Shown piece after piece: positions 1-45,000 of a DNA stretch of 45,000 bases. The position numbers and the translations under genes were made by a program. Every line of letters starts with the position of its first letter. Within the stretch, counting starts at the first letter, position 1. Below the pieces are notes generated by a model. The model ran no database searches and was not told the DNA's origin. It worked only from the letters and a program-made list of their open reading frames with translations. Source of the stretch: Desulfuromonadales bacterium (GTDB lineage Bacteria > Desulfobacterota > Desulfuromonadia > Desulfuromonadales > BM103). The stretch spans positions 1 to 45,000 of the forward strand of contig JAMONP010000056.1 of NCBI GenBank assembly GCA_027065695.1, given 5' to 3'.

Positions 1-1
1 C

Positions 2-700
2 CCCTGCCGCCTTGGTTTTAGTACCGATGGCCGCAGATTCCTGCTGACTCATCCGGTGGCCTTTGGCAAAAAGGAAAAAGTCCTCCACCAGACCGACGCC
101 TTCCTGCGGATCGTCAATCACTATGCAATTACGGCCGCCGATAAGGTGCAGGCGTTGGCCTTGAGTGAAGAAGAACGTGACTGGGCTAAAGAGCAACTGC
201 CCGAAGGCCCACTCGTGGTGATTAACCCCGGTGCGGCTTACGGTTCGGCCAAGCGCTGGTATCCGGAAAGGTTCGCTGCTGTTGCTGATTTCCTGACCAG
301 AGAACATGGAATGACCGTAGTGCTCATCGGTGGCCCGGTTGAGGCTGAGGTCGGCAGGGATATTGCCGCCATGATGCAATATCCAGCCCTGAATTTCGTC
401 GGTAAGACCACGGTGCGGCAGATGATGTCACTGATTGATGCTGCTGCTCTGATGATTACCAACGATTCTGGTCCTATGCATGTTGCGGCAGCTTTTAAAG
501 TACCGCTTGTGGCTATCTTTGGTCCCACCAATCACACCACGACATCACCATTTACTGAGAATTACCGCATTGTACGTCACGATGTTGATTGCGCCCCCTG
601 TATGCTCAGAGAGTGTCCGACCGATCATCGCTGTATGGATCGGATCACAGTTGATGATGTGATTGCGGCTGTGCAATCATTTCTTCTGGAGATTGATTGA
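2..700 (+). CDS. waaF: Lipopolysaccharide heptosyltransferase II, 3' portion
   Basis: The frame is open to the left edge, so the 5' part of the gene lies outside the window. It would transfer the second heptose onto the LPS inner core from ADP-heptose at the cytoplasmic face of the inner membrane. The visible part starts with an RLGFSTDGR-type segment typical of WaaF. It continues with the GT9 donor-binding half: VVINPGAAYGSAKRW, a FVGKTT turn, and the NDSGPMHVAAA motif followed by VPLVAIFGPT. The cysteines near the end (CAPCMLRECP) are usual in this family. GT-B fold and family are confident. WaaF rather than WaaC is inferred from the GAAYGSAKRW and NDSGPMH wording. The gene ends 33 bases before the radical SAM gene. 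Confidence 0.9.
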   Translation, partial: PCRLGFSTDGRRFLLTHPVAFGKKEKVLHQTDAFLRIVNHYAITAADKVQALALSEEERDWAKEQLPEGPLVVINPGAAYGSAKRWYPERFAAVADFLTREHGMTVVLIGGPVEAEVGRDIAAMMQYPALNFVGKTTVRQMMSLIDAAALMITNDSGPMHVAAAFKVPLVAIFGPTNHTTTSPFTENYRIVRHDVDCAPCMLRECPTDHRCMDRITVDDVIAAVQSFLLEID

Positions 701-733
701 ACTCTCCCCCCTGTTCAGCGTAAACTACAGCTG

Positions 734-2461
734 ATGTCACGTCATCTGATCGAAAAATATCGTCAGCGCCTCAAGCAGGAAACGGGAGCGGTTGCCAACC
801 CCTGGGGGGGACGTCTCACCGTCGCCCTGGTTTATCCAAACACCTATCACCAGGGCATGAGTAACCTCGGTCTGCAGACCGTCTATCAGATGCTAAACAG
901 CCGGGACGATAGCCTTTGTGAACGTTTCTTCCTCCCCGATCCTGAAGATCTTGATGAGCATCGTCGCAGCGGTTTCCCGCTGGTTTCCGTTGAATCGCAA
1001 CGTCCTCTGGCCGATTTTGATATGGTCGCTTTCTCTATCTCCTTTGAAAATGATTATTTGAACTTACCAGTTATCTTTGAGCTTGGTCGCGTGCCGCTCT
1101 GGCGTGAGGAGCGTAACGAGCGTCACCCGTTGGTTATCTGCGGTGGTGTCTGCGCTTTCCTCAACCCGGAACCACTGGCGGAAGTCATGGACCTTTTCGC
1201 GGTTGGCGAGGCCGAAGTGATTCTGCCGCTATTGCTGGAGGGGTTGCTCAATTCGAGCACGAATAATCGCAAAGAACTCTTGGATCGCCTCTCGCAGCTT
1301 CCTGGCATCTATCAGCCGGGTGGCTACACTCTTGGTTATGAAGAGACAGGTGAGTTGAAGTCAATGGTGCCGTGTCGAGATCTACCGGATTATGTTCAAC
1401 GTCAATGGCAGAGCAACCTTGATGACAGCCAGAGCAGCACATGTGTGGCGACGCCGGACACAGAATTTGGCAGTATGCATCTGGTTGAGGTTTCCCGTGG
1501 CTGTCCGCGGGCCTGCCGTTTCTGTGCCGCTGGGTTCATTTACCGGCCGTTTCGTGAACATTCTCTGGACCACCTGCGTCAAGAGATTCTCGACAATCCG
1601 CAGGGAGTAGGCAGGGTCGGCCTGGTGGCAGCGGCGGTTTCTGATTATGGTGAACTGGCTGATATAGGTCGTGAAATACTGGAGCAAGGTGGCGAGGTCT
1701 CGGTTTCGAGTGTCCGCATCGATGCAATCACGGCCGATCAGGTGTCTGTACTCGCCGAAGCTGGCCACAAAACTCTGGCTCTGGCTCCAGAGGCAGGTAG
1801 TCAGCGGATGCGGGATGTGATCAACAAGGGAATCGATGAAGCGCAGATCCTCGCCGCCGTCAAACTCCTGGCAGAGGTCGGCATACCGAACCTTAAACTT
1901 TATTTTATGATTGGTCTGCCGACGGAATTGGAGGATGATATAAACGCAATTGCAGATCTTACGGTGAAAATACGCCAGGTCTGGGAGGCAATCGGTAAAC
2001 AGCGGGGACGTCTGGGCCGTCTCCACCTTTCTGTTAACCCCTTTGTGCCTAAGCCCTGGACGCCGTTGCAATGGGCGCCGATGGAGCGTCGTGCGCTGCT
2101 TGAAAAGAAATATCGGTTGTTGCAGAAACGACTGCGCCCACTACCGAATGTTGATTTGAATTTTGAGTCATTGCGACAAGCCGAGATCCAGGGCTTTTTT
2201 GCCCGCGGCGACCGTCGAGTCGGCAGAACCCTGCCATTGCTTGCCGAGGGTGCCAGCTTGAAGGCGGCATGTCGGCAGGTTGGTCTCGATCCCGCTTTCT
2301 ACCTTTATCGTGAGCGTGGAGTTGACGAACTCTTCTCTTGGGATATTATCGAACAAGGAGTGCAGCGTGAACACTTGCGTGAGGAATACGACCGAGCATT
2401 AGCTGCACAACTTGGATATATCTGTCATCCGGGCTGCCGTCGTTGCGGTCTGGTCTGTTAG
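734..2461 (+). CDS. Radical SAM protein with B12-binding-like N-terminus (TIGR03960-type)
   Basis: A 575-residue protein of unknown substrate. The N-terminal ~200 residues contain VALVYPNTYHQGMSNLGLQT, the start of a B12-binding-like Rossmann domain seen in this family. The radical SAM cluster motif is CPRACRFC at about residues 257-264 (CX3CX2C), inside SRGCPRACRFCAAGF. It is followed by the LALAPEAGSQRMRDVIN strand and a KLYFMIGLPTE segment typical of the MiaB/HemN-like TIM barrel. The C-terminus carries a further Cys cluster, CHPGCRRCGLVC, possibly a second metal site. In many bacteria this family sits next to a DUF2344 partner, but none is seen here. The TIGR03960 assignment is from memory of the domain order. 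The ATG start has only a weak ribosome-binding site. Confidence 0.85.
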   Translation: MSRHLIEKYRQRLKQETGAVANPWGGRLTVALVYPNTYHQGMSNLGLQTVYQMLNSRDDSLCERFFLPDPEDLDEHRRSGFPLVSVESQRPLADFDMVAFSISFENDYLNLPVIFELGRVPLWREERNERHPLVICGGVCAFLNPEPLAEVMDLFAVGEAEVILPLLLEGLLNSSTNNRKELLDRLSQLPGIYQPGGYTLGYEETGELKSMVPCRDLPDYVQRQWQSNLDDSQSSTCVATPDTEFGSMHLVEVSRGCPRACRFCAAGFIYRPFREHSLDHLRQEILDNPQGVGRVGLVAAAVSDYGELADIGREILEQGGEVSVSSVRIDAITADQVSVLAEAGHKTLALAPEAGSQRMRDVINKGIDEAQILAAVKLLAEVGIPNLKLYFMIGLPTELEDDINAIADLTVKIRQVWEAIGKQRGRLGRLHLSVNPFVPKPWTPLQWAPMERRALLEKKYRLLQKRLRPLPNVDLNFESLRQAEIQGFFARGDRRVGRTLPLLAEGASLKAACRQVGLDPAFYLYRERGVDELFSWDIIEQGVQREHLREEYDRALAAQLGYICHPGCRRCGLVC

Positions 2462-2622
2462 TCTTGCTGGCTGTCAGTCGGACTGTCTGAGCTGAGCGAA
2501 AAGCTGGATATTTGCAACGTTGGAACCCTTCGTATTTAAGATACAATTCCTTCTGTATTCCTCGTCATTTTATAGAACAGTATCAAAAATTGTACACTCA
2601 TTTATGAGGAGTAAGAGAACCC
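2462..2622. other. Intergenic leader of the PKS cluster
   Basis: A stretch of 161 bases between the radical SAM gene and the YceI-like gene. The right half is A/T-rich, consistent with a promoter, but no convincing -35/-10 pair could be fixed. A GAGGAG ribosome-binding site lies at about 2605-2610 before the ATG at 2623. No T-run terminator was found. Confidence 0.3.
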
Positions 2623-3246
2623 ATGAAACTCAATATCCTTGCAAGCATGATTGTCTTTCTGCTTCTGGCGTCAACGGCAACAGCACTGACCCTGGAGGGA
2701 AGCTGTGATGTCCGGTTCTTTGGCGAGTCAACCCTGCACGGTTTTGATGGACAAGCGAAATGTCAGCCTTTTACTCTGGAAAGTGGAGAGAAAGCAGGGG
2801 CAAGTGACGGGGACGGCGGAGTCAACGAAGATAAAGCTGGGAAATCCAGCATCATCAGACCGCCGGTAGTCAAGGTTCTGGTCGGAGAAATGGATACAGA
2901 TAACTCCAGACGTGACGAGAAGATGTATGCCATGTTTGAGCAGGATAAATATCCTGAAATTCATGGCTTGTTTGCTGATCTTGATCCCGATGTGATTCTA
3001 CGGCAATTGCAGTTAACAGAGGCTGTTCCGGGAAGCTTGGACTTCGACCTCAGGATTCGTGAGATCAGTTTGCCGGTGCAAGCCGAAATCCGCGATATGG
3101 TGGTTACACCGGAACAGATCATGTTTATGATGAAGTTCCCAATTTCTCTTGCCAGTTTTAACCTGGAACCGCCAAGTGTCTTCGGCTTTATCCGGGTTGA
3201 TGACCAGGTGCGAGTTGAAATTAGCGTATTATTACGTCGGCATTGA
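2623..3246 (+). CDS. Exported YceI-like lipid-binding protein
   Basis: A 207-residue protein with a signal peptide (MKLNILASMIVFLLLASTA, cleavage probably after TATA). The body has the YceI pattern: a strand with the FFGESTLHGFDG turn (compare 'S.L.F.G' of YceI), a KMYAMFEQDKYPEIH motif (family: lo.lsskdFFDv.kyPe..F), and a beta-rich C-terminus ending in VRVEISVLLRR. YceI proteins are periplasmic lipocalin-like barrels that bind polyisoprenoid or quinone-type lipids. An acidic/Gly loop at about residues 55-75 is an insertion relative to the core family. It is the first gene of the co-directional cluster, with only 23 bases to the polyketide synthase. A role as periplasmic carrier for the cluster's lipid product is inference. 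The family call is moderately sure. Confidence 0.65.
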   Translation: MKLNILASMIVFLLLASTATALTLEGSCDVRFFGESTLHGFDGQAKCQPFTLESGEKAGASDGDGGVNEDKAGKSSIIRPPVVKVLVGEMDTDNSRRDEKMYAMFEQDKYPEIHGLFADLDPDVILRQLQLTEAVPGSLDFDLRIREISLPVQAEIRDMVVTPEQIMFMMKFPISLASFNLEPPSVFGFIRVDDQVRVEISVLLRRH

Positions 3247-3269
3247 TCCGCCATGAGAAGGAGATATAA

Positions 3270-4424
3270 ATGTCCGTATGGATTCATGAAATTGAAACAA
3301 TGACGCCAGAAATGGTTTATTCGCAGGAATATGCCAGCACTAAAATGCAGGAATGGGTCGATGACGAGCACCAACGTCGCCTGGTTCGTGTCCTCTACCG
3401 TAAATCAGGGATCGACAAGCGCCACAGCGTGATCACATCCTTTGACAAGAACCTGCCGGGCGACTTCTTTCCGCTCGGAACTGATGGCCAGCGACGCGAA
3501 TTGTCCACAGCTGAACGCAATAATATTTTTACCCGAGAGTCCCAGCGCCTGGCGGTCAACCTGGCTCGTCAGGCAATCGAAAACTGCCCCGGCCTGAAGC
3601 CGTCTGATATCACGCACGTGATCACGGTCTCCTGCACCGGTTTTTGTAACCCAGGCCCCGATTACCACATTGTCAACGAACTTGGTCTGTCTCCTGCCAC
3701 GCAGCGCTACAATCTTGGTTTTATGGGTTGCTATGCGGCCTTCCCCGGCTTGCGTATGGCCAAACAGTTTTGTGAAGCTGACCCTGAAGCTGTGGTTCTG
3801 GTCCTGTGCCTGGAACTTTGTACGTTACATCTGCAAATCAATAGCGGTGAAGATTTCATGCTTGCCAATTCCCTGTTCGCCGATGGGGCCGCTCTCGCCA
3901 TCGTCAGTGCTAAAGAGCCGCAAGAGGACCAGTCATGTTACCTCCTCGGCGATTTCCATTCGGATCTGATCCCGAGCGGCAAAGACGATATGGCCTGGAC
4001 TATTGGTGACCATGGGTTTGATATCGCCTTGTCGAGCTATGTGCCGAAAATTATCGGTGCAAACATCCGTGATGCCATCAAACCGGTACTCGCTGCCGGG
4101 CAATTGGAACTGGATGATATCACGATCTGGGCTGTCCACCCGGGGGGCAAAGCTATAGTCGACAAGGTCGTTGAAAGCCTAGGTCTCGAAGCCGATCAGG
4201 TCGCCGCCTCCCGAAAGGTTCTGCGTCAGTACGGCAACATGAGCAGTGCAACCGTGCTGTTTGTTCTGAAGGAGATTCTGAGCCAGCAGGGCCGTCCTCT
4301 TCAGGAAAGTGTCTGCGCCATGGCTTTTGGCCCGGGATTGACTGTCGAGATGGCATTGCTGCAAGCTCAGCGGGCTTGTAGCAAAAACAAGACAGCTGCC
4401 ACCGTTGAGGTCCTGGTAGAGTGA
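3270..4424 (+). CDS. Type III polyketide synthase (chalcone-synthase-like)
   Basis: A 384-residue homodimer-type ketosynthase that should extend an acyl-CoA starter with malonyl-CoA and cyclise it to a resorcinol or pyrone. The catalytic triad is visible: Cys154 in GFMGCYAAFPGLRMA, His290 in WAVHPGGKAI, and Asn323 in YGNMSSATVLFVL. The cyclisation-pocket motif is present as MAFGPGLTVE near residue 351. Length is normal for the family. A strong GAGAAGGAGAT site precedes the ATG. The 3' end overlaps the exporter gene by four bases (GTGA), so the two are translationally coupled. With a methyltransferase and a hydroxylase downstream, the set resembles the Streptomyces srsABC phenolic-lipid operon. 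An alkylresorcinol-type product is therefore likely but not proven. Confidence 0.92.
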   Translation: MSVWIHEIETMTPEMVYSQEYASTKMQEWVDDEHQRRLVRVLYRKSGIDKRHSVITSFDKNLPGDFFPLGTDGQRRELSTAERNNIFTRESQRLAVNLARQAIENCPGLKPSDITHVITVSCTGFCNPGPDYHIVNELGLSPATQRYNLGFMGCYAAFPGLRMAKQFCEADPEAVVLVLCLELCTLHLQINSGEDFMLANSLFADGAALAIVSAKEPQEDQSCYLLGDFHSDLIPSGKDDMAWTIGDHGFDIALSSYVPKIIGANIRDAIKPVLAAGQLELDDITIWAVHPGGKAIVDKVVESLGLEADQVAASRKVLRQYGNMSSATVLFVLKEILSQQGRPLQESVCAMAFGPGLTVEMALLQAQRACSKNKTAATVEVLVE

Positions 4425-6685
4425 AGAAATATCTGCATTGGCTGCTGGGCGGCGGACGCTACCCCGTTCTGGCGTGCATGCTGCTGATCACGTTATTTTT
4501 CTCAACCTTTGCCGTCGGAGTGCCTGTAGAGCAGGACACCAGCTCAATGAGTTCCAGGGAACCTGCGCAGCTTGCTGATTATGAGCGGTTTCTCGACCGT
4601 TTTGGCAACGACGAGGATCTGCTCCTGAGTGTCACTCCTCCGGAGCTGCTGACTCCTACTGGTCTCGGACTGCTGGCCGAAGTAACCCGGCGACTCACTG
4701 AGTTGGCAGGAGTCCAGGGGGTTTTGAGCCTGAGTAATGCCAGGCAGCTGGTCAGCGGATTGTATGGTGCTGAAGACCGTCCGTTACTACCGCCATTCGA
4801 TGTTACTGATTTTACGAGTACTGTACAGGTCGCACTGAGTGCTAATCCTGAATATGAAGGTTTGCTGATCTCGGCAGATCAAAAGACGGCCGGTCTGGTT
4901 ATTTCGCTGGCGGATCATCGTGGTGATCCCACTCAACGTCGCAGGTTAATCGACGAGGTTCGCGCCATGATGGCCAGTATGGCCCAACGTGCCGAGTTCC
5001 ACCTGACCGGTGTCGGCGTGCAGCAGAGTGATGTAGCCAGCTATATACAGCGCGATCAGCGCGTCATCCTGCCGCTGGTGGCAGTCGCCCTGATGGTCAT
5101 GCTGGCAATGATCTTCCGGAAAGTTTCCGGTGTCCTGCTGCCACTGCTGGCAACGGGCGTCAGTCTGATCTGGACCATGGGTTTGTATGCGTTGTGTGGC
5201 TTCGAACTCAATACCATCACCTCTCTGCTACCGCCCGTGGTGATGGTGCTGGCGGTTTCGAACAGTATCCATCTCTACAACGGTTGGCTGCATCTTGACG
5301 GAACAGATGACAGTCGTATCGCGCTACTTGTCAACAAGGTCGACGAACTGCTGATTCCCTGTCTGTTTACGGCATTGACCACGGCCCTCGGCCTGGTTTC
5401 ACTGACCATCAGTTCGGTGCCCGCAGTTCGCCAGTTCGGCTTTTTTGCCGCGATCGGGGTTGTGATCTCTTTTCTGGTCACCCTGACTCTGGTACCGGTG
5501 GCCTTAAGTTACTTACCCTTGCCCGCGAGCCGGCATCGTCAGGGACTCGGCCTGCTGCGCTGGATACTGCAGTCAATCGCCAACCTGACCGTGCAGCACC
5601 CTCGCGCGATCATGATCGTCACCGTGCTCTTGCTGGGAATAGCCTTGATCGGGCTGCCGCAACTGCAGAACAATACCTCCCTGATCGCTTTTCTGCACGC
5701 TGATGCGCCTCTGGCAGTCGATACCCGTTACATTGACGAACACCTCTCCGGTGTCAATGCCCTGGAGTTTATGGTGGAAAAACGGGATGGTAATCCTCTT
5801 GTGGGACATGCCGACTATGCAAAACTCGACGTCTTCGAAGCTCTTGCCCGTAGCCAGCAACCGGTCGCCAACGTCTTTTCAATTCTGACCCTGTTACGAC
5901 CACTGCATCGCGCGGAGAGTGGCGCTACGTCGCTCGGTCTGCCCACAGATGATGATCAACTTCGCTATGAACTCGAACTGCTCGGTATGGCCGAAAATCA
6001 GCAGATGCAAAGGCGTTTTTTAACACCGGATTTTCGCCAAGCCCGGATCAGTGTCTGGCTCCACGATGTTGGTAGCCGTTCCGCAACAACTGTCACCGAG
6101 ACTCTGTTGACAGAAGGTCGCGCCATCTTTGGGCCAAGCTATAGCTTGACGCCGACCGGCAGTTTCTATCAGATGAATCAGGATTCGAATCGTCTGGTAT
6201 CAGATATGATCAAGAGCTTTTCACTTTCGATCAGTCTGGTACTGCTGTCGATCCTGATTCTGCTGCGTTCATTACGTTTGACTTTACTGGCGATGATCCC
6301 GAATGTCATCCCGATTCTCTGGACCCTCGGCTTGATGGGCTTTTATGGCATCGACCTGAGCACCGGTACGGCGATGATTGGTGCCGTGGTCATCGGTCTC
6401 GCGGTTGATGACACCATCCACTATCTGGTGCACTACCGGCGTATCTATGCCGGCGTGGCCAGCGATGCAGTGATGATTACCACTACCAGGACCGGACGGG
6501 CTCTGATGATCGCTTCGCTGGTGCTGGCTGTCGGTTTCTGGGTCGGTTGTTTCAGCAGTTTCAAACCGACCATCTACTTTTCGTTGCTGGTGGGTGGAAC
6601 TCTGATCGGTGCCTTGCTCTGCGACCTGCTGGTTCTGCCTGCCTGTTTGATCCTCAACTGCCCAACCCGCAAGGATGTCCGCTGA
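4421..6685 (+). CDS. RND/MMPL-family lipid exporter
   Basis: A 754-residue inner-membrane protein with the duplicated RND layout: one N-terminal TM (about residues 15-33), a periplasmic loop, five to six TMs, a second TM and loop (from about residue 395), and a last TM block from about 600. The second half has GLAVDDTIHYLVHYRR, the usual proton-relay aspartates of the SSD/MMPL group. The first half has LAVSNSIHLYNG at the matching place, without acidic residues. This size class (MMPL, HpnN-like) commonly moves lipids rather than drugs. The GTG start overlaps the PKS stop, and its TGA overlaps the ATG of the next gene by one base. Export of the cluster's phenolic lipid is inferred from position. 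Confidence 0.85.
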   Translation: MKKYLHWLLGGGRYPVLACMLLITLFFSTFAVGVPVEQDTSSMSSREPAQLADYERFLDRFGNDEDLLLSVTPPELLTPTGLGLLAEVTRRLTELAGVQGVLSLSNARQLVSGLYGAEDRPLLPPFDVTDFTSTVQVALSANPEYEGLLISADQKTAGLVISLADHRGDPTQRRRLIDEVRAMMASMAQRAEFHLTGVGVQQSDVASYIQRDQRVILPLVAVALMVMLAMIFRKVSGVLLPLLATGVSLIWTMGLYALCGFELNTITSLLPPVVMVLAVSNSIHLYNGWLHLDGTDDSRIALLVNKVDELLIPCLFTALTTALGLVSLTISSVPAVRQFGFFAAIGVVISFLVTLTLVPVALSYLPLPASRHRQGLGLLRWILQSIANLTVQHPRAIMIVTVLLLGIALIGLPQLQNNTSLIAFLHADAPLAVDTRYIDEHLSGVNALEFMVEKRDGNPLVGHADYAKLDVFEALARSQQPVANVFSILTLLRPLHRAESGATSLGLPTDDDQLRYELELLGMAENQQMQRRFLTPDFRQARISVWLHDVGSRSATTVTETLLTEGRAIFGPSYSLTPTGSFYQMNQDSNRLVSDMIKSFSLSISLVLLSILILLRSLRLTLLAMIPNVIPILWTLGLMGFYGIDLSTGTAMIGAVVIGLAVDDTIHYLVHYRRIYAGVASDAVMITTTRTGRALMIASLVLAVGFWVGCFSSFKPTIYFSLLVGGTLIGALLCDLLVLPACLILNCPTRKDVR

Positions 6686-7314
6686 TGAGAATTGTCACGA
6701 TGATCTGGGTGGGTATTTGTTGTCTGACTGTCTTAACGGTCCTGGTTCCATTTGCATCAGCGGCCCAGAAGACCGGATCTCGCTACGCTGAGCAGTTGGA
6801 CTGGACTCAGGACCAGATTGTGAAAAGAGTTGTTGTACCCTCTGTGGAGCAGCCCCAGGGTGAAGTGCAACTGATCCGCCGCCATGACCTGTTGGTGGTG
6901 CAGATCCTGCTTTCGAGCCGGATTCTGAAACGGGTGGTTGCCGTGATTGATGCCAAGGAAAAACGCAGATGGCCTGAGACGCACGACGGCTATGCTGCCT
7001 CAAATCGTTACCGTGAAGAACTGTTTCGCGCCACGGAGAAAGCCTGGGAAGCGTTTCGCCAACGTAGCGATCGTAACGAAACTCATCAGACCATGGCTAT
7101 TGAGTTTATCCTCGGCCATGAGAAGTCGTGGATTGCCTTGTCTTTGCCGCAAACAGAAGGGGAGTATGGTAGTCTGAGCCTGATCGACAAACAACCGGTC
7201 AAGGCTTGGCGTGTCTTCGGGGATTATGTCCGTAAGAATGTCCTGGAGATCATCAAAGATAGTTTCCAGCTTGACGAGGACGCTGCCAGGGAATTGCTGA
7301 AATTGAACCAGTAG
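6685..7314 (+). CDS. Small exported protein of unknown function
   Basis: A 209-residue protein with a clear signal peptide (hydrophobic residues 3-23, then FASAAQ). The remainder is charged and mixed alpha/beta, with no cysteines after the signal and no motif I recognise. Its ATG overlaps the exporter stop codon by one base. That fixes this start over longer upstream in-frame alternatives and suggests obligate co-expression. MMPL exporters in lipid clusters are often followed by a LolA-like outer-membrane-sorting protein. This one occupies that position, but I cannot see LolA sequence features. A periplasmic accessory to the exporter is the simplest idea. Confidence 0.7.
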   Translation: MRIVTMIWVGICCLTVLTVLVPFASAAQKTGSRYAEQLDWTQDQIVKRVVVPSVEQPQGEVQLIRRHDLLVVQILLSSRILKRVVAVIDAKEKRRWPETHDGYAASNRYREELFRATEKAWEAFRQRSDRNETHQTMAIEFILGHEKSWIALSLPQTEGEYGSLSLIDKQPVKAWRVFGDYVRKNVLEIIKDSFQLDEDAARELLKLNQ

Positions 7315-7332
7315 CAAGTAAGGAGTCACAAG

Positions 7333-8613
7333 ATGAGATTGAGTATTGCAACCAATTTTGATCCGGAACTGGTCGAACAATGCCGGGACTACCCGGTTAC
7401 TGAGTTGTTCGGCAAACTGCGCATCGATGCGGTGGGCGGTGGCCGGGCGCCTTACCAGCTGGGCAAAGTGTCGCGTCGGCAGTTGGCTAACCACATAGTT
7501 CAGGTGCGAAATGCCGGTATGTCTTTCAATTATCTGTTGAATTCCTCCTGTATGGGTAATCACGAAATCACTCGCAAGGGTCAGAAACAACTCAACAAAC
7601 TGTTCGACTGGATTGGTGATATAGGTGTCACAGCCGTAACCGTTGCTTCGCCTTTTATGCTGCAGATGATCAAGGCCCGCCAACCGCACCTCAAGGTGCG
7701 TATCTCGGTCTTCGGTGGTGTTGATCGGGTTCGCAAGGCCCAGATGTGGGAGGAGCTCGGTGCCGACTGCATCGTACTCGATAGCATTCTGGTCAATCGT
7801 GAGCTGGCAACTTTGGCGGAGATCCGCAAGTCGGTTAAATGCGACCTTGAGCTGATGGCCAATAATAACTGCCTGACCGGCTGCGCCATGTCGCCGATGC
7901 ATATGAACGCTTTGGCTCATACCGGCCAGTCCTGGCATGAGAACAAGGGCTTTTTCATCGACTGGTGTTTTTTTAAATGTACCGAGATGAAGTTGCGCGA
8001 TCCGGTGCATTACCTTCGTTCGGAGTGGATTCGCCCCGAAGATCTGCACATCTATGAAGAGATGGGATACGATCTGTTCAAGATCGCCGAACGTGACATT
8101 CCCACCGAGATGATGATGACCCGGATTAAGGCTTATGCCGAACGCCGTTATGATGGCAACCTGCTTGACCTGATCCAGGCCTACGGCTTCAAAGGGATCA
8201 AGGAGGACCACAGTTATTACCGCCATGGGCTCGGATGGTTGCTGCGTTTTATCATCCGTCCGAGTCTGGCCAATCCTTTGCGTATGCTACCGCTCAAACG
8301 CTTGGCTGAACTGCGTGGTATGACCCGTCCGATTGCTGGCCAGCCGCCGGTCTATATAGACAATCGGGCACTGGACGGTTTCATGGAGCATTTTCGTACC
8401 AACAGCTGCATGGATGTTGATTGTGAAGAGTGTCGCTGGTGTCATGAGTTTGCGGCCAAGGCGATCAGGATCGATGAGAGCAACCGCGCTGCTTCTTTAG
8501 AGGCCTACGAGGAGCTGTTCGAATCTCTGCATGGCGGCAGCATGTGGCGTTATTTACCAGAATCCCATCGTGAACCTGCTCAACCGCCGCGCCAGCTGAG
8601 TGAACCGACCTGA
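7333..8613 (+). CDS. U32-family (UbiU/UbiV-like) Fe-S protein, probable O2-independent hydroxylase
   Basis: A 426-residue TIM-barrel protein of the 'peptidase U32' type. Four cysteines in the canonical region form two pairs, C180-x3-C184 (NNNCLTGCAMS) and C212-x3-C216 (WCFFKC), as expected for a [4Fe-4S] site. The E. coli anaerobic ubiquinone hydroxylase UbiV uses C39, C180, C193 and C197. Strands such as TAVTVASPFML and LGADCIVLDS follow the U32 barrel pattern. The tail adds a second Cys set at C359, C364, C367 and C370, which UbiU and UbiV lack. The gene sits between the exporter genes and a UbiE-like methyltransferase, with an AAGGAG site before the ATG. UbiU/UbiV hydroxylate a ring using prephenate instead of O2. 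The same chemistry here on a resorcinol lipid is inference. An ordinary U32 protease-like or tRNA/rRNA hydroxylase role is less likely given the context. Confidence 0.75.
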   Translation: MRLSIATNFDPELVEQCRDYPVTELFGKLRIDAVGGGRAPYQLGKVSRRQLANHIVQVRNAGMSFNYLLNSSCMGNHEITRKGQKQLNKLFDWIGDIGVTAVTVASPFMLQMIKARQPHLKVRISVFGGVDRVRKAQMWEELGADCIVLDSILVNRELATLAEIRKSVKCDLELMANNNCLTGCAMSPMHMNALAHTGQSWHENKGFFIDWCFFKCTEMKLRDPVHYLRSEWIRPEDLHIYEEMGYDLFKIAERDIPTEMMMTRIKAYAERRYDGNLLDLIQAYGFKGIKEDHSYYRHGLGWLLRFIIRPSLANPLRMLPLKRLAELRGMTRPIAGQPPVYIDNRALDGFMEHFRTNSCMDVDCEECRWCHEFAAKAIRIDESNRAASLEAYEELFESLHGGSMWRYLPESHREPAQPPRQLSEPT

Positions 8614-8627
8614 ACCAAGAGGAGAGC

Positions 8628-9410
8628 ATGCCTGCAAGCAGAAAGTTCAACCTGAAGATTAAGGATTATCTCCATACCCCGGAACGCAAGCGGGAGTATA
8701 ACGAGCAGCATTTCAGCGAGGCTGCCAGTCGCTACGATTTTGCCGCTCGGGCGATGTCGCTTGGTCGTGATGCTGCCTGGAAACGGCAACTGGTTGCGGC
8801 TTTGCCAGAGTTTCAGGCTCCAGTCTGCGTCGATCTTGCCTGCGGGACCGGCGACATCGCTTTTCTACTGGCCAAGAAATATCCAGCAAGCCAGATCATC
8901 GGCATCGACCTGACCGAGCCAATGTTGGAGTTGGCTCGGCAGCGTTGCAACTCGGCCAATATCGAGTTTGTATGCCAGGATATGGGGGCGACCGGATTCC
9001 CTGATGAGTCTGTAGATGTTGTCACCGGCGGCTATGCCGTGCGTAATGCAGCAGATCTCCACCAAGCCTTTATGGAGATCAACCGCATCCTCAAACCAGG
9101 CGGATCTGTCGCCCTGCTCGATTTTTCCAAACCACCCAGCCTATGGTTCCAGCGACTGCAATTTCTGGTCTTGAAATACTGGTGTGGTCTATGGGGGCTC
9201 TTGCTGCATGGTAATCCCGAGGTTCATGCTTACATCTCGGCCAGCCTCAAGACCTTCCCGGATCGTGTGGAGTTACGACAACTCATCTCGGAGACTGGTT
9301 TTGTCGTTAGCCATTCGCGGCAATTCTACTTTGGAACTCTGGAGTTGCTGGTCCTACGAAAGCCGACTGAAGACGGCGTAACAGCAGAGAGGAGAGGTCC
9401 CAGTTCTTGA
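8628..9410 (+). CDS. UbiE-like class I SAM methyltransferase
   Basis: A 260-residue methyltransferase. Motif I is [12 protein letters not shown] at about residues 68-79, followed by [11 protein letters not shown], the [10 protein letters not shown] motif (UbiE: FGIRNV) and [17 protein letters not shown]. These place it in the UbiE/COQ5 group, which C- or O-methylates quinone precursors. An extra N-terminal ~28 residues precede the usual [10 protein letters not shown] start. A separate, more canonical UbiE/MenG lies at 26514, so this copy is probably a pathway-specific paralogue for the PKS product. It follows the U32 gene by 14 bases with an AGAGGAGAG site. Its stop overlaps the TTG start of the monooxygenase remnant. 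Confidence 0.85.
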
Positions 9411-9843
9411 CCTCCAACGAGAAAACCAAAGGCTATGAGGTCATTATCACCGGTGCTGGTCCGGTTGGCCTGACCCTGGCCAATCTTCTCGGTCACCGTG
9501 GCGTCCGCACTCTGGTACTGGAAAAAAAACCTCATCCTACCAGATGGACCACGCGCTGTTTCCCTTGATGACGAGAGTCTGCGCATCAGGCAGCAGTGTG
9601 GCCTGATCGATGACATCATGCCTTTTGTCGCCCAGGGTGATGAAGGTGATGTGGTTTTTACCTATCGCACCCGGACTGGCAAAGCGCTTTTCAATATGGC
9701 TCAGCATGGACGTCCATACGGCTATGCGCGTGGCAACCACGGAGTTGTTAGAGAGCTATGAGCAGAAGCGTCGACCGCATCAGGTCAGGATGCTCAGGCT
9801 GGCTGGTAGATTGCCAACGACGGTTGCTGGTCGTGCGCCCTGA
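9407..9843 (+). pseudogene. Decayed FAD-dependent aromatic monooxygenase (MhpA/UbiH-like)
   Basis: Starting from TTG at 9407, which overlaps the methyltransferase stop, the frame reads an FAD-binding Rossmann motif ([17 protein letters not shown]) and [11 protein letters not shown] frameshift at or after an A8 run (9523-9530) moves the homology to the next frame, with [20 protein letters not shown], the group's second conserved segment. At about 9735 the homology jumps to a third frame, with LLESYEQKRRPHQVRMLRLAGRL, which resembles the extreme C-terminus of such enzymes. Around 300 central residues, including most of the substrate domain, are missing. The gene therefore cannot make an active enzyme. 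In srs-type operons the enzyme at this position is the O2-dependent phenolic-lipid hydroxylase. Confidence 0.8.
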
Positions 9844-9929
9844 TCGGTTTGTCGAAGAGGACCGGGTACTTTTGGACATAGGTTGAGAAACCTCATCAGA
9901 CTCTCCTTAAAAAGCAGACAGATATTGGC

Positions 9930-9958
9930 TTGACTTAATCGTTTGGTTGTAGTATTTT
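9930..9958 (+). promoter_or_regulatory. Sigma70-type promoter for the sRNA candidate
   Basis: TTGACT at 9930-9935 and TATTTT at 9953-9958 are separated by 17 bases. Transcription would start near 9965, just ahead of the two-hairpin element that ends in a T-run at 10055. No protein start is found in the ~90 nt between. Confidence 0.5.
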
Positions 9959-9965
9959 CGCGCAA

Positions 9966-10055
9966 TAAAAGTATGACACTCTGTTAGGCCCCCTCCAATG
10001 AGGGCCGCAGAGCTTTAGCCCCGGCCTTCCCCTCCAGGAACCGGGGCATTTTTTT
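9966..10055 (+). ncRNA. Candidate small RNA with two C-rich-loop hairpins
   Basis: A short unit with promoter, two GC-rich hairpins and a T-run. Hairpin 1 pairs GGCCC with GGGCC (about 9987-10006) around a loop containing CCTCC. Hairpin 2 pairs GCCCCGG (10018-10024) with CCGGGGC (10041-10047) around a loop containing TTCCCCTCC. Both loops expose CCUCC, complementary to Shine-Dalgarno sequences, a layout known from anti-SD regulatory sRNAs. It lies between the decayed monooxygenase and the diguanylate cyclase. It could instead be the 5' leader of the cyclase gene with an attenuating terminator. No known family was recognised. Confidence 0.45.
10018..10055 (+). terminator. Intrinsic terminator
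   Basis: A perfect 7-bp stem, GCCCCGG/CCGGGGC, with a 16-nt loop is followed by A and seven T residues (10049-10055). It ends the candidate sRNA and also any readthrough from the phenolic-lipid cluster. Confidence 0.85.
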
Positions 10056-10169
10056 AATGCGGTTCTTCTTGACAGTCGCGCTATGGTTTTGCTAGAAAAA
10101 ACTATTTAGAAAGCTTTCCTGTATTCTCTTCCTTTACTTTGCTTTGCTTTGCAGGAGCTGAGACCTTAA

Positions 10170-12095
10170 ATGAAAGATTGTAACAAGCTCGATCTCTGGT
10201 GTCGCCTGATGCGTTTGATCACTTTCATCGATCTGCCGATCAAGCAGAAGTTTCGGCTCTTTTCTATTGGAGTTCTCTTCTGGTTTGTGGTGATGGCCGC
10301 CCTGACCGTTGTTGGCATGGTTGGTATCAACCAACGCTACGACAAGATTGTTAATCATTCTGTTCCTCAAGACAAGGTAGTGCAGAAAGTCATTCGCAAT
10401 TTGCAGGCGATGACGATCGATGCCTCTAACATCCTTAAAGCAACAGATCGCGTTACAGTCGAACGATTGCAGGATCTTTCCTTTAAGCGTTTACGTGATG
10501 TGCGTGATTTCTATGCAGCGCTGGCTTTGGGAGGGGAGGTTAACGACTACTCTCACGATTCCGGAAAACTTCTGGAAACCCTGCACACAACCTCACTGAC
10601 TATCAATCCTGAAGGGGTTGCGTATCTCAGGGAGTTAAATCTTCTGCTCGATGAGATTGACGTCAGCTACAGTGATTTTTTCCAGTACAAGCTGCAAGTG
10701 CTTGCCAAGGAAGCGCCTAACGGTGAGCATCTGGACGGTCGCTATGTAACTCTCACAGATTATATCCAAAATGCCAGTCAGATTTCGATTAACTTCTCGT
10801 CAAAACTTGCCGAGCTTTACCATACTTCTTCCAGCAAGATTTCCGAGATCATTGAAGTCACTATTCTGGCTATTCTCGGCGTTCTGGTGGTGGCAGTCCT
10901 ACTGCTGGTGATATTCACCCGCTGGATTGTGCAATCGCTGGCTAAGCCGATCAAGGCGATCATTGACCAGATTCATAATGTCGGCACCGGTGACATTGAT
11001 CTCACGAATAAGATTCAGATCACTTCGAATGACGAAATCGGTACCCTTTCGCAGGAATTCAATGGCTTGATGGACACGGTCTATTCCATGAGCACCTTCA
11101 AGAGTGTCATTGAGGAAGATGCCACACTGGAAGATGTTTATGCCCGTATCGCCGAGGTCTTCCGACGTGAACTGAGCATTGAGGATTTTGTGATCTACGA
11201 AGTTGATGATAATCAACGTGACATGACACCGGTCTATCCTTTGGCGCTGTCCTCCAAGGAGATGGCCTGTAACCCTGAAATTCTGACCAACTGCGATCTC
11301 TGCCGGGCTAAAAAAACCAGTCATGAGATCTCGTCACTGGCGTACCCGCAGGTCTGCAAGCAGTTCAAGGAGGAGACCGGCAAAGCCCATATTTGCATAC
11401 CAATGATTATCGGCGGTCGTACGGGTGGTGTGGTGCAGTTCCTCTTTCAGATCGAGTGCGGCCAGGAATTTGATCTTGCGGATCTTCAAACGCGGATCTT
11501 CAAAGCGGAAACCTATATAAAACAGGCGTTGTCGGTTATCGAAGCAAAACGTTTGATGACGACCCTGCGTGAATCAGCGCTCAAGGATCCGCTGACCGGG
11601 CTCTACAATCGTCGCTTCCTGCAGGATCATGCCAACCATGTGATCTCTGGAATACTGCGTCGCAAGAAGACTCTCGGCTTGATTATGTGTGACCTCGATT
11701 ATTTCAAACAGGTTAACGATCAGTATGGTCATGATGTTGGTGATATGGTCCTCAAGGAGACAGCCGCTCTGATCAACAAGGGCGTCCGTGATGCCGATAT
11801 CGTCATCCGTTTTGGCGGCGAAGAGTTCATTATTCTGCTGGTCGATATCAATCCTGGTGACGCTATTGTCGTTGCCGAAAAAATCCGTGGACTATTTGAT
11901 GAAAACAAGTTTAAGATTCCCAACGGTTCAATCCAGAAAACTATAAGCCTTGGCTGCAGCGAATTCCCTGGCGATGGGGAAGGCTTCTGGCAGTGTATCA
12001 AGTATGCGGATGTTGCTCTCTATAAGGCCAAGGATACCGGTCGTAACAAGGCGGTTCGCTTCGAAGAGGAGATGTGGTCAGGTGAGGATTTCTGA
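10170..12095 (+). CDS. Membrane diguanylate cyclase with HAMP, Cys-containing sensor region and GGDEF domain
   Basis: A 641-residue inner-membrane enzyme expected to make c-di-GMP from two GTP. TM1 is at about residues 30-52 and TM2 at about 230-254, bracketing a periplasmic helical sensor. A HAMP region follows (QSLAKPIKAIIDQIHNVGTGDIDL). Next comes a GAF-like cytoplasmic region with several cysteines (ACNPEILTNCDLCRAK, then YPQVCKQF and HICIP). The catalytic domain has DPLTGLYNRRF and the active site RFGGEEF at about residue 549. An RxxD inhibitory I-site (RDAD) lies exactly five residues before GGEEF, so product inhibition is expected. The cysteines could bind a metal or Fe-S centre or sense redox state; that is inference. 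The gene appears monocistronic, behind the terminator at 10055. Confidence 0.92.
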   Translation: MKDCNKLDLWCRLMRLITFIDLPIKQKFRLFSIGVLFWFVVMAALTVVGMVGINQRYDKIVNHSVPQDKVVQKVIRNLQAMTIDASNILKATDRVTVERLQDLSFKRLRDVRDFYAALALGGEVNDYSHDSGKLLETLHTTSLTINPEGVAYLRELNLLLDEIDVSYSDFFQYKLQVLAKEAPNGEHLDGRYVTLTDYIQNASQISINFSSKLAELYHTSSSKISEIIEVTILAILGVLVVAVLLLVIFTRWIVQSLAKPIKAIIDQIHNVGTGDIDLTNKIQITSNDEIGTLSQEFNGLMDTVYSMSTFKSVIEEDATLEDVYARIAEVFRRELSIEDFVIYEVDDNQRDMTPVYPLALSSKEMACNPEILTNCDLCRAKKTSHEISSLAYPQVCKQFKEETGKAHICIPMIIGGRTGGVVQFLFQIECGQEFDLADLQTRIFKAETYIKQALSVIEAKRLMTTLRESALKDPLTGLYNRRFLQDHANHVISGILRRKKTLGLIMCDLDYFKQVNDQYGHDVGDMVLKETAALINKGVRDADIVIRFGGEEFIILLVDINPGDAIVVAEKIRGLFDENKFKIPNGSIQKTISLGCSEFPGDGEGFWQCIKYADVALYKAKDTGRNKAVRFEEEMWSGEDF

Positions 12096-12192
12096 TTGCT
12101 CACCATATAGTGAAGGTTCGCCTGTTTGACAAAATCATAGTTAATCACTATTGTTCAAATGTAATCAAATGGCGATGAACAGGAGATCCGAG

Positions 12193-12462
12193 ATGGCACA
12201 AGCAAACACTAAAGTATTGACGGCACATATCCCTCTGCAAATGGCAGATAAGGTTGACCAGATGGCAATGCGTCTTGAGCGTTCGCGTGGCTGGATCATG
12301 AAACAGGCGCTGTCAGCCTGGATCGATCAAGAAGAAGAGCGTAGTCGTCTTACCCAAGAAGCTTTGGCTGATGTTGATGCTGGTCGTGTCATTGATCATC
12401 AGTCTGTGCAGGCTTGGGCTGACAGACTTGATTCAGCCAGCCCATTGGATGTGCCACGTTGA
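12193..12462 (+). CDS. Ribbon-helix-helix antitoxin (ParD/CopG-like)
   Basis: An 89-residue protein. Its N-terminus has the RHH pattern (KVLTAHIPLQMADKVDQMAMRLERSRGWIMKQALSAW), where the short strand binds DNA and the helices dimerise. The tail is acidic, as expected for toxin wrapping. The ATG at 12193 is chosen because AGGAG lies seven bases upstream; a longer in-frame start at 12151 lacks such a site. The 3' end overlaps the toxin gene by four bases. It would repress its own promoter and neutralise the ParE-like toxin. The antitoxin frame is intact although the partner is damaged. Confidence 0.8.
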   Translation: MAQANTKVLTAHIPLQMADKVDQMAMRLERSRGWIMKQALSAWIDQEEERSRLTQEALADVDAGRVIDHQSVQAWADRLDSASPLDVPR

Positions 12463-12737
12463 TGGCATTTAAATGGACCAGCAAGGCCTTGTCAGATTTG
12501 GCGCGGCTTTATGAGTTTCTGGAGTCAGTCAACAGGGCTGCAGCCGCACGTACTGTTCAGTCACTCGCTGCCGCTCCGACCAATTTACTGGAGAACCCGC
12601 GAATCGGTGAAAGGCTTGAAGAGTTTGATCCGCGTGAAGTCCACCGAATTCTCGTAGGCCATTATGAGCTGCGCTACGAGATTCAATAGTCTACAATTTA
12701 TCTGTTACGGCTGTGGCACACGCGCGAGAAGCGATGA
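12459..12737 (+). pseudogene. ParE/RelE-like toxin cut short by an in-frame amber codon
   Basis: From the ATG at 12459 the frame reads a ParE-type toxin (FKWTSKALSDLARLYEFLE ... VHRILVGHYELRYEIQ) and stops at TAG, 12687-12689, after 76 residues. The same frame continues past TAG as STIYLLRLWHTREKR and a TGA at 12735-12737. That is exactly the conserved C-terminal strand of the family (..IYVLR.WH.RE.R). The full-length gene was therefore about 92 codons, and a point mutation to amber removed the last ~16. The truncated product probably lacks the strand carrying active-site residues. Its overlap with the intact antitoxin gene shows the original operon. Confidence 0.8.
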
Positions 12738-12831
12738 GGCGGATTACGATTAAGTGTTTTTCTCCCCAAGGGTTTGTCGGAACAGCCCAAATTAGTTGAT
12801 CTTTACTTTTCGCGTCCCGCCGGTTTTACAG

Positions 12832-13217
12832 TTAGAAATACTGAATCAGAAGATACAACAAAGGTAAACTGGCAAAAGCCATCACAATCCCCAGCCCAGC
12901 CAGCCCAGCCAGGGCAACAGCCAACTCCACACCCATGCCAGCAGCGGTAGCCAGAGCGCTGGCAGTCACCATTGGTGGCATCCCTGTTTCAAATATGGAG
13001 ATGTCAGCTACGATGTTTTGGTGGATAGAGTGAGTTCAGGGGCCTTGAGCAGGATGACTGCCGGGAGCGACACGTAGAGGGCAAACATGTTGAGAACCTG
13101 CGCCGTCTCGTCTGGAAACGCTTTGATGCGTCTGAACAGGATGCCCAGCAAAACGAAGAGGCTGATCACGATGAAGTTTGCCAAGGTGCTGCACCATGGT
13201 AGAATCGAGTCAGGCAA
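12832..13217 (-). pseudogene. AEC (auxin-efflux-carrier-like) transporter remnant
   Basis: Read on the minus strand, the 5' part (13217-13008) encodes an AEC-type N-terminus: a hydrophobic helix, LFVLLGILFRRIKAFPDETAQVLN, then LYVSLPAVILLKAPEL. After a frame change it resumes with VADISIFETGMPPMVTASALA and a final hydrophobic helix to a stop at 12832, which is the AEC C-terminus. About 180 central residues are missing. The first block ends at a stop within the junction, so no functional carrier is possible. A short tandem duplication of cccagccag (about 12893-12910) lies in the last helix. Confidence 0.7.
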
Positions 13218-13235
13218 AAGTAGCTTAAATTATGA

Positions 13236-13373
13236 GAGATTGCCAGCCTGAAAGATGTTGCGTGGCAACCATTCTCTGATGTGCTTGTTGATGCGGTCTG
13301 CCGGGAAAAAAAACGTCATATTCAGCAGTTGTTGGAGCGGGGCGAGGTGATGCGAGAGAATATCCGGGAATAA
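13236..13373 (+). pseudogene. Unidentified coding remnant
   Basis: A stop-to-stop frame without a start codon reads EIASLKDVAWQPFSDVL, then a charged helix (REKKRHIQQLLERGEVMREN) ending at TAA 13371-13373. The helical, codon-like composition suggests the 3' end of a lost gene. I do not recognise the family. It lies between the AEC remnant and the broken VapBC pair. Confidence 0.3.
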
Positions 13374-13447
13374 ATGTTCCTACCTGTTTGAGCACAAACC
13401 ATAGCAATGCTAGTATTTCTCATGTACATTATCTATGGAGAAAAGCC

Positions 13448-13656
13448 ATGCAAAGAACAACCATAACCTTGCCCAGCGATCTGGTCAATGAACTGATTGA
13501 GGTCGTATCGGCAAAAGCAAAACCGAGGCAGTCATTACGGCGATTCAGGATGAAATCAGGCGTTGTAAAAAAGACCGCATCAAAGCCCTGTCCGGCATGC
13601 TCGAATTCTCTTTGAGTGCCGACGAGTTGCGTCATGACGACCATCGCCTCGGATGA
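13448..13656 (+). pseudogene. VapB-like antitoxin, frameshifted
   Basis: The ATG at 13448 follows a GGAG site. It opens with a typical VapB N-terminus, QRTTITLPSDLVNELIEVVSAK. The frame then goes wrong near 13516. The expected continuation (KTEAVITAIQDEIRRCKKDRIKALSGMLEF, then SADELRHDDHRLG) is found in the adjacent frame, ending at TGA 13654-13656. A one-base indel in the A-rich stretch explains this. In the original frame translation runs into unrelated residues and stops at 13615. The restored reading overlaps the vapC start, as in intact vapBC operons. Confidence 0.75.
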
Positions 13657-13705
13657 GATTCTGGTCGATACTTCGGCCTGGATCGCTGAAAGAATTAATT
13701 TTTAG
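13634..13705 (+). pseudogene. VapC-like PIN-domain toxin, N-terminal stub
   Basis: The ATG at 13634 lies inside the end of the antitoxin frame. The 23 codons read MTTIASDEILVDTSAWIAER and stop at TAG 13703-13705. ILVDTSAWI is the first strand of a PIN domain and carries its first catalytic aspartate. The remaining ~110 residues are gone, and what follows is the terminator of the opposite-strand gene. The toxin is non-functional. Confidence 0.7.
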
Positions 13706-13725
13706 CTCAGTTAAGTTGCCGATCC

Positions 13726-13770
13726 AAAAAAAACCGGGAGAAATCTTTATAAAATAGACTTAATCCCGGT
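13726..13770 (-). terminator. Intrinsic terminator of the minus-strand gene at 13798
   Basis: Read on the minus strand, ACCGGGA (13770-13764) pairs with TCCCGGT (13739-13733) and is followed by a run of eight T (13733-13726). It lies just after the stop codon of the 138-residue gene. Confidence 0.8.
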
Positions 13771-13797
13771 ATTCAGCCCCAAATATTTGTAAGATTT

Positions 13798-14214
13798 TTA
13801 ATTGCCCATGCTGCTCATAACCTGTTTGACTTCCTGATCAAGATCTTTACTGGGGATGACTACGACCTCTTTTCCTGCCACATTGGTTTTGTAGCGTGGC
13901 GCATCCATGTTGTGCAAATATGCCTCGCGAAGTTGTTCGTTCAACTTCTGAATTTTCGCCTGATCGAGACCTTTTTCTTTGGCGGCAGCTATAAAGCTTT
14001 GCACCTTGCCTTGTTCAATCACGGCGACACCGAACTTTTTCGGTGGTTTGCCGATGAACACGTATGCATGATCATCAGACGGAACCACTTCGAGAGGATC
14101 AGAAACCTGGCCCATCAAGTCCTGCAGAGGTTTTTCAACATCGTGAACCTGATCCAAAGCAGGATTGTCCGGGGTAAGTTCAGGGTAATTGATCTTTTTG
14201 CTGAAGAATCCCAT
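13798..14214 (-). CDS. Small cytoplasmic protein of unknown function
   Basis: A 138-residue, soluble, charged protein beginning MGFFSKKINYPEL, without signal peptide or membrane segment. An AAAGGAGG site at 14222-14229 fixes the ATG at 14214; an ATG six codons further upstream would overlap that site. The text DDHAYVFIGKPPKKFGVAVIEQGKVQ suggests a small alpha/beta fold, and the C-terminal half is helical. I recognise no domain. It is followed by a good terminator and has about 200 bases of A/T-rich sequence upstream, shared divergently with the selenoprotein-like rhodanese gene. Confidence 0.75.
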   Translation of the reverse strand: MGFFSKKINYPELTPDNPALDQVHDVEKPLQDLMGQVSDPLEVVPSDDHAYVFIGKPPKKFGVAVIEQGKVQSFIAAAKEKGLDQAKIQKLNEQLREAYLHNMDAPRYKTNVAGKEVVVIPSKDLDQEVKQVMSSMGN

Positions 14215-14360
14215 TCGACTACCTCCTTTCACAATTTGCGGGGCTCAATTGCATAATTTTAAGTTATCAGGTTATTGGTATGTTTCAATTCCTTTTTCGC
14301 TCTTAATCAGCTGATTAAGTTTGTGTAGTTCGAATTTCCCCTGTCAAAACAAGACAAGAC

Positions 14361-14390
14361 TTGTCATTAATCAGTAAACACTGGTAAAAT
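14361..14390 (+). promoter_or_regulatory. Promoter and overlapping palindrome of the rhodanese gene
   Basis: TTGTCA at 14361-14366 and TAAAAT at 14385-14390 are 18 bases apart, ahead of the gene at 14433. The palindrome GACAAG-A-CTTGTC at 14353-14365 overlaps the -35 box and could be an operator. The regulator is unknown. Confidence 0.45.
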
Positions 14391-14432
14391 CCCAAGTAGG
14401 TGTTAAACATTAACTACAAAAGGAGGATGACA

Positions 14433-14843
14433 ATGCGCAACAAACGTCTTTCATTGTGCACAGTAATTATAACCACAGCGTTTCTGTTAGCAATAAGCCT
14501 CACTGCGAGCGCCGCCTCGGTACCACGGATGTCCACCGATGAACTCAAATCGCGGCTTGGTGATGTCGATCTTGTGGTTCTTGATGTGCGTGGCAGTTGG
14601 GCTCTGGTCAAGTCTGATAATAAAATTGCCGGTTCGGAGCGTGTCGAGCCAGGTGGCGCGAAACAGTGGGCCGGAAATTATCCCAAGGAGAAGACAATCG
14701 TTCTCTACTGCGCCTGAATGAACGAGGCGACCAGTGCCAGTGTGGCACGGACATTGATGGGCATGGGATACTTCAAAATTTACGCTCTTAAAGGCGGATG
14801 GCACGAATGGGAAAGGAAAGGTTACCCGGTTGAGTCTAAATAG
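14433..14843 (+). CDS. Exported rhodanese-like protein with in-frame UGA (probable selenoprotein)
   Basis: Starting from ATG 14433 (AGGAGG six bases upstream), a signal peptide (MRNKRLSLCTVIITTAFLLA to SLTASAA) leads into a rhodanese domain: DVDLVVLDVRGSWALVKSDNKI, then KTIVLYCA. Codon 95 (14715-14717) is TGA. The frame then continues without interruption as MNEATSASVARTLMGMG, then YALKGGWHEWERKGYPV, to TAG at 14841-14843. Relatives have CAC-x-NEATSA in the active loop, so TGA replaces the second loop cysteine: Cys93-Ala-Sec95. Full-length product is 136 residues. A hairpin of bacterial SECIS type follows the TGA. Sulfur-transfer or redox work in the periplasm is likely. The alternative is a nonsense mutation (Cys TGC/TGT to TGA). 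Confidence 0.75.
14731..14750 (+). promoter_or_regulatory. SECIS-like hairpin downstream of the UGA codon
   Basis: GTGCC (14734-14738) pairs with GGCAC (14744-14748) around the loop AGTGT. Below it A14733 bulges and CC (14731-14732) pairs with GG (14749-14750). The apical loop contains GU and begins 21 nt after the UGA. A bulged stem with a G/U-containing loop at this distance matches the known layout of bacterial SECIS elements such as fdhF. The structure also lies in codons that must encode rhodanese residues. Confidence 0.55.
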
Positions 14844-14877
14844 GCTCCGGTTTGCAAATCATAAATGGTAAGTTGAA

Positions 14878-14921
14878 TGGTTACAAGACCTTTAAAATCA
14901 AGAGTTTAAAGGTCAAAACCA
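14878..14921. repeat. Palindromic hairpin after the rhodanese gene
   Basis: GACCTTTAAA (14887-14896) is inverted at 14905-14914, with outer TGGTT/AACCA arms. There is no T-run, so it could be an mRNA-stabilising end or part of the adjoining repeat. Confidence 0.5.
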
Positions 14922-14927
14922 TCGGGA

Positions 14928-15115
14928 GTTTGTAGAGTTCAAAAAAGCAGTGATTGGTCTTCGGTGCCACGCAGCACTCAAGTACTCATCAACTTTGCAG
15001 CAGAACAAAACACCGACCACTGGCGCAAGAAGTGCCCTCCGCAGGAGAAAAGCCTTTTTGCTTACTTTTTTGGCGTTGTAAAAAGTAAGGCGTCTGTCGG
15101 GACGCGACCCGACGG
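14928..15115 (+). repeat. Dispersed ~190-bp repeat, copy A
   Basis: Nearly the same sequence is present in reverse orientation at 20820-21009, with only scattered differences by eye. Shared landmarks are GTGCCACGCAGCAC, ACCGACCACTGG, GAAGTGCCCTCCGCAGGAGA and GTCGGGACGCGACCCGACGG. Inside it CTTACTTTTT (15061-15070) is perfectly inverted at 15080-15089. I see no open reading frame with a plausible product. It resembles intergenic repeats that recur in many proteobacterial genomes. Confidence 0.8.
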
Positions 15116-15195
15116 TGCTGCTTTTGATTTTGTAACTATTCGGCACATGTACTTAAACAGCATTAAGAACACTCCCCTGCTCGTGGTACTCGCTT

Positions 15196-15217
15196 CCCCC
15201 CTGTAAAACAAGGGGGG
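15196..15217. repeat. Short CCCCCC/GGGGGG palindrome
   Basis: Six C residues (15196-15201), a ten-base A-rich loop and six G residues (15212-15217) form a strong hairpin. It lies between repeat copy A and the truncated ilvD. The rest of 15116-15291 shows nothing coding. Confidence 0.5.
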
Positions 15218-15291
15218 ATTGAGGGTCTGAATTATGGGTAAATATACGTCATCCCCGAATGAGTAGTTTTTGCCTTTATAGATTTTCATAG

Positions 15292-16575
15292 ATTCTGATC
15301 GCGTTGATGACTGAAGGTTACCGGGTTGATGCCGTGATCACCCTCTTCGGTTGCGATAAAACCATTCCCGCTGCCCTGATGCCGATTGCACGTAACAACC
15401 TGACCGGTCTGACCCTCTATGGCGGCAGTATCCTGCCCGGCGAATATCATGGCAAAGCACTCAATATCGTCAGTGCCTTTGAAGCGATTGGTGCTCACTG
15501 TGCCGGTAAAATCGATACGGAGGAATTGCATGCAATCGAATGTCATGCCTGCCCGGGAGCCGGTTCCTGTGCTGGCATGTACACCGCCAATACCATGGCT
15601 TCGGCCATCGAAGCCCTTGGTATGAGTCTGCTTGGAGCGGCGTCTAATCTTGCGGTTGATGAAGGCAATGAAATATCGACAGAAAAGCGCGAGGATTGTG
15701 TGCGTGCGGCTCAGGCGGTTATGGCAATGCTTGCATCAGGATCTAAGGCCAGCGACATCATGACCCGCAAGGCTTTTGAAAATGCCCTGACTGTGGCCTG
15801 GGCTTTGGGTGGCTCGACCAACGCGGTCTTACACTTACTGGCTCTGGCCCATGAAGCCAGAGTTGAATTGACCCTTGCCGATATTGAACTAATTACTGCC
15901 AGGGTGCCTTTGCTGGGCAACTTCAAACCTTTTGGCCAGTACGTGATGAATGATCTGCATAAGATCGGTGGTTTGCCGGTGGTGATGAAAACCCTGCTTG
16001 ACGCTGGCTATCTCCATGGTGATTGTCTGACGGTTACCGGTAGAACAATTGCTGAAAACCTGGCTGATGCGCCGCAACGTCCAGAGAATCAGGATGTATT
16101 CTATAGCCCGGAGCAGCCCTATGCACCGGCTCACCAGCATATTCGTGTTCTATATGGCAACCTTGCCTCTGAGGGGTGTGTGTTGAAAATCAGTGGTAAG
16201 GAAATGGCCAGATTTGCCGGCCCGACCCGAGTCTTCGATCGAGAGGATGTTGCTCTGGTAACCGATGGCCGCTTCTCCGGCGGCACTCACGGTATTATGA
16301 TTGGTCACGTGGCTCCCGAAGCTCAAACAGGGGGTGTTCTTGCCGTGGTGAGGGAAGGTGACGTCATTGAGATTGACCTTGAATCTGGTGAGTTGAACCT
16401 AAAGCTTGACGAAGGTGAAATTACTAAGCGACTGGCGCAGTGGCAGGCTCCAGAGACACGATACAAGAGAGGAGTGTTGGCGAAATATGCTCTGCTGGTT
16501 TCGTCGGCGTCTCGGGGGGGCGGTTACCAGTTAACTCTACGCCTGGGGCATTACCGGAATTGTCCTTTGTTGTGA
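15292..16575 (+). pseudogene. ilvD: Dihydroxyacid dehydratase, truncated and frameshifted
   Basis: IlvD/Edd-family sequence enters abruptly near 15292 as ILIALMTEGYRVDAVITLFGC, just before the conserved CDKT. The ~110 N-terminal residues of the usual ~560 are absent, including the first cluster cysteine. The remainder is good: CDKTIPAALMP, YGGSILPG, HACPGAGSCAGMYTANTMA, GGSTNAVLHLLAL, GPTRVFDREDVAL and DGRFSGGTHG. At the 3' end the normal ...LVSSASRGAVTS-stop is lost because a G7 run (16514-16520) has one G too many. The frame runs on to 16575 through unrelated residues. The enzyme of branched-chain amino acid synthesis made here would be inactive, so a second intact ilvD is expected elsewhere. 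The break coincides with the edge of the inverted-repeat segment. Confidence 0.85.
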
Positions 16576-16640
16576 AAACTACCGATATTTTTGACGGAAG
16601 TCATATTCCTTCCCTCTCATTCAGAGTATCCTCGAAAATC

Positions 16641-17642
16641 ATGAACAAAATAATTAATTGGCAAAAAGCAAGCCAATGGAGACTTGTGATCCAGTGGCTG
16701 TTCTTCGGTTGGTGCATCTTCCTTGGCATACAGTTCTGGCTGTTTGTCCGCCATTTTGAAACTCAGGGACAGGCAGGGTATTTTTCTCGTCCACCTGGGG
16801 TGGAAGGTTTTCTGCCGATTGGTTCTCTGGTGAGTCTCAAGGCCTGGTTGCTCACCGGGCATTTTGACACGGTTCACCCTGCAGCCCTGGTGCTTTTTCT
16901 TACTTTTCTTGCCATGGCCTTGATGGCCAAGAAATCTTTCTGCTCGTTTATCTGCCCGGTGGGCACGCTCTCCGAATGGACCTGGAAATTAGGCCGTAAA
17001 CTCTTCGGCCGTAATTTCCGTGTCTGGCGGGGTCTCGACCTTTTCCTTCAGTTCACCAAATACGCGCTACTTTACTTTTTTGCCCAACTGATCCTGGTTG
17101 GTATGCCGATAGTGGCGATCAGAGAATTCCTCGCCGCGCCTTACTGGGCGATTGCCGATGTCAAGATGTTACACTTTTTTACCGGGATGTCGACCACCAG
17201 TATGGTGGTGATTCTGGTGTTGTCACTGCTGTCGCTGCTTTACAAGAATTTTTGGTGTCGCTATCTCTGTCCCTATGGCGCACTGCTCGGTCTGCTGAGC
17301 ATGCTCAGCCCTTTCAAGGTCGCTCGCTGCGAAGATCGCTGTATCAATTGTGGCGTCTGTAGTCGAAACTGTCCGGCGCAGATCGATGTGCAGCATAAGA
17401 GACAAATCCACTCACCGGAATGTACTGGCTGTCTGACCTGCGTCAGCAACTGTCCCGAAAAGGGAGCCCTGTCGATGGCTTTTTGGAAGCGGCCTGTTCC
17501 GGGGTTCGCTTTTGTGGTGATCGTGATGCTGTTGTTCAGTGGTGGGGTGGCTACCGGTATGCTCAGTGGTCACTGGCAGACGAGTTTGACTTATTTTGAT
17601 TACCAGCGATTGATCCCGCTTGCCCCGCGACTGGGACATTAG
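16641..17642 (+). CDS. NapH/CcoG-like membrane ferredoxin
   Basis: A 333-residue inner-membrane iron-sulfur protein. About five TM helices alternate with two CxxxCP motifs facing the cytoplasm (SFCSFICPVGTLSEW and WCRYLCPYGALLG), the NapH/NosR/CcoG signature. Two [4Fe-4S] ferredoxin motifs follow, CINCGVCSRNCP and CTGCLTCVSNCP. A final TM lies at about residues 285-305. It would pass electrons between the quinone pool and soluble partners. The ATG at 16641 begins a membrane-protein N-terminus; a longer in-frame extension upstream overlaps the ilvD remnant and is rejected. It precedes the AOR gene, so it may connect aldehyde oxidation to the membrane, though a 130-bp palindromic element lies between. 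Confidence 0.85.
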   Translation: MNKIINWQKASQWRLVIQWLFFGWCIFLGIQFWLFVRHFETQGQAGYFSRPPGVEGFLPIGSLVSLKAWLLTGHFDTVHPAALVLFLTFLAMALMAKKSFCSFICPVGTLSEWTWKLGRKLFGRNFRVWRGLDLFLQFTKYALLYFFAQLILVGMPIVAIREFLAAPYWAIADVKMLHFFTGMSTTSMVVILVLSLLSLLYKNFWCRYLCPYGALLGLLSMLSPFKVARCEDRCINCGVCSRNCPAQIDVQHKRQIHSPECTGCLTCVSNCPEKGALSMAFWKRPVPGFAFVVIVMLLFSGGVATGMLSGHWQTSLTYFDYQRLIPLAPRLGH

Positions 17643-17651
17643 TTATGCTGT

Positions 17652-17676
17652 GAGGATACACACGGTGTGTGTCTCC
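17652..17676. repeat. Hairpin after the NapH-like gene
   Basis: GAGG-ATACACAC and GTGTGTGT-CTCC form an almost perfect stem ten bases after the stop codon. Without a T-run it may stabilise or end the transcript imperfectly. Confidence 0.35.
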
Positions 17677-17715
17677 ATAATTTGAGGATAGTACCGTGTA
17701 AACCTTAAACTATCG

Positions 17716-17841
17716 CATCTTGCTGGTTATTTGTCGCGCCAGCTGCGTTGCGACTTCAGTTGTATAGCTACGGCTATGGAACTGAAATCACGCCTTGCCG
17801 GCACACCAAATCCCTGCGCAATTTTGCGGCATTTTAAGATG
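17716..17841. mobile_element. Palindromic MITE/REP-like element
   Basis: A 126-base imperfect palindrome. Outer CATCTT (17716-17721) is inverted as AAGATG (17836-17841). The central TTCAGTT-GTA-TAGC is inverted as GCTA-TGG-AACTGAA (17755-17786). No reading frame is evident. The layout fits a non-autonomous element moved by a transposase supplied elsewhere. It lies only 16 bases before the AOR start, so it provides or disrupts that gene's leader. A second copy was not found in this window. Confidence 0.55.
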
Positions 17842-17857
17842 TACAAGGTACTTGGCT

Positions 17858-19618
17858 ATGTATGGTTGGACCGGACGAGTTCTGGAAATAGATTTAAGCA
17901 ATCAAATCACCAGAGTCGTAAATCCAGATAAAATAGTTTATGAGCAATACATCGGTGGCAAAGGGTTGGCCGGTTATTATTTGAAACCCTTTGTGACCAG
18001 GCATTGGACTGATCCTAAGATGCCTCTGCTGTTTTTCACTGGCCCCCTGAACAATACCTCCTCCCCAACCTCAGGCAGAATGACTGTTCTGTCTAAATCT
18101 CCCCTGACGGGCACTGTCGGCGACACCTCGGTGGGCGGCAAGTTGGGCACTATGCTCAAGCGCGCTGGCTACGACGGTATAATTATCACCGGGAAAGGTG
18201 AAAAGTTTGTCGGCATTCACCTTGATGATAAGGGTGTCAGGTTTGCAGATGCGACAAAATATCAGGGATATTCGGTCTCTGAGACATGTCAGGAACTGGA
18301 GCGACTGACTCCCGGAGTCTCCACTGCGGTGATTGGCCCGGCGGCAGAAAACCAGGTGATGTTTGCCTCTATTGTTCTGGATGAGCATTATTTTGCCGGA
18401 CGTGGCGGCCTTGGCTGTGTCATGGCGGATAAAAAACTGAAATTTATCACTGTAGAGGGCAGCCAGAAAACGCCGGTGGCAGATGCGGATGAACTGGCCA
18501 TGGGCAGAGAGGAGATTTTTCGGTTGGTCGCTGCTTCCCCAGTGTTGATGGGGGATCTGGGCATTGCAAATTACGGTACCGGTGCTCTTTATGATCTGAT
18601 GCGTCAGCGGCGCATGATGCCGACCGATAACTTTCGCCAGACCTACTTTGACGCATCGCCAGGCATGAATGCCTATGTCTATAAGGAGAAGTATAAAACC
18701 AGGAAATTTGGTTGTATGGGCTGCCATGTGCTGTGCAAGAAAAAAGGTGCCAACAATGAAGTGATGCCAGAATTCGAGACCATGTCCCATTTCAGTGCCT
18801 TGATTTGTAATGATGACCTGGATGCCGTCGTCGAGGCGAACCGAATCTGTAATGATGCTGGCATGGATACCATCTCTGCGGCAGCATCTATCGCTTGTTA
18901 CAAAGAAATTACCGGGATGGAAATCGCAGCAGATAAATTGATTCAACTGCTGGAAGATATTGTCGCTGGAAAAGGTGATGGTGAACTGCTTGGCAAAGGC
19001 AGCAGGGCTTATGCCGAGCAATTACAATCTCTCGAAGCTTCTATGACAGTAAAAGGCCTTGAGTTCCCTGCCTACGATCCCAGGGGGGCCTACGGTATGG
19101 CGCTGGCCTATGCGACCTCTACACGTGGAGGGTGCCATTTGCGTGCCTATCCGATAGCTCATGAGATACTGCGCAAGCCGGTGGCAACTGATCGTTTCAG
19201 CTTCAGTGGTAAAGCCAGGATTATCAAGATAAGCGAAGATGCCAATGCGATGATCGATTCATTGACGGCCTGCAAGTTTTTGTTTTTTGCCGCTTCACTG
19301 GAGGAATATGCGCTGGTTTTACAAGGTGTGACGGGGATGCAGACCTCGGCTCAGGATCTTTTGCAGATTGGCGAGCGGATTTATTATAATGACCGCATTA
19401 TGAATGCGCTAAATGGATTTACTGCCTCCGACGATGATTTGCCGCTGCGTTTTTTCGAGGAGTCAGGGTCCGGAAACGCTGATTTTGATGTACCTGCGCT
19501 TAATCGGGGTGAATTTCTGCAGGAGCGGGCCAGCTATTACAAGATTCGAGGCTTGGATGAAAATGGATTCCCCACCCAGGAAAAATGTGAGGCGTTGCAA
19601 TTGACATGCAACGTCTAG
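17858..19618 (+). CDS. Aldehyde:ferredoxin oxidoreductase (tungsten-pterin)
   Basis: A 586-residue cytoplasmic enzyme oxidising aldehydes to acids, or reducing acids, with ferredoxin. The N-terminus YGWTGRVLEIDLSNQ is the AOR signature. The pterin-binding blocks IGGKGLAGYYL and FTGPLNNTSSPTSGRMTVLSKSPLTG are intact. The [4Fe-4S] ligands are C286, C289 and C293 in GCMGCHVLCK, and C472 in LTACKFLFF. Length is slightly below the ~605 of archaeal AOR. The ATG at 17858 matches the family start, although no clear Shine-Dalgarno precedes it. Upstream is the palindromic element. The 3' end overlaps the aldolase-like gene by 13 bases, so the two are coupled. The substrate cannot be told from sequence. 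Confidence 0.92.
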   Translation: MYGWTGRVLEIDLSNQITRVVNPDKIVYEQYIGGKGLAGYYLKPFVTRHWTDPKMPLLFFTGPLNNTSSPTSGRMTVLSKSPLTGTVGDTSVGGKLGTMLKRAGYDGIIITGKGEKFVGIHLDDKGVRFADATKYQGYSVSETCQELERLTPGVSTAVIGPAAENQVMFASIVLDEHYFAGRGGLGCVMADKKLKFITVEGSQKTPVADADELAMGREEIFRLVAASPVLMGDLGIANYGTGALYDLMRQRRMMPTDNFRQTYFDASPGMNAYVYKEKYKTRKFGCMGCHVLCKKKGANNEVMPEFETMSHFSALICNDDLDAVVEANRICNDAGMDTISAAASIACYKEITGMEIAADKLIQLLEDIVAGKGDGELLGKGSRAYAEQLQSLEASMTVKGLEFPAYDPRGAYGMALAYATSTRGGCHLRAYPIAHEILRKPVATDRFSFSGKARIIKISEDANAMIDSLTACKFLFFAASLEEYALVLQGVTGMQTSAQDLLQIGERIYYNDRIMNALNGFTASDDDLPLRFFEESGSGNADFDVPALNRGEFLQERASYYKIRGLDENGFPTQEKCEALQLTCNV

Positions 19619-20772
19619 TAACAAAATATGCCGAAAAGCTGGTGCGCCACGGTTTGTGTGCTCCGGGAACACCTATTGTGGGTGGCCTCAATGATACCCT
19701 TACCTGGAACCGGCAGGCCCCAGAAACTGCCGCATTGGAAAAAGTCATTAACGGGCTGAATATTAACAGCTTGTTGTTTGCAAAGCCGACCGAGCCTTTC
19801 ATGCGGATCCTGGACTTTCATGCCGCGCGTTGTGATAGTGAGTTTGTTCCCGAAGATACGGAAACCAGGACCTTTCTGCACAGTATTCCGGTTTGTGCAG
19901 AGTTGGACCACGAGGTCATTGTCCCTCTTTTGAAAAAACGAAAAGGGGTGGTCGTGGCTGGCAAGGGAATTATGACTTTCGGTACCGTGAGCCCGGAACA
20001 GGGCTTTGTGGTCTTTAGCTCAATTATCTTTTCTGCTTTCGTGAAGTTTTTTGTCGATTATGCCTACCTGAAAATTAAGCGTCAGACCGACCCTGAAATG
20101 GAGGCGCTGTTTCCGGTTGTCTGGGAGGCTTACCGTCAATTCTTGCCCGAACAAATACCCTCGCATCTCACAGCTGAGGTTCTTGATTCAGAAGCAAAGA
20201 TTATCAATGCCATGAAACCGGCGGGGCAAGCTACGGTGGATGCCCGCATGGTTGATTCCTTCTTTGGGAATATTTCTTTTCGGCATCAGGACACTATTTA
20301 TATCAGTCAGACTGGCAGTTCTCTGGATGAATTGGATGGCTGTATCGATGCTTGCCCCATGGACGGCAGCACCAGTACTGGAATAACCGCTTCAAGTGAA
20401 CTTGTCGCCCACCGCAATATTTATCTTGGCAACCCGGTCCATTCAATCTTGCATGGACATCCGAAGTTCAGTGTGATTATGTCGATGATATGTGACAAAC
20501 GGGAATGTGAATTTCGGGGTAAATGTCATGTGAAGTGTGTCGAACAGCGATTTATTGGAGATATTCCTATTGTTCCTGGCGAAGTTGGAACAGGACCCAG
20601 GGGATTGTGTCGGACGCTTCCGCCTGCGATGGAAGGTAAACGTGGGGTTGTTGTCTTTGGGCATGGTGTGTTTACGGTTGGTAAGGAAAGTTTTGTGGAT
20701 GCGTTTGATGCGCTGGTGGATATTGAGAGGATGTGTATGGAGAATTATTGGGAGCTTGTTTCAGGGGGGTGA
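19606..20772 (+). CDS. Double class II aldolase/adducin-like protein
   Basis: A 388-residue protein. The C-terminal half (from about residue 195) is a class II aldolase/adducin domain: FFGNISFRHQDTIYISQTGSSLDEL, ASSELVAHRNIY, and HGHPKFS with H283 and H285 as likely metal ligands, then GVVVFGHGVFTVG. The N-terminal half shows a faint second copy (LVRHGLCAPGTPIVGGLNDTLTW and VVVAGKGIMTFGT) lacking the HxH pair. This is therefore probably a duplicated fold with one active site. A Cys cluster (CDKRECEFRGKCHVKC) just after HGHP is unusual and may bind a metal. Start overlap with the AOR stop suggests joint work on an aldehyde or ketose-derived substrate. Fuculose-phosphate-type chemistry is family knowledge only. 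Confidence 0.75.
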   Translation: MQRLVTKYAEKLVRHGLCAPGTPIVGGLNDTLTWNRQAPETAALEKVINGLNINSLLFAKPTEPFMRILDFHAARCDSEFVPEDTETRTFLHSIPVCAELDHEVIVPLLKKRKGVVVAGKGIMTFGTVSPEQGFVVFSSIIFSAFVKFFVDYAYLKIKRQTDPEMEALFPVVWEAYRQFLPEQIPSHLTAEVLDSEAKIINAMKPAGQATVDARMVDSFFGNISFRHQDTIYISQTGSSLDELDGCIDACPMDGSTSTGITASSELVAHRNIYLGNPVHSILHGHPKFSVIMSMICDKRECEFRGKCHVKCVEQRFIGDIPIVPGEVGTGPRGLCRTLPPAMEGKRGVVVFGHGVFTVGKESFVDAFDALVDIERMCMENYWELVSGG

Positions 20773-20819
20773 TGTTGTGTTTTAGGGTTAAAATTAAGAC
20801 CAACCAAGATCAATCAAGA

Positions 20820-21009
20820 CCGTCGGGTCGCGTCCCGACAGACGCCTTACTTTTTACAACGCCAAAAAAGTATGCAAAAAGGCTTTTCTCCTGCGGAGGG
20901 CACTTCTTTTTCCAGTGGTCGGTGTTTTGTTCAACTACAAAGTTGATGAATACGTTTGTGCTGCGTGGCACCAAAGACCAATCCCTGCTTTTTTGAACCC
21001 TACAAACTA
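20820..21009 (-). repeat. Dispersed ~190-bp repeat, copy B (inverted)
   Basis: Reverse-complement partner of 14928-15115. The two inner ends are the GTCGGGACGCGACC block. The copy keeps CCTCCGCAGGAG and GTGCCACGCAGCAC on the minus strand. The two copies bracket ilvD', the NapH-like ferredoxin, AOR and the aldolase-like gene. Confidence 0.8.
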
Positions 21010-21355
21010 AAGGTGGGTGCTAATTCTTATGGCTTGTGCCTGATTTGCAACCCTCCTGCCTGTCGCTGCAACAGCCCCAGCACCAAGCAACAATTACCAC
21101 ACAAGCTTAGCAGCAAAAACAAAGCAGCATGTAACCTTATTCATCAAGCACCGTTACTGGTTTACGCACCGACCACCCCGAGCAAGAAATGCCCAGCGCC
21201 GCGCAAAGCGTTCTTTGGTTACTTTCTTTGGCTTTGGAAAGAAAGTTACCCGGCTGTTGGCCGGGACCGACGGTTTTAAGGTCTAAAGCTAGTAGCGCGG
21301 AACGAGGAAATCAAGATCAAAAACAAAATCGGATGGCCGCGCCCTCAATGAAGAT
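21010..21355. repeat. Non-coding stretch with a second repeat-like hairpin
   Basis: No credible gene. ACTTTCTTT (21221-21229) is inverted at 21238-21246 around GGCTTTGG, followed by GGCCGGGACCGACGG. That resembles, but does not match, the GGGACGCGACCCGACGG end of the ~190-bp repeat. It is probably a related intergenic repeat family. Confidence 0.4.
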
Positions 21356-21640
21356 TTACCCCTCCGAAAGTTGATACCCTTTACCAGCAAACTGAATATT
21401 AGCCGCATCCCCACTGCGCGGCGGTGAAACCGCATGAACCCCGCCACACACCGAACAGGTGCTGACAAAAGTGACCAAAGTGAAACTCGCCCCACATCCC
21501 TGGCAGACCGCCTCCAGGCCACCACCGGGAATCGCCTGATTGCGCAGACCACCACCATGCGCCTGAGCAACAAATTCAACCAGTTCCCTGCCTTCGGCAA
21601 AGGGCCCTGCGTTACTACCATTATCTGAACAACATCCCAT
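21356..21640 (-). CDS. Small zinc-ribbon protein
   Basis: A 94-residue protein beginning MGCCSDNGSN. A CQGCG...CSVCG pair of CxxC motifs about 18 residues apart should hold one zinc. The remainder (FAEGRELVEFVAQAHGGGLRNQ, VHAVSPPRSGDAANIQFAGKGY) is conserved-looking but of unknown role. AAGGAG precedes the ATG by eight bases. It is the last gene of the minus-strand operon with the hemerythrin protein, 29 bases after it. A regulatory or metal-handling helper is possible but not shown. Confidence 0.75.
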   Translation of the reverse strand: MGCCSDNGSNAGPFAEGRELVEFVAQAHGGGLRNQAIPGGGLEAVCQGCGASFTLVTFVSTCSVCGGVHAVSPPRSGDAANIQFAGKGYQLSEG

Positions 21641-21669
21641 TGGGTAAGCTCCTTTTTGTGATGGATCTA

Positions 21670-22221
21670 TTATTTTATCTGCTGCTCATACTCTTCAACA
21701 AGTTGCCGATATTTCTCTTTAAGCCCGGGGGCACGGGCCTCGGCTTTTTTGTAAGCATCCCGCATGTCGCTACGCACGTCTTCTGGTAGAACTCGCTCTG
21801 CCAGCGGGTAGAGAATGTCATTCTCCTTTTCAATATGACTACGTAGCAAGGTTGCGTAGCCTTTGGCATGCTCAGCGATAATCGTTGCTTGACCGGTTTC
21901 GCCGTCAAGGGCTTTCTGGGCAGCTATTTCCATAGCACTGACATGGGCGCGACCCTGATCATGCTCCATCTGCATCGCTTCAATCGGTGATTGTTTCTCC
22001 GGCATGCCGTTTTTGACCAACTCCAGAAAGAGCACCTGTTCTTCTTTGGCATGGTGAAAATGGTCAGCGAAGTTGCGGATAAAGTCGACCGCATCAATAT
22101 AAAATTGCCAGTTGCGGAACTTGCCCTTCTCAAGCAAAGCAGTGTTATGTTCTACCACGGTAATCATACGCAAGATCAGAGTGTGTTCGTCAATCATCAC
22201 TTGGGTTACGTTGGTTTTCAT
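21670..22221 (-). CDS. Hemerythrin-like di-iron protein
   Basis: A 183-residue four-helix bundle. The di-iron ligand pattern of cytoplasmic hemerythrin/HHE proteins is present: IDEHTLILRMITVVEH (helix 1), DHFHHAKEEQVLF (H..H...E), MQMEHDQGRAHV and LRSHIEKENDILYPLAE. The ATG at 22221 follows GGAAAGG and lies one base after the upstream gene's stop; a longer in-frame start would run into that gene. RIC/YtfE proteins repair nitric-oxide-damaged Fe-S centres with a similar bundle. The DUF1858 protein encoded upstream may supply the missing N-terminal domain. O2/NO binding or Fe-S repair is therefore inferred. Confidence 0.85.
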   Translation of the reverse strand: MKTNVTQVMIDEHTLILRMITVVEHNTALLEKGKFRNWQFYIDAVDFIRNFADHFHHAKEEQVLFLELVKNGMPEKQSPIEAMQMEHDQGRAHVSAMEIAAQKALDGETGQATIIAEHAKGYATLLRSHIEKENDILYPLAERVLPEDVRSDMRDAYKKAEARAPGLKEKYRQLVEEYEQQIK

Positions 22222-22222
22222 T

Positions 22223-22681
22223 TCAACCTTTCCTTGTGCCGTCAATGCCGATAATAACAATCTCGACCGGGACATCCTTGCCAGATTGCTTGACCGCTTC
22301 CTGAACCATCATGCCCAAACCACGACAGCAGGGAACTTCCATAATTGGTACTGTGATGGAAAGAATGTTGTTCTGGCTGATCATTGCAGCCATTTTTTCA
22401 ACGTAGGAACTGGTATCATCGAGCTTTGGGCAAGCATTTACCAACACGCGACCCTTGATGAAGTCACGGTGGAAATCTGCGTAGGCAAAGGGTACACAGT
22501 CGGCAGCGATGAGCAGATGTGCGTCCTGCAGAAAAGGTGCGCTGGGCGGCACCAGGTGCAGCTGGGTTGGCCACTGGCGGAGCTCGGATGGCCGGCTTTC
22601 AGTTGAGTTGGTTTCCTCGGTACACTTCTTTTCAACGGTGCGGACATTAGCGCTGGGGCAACCGCAAGCAAGTTTACTCAT
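22223..22681 (-). CDS. Iron-sulfur protein related to a ferredoxin C-terminal domain
   Basis: A 152-residue protein. Its C-terminal ~110 residues (LRQWPTQLHLVPPSAPF, LLIAADCVPFAYADFHRDF, VNACPKLDD, ITVPIMEVPCCRGLGMMVQEA) match a domain usually fused behind a two-cluster ferredoxin. Here the ferredoxin domain is absent, and the N-terminus is a short Cys-containing leader (MSKLACGCPSANVRTVEKKC). Remaining cysteines at about residues 6, 8, 20, 62, 84 and 118-119 could hold a cluster. The start overlaps the DUF1858 gene by four bases (ATGA), and the stop is one base from the hemerythrin start. The tight spacing implies a shared complex or pathway. Confidence 0.75.
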   Translation of the reverse strand: MSKLACGCPSANVRTVEKKCTEETNSTESRPSELRQWPTQLHLVPPSAPFLQDAHLLIAADCVPFAYADFHRDFIKGRVLVNACPKLDDTSSYVEKMAAMISQNNILSITVPIMEVPCCRGLGMMVQEAVKQSGKDVPVEIVIIGIDGTRKG

Positions 22682-22917
22682 GCTGTTTCTCCTTCTATTA
22701 CCTTTTGAGTGTTTAGATAATCAGTAATTTCCTGTTCGATTTGAGCTTCAGCTTCGTCGCCAAGAGCGTGGATCGAGACCACATCTTTCACCAGGCAGAT
22801 ACCGACACCGCAGGTGGTGCAGCCTATGTCGTACTTCTCCAGGATCTCACCGATAACCGGGTGATCTTCGATGACTTTATTGATGGCCTGTTCGCCAATT
22901 CCTTGTGGAATATTCAT
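22678..22917 (-). CDS. DUF1858-type protein, first gene of the stress operon
   Basis: A 79-residue protein whose core (INKVIEDHPVIGEILEKYDI-GCTTCGVGIC) matches the DUF1858/ScdA-N type domain: a small helical fold with a conserved CxxC that in RIC proteins sits before the hemerythrin domain. GAGGAG lies ten bases before the ATG at 22917; longer upstream readings are not supported. An HcpR-like palindrome lies about 65 bases upstream. It overlaps the Fe-S gene by four bases. A role in Fe-S repair or NO response is inference. Confidence 0.75.
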   Translation of the reverse strand: MNIPQGIGEQAINKVIEDHPVIGEILEKYDIGCTTCGVGICLVKDVVSIHALGDEAEAQIEQEITDYLNTQKVIEGETA

Positions 22918-22979
22918 TTTGCCCGGCTCCTCTGTTTTGGTTTGTTGATTGCATAGTAACTGATTATAACGCAAAAAAA

Positions 22980-22995
22980 GATGACCGAGGTCAAA
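22980..22995. promoter_or_regulatory. HcpR/FNR-family-like operator
   Basis: ATGACC-GA-GGTCAA is a near-perfect inverted repeat. It fits the TTGACC-N2-GGTCAA type recalled for HcpR, the nitrosative-stress regulator of anaerobes, except for one base in the left arm. It lies between the divergent DUF1858 operon and the dNMP-kinase-like gene. Confidence 0.45.
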
Positions 22996-23103
22996 ACAGA
23001 CAGAAATAGTCAAGTATTGGTTCGCTAAGAAATCATGTAGAGAGGCAGGTTGTGATTGAAGCAAATTGTTGATTCAAGTACACTCACGCCAGGAGCTTAG
23101 CAG

Positions 23104-23118
23104 ACACTAAATTAGTGT
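23104..23118. promoter_or_regulatory. Short palindrome before the kinase gene
   Basis: ACACTAA-A-TTAGTGT is perfectly inverted about one base centre. It lies about 20 bases ahead of the ATG at 23139 and could be an operator or a leader hairpin. No regulator is suggested. Confidence 0.3.
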
Positions 23119-23138
23119 CACTTTTGGAGTTAAAACTT

Positions 23139-23795
23139 ATGATTCTCGGTTTTGCCGGTAAGGCAGCAACAGGAAAAACTGCCGCAGCTAATCATCTGGC
23201 GTCACGGCTTGATAAAGAGTGCCGAATTGTACCGATGGCGATGGTGCTGCGCGATGAGGTGGAAGCTTTTTTACGCGCAATCGGTGCCGATGAATCGGTA
23301 CCGCTGGTCTACGGTTGTCAGGATGACAAGGTACAGATTTTTTATGTGGAAGAGCAGCAGGCTCTGGCTCAATGTCCGCAATGGGCACATTTTGTTTCTG
23401 AACATGAGGAGATTCAGGACAAGCCTGGTCAAACTGCTGTCACGGTGCGGCGTATCCTGCAATGGTGGGGAACTGAGTATAGAAGAGCCCAGGATTATAA
23501 TTACTGGACCAAGGCCTGGGTACGCAAGATCGAGGAGTTCGATCTAGATGATATTCATGTTCTCATTGATGATGTGCGATTCATGAACGAACTGGATGCG
23601 ATCAAGCAGCACGGTGGCTTGATCGTTAAGATTGAGCGTCCGGGTTTCGACGGTGCGAACAATCACGCTAGCGAGACATCCCTGGATGAATATAACGACT
23701 GGGACAGAATCCTTTTGAATGACGGCACGCTTGAAGAGTTCAAGCTGAAGGTTGAAGACTTGTATATAAGTTTTTTTACCGATGATCAAAGCTAA
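23139..23795 (+). CDS. P-loop deoxynucleoside-monophosphate-kinase-like protein
   Basis: A 218-residue protein starting MILGFAGKAATGKTAAANHL, with Walker A at residues 5-13. A later DDIHVLIDDVRFMNELDAIK segment and LIVKIERPGFD match the lid/LID-like region of phage-type dNMP kinases. Between them lies an insertion rich in Glu and Trp (PQWAHFVSEHEEIQDKPGQTAV, then QWWGTEYRRAQDYNYW). The ATG at 23139 is preferred because TTGGAG precedes it by nine bases. Nucleotide phosphorylation is likely, substrate unknown. It is solitary and divergent from the DUF1858 operon. Confidence 0.7.
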   Translation: MILGFAGKAATGKTAAANHLASRLDKECRIVPMAMVLRDEVEAFLRAIGADESVPLVYGCQDDKVQIFYVEEQQALAQCPQWAHFVSEHEEIQDKPGQTAVTVRRILQWWGTEYRRAQDYNYWTKAWVRKIEEFDLDDIHVLIDDVRFMNELDAIKQHGGLIVKIERPGFDGANNHASETSLDEYNDWDRILLNDGTLEEFKLKVEDLYISFFTDDQS

Positions 23796-23796
23796 C

Positions 23797-23835
23797 CCAA
23801 AACCCCTGCTGTACTTTTACCAGAGGAGCTTTTGG
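23797..23835. repeat. Imperfect palindrome between convergent genes
   Basis: CCAAAACCCCTG is inverted, with a small bulge, as CAGAGGAGCTTTTGG. It lies exactly between the convergent kinase and uraA genes and may protect or end both transcripts. A terminator T-run is lacking. Confidence 0.4.
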
Positions 23836-23854
23836 ATTGTGAAAACCACCATTC

Positions 23855-25171
23855 TTATTGCCGCGCCTGTGGCAAAATCAAATTAAGTAGTACTCCGACG
23901 ACCCCAGCCAGACCAATCCCACCAAGTTTGACAATGGTCAGATCAAAGTTCATACCTCCGATGCCGAAGACCAGGATCACCGCGACGATTGTCAAGTTAC
24001 GTGGTTGCATCAGGTCAGTACCAGCCTTGACCAGGGTGTTGATGCCGATTACAGCAATTGCTCCAAAGAGCAGAACCATAATCCCGCCCATAATTGGTAC
24101 TGGAATGGAGTTGAGAAAACCGCCCAACTTGCCGACAAAAGCCAGCATAATAGCGGTTATTGCTGCCCAAGTCATAATGACCGGGTTAAAAGATCTGGTC
24201 AGAGCGACCGCACCCGAGACCTCTGAATAGGTGGTGTTTGGCGGGCCTCCCATGAAGGCGGCGAGGCTGGTGGCCAGACCATCACCGAGCAGGGTCTTAT
24301 CGATACCTGGATCTTCGACATAGTCTTTGCCGGTGATGCCGCCAATTGCCAGTACATCGCCGAAATGTTCTATGGCTGGAGCAATGGCAACCGGTACGAT
24401 GAAGAGGATCGCTTCCAGGTTCCAGACCGGCAAAGTGAAGTCAGGCATTGCCAGCCATGGAGCATCAAAAACCTTTTGCATCGAGATCAGTGTCGGCCCG
24501 GTCCAGTTTTGCAAGGTGCCGGGATCAAACGAAGCCTGGATCGAAGCGGAAGTTCCCGTAGTATCAAGAATCAGGGCTGCCAGAAAGCCAGCGATAATAC
24601 CACAGAGAATTGGGATCAGCCTGAAAAGACCTTTGCCAAGCAGGGAAACCAGAACCGTCACCACCAAGGCGGTGCCGGCGATGATATAGGCAGTCGGTTG
24701 CGGTACCAGCCAGGCGGTGCCATCGCCGGTACGGCCAGACGCCATGTGCACGGCAACAGGTGCCAGTACCAGGCCGATGACCATGATGACCGGTCCCGTG
24801 ACAATCGGTGGCAGAATACGATGCAGGATGTCTGAGCCGAATATACGTATAGCGAAACTGATAATTATATAAAAGAGTCCAGCTGCAGCCAGACCGCACA
24901 TGGTGCCGGGAATCCCCCATTGCTGAACCCCGTAGATAATCGGAGCGATAAAAGCGAAGCTTGATGCCAGGAAAACCGGCACCTTGCCACGGGTGACGAT
25001 CTGGAATACCAGGGTGCCGGCACCCGCTGTGAAGAGCGCGACATTGGCATTGAGACCAGTGAGCAGCGGAACCAGAACCAGTGCGCCGAAAGCGACAAAG
25101 AGCATCTGGGCACCGATAACCATATCTTTCGGGTTGAAGCTGAAGCGGTTTTCCTGCTGATTGTCAGACAT
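23855..25171 (-). CDS. uraA: Uracil permease
   Basis: A 438-residue NCS2-family uracil:proton symporter of the inner membrane. About 14 TM segments are visible. The N-terminus [29 protein letters not shown] is the UraA pattern. [13 protein letters not shown], then [14 protein letters not shown] and [23 protein letters not shown] are the substrate and signature motifs; the Glu of AIEHFGD and the following block belong to the uracil site. It is downstream of upp on the same strand with a 14-base gap, forming a salvage operon. It ends opposite the dNMP-kinase-like gene. Confidence 0.93.
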
Positions 25172-25185
25172 TAATTCCTCACTTG

Positions 25186-25812
25186 TTATTTGGTGCCGAA
25201 AATCTTGTCTCCGGCGTCACCCAGGCCAGGCAGGATATAGCCGACCTCATTCAATCTTTCGTCGATTGCAGCAACGTAGATATCCACGTCCGGATGTTTC
25301 TCCTGCAGGGCCTGAATCCCCTCTGGAGCGGCCACTAGGAACAGTCCTTTGATTCTCTTGCTGCCGGCCTCCTTGAGCATGTCAATCGCAGCGATTACGC
25401 TGCCACCGGTGGCCAACATCGGGTCAAGGATCATGGCAGTGCGATCACCAATGTTACTGGTGAATTTCTGGAAGTAGGCAACTGGTTGCAAGGTTTCTTC
25501 GTTGCGATACAGGCCGATAACACTGACCCGGGCGTTCGGGATCATGTCGAGGACGCCATCCATCATGCCGAGTCCGGCACGCAGGATCGGTACGACGGTA
25601 ATTTTCTTGCCCTTGATCGTATCGACTGAAACTGGCCCGGCCCAGCCCTCAATTATTTTCTTCTCGGTTTCCAGGTCGCTGGTCGCTTCATAGGTCAACA
25701 GGCGGGCGACTTCTGAGGCAAGATCGCGAAAATCCTTGGTGCTGATTCCTTCACGGCGCATCAACCCAAGTTTGTGGCGTACCAACGGGTGCTTGATCTC
25801 ATGAACCGACAC
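25186..25812 (-). CDS. upp: Uracil phosphoribosyltransferase
   Basis: A 208-residue enzyme making UMP from uracil and PRPP. It begins with GTG, reading [18 protein letters not shown], the usual Upp start, and AAGGAG lies six bases upstream. The longer reading to 25863 adds 17 unrelated residues. The PRPP loop [19 protein letters not shown] and the uracil-binding [24 protein letters not shown] tail are intact. Length equals the E. coli enzyme. Co-transcribed with uraA. Confidence 0.96.
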
Positions 25813-25988
25813 GGTTATCTCCTTAAAGGTAAGAGTGGTTTTTTGTTTATCAAAAAAAATCATAATAAATTATCATTGATCGTTGTTTTGCAGCAAGGAA
25901 TGAGTGAAATAATTCTCAATGAAAAAGACATCGATGGTTGCTAATCGCCCATAGCTTTTATGAAGTTAAATCTGCTATCGTGATCTCT

Positions 25989-26405
25989 ATGGTCGATATG
26001 CACAAACCAAAGAATGCTGAAATGCCATTGCTGGTCACTGCAGCTATCATTTTAGATGGTGATAGAGTCCTGCTCACCCGTCGGCCAGACGATAAACGTC
26101 ACCCTGGCCTCTGGGAGTTCCCTGGTGGTAAGATCGATCCCGGGGAAAGTCCAGAAGTAGCCTTGTGCCGTGAAATCCGCGAAGAACTTGATGCTGAAAT
26201 CGCGGTTGAAGAGATTTTCGAAGTCATTTTTTTTCGCTACGATTGGGGTCCTGTGCTGATTCTCGCTTACCGTTGCCAGCTTCTAACAGATACCATCCGT
26301 AATATTGGTGTTGCCGAGCATCGCTGGGTCCATCCAAAAGATCTTACCGATTTCTCGATCCTTCCCGCTGATAAACCGATAATCAAGCGTTTGGGTGGTC
26401 TTTAA
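25989..26405 (+). CDS. NUDIX hydrolase (MutT-like)
   Basis: A 138-residue hydrolase. The Nudix box is complete: G-x5-E-x7-REIREEL in GGKIDPGESPEVALCREIREELDAEI. It is preceded by RVLLTRRPDDKRHPGLWEFPGG, the pattern of MutT-type 8-oxo-dGTP sanitising enzymes. The start is uncertain: ATG 25989 or 25998, since neither has a good ribosome-binding site and an earlier TTG is also possible. It lies alone between the divergent upp gene and ubiE. Confidence 0.85.
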   Translation: MVDMHKPKNAEMPLLVTAAIILDGDRVLLTRRPDDKRHPGLWEFPGGKIDPGESPEVALCREIREELDAEIAVEEIFEVIFFRYDWGPVLILAYRCQLLTDTIRNIGVAEHRWVHPKDLTDFSILPADKPIIKRLGGL

Positions 26406-26513
26406 CATGCAGTCGCCGCAGAGATTGACCTGCTTGCTCCCGGATTTTTACTGACATAAGTACCATCGTCATGTTACATAACCGGCGTTTCCCACTAATG
26501 GGTATAAAGGCAA

Positions 26514-27227
26514 ATGACCAAACTCACCGACAAAGGTCGCGGTATTCGCGACATGTTTGACAAGATCGCGCCGCGGTACGATCTGTTGAACCGGGTTTTA
26601 TCATTAGGCATTGACAAACGCTGGCGGCGTTTTGCTGTGCGGCAATTGGCTGTGCCGAAAGATGGTGTGGTGCTGGATATTGCTACCGGCACTGGCGATG
26701 TGGCTCTGGAAATTGGTCGTCAGACTGGCTCTGATGTAAAAATCGTCGGTTCAGATTTTACCCAGGGAATGCTGGTCCTCGGTCGAGACAAGATAGCTGC
26801 TTCTCCTTACCGTGAGCGGATTGTTCTGGTGAACGCCCCTTGTGAGGCGATGCCTCATCCCGATGGGATCTTTGACGGCATTGCTATCGCCTTTGGTATC
26901 CGTAATGTGGTTGATCGCCAGCAAGGGCTGGGCGAGATGGTACGCGTCCTCAAGCCTGGCGGCCGTGCAGTCATTCTGGAATTCGCCACTCCCCGCAACC
27001 GTTTTTTTCGCGCTGTTTATCACTTCTATTTTCTCAAAGTACTGCCTTGGCTTGGCGGTCTTCTCTCGCAACGCAGTGCCTATCAATACCTGCCGGATTC
27101 CGTGCTGGAATTTCCCGATCGTGAAACTTTCAAAGAGATGATGGAGCAGGCTGGTTTTGTGGACGTCAAAGTCCACGACCTGACCGGTGGCATCGCTGCC
27201 GTACATGTTGGCACGCGAGCGACTTGA
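26514..27227 (+). CDS. ubiE: Demethylmenaquinone/2-methoxy-6-polyprenyl-benzoquinol methyltransferase
   Basis: A 237-residue class I SAM methyltransferase. RDMFDKIAPRYDLLNRVLSLGIDKRWR, LDIATGTGDVALE, IAFGIRNVVD and RVLKPGGRAVILEFATP are all canonical for UbiE/MenG. It performs the final C-methylation of menaquinone, the quinone expected in this organism. Compared with the shorter-motif paralogue at 8628, this is the housekeeping copy. The ATG follows a weak site. The downstream region is intergenic debris. Confidence 0.93.
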   Translation: MTKLTDKGRGIRDMFDKIAPRYDLLNRVLSLGIDKRWRRFAVRQLAVPKDGVVLDIATGTGDVALEIGRQTGSDVKIVGSDFTQGMLVLGRDKIAASPYRERIVLVNAPCEAMPHPDGIFDGIAIAFGIRNVVDRQQGLGEMVRVLKPGGRAVILEFATPRNRFFRAVYHFYFLKVLPWLGGLLSQRSAYQYLPDSVLEFPDRETFKEMMEQAGFVDVKVHDLTGGIAAVHVGTRAT

Positions 27228-27730
27228 CGTCTTTCCCGCCTGTCGAGGTCAGCAAGTTTATTAAATATTGAGGGGTAAATAGGGGACGTCCATGATTTCA
27301 TGTGTTTGAGGAACTTATAGCCACCATCTTGAGTTAGCTTCTCCCCTCTCTCCAAAGCACAGCTCACAGCAGGGTGTCTAATGGGAACTAACAGCAAGTT
27401 ACTTGACAACGACCGGTTGCTATTCAGCCTCTTTGGTCCTGGTGTCTTTTTGTTTTTCATCAGATCTTATCAGATTCTATCTGCGGCTGCATTACTTGTG
27501 ACTTGAAAACATAAAACCATTTTTGCCGCTGATAAGGTTCGATAAAATCTGATGATGAAATCATTATGTAGCTTGACTCGGACCTATTGTCGCCATGTCC
27601 GTTGCTGGGATTAACTGTTTTGCTGGCTTTTCTTTTCGGCTTTAAAGACAAGCTACAATCAAAACGACAGGGCGTTCCATCTCTGTATGCCGGTCAAGCT
27701 GTTTTCTTGACCGAGAAATACATTGTAGTT
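27228..27730. other. Intergenic debris with inverted repeat
   Basis: No intact gene. Around 27457-27487 and 27523-27570 an imperfect inverted repeat (TTTCATCAGATCTTATCAG against GATAAAATCTGATGATGAAA) brackets a 35-base spacer. A GGACGTCC palindrome lies at 27284-27291. The composition suggests remnants of past insertions. I could not assign them to a named element. Confidence 0.4.
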
Positions 27731-28015
27731 ATGACTGATTTGCACTTCGAATGGGATCCAGTAAAAGCAGAAGCCAATTTGGACAAGCATGGCATATCGC
27801 TTTAAGAGGCAGTGACTGTCTGCTACGATGAATCAGGCGTAGAATTCTATGATGATGAACATTCTGAGTGGGAGGATCGTTTTCTTCTGCTCGGCTTGAG
27901 TTCTACAATGAAATTGTTGTTGGTTTGCCATTGTTATCGGACTGGGGACGCAGTCGTTAGGATGATATCGGCTCGCAAAGCGACAAAGAGTGAAGCCAAA
28001 CATTACCAAAGGTGA
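27731..28015 (+). pseudogene. BrnT-like toxin with an ochre stop
   Basis: The ATG at 27731 starts LHFEWDPVKAEANLDKHGISL, the BrnT N-terminus. A TAA follows at 27803-27805, where relatives have glutamate (..SFEEAV). The same frame continues as EAVTVCYDESGVEFYDDEHSEW, then EDRFLLLGLSS and VRMISARKATKSEAKHY, to TGA at 28013-28015, which is the rest of BrnT. One GAA-to-TAA change therefore inactivated an otherwise complete RNase toxin. Confidence 0.8.
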
Positions 28016-28019
28016 TGAC

Positions 28020-28088
28020 ATGGAAAAAGAATATGACCTCTCAAAAATGAAGAAACACCGTAGACTTGACATGAAATGGGCCTCTTAG
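28020..28088 (+). pseudogene. BrnA-like antitoxin stub
   Basis: Four bases after the BrnT frame, MEKEYDLSKMKKHRRLDMKWAS is read and stops at 28088. MxKEYDxSK is the BrnA start. The expected ~60 further residues, including the ribbon-helix-helix, are absent. The toxin-antitoxin order matches brnTA. Confidence 0.6.
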
Positions 28089-28134
28089 CAGTCTTGTTGA
28101 ACGAAGCCGTTAGCTGCAGAAAAATCAATCATAC

Positions 28135-28155
28135 TGCGTAGGGTCAAATCTTTAC
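28135..28155 (+). repeat. 21-bp direct repeat, left copy
   Basis: tgcgtagggtcaaatctttac is repeated with one mismatch at 29653-29673 in the same orientation. The pair encloses the DUF4143 ATPase remnant. Confidence 0.7.
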
Positions 28156-28210
28156 AGGCACAGCTGGATGAACAGGTCGATCAGACGGTCTGGTCTTGAG
28201 GAGTTTTAAT

Positions 28211-28285
28211 ATGATGACCAAACGAGATCTCCTGCCAGTGCATCCCGTTGAAATACTTTAAGAAGATTTTCTAAAACCATTGTAA
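28211..28285 (+). pseudogene. HigA-like antitoxin N-terminal remnant
   Basis: After a GAGGAG site the frame reads MMTKRDLLPVHPVEIL, then TAA (28259-28261), then EDFLKPL and TAA (28283-28285). Together this is the HPGEILxEDFLxPL start of HigA-type antitoxins, split by a nonsense codon and truncated. A preceding frame ending at 28198 (KSLQAQLDEQVDQTVWS) may be the tail of a partner, but it was not recognised. Confidence 0.5.
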
Positions 28286-28365
28286 ATCACCCGCTATCAT
28301 CTTGCTAAATGATAGATACTGGCAAGAAATGAGTAGAGGATATGCGGGATTATCAGGCCTGTCGA

Positions 28366-29650
28366 TTATATTTTTTCCAACAGCCTCTGAGTCTGCCCTA
28401 CCAGGTAGAGTGGCAGGGATAACAAGAGAAATGGAACCCGCTCTTTTCCTGCGATTGTGGTCTCTTGTCGGGAACATGACGGTGGCATGGTGTTAAAGCG
28501 CAAAGCCACTGGGCATTTTTTTTCAGTCACAAACTGTTGTAATGATTTTAAGGTTCCGGTCTTACCAGACTTCACTTCGATAGGGACAATCTTATTGCCA
28601 TACGCCATTAGATAGTCGACTTCCGCACTGGAACTTTTTTGTTCTCGTTGCCAGTAAAAAAGCCGTGGCGTCTCATAGCTGGGGTGTGCGAAAAAAAGAT
28701 GTTGGCCGATAAATTGTTCAGCAAGAGCGCCTTTGTTAACCATAAGCAAGTCTTCCGCCATCTCCAATTCTGGCAGGTTGAGGCCTAGCGAAGTCGTCAC
28801 CAAACCAATATCTAGGAAAAGCAGTTTAAAAATACGCTCTTTAACTTCGGCCCCCAGGGGGACACCATTGCCGGAACTGTGTTTGACCCGACAGATCACG
28901 CGAGCCATTTCAAGTAGATTCAGGCTGTCGGCAAGTTCGCGTGAGCGCTCTTCAGGGTCAAGGTTCACATACTTGAGCTTTTGACCAATAAGTGCCGGTA
29001 CCCGCCTGAGAACCTTGCGTAAACGTTGCGGATAAATCCTTTTACGGTACTTGCTGAAGTCGTCTTCGTAGGTTTGTAGAATTGCTACATGTTCACGTGA
29101 CACGGCATCAGGTTTCCCTGTAGTGACCGTCTGCGCCACCGCTGCCGGCATTCCTCCGACAACCCAGAAGAGTTTAACTGCATTGAGAAGTGTACGATGA
29201 ATCGGCTCAGGTATAGATTCATTCAGAGAATATTCGTTTAACATGGTGACCAGACGCCACTGGCCCTGTGCCAGCAGGAATTCCTCAAAGTTCATTGGCC
29301 CGAGGTGCAAATATTCAACCCGTCCCACCGGCATCGAAAAAATATGCTCGGCCAAAAGAAATTCCAGCAGTGAACCAGCGGCGATGAGATGCAGTTCTGG
29401 CAGCTCTTCGTAAAAATAGCGCAGCAACGGCAACATTTCAGGGGCGGCTTGAATTTCATCAAAAAAGAGCAAGGTTTTGCCGGGGGTTATTTCCGTACCG
29501 GTATCGATCTGCAAAAGATCCAGGGCTCTGTTGATATCTTTATCAGCAAACAGACGAGCCTTTTCCGGGTTTTTGTCAAAATTAATCTCAACCAAGTTGT
29601 CAAATTGCCCAAAGAGAGGAGGTCGAAATTCGTCGAAGAGACGGGGCGAT
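28366..29650 (-). pseudogene. DUF4143 AAA-type ATPase lacking its Walker A end
   Basis: On the minus strand the frame is open from about 29650 and reads RLFDEFRPPLFGQFDNLVEI, then NFDKNPEKARLFADKDI. It continues with Walker B (KTLLFFDEIQAAPEMLPLLRYF) and the DUF4143 region with LFWVVGGMPAAV. The C-terminal nuclease-like core (EVDYLMAYGNKIVPIEVKSG) is preserved, and the protein ends normally at 28366. The first ~40 residues, including the GPRQVGKTT-type Walker A, are missing. The homology stops at the edge of the right 21-bp repeat. A TTG at 29595 could start a 409-residue product, but without the P-loop it would not bind ATP. The lost end points to recombination at the repeat. Confidence 0.75.
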
Positions 29651-29652
29651 AT

Positions 29653-29673
29653 TGCGTAGGGTCAGATCTTTAC
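29653..29673 (+). repeat. 21-bp direct repeat, right copy
   Basis: tgcgtagggtcagatctttac, one base different from the left copy at 28135-28155. It abuts the truncated 5' end of the ATPase remnant and lies 17 bases from the stop codon of the AsmA-like gene. Confidence 0.7.
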
Positions 29674-29689
29674 CGTTGCTGTCCCCAAC

Positions 29690-32600
29690 TCAATCCTCTA
29701 ACTCTTTAACCTTATCAGAGGCGTCCCCTCCCCAGAGAATCTGCGGGTCTTTGAACAGCTTGAAGGGAAGTCCCAGAGTTCGCCTGAGCAGACCAAGCGT
29801 TGGTTTAGTGAGAGTATCCAGCGGCAGGGGCAAGACAGAGATGTCGTCAGTTTGTCCTGTAACGGCGAAGTGCGCAGTCAATAACGACTTGTCTTCACCA
29901 GTCAATAGCCACCCGGCTACCGGGATGTGCGAGATGACCTTATCAACGGTCCCTAACGGGTGTATCGTTAATATAAAATCAACCTCTTTGTTTGTCAGGT
30001 TCAACAACCCTTTGTATTCCTGATTCATTGCTTCACTCTGAATTTTTAGGTCATCACTCTTGAGAATGCCTTTGTCCAGTTGGAAGTTTGCTGACAACAA
30101 GTCAAATGGCATCCCCTCCAGGTCCATGTCGGGTATCTGTAAGGCGAATATCTGCGATACGTTCAGTAAAGAGAAAACTTTGCTCAGGACCGGGAACTTA
30201 TGTAGCACGCCATCGTGGATCTGAATGTTGAAATTGCCGTAAGATGAGGGCAGATAGTTGGGACCGATCTCTCCAGACAGGGAGAAGTCACCACGCAACT
30301 TGCCACGTACAATGTTCTTCTGATTGAGCAGTTCGCGATAGACCTCCAGAGCATCTACGTCTTCCGCCTGTCCTGAAATGCGTAGTATAGTTGGAGCCCC
30401 AGTTGAAAACTCTGTGAGGACTTTAGCATTGCAATAGCCCGCGCCAACCGAGAAGTCAAGAGGGTCAATACTCAGAAGTTTGCGGGTTGGGACAATAACG
30501 CCGGAAGCATCATGAAAGCTCATACCATAGAGGTCGCCGCGTTTGACTTTGGCTTTAATTATAATGCTTGTCTGAGGTTTGCTTTTTGCCTTCACCGTGG
30601 GTTCAGATCTGGAGGGCTTTTTTTTCGTCCCGGATGAATGAGACCATAAATCTACAATTTCGTTGATTCGGGCAAACTCAGAAGTTATGTCGAGTCGTAC
30701 ATCAAACGGAGGATGAAAAGAAATCGTGCCGCGTACAGATGCATCGGTGCCACCGTCGAGACGAACATCGACCGGAGCGAAGGAGAGGCCGTCTTTGTCG
30801 ATCTCCAGATGTCCGTTGACGTCGCGAAGTATGGCTTTGTTGGAAGAGAAAATCAGTTCATCTGCACGGATGGATGGTGCTCTGACATCGAGGATCAGCT
30901 TTGGATTGGTAAAGTCGTCGAGTTGCACCTGTACAGTCAGGGGAGATTCCCCCAGATGAACCCGCAGATTCTCGGCAGTCAGGCCGGTTGGTGTCAATTG
31001 AACCCGGCCGTTGATCTGGTTCAAGTCAGCGATGAATCTGGTTGCTTTAAGGCCGGCATCGCGCAAAGTAAGAGTCATCTCCGGACGATTTTTTTCAGGC
31101 GATCCCATCTGACTGAAACGTAAGTCGGCCTGGCCACGTAGTCGCCATTTCTCCAAGGGAGGCAAGGCTTCGGCAAGTCTGGCCAAATCGTTAATAGTCA
31201 GCAAGGCGTCGATAGCAAAGCTGTCAGGGTCTTCCTTGAGGTAGGCTCCTGAGATATGTCCTTTTGCAATGGACCATTTGATGGAACCATGATCAAGGCT
31301 GATTTTTTGGGGCGTCAATGTGGCGTGTAGAGTCAGTTTGTCCTTTGGGGCTGGGGTGAGTTTCAGGCCAGCTGGATGACTGATGCTGAATTGAGACAGG
31401 TCCACCATAATATCCATGTTGAGCTTGTTAAGCGGCCCCTCAAGGTACCCGTTAATGATTACCTTGCCACTTGTTGTAAGCGCTTGTGGTGGTGGAATAT
31501 GCCACTCTTCAAGGAGTTTGGCGGGGAGAACCTCACTGCTGAAATCAAGTGATGTAAATATAATATCTCCTTCGCTAAGCTTTCCCTTGCCATTGACTGA
31601 GAGTTGGTGAGAGCCCATTTTTACCTGGCCATTATTGATCTGCCAAAGATTGTCGGCAAAGTTGAATGCCAACGAAATGACTTCCACGGCAGGGCCTTTT
31701 TCAAGCTCCATGGCGACTTCCTGGATCTTGCCTTTTAACCGGCCAAGCCGCCATTTTTTCTGTGACTTCGCGTTCTCGAACAGAGTGAACTCAGCCCGTT
31801 CTATCTGAATAGAACCCTGGTCCAGAAGGCTTTGCCGAACCTGTGACAATAATTCCTGGTCGTCCGGGAGCCATTGCTTGACCTGAGATACATTCAGATT
31901 GCTATTAAGGAGAGTGATGGTTGCCGAGAATTGCTGGCCTTGTGGCGCCCAACCGATAGTGCCTGCCAGTCGTGATTTGTCGATTTGTAACGACAGATTC
32001 TTGATCCCGGGATGTTCACCATGAGTCTGCAGACGTCCACTGGCTGACAACTGTTTAAAGCGGAAGGGTTTGGAGTAGGCGGGCCCTATGAACAAAGCTA
32101 TGTTGTTTGGCGAGAGTTCGGTTTTGAAGTCGATGCTCCCAAGCGGTGATCTTTCAATACGTAAGGCCATGTCGCTGGTGCCTTCTACAGAGTAGTCGTC
32201 TGGTAGTTTGGCAAAAGCAACCTCAAGGACACTTAGATCCAGGGCTTTAACCTTAAGGTCAAGAGTGAAGCGTGGAATCAGCCCTTTGATATCATCTGGT
32301 TCCAGGGAACCTTCTCCCTCAATCTGCCACGGACTTTTTTTCTCCTGCCCCGGGAGGCGCAGATTACCCTTCATGATGAGCCGAGAAGTGTCGTTAAGGC
32401 GTATATTGACGAGTTCGCCATCAAGTTCTGTGATTTCAATCTGCTGTGCCGGCTGATCAGGATGAGACGTTTCGATCTCGACAACGCCACCAATAATTTT
32501 TAGATTATCAATGCTGACCTTCTGCAGTAACATCTGGTCAATCATCAGGGGAGAGTCTTTTGTCTGAACCTTGTCTTTGTCGTTTTGCCTATTAACGGCA

Positions 32601-32974
32601 GGCCGCACCCAGATTTGCGGTCGAACCAGGCTGATTTTGGTAAACTCGAAGTTGCGTTCAAATAGCCCCCGCCATTGCAGGTTAAACAGGACCTCCGGAG
32701 TGTTGACTTGAATGATCGAATCTTTGTCACCAATCTGTAGAGTGGTAACGCGCAGGGCCAGACTGGTGTCGTGAAAGCTGTAATTAACTTCGCCTATTCT
32801 CACGTCGAGAGAAAGCAGGGAGGATAGCTTCTCCTCTGCCTGTTGTCGGTAGTTATTGAGATCAAAATTAAGCAGAAAATAGGTAGTCCAGGCAGCCACA
32901 AGGATGACAACGGACGATATGGTGAAAAGCAGCAGGCGCTTGCGTGAGGTGGGTTTTGGTGTGTGGCTTGTCAT
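29690..32974 (-). CDS. AsmA-like envelope protein
   Basis: A 1094-residue protein with one N-terminal TM (LLLFTISSVVILVAAWTTYFLL) and a long beta-rich periplasmic body. The N-terminus (NFDLNNYRQQAEEKLSSLLSLDVRIGEVNYSF) is AsmA-type: helix then 'ls..lGr.v.i'. The C-terminal part (from about residue 830: NIVRGKLRGDFSLSGEIGPN, then SYGNFNIQIHDGVLHKFPVLSKVFSLLN) is the AsmA_2/YhdP-like module. Such proteins form periplasm-spanning grooves that carry phospholipid to the outer membrane. The start overlaps the histidine-kinase stop by four bases (ATGA), so they are co-translated. No duplication or break was seen. Confidence 0.85.
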   Translation of the reverse strand: MTSHTPKPTSRKRLLLFTISSVVILVAAWTTYFLLNFDLNNYRQQAEEKLSSLLSLDVRIGEVNYSFHDTSLALRVTTLQIGDKDSIIQVNTPEVLFNLQWRGLFERNFEFTKISLVRPQIWVRPAVNRQNDKDKVQTKDSPLMIDQMLLQKVSIDNLKIIGGVVEIETSHPDQPAQQIEITELDGELVNIRLNDTSRLIMKGNLRLPGQEKKSPWQIEGEGSLEPDDIKGLIPRFTLDLKVKALDLSVLEVAFAKLPDDYSVEGTSDMALRIERSPLGSIDFKTELSPNNIALFIGPAYSKPFRFKQLSASGRLQTHGEHPGIKNLSLQIDKSRLAGTIGWAPQGQQFSATITLLNSNLNVSQVKQWLPDDQELLSQVRQSLLDQGSIQIERAEFTLFENAKSQKKWRLGRLKGKIQEVAMELEKGPAVEVISLAFNFADNLWQINNGQVKMGSHQLSVNGKGKLSEGDIIFTSLDFSSEVLPAKLLEEWHIPPPQALTTSGKVIINGYLEGPLNKLNMDIMVDLSQFSISHPAGLKLTPAPKDKLTLHATLTPQKISLDHGSIKWSIAKGHISGAYLKEDPDSFAIDALLTINDLARLAEALPPLEKWRLRGQADLRFSQMGSPEKNRPEMTLTLRDAGLKATRFIADLNQINGRVQLTPTGLTAENLRVHLGESPLTVQVQLDDFTNPKLILDVRAPSIRADELIFSSNKAILRDVNGHLEIDKDGLSFAPVDVRLDGGTDASVRGTISFHPPFDVRLDITSEFARINEIVDLWSHSSGTKKKPSRSEPTVKAKSKPQTSIIIKAKVKRGDLYGMSFHDASGVIVPTRKLLSIDPLDFSVGAGYCNAKVLTEFSTGAPTILRISGQAEDVDALEVYRELLNQKNIVRGKLRGDFSLSGEIGPNYLPSSYGNFNIQIHDGVLHKFPVLSKVFSLLNVSQIFALQIPDMDLEGMPFDLLSANFQLDKGILKSDDLKIQSEAMNQEYKGLLNLTNKEVDFILTIHPLGTVDKVISHIPVAGWLLTGEDKSLLTAHFAVTGQTDDISVLPLPLDTLTKPTLGLLRRTLGLPFKLFKDPQILWGGDASDKVKELED

Positions 32975-34344
32975 AATTGCCTGGCGTCATTGGTGTTGAC
33001 GTTCAGGGTGTTGTTTCTGTCGACAGGTTTGGGCAGTACTATTGTAAAGGTACTGCCTTGACCGGAGATACTCTCTACCTGCATCTTCCCGCCATGCAGA
33101 GTAACAACCTCTTTTGCCAGGCAGAGGCCGAGGCCGACGCCCCCAGTACTGCGAGTATTGCCAGTGTCAATTCTGTGAAAGGGATTGAATATCGACTCCA
33201 ATTCGTGCTTCGGGATGCCAAGTCCCTGGTCGGCCACGCAAATCGAGGTTTCACGATTGCTGCTCTGGGCTGTGAGAGAAATCCTCCCGCTCTCAGGTGA
33301 ATAGCGGCAGGCATTCTCCAGAAGCTGGGTGATGGCCTGGGTTAGCTCCTGGCGGTTACCATAGACCTGTATGTCAGCTTGACACTCAATCTTGATATGG
33401 TGATGTGCCTTGCAGTCCCGACAGCCATTTTTCGCTTTTTCCATGAGATCCAGAACGGACAGATACTCGTAATTAATACGTGCTCGGTCAAATTTAAGGC
33501 GGCGCACATCCAGAAATCTATTGATGAGTTCAGTTAGTTTCTCTGCTTCGTTGTAGATGATTTCAACATGTCGTCTCTGTTGCTCAGGAACTTCCGGCTC
33601 GTTAAGAAGCAGTTCAGCAAAGCCACTGATAGCTGTCAGGGGAGTTCGCATTTCATGGCTCATGGTGGAGAGCAGATCATCCTTGATTTTTTCAAGCTCT
33701 TTGCGTTCGGTGATGTCCTGGGCGACTTCCAGTCGCACCAGGCGACCATCTGTCCAGCGGATTGCGTTATCAATGCATTCGTACCAACGGTTATTCTTGG
33801 TGTTGAGAAATTCCCAGACGACTGGATTCCCCGGCTCGCCGTTAATGATGAGTTGCGAATTTGTACAGAAATCGCAGGGATGGTTAATCCCCTCCTGTAG
33901 ATACTGGTAACACTTGCGTCCACGCCAGTCCTGGCCGAAAAACTGCTCTGTAAATTGATTGACGTAGAGCAATTCGTAGGTTGTAAAGTCTGCAACATAG
34001 ACAACTGCATTCATCGAATCGAATAAAGTGCTGAGTTGTTTGAAGCGTTCCCGTATGTCCTGTTGAGTTTTGTCCTGTTCTTCTTCTATTGCTTCTTCGC
34101 AATTGCGTTGTACCTGGAGACAATGGCTCAGGTAGAGATAGAGCAATGTTGCCGTAACCGCTACAAAGAACCCGTTCTTGAAGGTCTGGGCCTGGGTCAG
34201 TTGGTCCGGGTCACTAAGGAACCATGCCAGAAGTGTATCGGAAAAGTAAATCCACAGGCTGGCAAAGATGACGTAAAAGACGACGGTGCGTACCGCCGTG
34301 TGTTTGCGTGGAGTTCTTAGGTCTCGTTGGTCAGTTGCGAACAT
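32971..34344 (-). CDS. PAS-domain sensor histidine kinase
   Basis: A 457-residue inner-membrane kinase. TM1 (about residues 20-43) and TM2 (about 55-75) are followed by a coiled linker and a PAS domain (STLFDSMNAVVYVADFTTYELLYVNQ). The PAS domain contains CYQYLQEGINHPCDFC, a Cys set typical of redox-related PAS proteins. H-box TMSHEMRTPLTAISGF, N-box QLLENACRYSPESG, and G-boxes VADQGLGIPKHEL and TGGVGLGLCLA are intact. A further Cys pair lies between H and N boxes (NGCRDCKAH). No response regulator is adjacent. It precedes the AsmA-like gene with a four-base overlap, so it may sense envelope or redox state and control lipid transport; that is inference. Confidence 0.92.
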   Translation of the reverse strand: MFATDQRDLRTPRKHTAVRTVVFYVIFASLWIYFSDTLLAWFLSDPDQLTQAQTFKNGFFVAVTATLLYLYLSHCLQVQRNCEEAIEEEQDKTQQDIRERFKQLSTLFDSMNAVVYVADFTTYELLYVNQFTEQFFGQDWRGRKCYQYLQEGINHPCDFCTNSQLIINGEPGNPVVWEFLNTKNNRWYECIDNAIRWTDGRLVRLEVAQDITERKELEKIKDDLLSTMSHEMRTPLTAISGFAELLLNEPEVPEQQRRHVEIIYNEAEKLTELINRFLDVRRLKFDRARINYEYLSVLDLMEKAKNGCRDCKAHHHIKIECQADIQVYGNRQELTQAITQLLENACRYSPESGRISLTAQSSNRETSICVADQGLGIPKHELESIFNPFHRIDTGNTRSTGGVGLGLCLAKEVVTLHGGKMQVESISGQGSTFTIVLPKPVDRNNTLNVNTNDARQL

Positions 34345-34419
34345 GGTGGGATGATACCTGCATGTAAGGGTAGTAAACTACTCATCATTATACTTGGATT
34401 TGCAATTGTGTGTAGCATG

Positions 34420-35307
34420 TTATTGAAAATTATCTTCAGGAAAGCCAAGGGCCTTCAACTGTCTCCGTAAGTCTTCCGGAAGTGGGCAGGGGACATCAAT
34501 GATTGCACCGGTTGTCGGTCGTGGGAATGCCAGACGATGGCAGTGCAGGAAGGGGCGGTTCATGCCGTTCACCATTTTACCCTGATAACGGGTGTCACCA
34601 ATAATCGGCCAGCCAGCTATTGCCAGTTGATGACGTATCTGATGATGCCGACCAGTAACCAGTTCCATCTCAAGGAGGGTGAACTCGTCAGTAGAGTCAA
34701 TAGGTCGAAATCGAGACAAAGACTCCTTGGTGCGCCCTTTGGCCGGAACGGCAGAATTCAATTCACCCGGTAGCGTAATGCAACCGCTGACCAATGCCAG
34801 GTAACGCTTGGTTGCTTGCCCAGCCATAATCATTTTTCCCAACTGGCTGATTGCTGCATGTCCCTTGCCGAACAGGACCGCGCCTGAGGTGCCTATGTCC
34901 AGCCGATGAACCGGTGCGATCCGAAAGGTTTCGCTGCGCAGTCGCAAAAAGTCCTGCACACGCCACAAGAGGTTATCGTCATGTCCCTGGGCCCGGTGTA
35001 TGGCAAGCCCCGCTGGCTTGTTGAGCACAATGCACTGCTCATCCTCATAGAGAAGCTGTTCGGGGTGCAGACGTGACTGCTCCAGACACTCCAGCCAGCG
35101 CCGGGATGTTTTGACAGTGATAATCTCGCCAGCATGGACACATCTGTCTGCTTCGGCAATGTGGTTGTCAACAGTAATACGCTGCTTTTTGCAAAGCTGC
35201 CGCAGGAAGGCGCGTGGAGCTGCTGGCACTCTTAACGAAAGGGCCTCAAGCAGAGGATGGTTTTCCTCGCGAACATTTACTTTCCACTCATTCATAATCG
35301 TATTCAT
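34420..35307 (-). CDS. RluA-family 23S rRNA/tRNA pseudouridine synthase
   Basis: A 295-residue enzyme. An S4-like N-terminus (AFLRQLCKKQRITVDNHIAEADRCVHAGEIITV) is followed by VLNKPAGLAIH and the catalytic HRLDIGTSGAVLFGK with Asp137. ATKRYLALVSG and ELVTGRHHQIRHQLA complete the RluA fold. It converts specific uridines to pseudouridine. RluA, RluC or RluD specificity cannot be fixed. The ATG at 35307 lacks a good ribosome-binding site; an ATG four codons in is also possible. It is divergent from smc. Confidence 0.9.
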   Translation of the reverse strand: MNTIMNEWKVNVREENHPLLEALSLRVPAAPRAFLRQLCKKQRITVDNHIAEADRCVHAGEIITVKTSRRWLECLEQSRLHPEQLLYEDEQCIVLNKPAGLAIHRAQGHDDNLLWRVQDFLRLRSETFRIAPVHRLDIGTSGAVLFGKGHAAISQLGKMIMAGQATKRYLALVSGCITLPGELNSAVPAKGRTKESLSRFRPIDSTDEFTLLEMELVTGRHHQIRHQLAIAGWPIIGDTRYQGKMVNGMNRPFLHCHRLAFPRPTTGAIIDVPCPLPEDLRRQLKALGFPEDNFQ

Positions 35308-35478
35308 AACATAACTGTTACCGCTTTTGGGGGTAATCGTCTAAGGGTAAAAGTCTCAGTAGTGTATGCATTAAATCTCCTTTACAGCATTGTCAGGGCT
35401 TGCTAACATCACCGGCTACTAAGTAGTGACTTGAGTAAAAATCAGAGCAGGTTTCCTGCTGTTTGGCGCCTATCCCCG

Positions 35479-38400
35479 ATGAAAATAAAAAGTATTGAAA
35501 TTACAGGTTTTAAGTCGTTTGTCGAACGCACCATTCTCGGCTTCGATGATGGCATTACTTCGATTGTCGGCCCGAATGGCTGCGGCAAGAGCAATGTCGT
35601 TGATGCGATTCGCTGGGTGATGGGGGAGCAGAACGCCCGGAACCTGCGCGGAAAATTGATGGAAGACATTATTTTCGGGGGAAGTGAGAGCCGCAAACCC
35701 CTTGGCATGGCCGAAGTGACTCTGATTATGAACAATACGGCCAGCCTGGCGCCTGCTGCCTTTAGTGAATATGCCGAAATCCAAATTACCAGGCGACTCT
35801 ACCGTAATGGTGAGAGTGAATATCTGCTGAATAAAACGTCCTGTCGTCTCCTGGATATTACTGAATTGTTCATGGATACCGGGGTTGGTAGCCGTACCTA
35901 TTCCATTATTGAGCAGGGCAAGATTGGCATGATTATCAATGCCAAGCCCGAGGACCGCCGTAGCCTGATAGAGGAGGCCGCGGGCGTCACCAAGTTCAAG
36001 GCGCGCAAAAAAACCGCCTTGCGTAAAATTGATGCGACCCGGCAAAACCTGCTGCGTCTCGGTGACATCGTTAGTGAAGTGCGACGTCAAATGAACAGCC
36101 TGAAACGGCAGGCTCAACGAGCCAAGCGTTTCCGGGAGTTTCGCGAAGAGCTTCGTGCTCTGGAATTGCAGTTCGGTCTGCGTCAATATATGACATTGAA
36201 GGAGAAAGTTGAACAGGCCAGCAGTTCTACAGAAGAGCAAACAGGACAGGTTGATGTTGTCACTCGACAACTCGAATTGGCAGAGCTTGAACTGGAGCAG
36301 GCTCGCTTGAACCATACCGAGCGCGATAAAGAAACCACTCAGGGGCAGGCTGGAGTTTTCCACCTTACCGGTGAAATCCAGAGGATTGAAAGCCGACTTG
36401 AGTTTGGCGTCAAGGAGGTTGAGTCTCTCGATCGTCAGCAGGAAAGGGTTGCCGCAGAACTGGCAGAGATTGACCGTCGTCTGAAAACTACCGATCAGGA
36501 AGAGTTGTCTTTGTGCCAGGCCCGAGAGGATCAGGCCAAGGTGCTTAGCGAAGAAGAGTTGCGCCTGGATGAAAGTGAAGGGGTACTGCTGGACCTGACC
36601 GAACAGGAAGACAGCTTGGGTGGACAACTGGAGCAGGCCCGTCAGAAATTTTATCATTTGCTTACTGAGCTGACACGCATGAGCAGTCAGCAAGAGGAGG
36701 CAGACCGGCGGCTTGCAATTCTGGCTGACTTGAGTGAACGTAACTCTCAAGAGGCATTGGCAGTGACCGCACAGCTCGAGCGTTTACAGAATAGCAGCAG
36801 CAGCCTGACCAGTACTCTTGAAGCGATAGAAAACACACACGGTGACCTTGTTAAGAAGTGCCATGAGTTGCAGGAGCGTCAGGTTGGCCTTAAGGGACAG
36901 GTGGAGCAGGGTGAAATTGAACTCTTGCAGCGTCGCGAAGAACTCAGCCGCCAGCGTTCGCGTCTCGAATCTCTTCAGCAGTTGGAACGCAACCTTGAGG
37001 GCTATGCCCGCGGCGTCAAGACGCTGCTCTCTGATGAGCGGCACAAAGCGCGCATGAAGGGACTGGTCGCTGATATCCTCGAAGTGCCACCTCGTTATGA
37101 AGCGGCTATCGAGGCCGTTCTTGGGGAGCGTGTGCAGGCTCTGCTACCTGATAATCTCGAGAATGCTCAGAAGGCACTGGCTTATTTACGTGACAATGAG
37201 GGGCGCTGTACCTTCCTCTTGCCTGAATGCCCGGTAGTTGAGGCTCCAGATATGCTTGGAGGCAAGCCCTTGGCGGACCTCCTGTCTGGCCGTGTAGATT
37301 TTCAGGATGCGGTGTCGCGCCTCCTTTCCGGAGTCTATCTGGTGGATGATCTGACCGGATATCTTGAGCAGAAGCTGCCCTTCGGTGTCACATTGGTCAC
37401 CGAGGACGGCAACACTCTGACGTATCGTGGCGAAATGACAGGCGGCGGTCGTCAGGTTCTCGACCAAGGCCTGCTGCATAAGAAACGGGAGATGAAGGAC
37501 CTGCAGAAGCAGGTTAAGAGCCTGGACGGTGAGGTTGCTAAACTGAACCAACAGCGTGAAGCTCTGAGGAAGGAAACTCAGACAACGGAGGTCGCTTTGC
37601 GCCAGGCCGAGCAAGACCTGCACCAGCAGGAAATTCGTGTCGTCGATAGTCGCAAGGACCTTGACGGATTGTTACAGGAAGAGGCCCGTCTTCAGGAACG
37701 TATCGAGGTGCTTGGCCTGGAAGATGAGCAGTTACGCGAAGAACATGAGGCCTTGCAGCAGACTTTGCAGGTGTCGTCCAGCACACGTGAATCGAATGAA
37801 GGAGAAAAACGTAATCTGGAAGCCTTGGTGACGCGTTTACAGGAGGAGCTTCAGGCTCTGCGCGAGCGGGCAAATGAAGCGCGCCAGGGTGTCACAAGCC
37901 TTAAGGTCAGCTTGGCAAGTCTGCGTGAACGTGAAGAGAGCAGTCGCAACACCCTGGAGCGCCTGTTGAGCTTGCGTGAGGAACTACAACTGCGCCAGGT
38001 GATGTTAAACCAGAATGCAATGGAAGCTGTCGAAAACCAGGCGGTACTGCGTAAAGAAGCTGAAGAGCTTAGAGTGAAGATGGAGCTTCTTTACCGTGAG
38101 CGGGTTGAGCAGGAAGAAAAACTCGTCGGGTTGCGGGAACGTTTCGAAGCAAGTCGCCAGGACATCGAGCGGCGTGAAACAGAACTTAAACAATCTCGCG
38201 TCCTGACCCAACACTTACGTGACGAGCTGTCTTCCTGGCAGATGCAGACTCGTGAACTGCAGTTGGAGATTGAGCATACGTTGCAAGCGTTCCTGAAGCG
38301 CTATCAAATCGATCTCTCTGCCCCTGAGGTTGCTGGTAAGCTTGACAGTGGTTTTGATGAAGCTTTAGCCACAGAACGTCGTGATTACCTGCAGAATCGT

Positions 38401-39012
38401 ATCAACGATATCGGTGAAGTCAACCTTATGGCGATCGATGAGTATCAGGAGCTTGAGGAACGCTATACTTTCATGACTTCGCAGCAGGAAGATTTAAATA
38501 AATCTCTGGAAGGACTGCAGTCGGCAATTGCCAAGATCAACCGGACCACCCGCAAGCGCTTCCGTGAGACCTTTGATCTGGTCAACGCCAAGTTCCGTGA
38601 GCTCTTCCCGCAATTATTCAACGGCGGTCAGGCTGAGTTGCGTCTGACCGATGAAAATGATCTTCTTGAGACGGGAATCGAGGTCGTTGCTCAGCCCCCT
38701 GGCAAAAAACTGCAGAACGTGACCTTGCTTTCCGGAGGAGAAAAGGCGTTGACAGCTGTCGCCATGATCTTCTCTATCTTCCTGATTAAACCCTCACCAT
38801 TCTGTCTCCTTGATGAGGTCGATGCGCCGTTGGATGATGCCAATATCGGCCGTTTCAACGAGATCGTTGCGACAATGGCAAAAACTTCACAATTTATCAT
38901 CATCACCCACAATAAACGGACAATGGAAATTGCCGACAATCTCTATGGCATTACCATGGAAGAGCCCGGAATTTCCAAGCTTGTGTCGGTGTGTATGAAA
39001 GAGGTTGCTTAG
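35479..39012 (+). CDS. smc: Chromosome segregation protein SMC
   Basis: An 1177-residue ATPase of the condensin complex. It starts MKIKSIEITGFKSF, the canonical SMC start, so ATG 35479 is preferred over an in-frame start at 35431. Walker A is GPNGCGKSN at residues 31-39. A long coiled coil is broken by the hinge (about residues 505-660, with RMKGLVADILEVPPRYEAAI and GERVQALL). A second coiled coil leads to the C-terminal signature LLSGGEKALTAVAM and Walker B FCLLDEVDAPLDDANIGRF. The many Glu/Gln-rich stretches account for the open antisense frames there. scpA/scpB are not adjacent. Three bases separate it from the roadblock-like gene. Confidence 0.96.
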   Translation: MKIKSIEITGFKSFVERTILGFDDGITSIVGPNGCGKSNVVDAIRWVMGEQNARNLRGKLMEDIIFGGSESRKPLGMAEVTLIMNNTASLAPAAFSEYAEIQITRRLYRNGESEYLLNKTSCRLLDITELFMDTGVGSRTYSIIEQGKIGMIINAKPEDRRSLIEEAAGVTKFKARKKTALRKIDATRQNLLRLGDIVSEVRRQMNSLKRQAQRAKRFREFREELRALELQFGLRQYMTLKEKVEQASSSTEEQTGQVDVVTRQLELAELELEQARLNHTERDKETTQGQAGVFHLTGEIQRIESRLEFGVKEVESLDRQQERVAAELAEIDRRLKTTDQEELSLCQAREDQAKVLSEEELRLDESEGVLLDLTEQEDSLGGQLEQARQKFYHLLTELTRMSSQQEEADRRLAILADLSERNSQEALAVTAQLERLQNSSSSLTSTLEAIENTHGDLVKKCHELQERQVGLKGQVEQGEIELLQRREELSRQRSRLESLQQLERNLEGYARGVKTLLSDERHKARMKGLVADILEVPPRYEAAIEAVLGERVQALLPDNLENAQKALAYLRDNEGRCTFLLPECPVVEAPDMLGGKPLADLLSGRVDFQDAVSRLLSGVYLVDDLTGYLEQKLPFGVTLVTEDGNTLTYRGEMTGGGRQVLDQGLLHKKREMKDLQKQVKSLDGEVAKLNQQREALRKETQTTEVALRQAEQDLHQQEIRVVDSRKDLDGLLQEEARLQERIEVLGLEDEQLREEHEALQQTLQVSSSTRESNEGEKRNLEALVTRLQEELQALRERANEARQGVTSLKVSLASLREREESSRNTLERLLSLREELQLRQVMLNQNAMEAVENQAVLRKEAEELRVKMELLYRERVEQEEKLVGLRERFEASRQDIERRETELKQSRVLTQHLRDELSSWQMQTRELQLEIEHTLQAFLKRYQIDLSAPEVAGKLDSGFDEALATERRDYLQNRINDIGEVNLMAIDEYQELEERYTFMTSQQEDLNKSLEGLQSAIAKINRTTRKRFRETFDLVNAKFRELFPQLFNGGQAELRLTDENDLLETGIEVVAQPPGKKLQNVTLLSGGEKALTAVAMIFSIFLIKPSPFCLLDEVDAPLDDANIGRFNEIVATMAKTSQFIIITHNKRTMEIADNLYGITMEEPGISKLVSVCMKEVA

Positions 39013-39015
39013 CTC

Positions 39016-39375
39016 GTGCCCTTTAAGAACCTGCTGAATTCACTTGTTGAGCGTGTTCCTGGAGCCCAGGGTGCAATTCTTGCCGACTGGGAGGGTGAGG
39101 CCGTTGAGCAGGTTGGCATCATGGACGATTATGATCTCAAGGTGATAGGTGCCCATAAAGGGGTTATTCTTCACAATATGTGTGAGGTTGTTGACCGGCT
39201 CGGCAATGATGAGCTCAAGGAAATTGTAGTTACCACCAAGCAGGCGCAAACGTTGATATTGCCGGTCACCAGAGATTATTATCTGGTACTGACTCTTGAC
39301 CGTTCGGATATGTTGGGGCGGGCACTATTGGAATCGCGTCGCTGTATCCAGGCTCTTTATCGGGAAATTGCGTAA
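39016..39375 (+). CDS. Roadblock/LC7-like small protein
   Basis: A 119-residue protein from GTG 39016, only three bases after smc. PGAQGAILADWEGEAVEQVGIMDDYDLKVIGAHKG and IVVTTKQAQTLILPVTRDYYLVLTLDR have the alternating strand pattern of roadblock/LC7 domains (MglB family), which bind small GTPases. No small Ras-like GTPase gene is adjacent. Its placement between smc and ftsY, with close spacing, suggests co-expression. The function is unknown; regulation of a GTPase is family knowledge only. Confidence 0.7.
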   Translation: MPFKNLLNSLVERVPGAQGAILADWEGEAVEQVGIMDDYDLKVIGAHKGVILHNMCEVVDRLGNDELKEIVVTTKQAQTLILPVTRDYYLVLTLDRSDMLGRALLESRRCIQALYREIA

Positions 39376-39440
39376 GATAAAGTTATGTAGCTGTAAGGTT
39401 TGAAGCTCTACAGCCTTGAAAATATTTTTTAGGATGTATT

Positions 39441-40724
39441 ATGGATTTTGAACTCTGGTTTAATGAACTTCTGAATAACCTTGCTGATTTTCTGATTATA
39501 GCAGGGGTTCCTCCTGATCAGGGCCAAATCGCGGCCCTGGGCTTGGTTTTCCTCTGCATGACTCTGCTCTCTCTGCTTATTGTCCTGCTGTTGTTGCGGA
39601 GAAAGTTCCGCCGTAAAGATGCACCGACAGAGACAGCTGAAGAGCTGGCTGTTGAAGAGCCAGAAGTAATTGATGAAGATGCGGGGCTGGTTGCCGGGGA
39701 GGAACGTGTTGTCTCTTCGATTGAAGTTGAAGAGATCCCCGTAGCGGAACCTTCACTTGCTCCAGCTGAATTGCCGGCCGACGATGAGCCGGCCAGCCTG
39801 TTTCAGCGTATGCAGCAAGGGTTGGCCAAAACTCGCAGTTCCCTGGTCGGCCGGATGGATGCTTTGCTGGGCAGTCATGCCCGCCTTGATGATGAGTTCA
39901 TCGAAGAGTTGGAGGAAATTCTTATTACTGCAGATTTCGGCATGCAGGCAACTCAGGAGTTGGTGCAAGCGCTGACTGGACGTCTCAAGGAGATTGATCA
40001 GAGTGAACCCGGTCAATTACACTTCAGTCAATTACACAAGGTGCTCGGAGAGGAAATTCGCGCCCGCCTGAAGACCAGTGATACGGAGTGGCCAGTCCCG
40101 GAGAGTGGCCCTCTGGTGATCCTGGTGGTTGGTGTCAACGGTGTCGGTAAGACAACAACGATCGGCAAGATGGCCAAACAATTCGCTGACCAGGGTAAGA
40201 AGGTGGTTCTCGGTGCCGGTGACACCTTCCGTGCTGCCGCAGCTGAGCAACTTGAGATCTGGGGGACACGTGCCGGGGCGGAGGTTATCCGACATACTGA
40301 AGGCTCTGATCCCGGTGCCGTGGTGTTTGATGCTGCCAAAGCTGCTGTGGCGCGCAAAGCCGATGTTCTGATTCTTGATACTGCCGGTAGATTGCACACC
40401 AAGGTCAATCTGATGGAAGAACTGAAGAAGATCCGCCGAATTGTTGACCGGGAGATTCCGGGGGCACCCCACGAGACCCTGTTGGTCCTCGATGCAACCA
40501 CAGGTCAGAATGCCCTGATTCAGGCGCGCATGTTCCAGGATGCTGTGGCTGTCTCCGGTATCGCCCTGACCAAACTGGATGGGACTGCCAAGGGCGGTAT
40601 TGTTGTGGCCATTAACTCACAACTTGATCTCCCGGTGCGTTTGATCGGTGTTGGTGAAGGTGTCGCAGACCTGCGACCCTTCGATGCTGATGAGTTTGTT
40701 GCAGCACTCTTTGCTAACAATTGA
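39441..40724 (+). CDS. ftsY: Signal recognition particle receptor
   Basis: A 427-residue SRP-receptor GTPase that docks ribosome-SRP complexes at the membrane. Unlike E. coli FtsY, it has a hydrophobic N-terminal TM (about residues 28-52, GLVFLCMTLLSLLIVLLLLRR). An acidic linker follows, then the N domain (DDEFIEELEEILITADFG) and G domain with GVNGVGKTTTIGKM, DTFRAAAAEQLE, DTAGRLHTK and TKLDGTAKGG. The tail GVGEGVADLRPFDADEFVAAL is normal. The ATG follows an AGGATG site. Confidence 0.95.
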   Translation: MDFELWFNELLNNLADFLIIAGVPPDQGQIAALGLVFLCMTLLSLLIVLLLLRRKFRRKDAPTETAEELAVEEPEVIDEDAGLVAGEERVVSSIEVEEIPVAEPSLAPAELPADDEPASLFQRMQQGLAKTRSSLVGRMDALLGSHARLDDEFIEELEEILITADFGMQATQELVQALTGRLKEIDQSEPGQLHFSQLHKVLGEEIRARLKTSDTEWPVPESGPLVILVVGVNGVGKTTTIGKMAKQFADQGKKVVLGAGDTFRAAAAEQLEIWGTRAGAEVIRHTEGSDPGAVVFDAAKAAVARKADVLILDTAGRLHTKVNLMEELKKIRRIVDREIPGAPHETLLVLDATTGQNALIQARMFQDAVAVSGIALTKLDGTAKGGIVVAINSQLDLPVRLIGVGEGVADLRPFDADEFVAALFANN

Positions 40725-40788
40725 GATCGCTTGACTTTTTGTATTCTTTGACCTAGGCTGAAAGTCAGTATTAAAGGGGGAGCTTTAA

Positions 40789-40998
40789 GTGACTTTGGAA
40801 GCGATTGCGCAGCTGGAAAAACTTGTTGATCAGTTGTTGGCTGAGCGTATCGAACAGCAGGATCGCAATCGGGAACTCACCGCAGAATGTGAACGGCTGA
40901 TTAATGACCGCTCCAGAGTTAGCAACGAGCTTGATAAGTTGCTGGGTAAACTGGAAGGCCTGGGAGAGAAAGCTCATACGGGAGAGGGAGCTCAATGA
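40789..40998 (+). CDS. Small coiled-coil protein, ZapB-like
   Basis: A 69-residue, almost wholly helical protein from GTG 40789 after GGGGAG. Heptads of Leu and charged residues (EAIAQLEKLVDQLLAERIEQ, then RSRVSNELDKLLGKLEGLGE) give a single coiled coil like ZapB, the Z-ring organiser. It overlaps zapA by four bases, the order seen in this lineage. Membership in the ZapB family is by length, coiled coil and context rather than motif. Confidence 0.7.
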   Translation: MTLEAIAQLEKLVDQLLAERIEQQDRNRELTAECERLINDRSRVSNELDKLLGKLEGLGEKAHTGEGAQ

Positions 40999-41273
40999 AA
41001 CAGAGTATCCAAGTTTCCATTCTCGGTCAGCAGTTTAATCTCAGAAGCGATGCATCCCCCGAACAGGTCCACCGTGTTGCCAGGTTTGTTGAAGACCAGA
41101 TTTCTCAGGTAACCGCCAGCGGTCGAGCCATCGATTCTCTTCAGGCGGCAATGTTGGCACTGCTCAATGTTTCAGCTGCTCACCTCGAAGGAGAGCCTTC
41201 ATCGACAAGTTTTGAAGCTGAGAGCCAGCGCTTAAATCAGTTGGTTGAAAAGATAGAAGCCGCTTTGAAGTAA
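40995..41273 (+). CDS. zapA: Cell division protein ZapA
   Basis: A 92-residue FtsZ-bundling protein. It opens KQSIQVSILGQQFNLRSDASPEQVHRVARFVEDQI, the ZapA N-terminal head, and ends in a coiled coil. Its ATG overlaps the ZapB-like gene by four bases. The next 340 bases hold the candidate 6S RNA before fau. Confidence 0.9.
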   Translation: MKQSIQVSILGQQFNLRSDASPEQVHRVARFVEDQISQVTASGRAIDSLQAAMLALLNVSAAHLEGEPSSTSFEAESQRLNQLVEKIEAALK

Positions 41274-41342
41274 ATGATCTGTAATTTCCTGTTGTCAGGT
41301 CAAAACTGCCGACAGGTTGAAAATGGATTTAGCTAATAGTGT

Positions 41343-41592
41343 CTCCGTACGGGGATTTTACGATAGATTGGTCAATGGTATTGCCGCCCCTGGTGGGCGT
41401 TTAAAAAGGACGACGTGATACAGGTCGCATCATAAATGTATGAGCCCAGGAACTCCAGAATATCTTTCTCAATATGATCACCAGCTTAGTATAGCTGTGT
41501 TTGTGTTGCGTGGGGAACCCTCTGCAAAAATGATTTGATGCGGGTTTTGCATCGTATATACCACCCTTCTATCTGAACCCTTCCGTCCGGAG
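41343..41592 (+). ncRNA. ssrS: Structured RNA between zapA and fau, candidate 6S RNA
   Basis: The 344-base gap has no coding frame but shows long-range pairing. CTCCG (41343-41347) pairs with CGGAG (41588-41592), ACGG (41349-41352) with CCGT (41583-41586), GATAG (41362-41366) with CTATC (41569-41573), and TGGTAT (41376-41381) with ATACCA (41558-41563). Inside are a CGCCC/GGGCG hairpin (about 41384-41398) and a CAGCT-TAGTAT-AGCTG hairpin (about 41482-41500). A long closing stem between zapA and fau is the standard 6S RNA place in proteobacteria. The ~250-nt span is longer than the usual ~185 nt, so the exact ends, or the identity, may differ. Confidence 0.5.
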
Positions 41593-41617
41593 GTCTCGAG
41601 TCACGGGATCTCTCCAC

Positions 41618-42178
41618 ATGTCAAAGCGATCCATTAGGGCACAATTTCTCGCCGAGCGTAAATCACGTCCGCTTGAAACCTGCATCGGGTTAAGCGTGGA
41701 GATCCAGAAGCGTTTTCTGCTGTCGGACTTGTTTCGTGAGGCAAATTGTCTGGCCTTGTACAGCGCCATTCATAACGAGGTCTCGACTGATACGGTATCT
41801 ATGCGGGCCATTGAGCTCGGTAAGACTCTGGTTTATCCGCGAGTCAAAGGTGATGCCCTTGAGTTTGTTGAAGTCTTGAGCCCGGCCGATCTTGTCCCCG
41901 GGGCGTTTGGTGTGCTGGAACCGCGAGGGCACAAAACGGTGCTGGTTGAGAAGCTTGACCTCATCGTTGTTCCTGGTGTGGTGTTTGACCAATGTGGCCA
42001 TCGCCTTGGCTATGGTCGCGGTTTCTATGATCGTACGCTGGCAGCGTGCCGGGTTGATTGTGTAACGACTGGTTTTGCGTACAGCTTTCAGTTAGTCGAA
42101 ACATTGCCAACGCTAGAACATGATAAGACGCTTTCTGTGCTGATGACGGAAAGCCGGACATTAAACTTTATCGCCTGA
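41618..42178 (+). CDS. fau: 5-formyltetrahydrofolate cyclo-ligase
   Basis: A 186-residue enzyme converting 5-formyl-THF to 5,10-methenyl-THF with ATP. The family start (SKRSIRAQFLAERKSRP), a CLALYSAIHNEVSTD block, LVPGAFGVLEP, and the ATP-binding LIVVPGVVFDQCGHRLGYGRGFYDRTL are all intact. It lies downstream of zapA and the structured RNA, as in many proteobacteria (ygfA), and 63 bases before rny. Confidence 0.93.
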   Translation: MSKRSIRAQFLAERKSRPLETCIGLSVEIQKRFLLSDLFREANCLALYSAIHNEVSTDTVSMRAIELGKTLVYPRVKGDALEFVEVLSPADLVPGAFGVLEPRGHKTVLVEKLDLIVVPGVVFDQCGHRLGYGRGFYDRTLAACRVDCVTTGFAYSFQLVETLPTLEHDKTLSVLMTESRTLNFIA

Positions 42179-42241
42179 CGATTGCTGTTGTAGTTGGAGG
42201 CGTTTAACAAAAAAATAATGCCAATTAGGGAGGTGACGGCT

Positions 42242-43801
42242 TTGAATACAGAAATGATATTGCTACTACTTGCTGGTTTGATTGTTGGTGGATTCATTGG
42301 CACGATTATCCGCGCCAAGTCTTCGGGATCCAAGCTTGCCAACGCCGGGCGCGAAGCTGCGAAAATCGTCGAAGAGGCGAAAAAAGAAGCAGCTACGGTT
42401 CGTAAAGAAGCAGAGATTCAGTCCAAAGATGTGGTTTTTAAGGCGAAGGCCGACTGGGAAGAAGAAGTGCGTGAAGCTCGAAGGGATCTTCATTCCCAGG
42501 AGAAGCGCATGGTGCAGAAAGAGGAGAACCTTGACCGCAAGACCGTTCAGTTGGACAGTAAAGATGAGGACCTGACTCGCCGGGAGCAGTCTTTGCTGGA
42601 TCGTGATCGTAATCTACAAAAACGTACTGAAGAGGTTGAAGCCCTGGTTGCCGAGCAGCGCATTCAGCTGGAAAAAGTTTCCGGGATGACTTCAGAAGAG
42701 GCCCGGCAGCGACTGATGGCGACGATGGAGAGCGAAGCTCGTCATGATGCTGCCAAGCGGATCCGGCAGATCGAGGATGAAGCCAAGGAGACCGCCGACA
42801 AAAAAGCCAAGAAAATTCTGTCATTAACGATTCAGCGTTATGCTGGCGATTACGTCGCGGAAAAGACCATTAACTCCGTAGCCTTGCCCAGCGATGAGAT
42901 GAAAGGCCGAATTATTGGTCGTGAAGGCCGTAACATCCGCGCGATTGAAGCGGCAACCGGTATTGATCTGATTATCGATGATACGCCTGAGGCGGTCATT
43001 ATCTCAGGCTTCAATCCCGTTCGTCGGGAAGTCGCTCGTCTGTCTCTTGAGCGTTTGATTACTGACGGCAGAATACACCCTTCCCGAATTGAAGAGGTGG
43101 TTAAGAAGGCCGAACAGGAGGTTGAGGGCTCTATCCGTGATGCGGGTGAACAGGCAACCTTTGATGTCGGTGTGCACGGGATTCACGCGGAGATTGTCAA
43201 GCTGGTTGGCCGCTTGCGTTACCGGACTTCTTATGGCCAGAACGTTCTGCAGCATTCTCTAGAGGTTTCTTTTCTCTGTGGCATTATGGCTGCTGAGCTT
43301 GGTCTGGACATCAAACAGGCCAAGCGCGCTGGCCTGCTGCACGATATCGGCAAGGCCGTTGATCATGAAATCGAAGGCTCTCATGCGATAATTGGTGCTG
43401 ATCTGGCCAGAAAGCATGGTGAACCGCCCGAGATTGTGCATGCTATTGCCGCTCATCACGAAGAAGAAAAGCCGGAAACAATCCTGGCTGTTCTGGTACA
43501 GGCCGCTGATGCCTTGTCCGGAGCCAGGCCAGGCGCTCGTCGTGAGATGATGGAAACCTATGTCAAGCGACTGGAAGACCTGGAGAAAATTGGCACATCG
43601 TTTCATGGGGTAACTTCCTGTTATGCGATTCAAGCTGGTCGCGAGGTAAGAGTCATGGTCTCCAGCGAGAAGGTCTCCGATGATCAGTCACATGTTATGG
43701 CTAAGGACATTGCCCGCAAGATCGAGAATGAGATGACCTATCCAGGTCAGATCAGAGTGAATGTCATTCGGGAAACAAGAGCGACTGATTACGCAAAATA
43801 A
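42242..43801 (+). CDS. rny: Ribonuclease Y
   Basis: A 519-residue membrane-anchored endoribonuclease starting mRNA decay. A TTG at 42242 ([21 protein letters not shown]) is chosen because GGGAGG precedes it by about nine bases; a longer reading to 42194 has no such site. Then come a long coiled coil (about residues 40-200), a KH domain with [19 protein letters not shown], and the HD catalytic domain with [21 protein letters not shown]. The presence of RNase Y with YmdB downstream is typical of this lineage. Confidence 0.95.
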
Positions 43802-43821
43802 GGGACGTTTGGGGTGTTGTT

Positions 43822-44604
43822 TTGAAAATTCTCTTTATCGGTGATATCGTCGGTCGCCCGGGGCGACATCTGGTCCGTGATGTGCTGCCTCGTCTGGTTG
43901 ATCAGCACATGATCGACCTTGTGGTTGCCAATGGCGAGAATGCCGCTGCCGGTTTCGGGCTGACTCCTGATGTGGTTGCGGAATTGCTTGATATGGGGAT
44001 TGATGTTCTGACCACAGGCAACCATGTCTGGGATAAACGGGATGGGCTGGTTTGCCTGGAACAGGAGCCCGCCTTATTGCGTCCGGCAAATTATCCCGTT
44101 GAAACTCCGGGTCGCGGAGTTGGTGTCTTTCAGACTGCCGCAGGGTTGTCTGTCGCCATCGTGAACCTTGAGGGTCGCGTTTTTATGAAGAGCCTGGATT
44201 GCCCGTTTCGTAAGGCGGATGCCATCCTGAAAGAACTCGGCCCCGCTCAACGGATTATTCTGGTTGATTTTCATGCCGAGGCGACCAGTGAAAAAGGTGC
44301 CCTGGCCGCCTATCTGGATGGCCGGGTCAGTGCAATTGTCGGTACTCATACTCACGTGCAGACTGCCGATGAAAGAGTGATGCCTGGGGGGACGGCATTT
44401 ATCAGTGACGCCGGTATGACAGGGTCGCGTGATTCCGTGATCGGGATTCGCAAGGAATTGTCGGTGCAGAGATTCATGACCCAGATGCCAGTTCGCTACG
44501 AGATCGCCAAAAAAGATCCTGTACTCTGTGGTGTTGTTGTCTCAATTGATGAAGATAGTGGTCTGGCAAAAAGCATCGAACGAATTAAGGTTGTAGGAGT
44601 ATGA
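43822..44604 (+). CDS. ymdB: YmdB-like metallophosphoesterase
   Basis: A 260-residue phosphoesterase of the YmdB family, which hydrolyses 2',3'-cyclic phosphates and cAMP in Bacillus. [59 protein letters not shown] and [14 protein letters not shown] hold the di-metal ligands (Asp, Glu/Asn, His, His). Start is TTG 43822, with a weak GGGG-type site. It follows rny by 20 bases, and the two are commonly linked. The stop lies one base before the tyrS ATG. Confidence 0.92.
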
Positions 44605-44605
44605 G

Positions 44606-45000
44606 ATGAAACCTGTTGCAGAGCAGATGGATATAATCCGTCGGGGCGCTGTTGAGATTCTAGTGGAGAAGGAGCTTGAGGAAAAACTGGCAAGCGCAGT
44701 TAAAACCGGCAAGCCGTTGCGTATTAAGGCCGGTTTCGACCCGACCGCTCCAGACCTCCATGTTGGCCATACCGTTTTGATCCAGAAGCTCAAACAGTTT
44801 CAAGACCTCGGTCATGAAGTTTGCTTTCTGATCGGGGATTTTACCGGCATGATCGGCGATCCAACCGGCAAGAATGAAACACGCAAGGCGTTAACCAAGG
44901 AACAGGTTTTACAGAACGCCCAGACCTATAAGGAGCAGGTATTTAAGATCCTCGACCCAGAGAAGACCCGGATCGTTTTTAACAGTGAGTGGATGGGGCT
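44606..45000 (+). CDS. tyrS: Tyrosyl-tRNA synthetase, 5' portion
   Basis: The frame runs off the right edge (131 codons seen). It begins [20 protein letters not shown]. The class I signature is visible as [21 protein letters not shown], with the HIGH-type HVGH. It continues with [16 protein letters not shown], typical of TyrS. AGGAG lies six bases before the ATG, one base after the ymdB stop. The KMSKS motif and S4 tail lie outside the window. Confidence 0.92.

Follow-up and report, generated by a model that had tools for sequence, protein, structure and literature searches.

A predicted selenocysteine-containing rhodanese of the LYCAU (CxU) family in a Desulfuromonadales bacterium

A rhodanese gene with a single in-frame TGA

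The window, by which we mean the whole 45,000-nucleotide stretch of DNA that was analyzed, carries a rhodanese gene of 137 codons at 14433-14843 (+ strand). The frame opens with an ATG at 14433 and closes with a TAG at 14841-14843, and the sole in-frame stop between them is a TGA at codon 95 (14715-14717, +), so that the product has 136 residues when the TGA is read as selenocysteine (Sec). Another in-frame ATG at 14427, two codons 5' of the first, is an equally possible start. The initial annotation had credited the upstream region with a strong ribosome-binding site and promoter. A ribosome-binding site (AAGGAGG; 14420-14426, +) is indeed found 5' of the ATG. The promoter fares less well: a sigma-70-like TTGTCA and TAAAAT separated by 18 nt (14361-14390, +) is weakly supported, as it is one of 4 such sites on both strands of 14220-15310, compared with 1.5 +/- 1.1 in shuffled sequences. 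Residues 1-29 (14433-14519, +) make up a hydrophobic leader that, inferred from the sequence, is a probable export signal (the structure model described below places a helix at residues 4-20), and the rhodanese is probably exported.

The rhodanese domain (residues 34-128; 14532-14816, +) matches Pfam PF00581 with 50.3 bits against a gathering cut-off of 22.2, and this match spans the TGA. The loop around codon 95 translates as LYCA-U-MNEATSA and thus contains an LYCxU motif with the in-frame TGA, in which Cys93 (codon 14709-14711, +) is the first residue of the C-x-U pair. With the TGA read through, the protein scores 159.1 bits against NCBIfam NF041203 (“rhodanese_LYCAU, rhodanese-related (seleno)protein”; curated cut-off 115), while the part before the TGA scores 78.5 bits by itself, which is under the cut-off. 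The frame is therefore interrupted once and stays in family past the TGA up to a normal stop, as initially annotated.

Based on these matches, the gene encodes a predicted selenoprotein that is a further member of an already described bacterial family and not a new kind of protein. In the excerpted text of a 2026 review (PMC13188914), NF041203 appears as “Rhodanese-like domain-containing protein form 3”, a CxU selenoprotein family with one Sec, for which reference 13 (Zhang and Gladyshev 2005) is cited, and an excerpt of PMC9312934 lists a CxU rhodanese-related sulfurtransferase. Our protein shares with form 3 a score above the curated cut-off, the LYCxU motif, a single Sec, and the small size of the rhodanese, and nothing sets it apart, with the note that searches of its own assembly yielded no selA, selB, or selD. 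Rhodanese form 1 (UxxS) and forms 2 and 4 (UxxG), as given in the excerpted review table, also combine a rhodanese domain with a predicted Sec but differ from the CxU protein in their Sec motif. The rhodanese/DsbD fusion-like selenoprotein TsoB (NF045694; UxxxxU) is similar in its rhodanese part (38 bits); however, our protein is far under the 805-bit cut-off of that family and has no DsbD-like part. Finally, ordinary rhodaneses (6mxv, 2hhg, and GlpE 1gmx) have the fold in common with it, and 6mxv is also similar by sequence, but they carry Cys rather than Sec, whereas in NF041203 the loop combines both residues as C-x-U.

The rhodanese and ilvD (dihydroxy-acid dehydratase; 15304-16575) are separated by 457 bases (14844-15304) in the window and by 5173 bases in a congener (L085), and the leuC-, leuD-, ilvB-, and ilvN-like genes of congeners, named by reading, are missing from this interval in our genome. 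The ilvD gene in the window lacks its start, with the profile match beginning at position 74 of 316. At 12151-12689 the window contains genes for an RHH (CopG-type) and a ParE-like protein, a probable toxin-antitoxin pair. Among 81 loci, the commonest neighbor (19 loci) is a same-strand upstream membrane protein of about 410-520 amino acids (for example, L136 4581-5945) that is not beside the window copy; the one copy that was scanned had no Pfam or NCBIfam match. Across the 81 loci, neighbor analysis identified no functional partner for the rhodanese.

Recurrence of the TGA and selection on the codons that follow

We scanned a 13-sequence family alignment against genome contigs, confirmed 136 relatives, and examined the best 80 of these. 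In all 80 of these best relatives the aligned codon 95 is TGA, codon 93 is Cys in 76 and TGA in 4, and at least 41 open codons follow the TGA in 79. The copy of Desulfacinum hydrothermale DSM 13146 (L109) has a TAA 18 codons past the TGA and is probably decayed or affected by a sequencing error. In a separate search of 293 genomes, our own included, 37 matches from 34 genomes scored above the NF041203 cut-off, and 36 of the 37 have an internal TGA (one has two).

An alignment of homologs, which the initial annotation had proposed as a check, returns recurrent TGA-containing copies, and it also returns cysteine at codon 95 in three genomes. The remaining above-cut-off match, from G256 (L168), has no internal TGA and is a cysteine version that reads FCGC; of its five core pairs in the hairpin described below, two are broken and two are reduced to G-U, and we classify it as a predicted Sec/Cys exchange with a broken hairpin stem. 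In the more distant relatives from G230 and G223 the loop is YSTC and YSSC, with Ser at codon 93 and Cys at codon 95.

Selection on the gene was assessed by comparing the window copy with six relatives. Over the 40 codons that precede the TGA, pN/pS is 0.28-0.44, and over the 40 that follow it the value is 0.18-0.34, which argues that the part past the TGA is under purifying selection as protein. The window copy is slightly higher in this respect than the six relatives compared among themselves (0.14-0.27 past the TGA). We see no inactivating change in the window copy other than the TGA.

In a small set of relatives, both residues of the pair are specified by TGA. Codons 93 and 95 are both TGA (LYUxU) in L132, L147, L149, and L155, the 4 copies among the best 80 of 136 relatives, and in a further copy from G283 (L026). 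Going by their codons, these five are a double-Sec (UxU) form of the NF041203 family. The tree of 82 rows is poorly resolved; 4 changes are required on it to explain the UxU label, and well-supported branches force at least 3 of them. The clustering of the label is close to that obtained by shuffling (39 of 500 shuffles as low). The string “UxU” is absent from the texts of PMC13188914, PMC9312934, and PMC2398784, and in a literature search rhodanese and UxU occurred together in none of the matches listed; we make no claim that the form is unreported.

A covarying SECIS-like hairpin downstream of the TGA

A hairpin resembling a bacterial SECIS element lies at 14731-14750 (+), with a core stem that pairs 14734-14738 with 14744-14748 around an apical loop at 14739-14743. 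Its first pair is 14 nt past the TGA and its loop is reached after 21-22 nt, which is where the initial annotation had put it, and this geometry fits the bacterial SECIS model in the excerpted text of PMC13188914. As a single sequence, the hairpin folds no better than expected by chance (z -0.74; 40 of 200 shuffles at least as good), and an Rfam scan of the window gave no match at the gathering score. Support for the hairpin comes from covariation and not from single-sequence energy.

The alignment used for this analysis was ungapped and comprised 81 sequences, 80 of them distinct. Stem columns 20-24 with 30-34 are kept across the 80 distinct rows. The pair 21-33 joins two third codon positions; U-A occurs there in 57 rows, C-G in 18, and U-G in 4, and 1 row has no pair. 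The pair 24-30 is C-G in 74, A-U in 5, and U-G in 1; the core stem is thus kept through changes on both sides at synonymous sites. The eight-pair structure has a covariation score of 0.200. None of 500 shuffles reaches this value (0.112 +/- 0.008), and sliding the partners gives 0.042-0.148. Without guidance, RNAalifold recovers the five pairs of the core. Conservation does not extend to the two outermost pairs, which are unpaired in 34 and 45 of the 80 rows.

Structure model and the active-site loop

A single-sequence AlphaFold model was poor (pLDDT 49) and was replaced by one computed from 42 sequences of the family, which has a mean pLDDT of 90. The top structural matches of this second model are rhodaneses, for example 3tp9 (Z 17.3) and 2hhg (Z 16.4), and VIA-align gives Z scores of 15.3 for 6mxv, 16.4 for 2hhg, and 14.8 for GlpE 1gmx. 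The C-x-U pair is placed by the model between a strand at 88-92 and a helix starting at 96.

The residue of the pair that occupies the usual place of the rhodanese cysteine was approached by alignment. HMMER against both domains of 6mxv puts residue 95 opposite the cysteine without a gap, whereas hhalign of the family against the second rhodanese of the genome puts residue 93 opposite its cysteine, at the price of a two-residue gap later in the loop. The hhalign result speaks for a selenoprotein in which Cys93 stands at the usual cysteine position and Sec95 does the resolving. We regard this assignment of roles as possible though doubtful, given the ungapped 6mxv alignments, the more distant relatives in which 93 is Ser and 95 is Cys, and the constancy of TGA at 95 in the best 80 of 136 relatives, in which 93 is Cys or TGA. 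The Ser93/Cys95 relatives, in particular, favor residue 95 as the probable place of the usual rhodanese cysteine.

In the mechanism that we propose, SelB and tRNA-Sec would decode the UGA at codon 95 as selenocysteine with the help of the hairpin beginning 14 nt past it, and the active-site loop would hold Sec95 and Cys93 as a C-x-U pair. Sec95 would most likely be the nucleophile that takes up sulfane sulfur or is oxidized by the substrate, and Cys93 may then resolve it as an Se-S bond.

Selenocysteine decoding genes in the same genome

The search for the four decoding genes suggested by the initial annotation has a mixed outcome: the 108 contigs of the assembly (G000), which is rated 99.95% complete, contain selC but yielded no selA, selB, or selD. 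The tRNA-Sec lies on contig C1 (19024-19115) with 71.7 bits against a gathering score of 47, and it is also called by ARAGORN. For selA there is no match in the assembly. selB gives only matches below the cut-off, to its GTPase part; one of these, at C1:6-83, was set aside as the start of an EF-Tu by reading of the sequence. The three selD matches are all below the cut-off, and their translations read as ThiL-, HypE-, and PurM-like. Taken together, the TGA in all of the best 80 of 136 relatives and in 36 of 37 family matches, the covarying hairpin, selection past the TGA, and the tRNA-Sec bear out the initial proposal of a probable selenoprotein, and the TGA is very likely read as selenocysteine.

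selA is present in 38 of 39 other relatives, the exception (G005) being 59% complete. In the congeners inspected, selB comes next after selA and, contig permitting, is followed by a selD-like gene with a frame that opens behind a stop (the names selB and selD are from reading). In one congener (G004), a YedF gene (TIGR03527) and the tRNA-Sec share the selA-selB contig, where 3.8 kb and three frames separate the tRNA-Sec from selA. Contig C1 of our genome has a YedF-type gene (68% identical), the tRNA-Sec, and then a gene (C1:19175-19882) with a relative in congener G010 a short way upstream of selA, and it ends 0.15 kb past this gene. Given that C1 ends near the place expected for selA-selB-selD, we read its end as a probable assembly break before these genes, a more likely cause of their absence than true loss. 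The last 130 bases of C1 have no match among plasmids, and no second copy of the last 160 bases was found in the sequences compared. In G010 (L083), a small frame with an in-frame TGA (ECQPU), presumably AhpD-like, lies between 1522 and 1882, just upstream of selA.

A true loss would make the rhodanese gene a very young, intact-looking relic, in a lineage that recently lost selA-selB-selD and in which TGA is now a plain stop. The lack of a selA match and the sub-threshold selB and selD matches that read as other kinds of gene would fit such a loss, as would the outcome of a DNA query of 19 kb that covered the three genes of congener G009 and matched only the flank and short repeats. The genome also lacks about 4.7 kb beside the rhodanese that congeners have. 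Moreover, the last gene of C1, between the tRNA-Sec and the contig end, contains an in-frame TAA, and the sequence just past it differs from G010, so that decay of this stretch is possible; because of this TAA we keep true loss as an unlikely explanation rather than dismissing it. Against it stand the high-scoring tRNA-Sec, the intact hairpin, a contig that ends so close to the broken gene, and the intact frames on either side of the TGA in the rhodanese gene and in a second gene of this genome described below. The place that the three genes occupy in G009 holds other genes in our genome (C105), an absence that decides nothing because their location varies among congeners. If the three genes were truly gone while the tRNA-Sec, the rhodanese with its hairpin, and the second TGA gene stayed intact, the genome would have been caught just after losing Sec decoding or would use a decoding route that we do not recognize, which we consider improbable.

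The second TGA gene (C44:55869-56240; L069 1468-2238) is MvhD/HdrA-tail-like (PF02662, 148.7 bits), with CTW-TGA near its start and 236 open codons afterwards, and is a candidate second selenoprotein of this genome. Further searches gave no match for the HesB type, 3 matches of the AhpC type without an internal TGA, and 14 formate dehydrogenase matches below the cut-off, none with an internal stop.

Conclusions and implications

Based on these data, we propose that the gene encodes a rhodanese of the LYCAU/CxU family, probably exported, in which UGA is decoded as Sec by way of the downstream hairpin, with Sec95 as nucleophile and Cys93 as resolving residue, a reading to which we assign a probability of roughly 0.75. 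The presence of just one TGA and a hairpin that is not significant alone might suggest an ordinary rhodanese without Sec, in which the Cys codon became TGA by plain nonsense mutation or through an error in sequencing. This alternative is refuted in practice because the same TGA recurs in relatives from other assemblies, and covariation and continued selection past the TGA also contradict it.

The TGA, its family context, and the hairpin were all recognizable from raw sequence. An assembly can be rated 99.95% complete and lack selA-selB-selD, and selenoprotein genes of genomes of this kind may then be mistaken for truncated ones. For the family, the UxU copies in relatives would provide a natural test of which loop residue does the chemistry.
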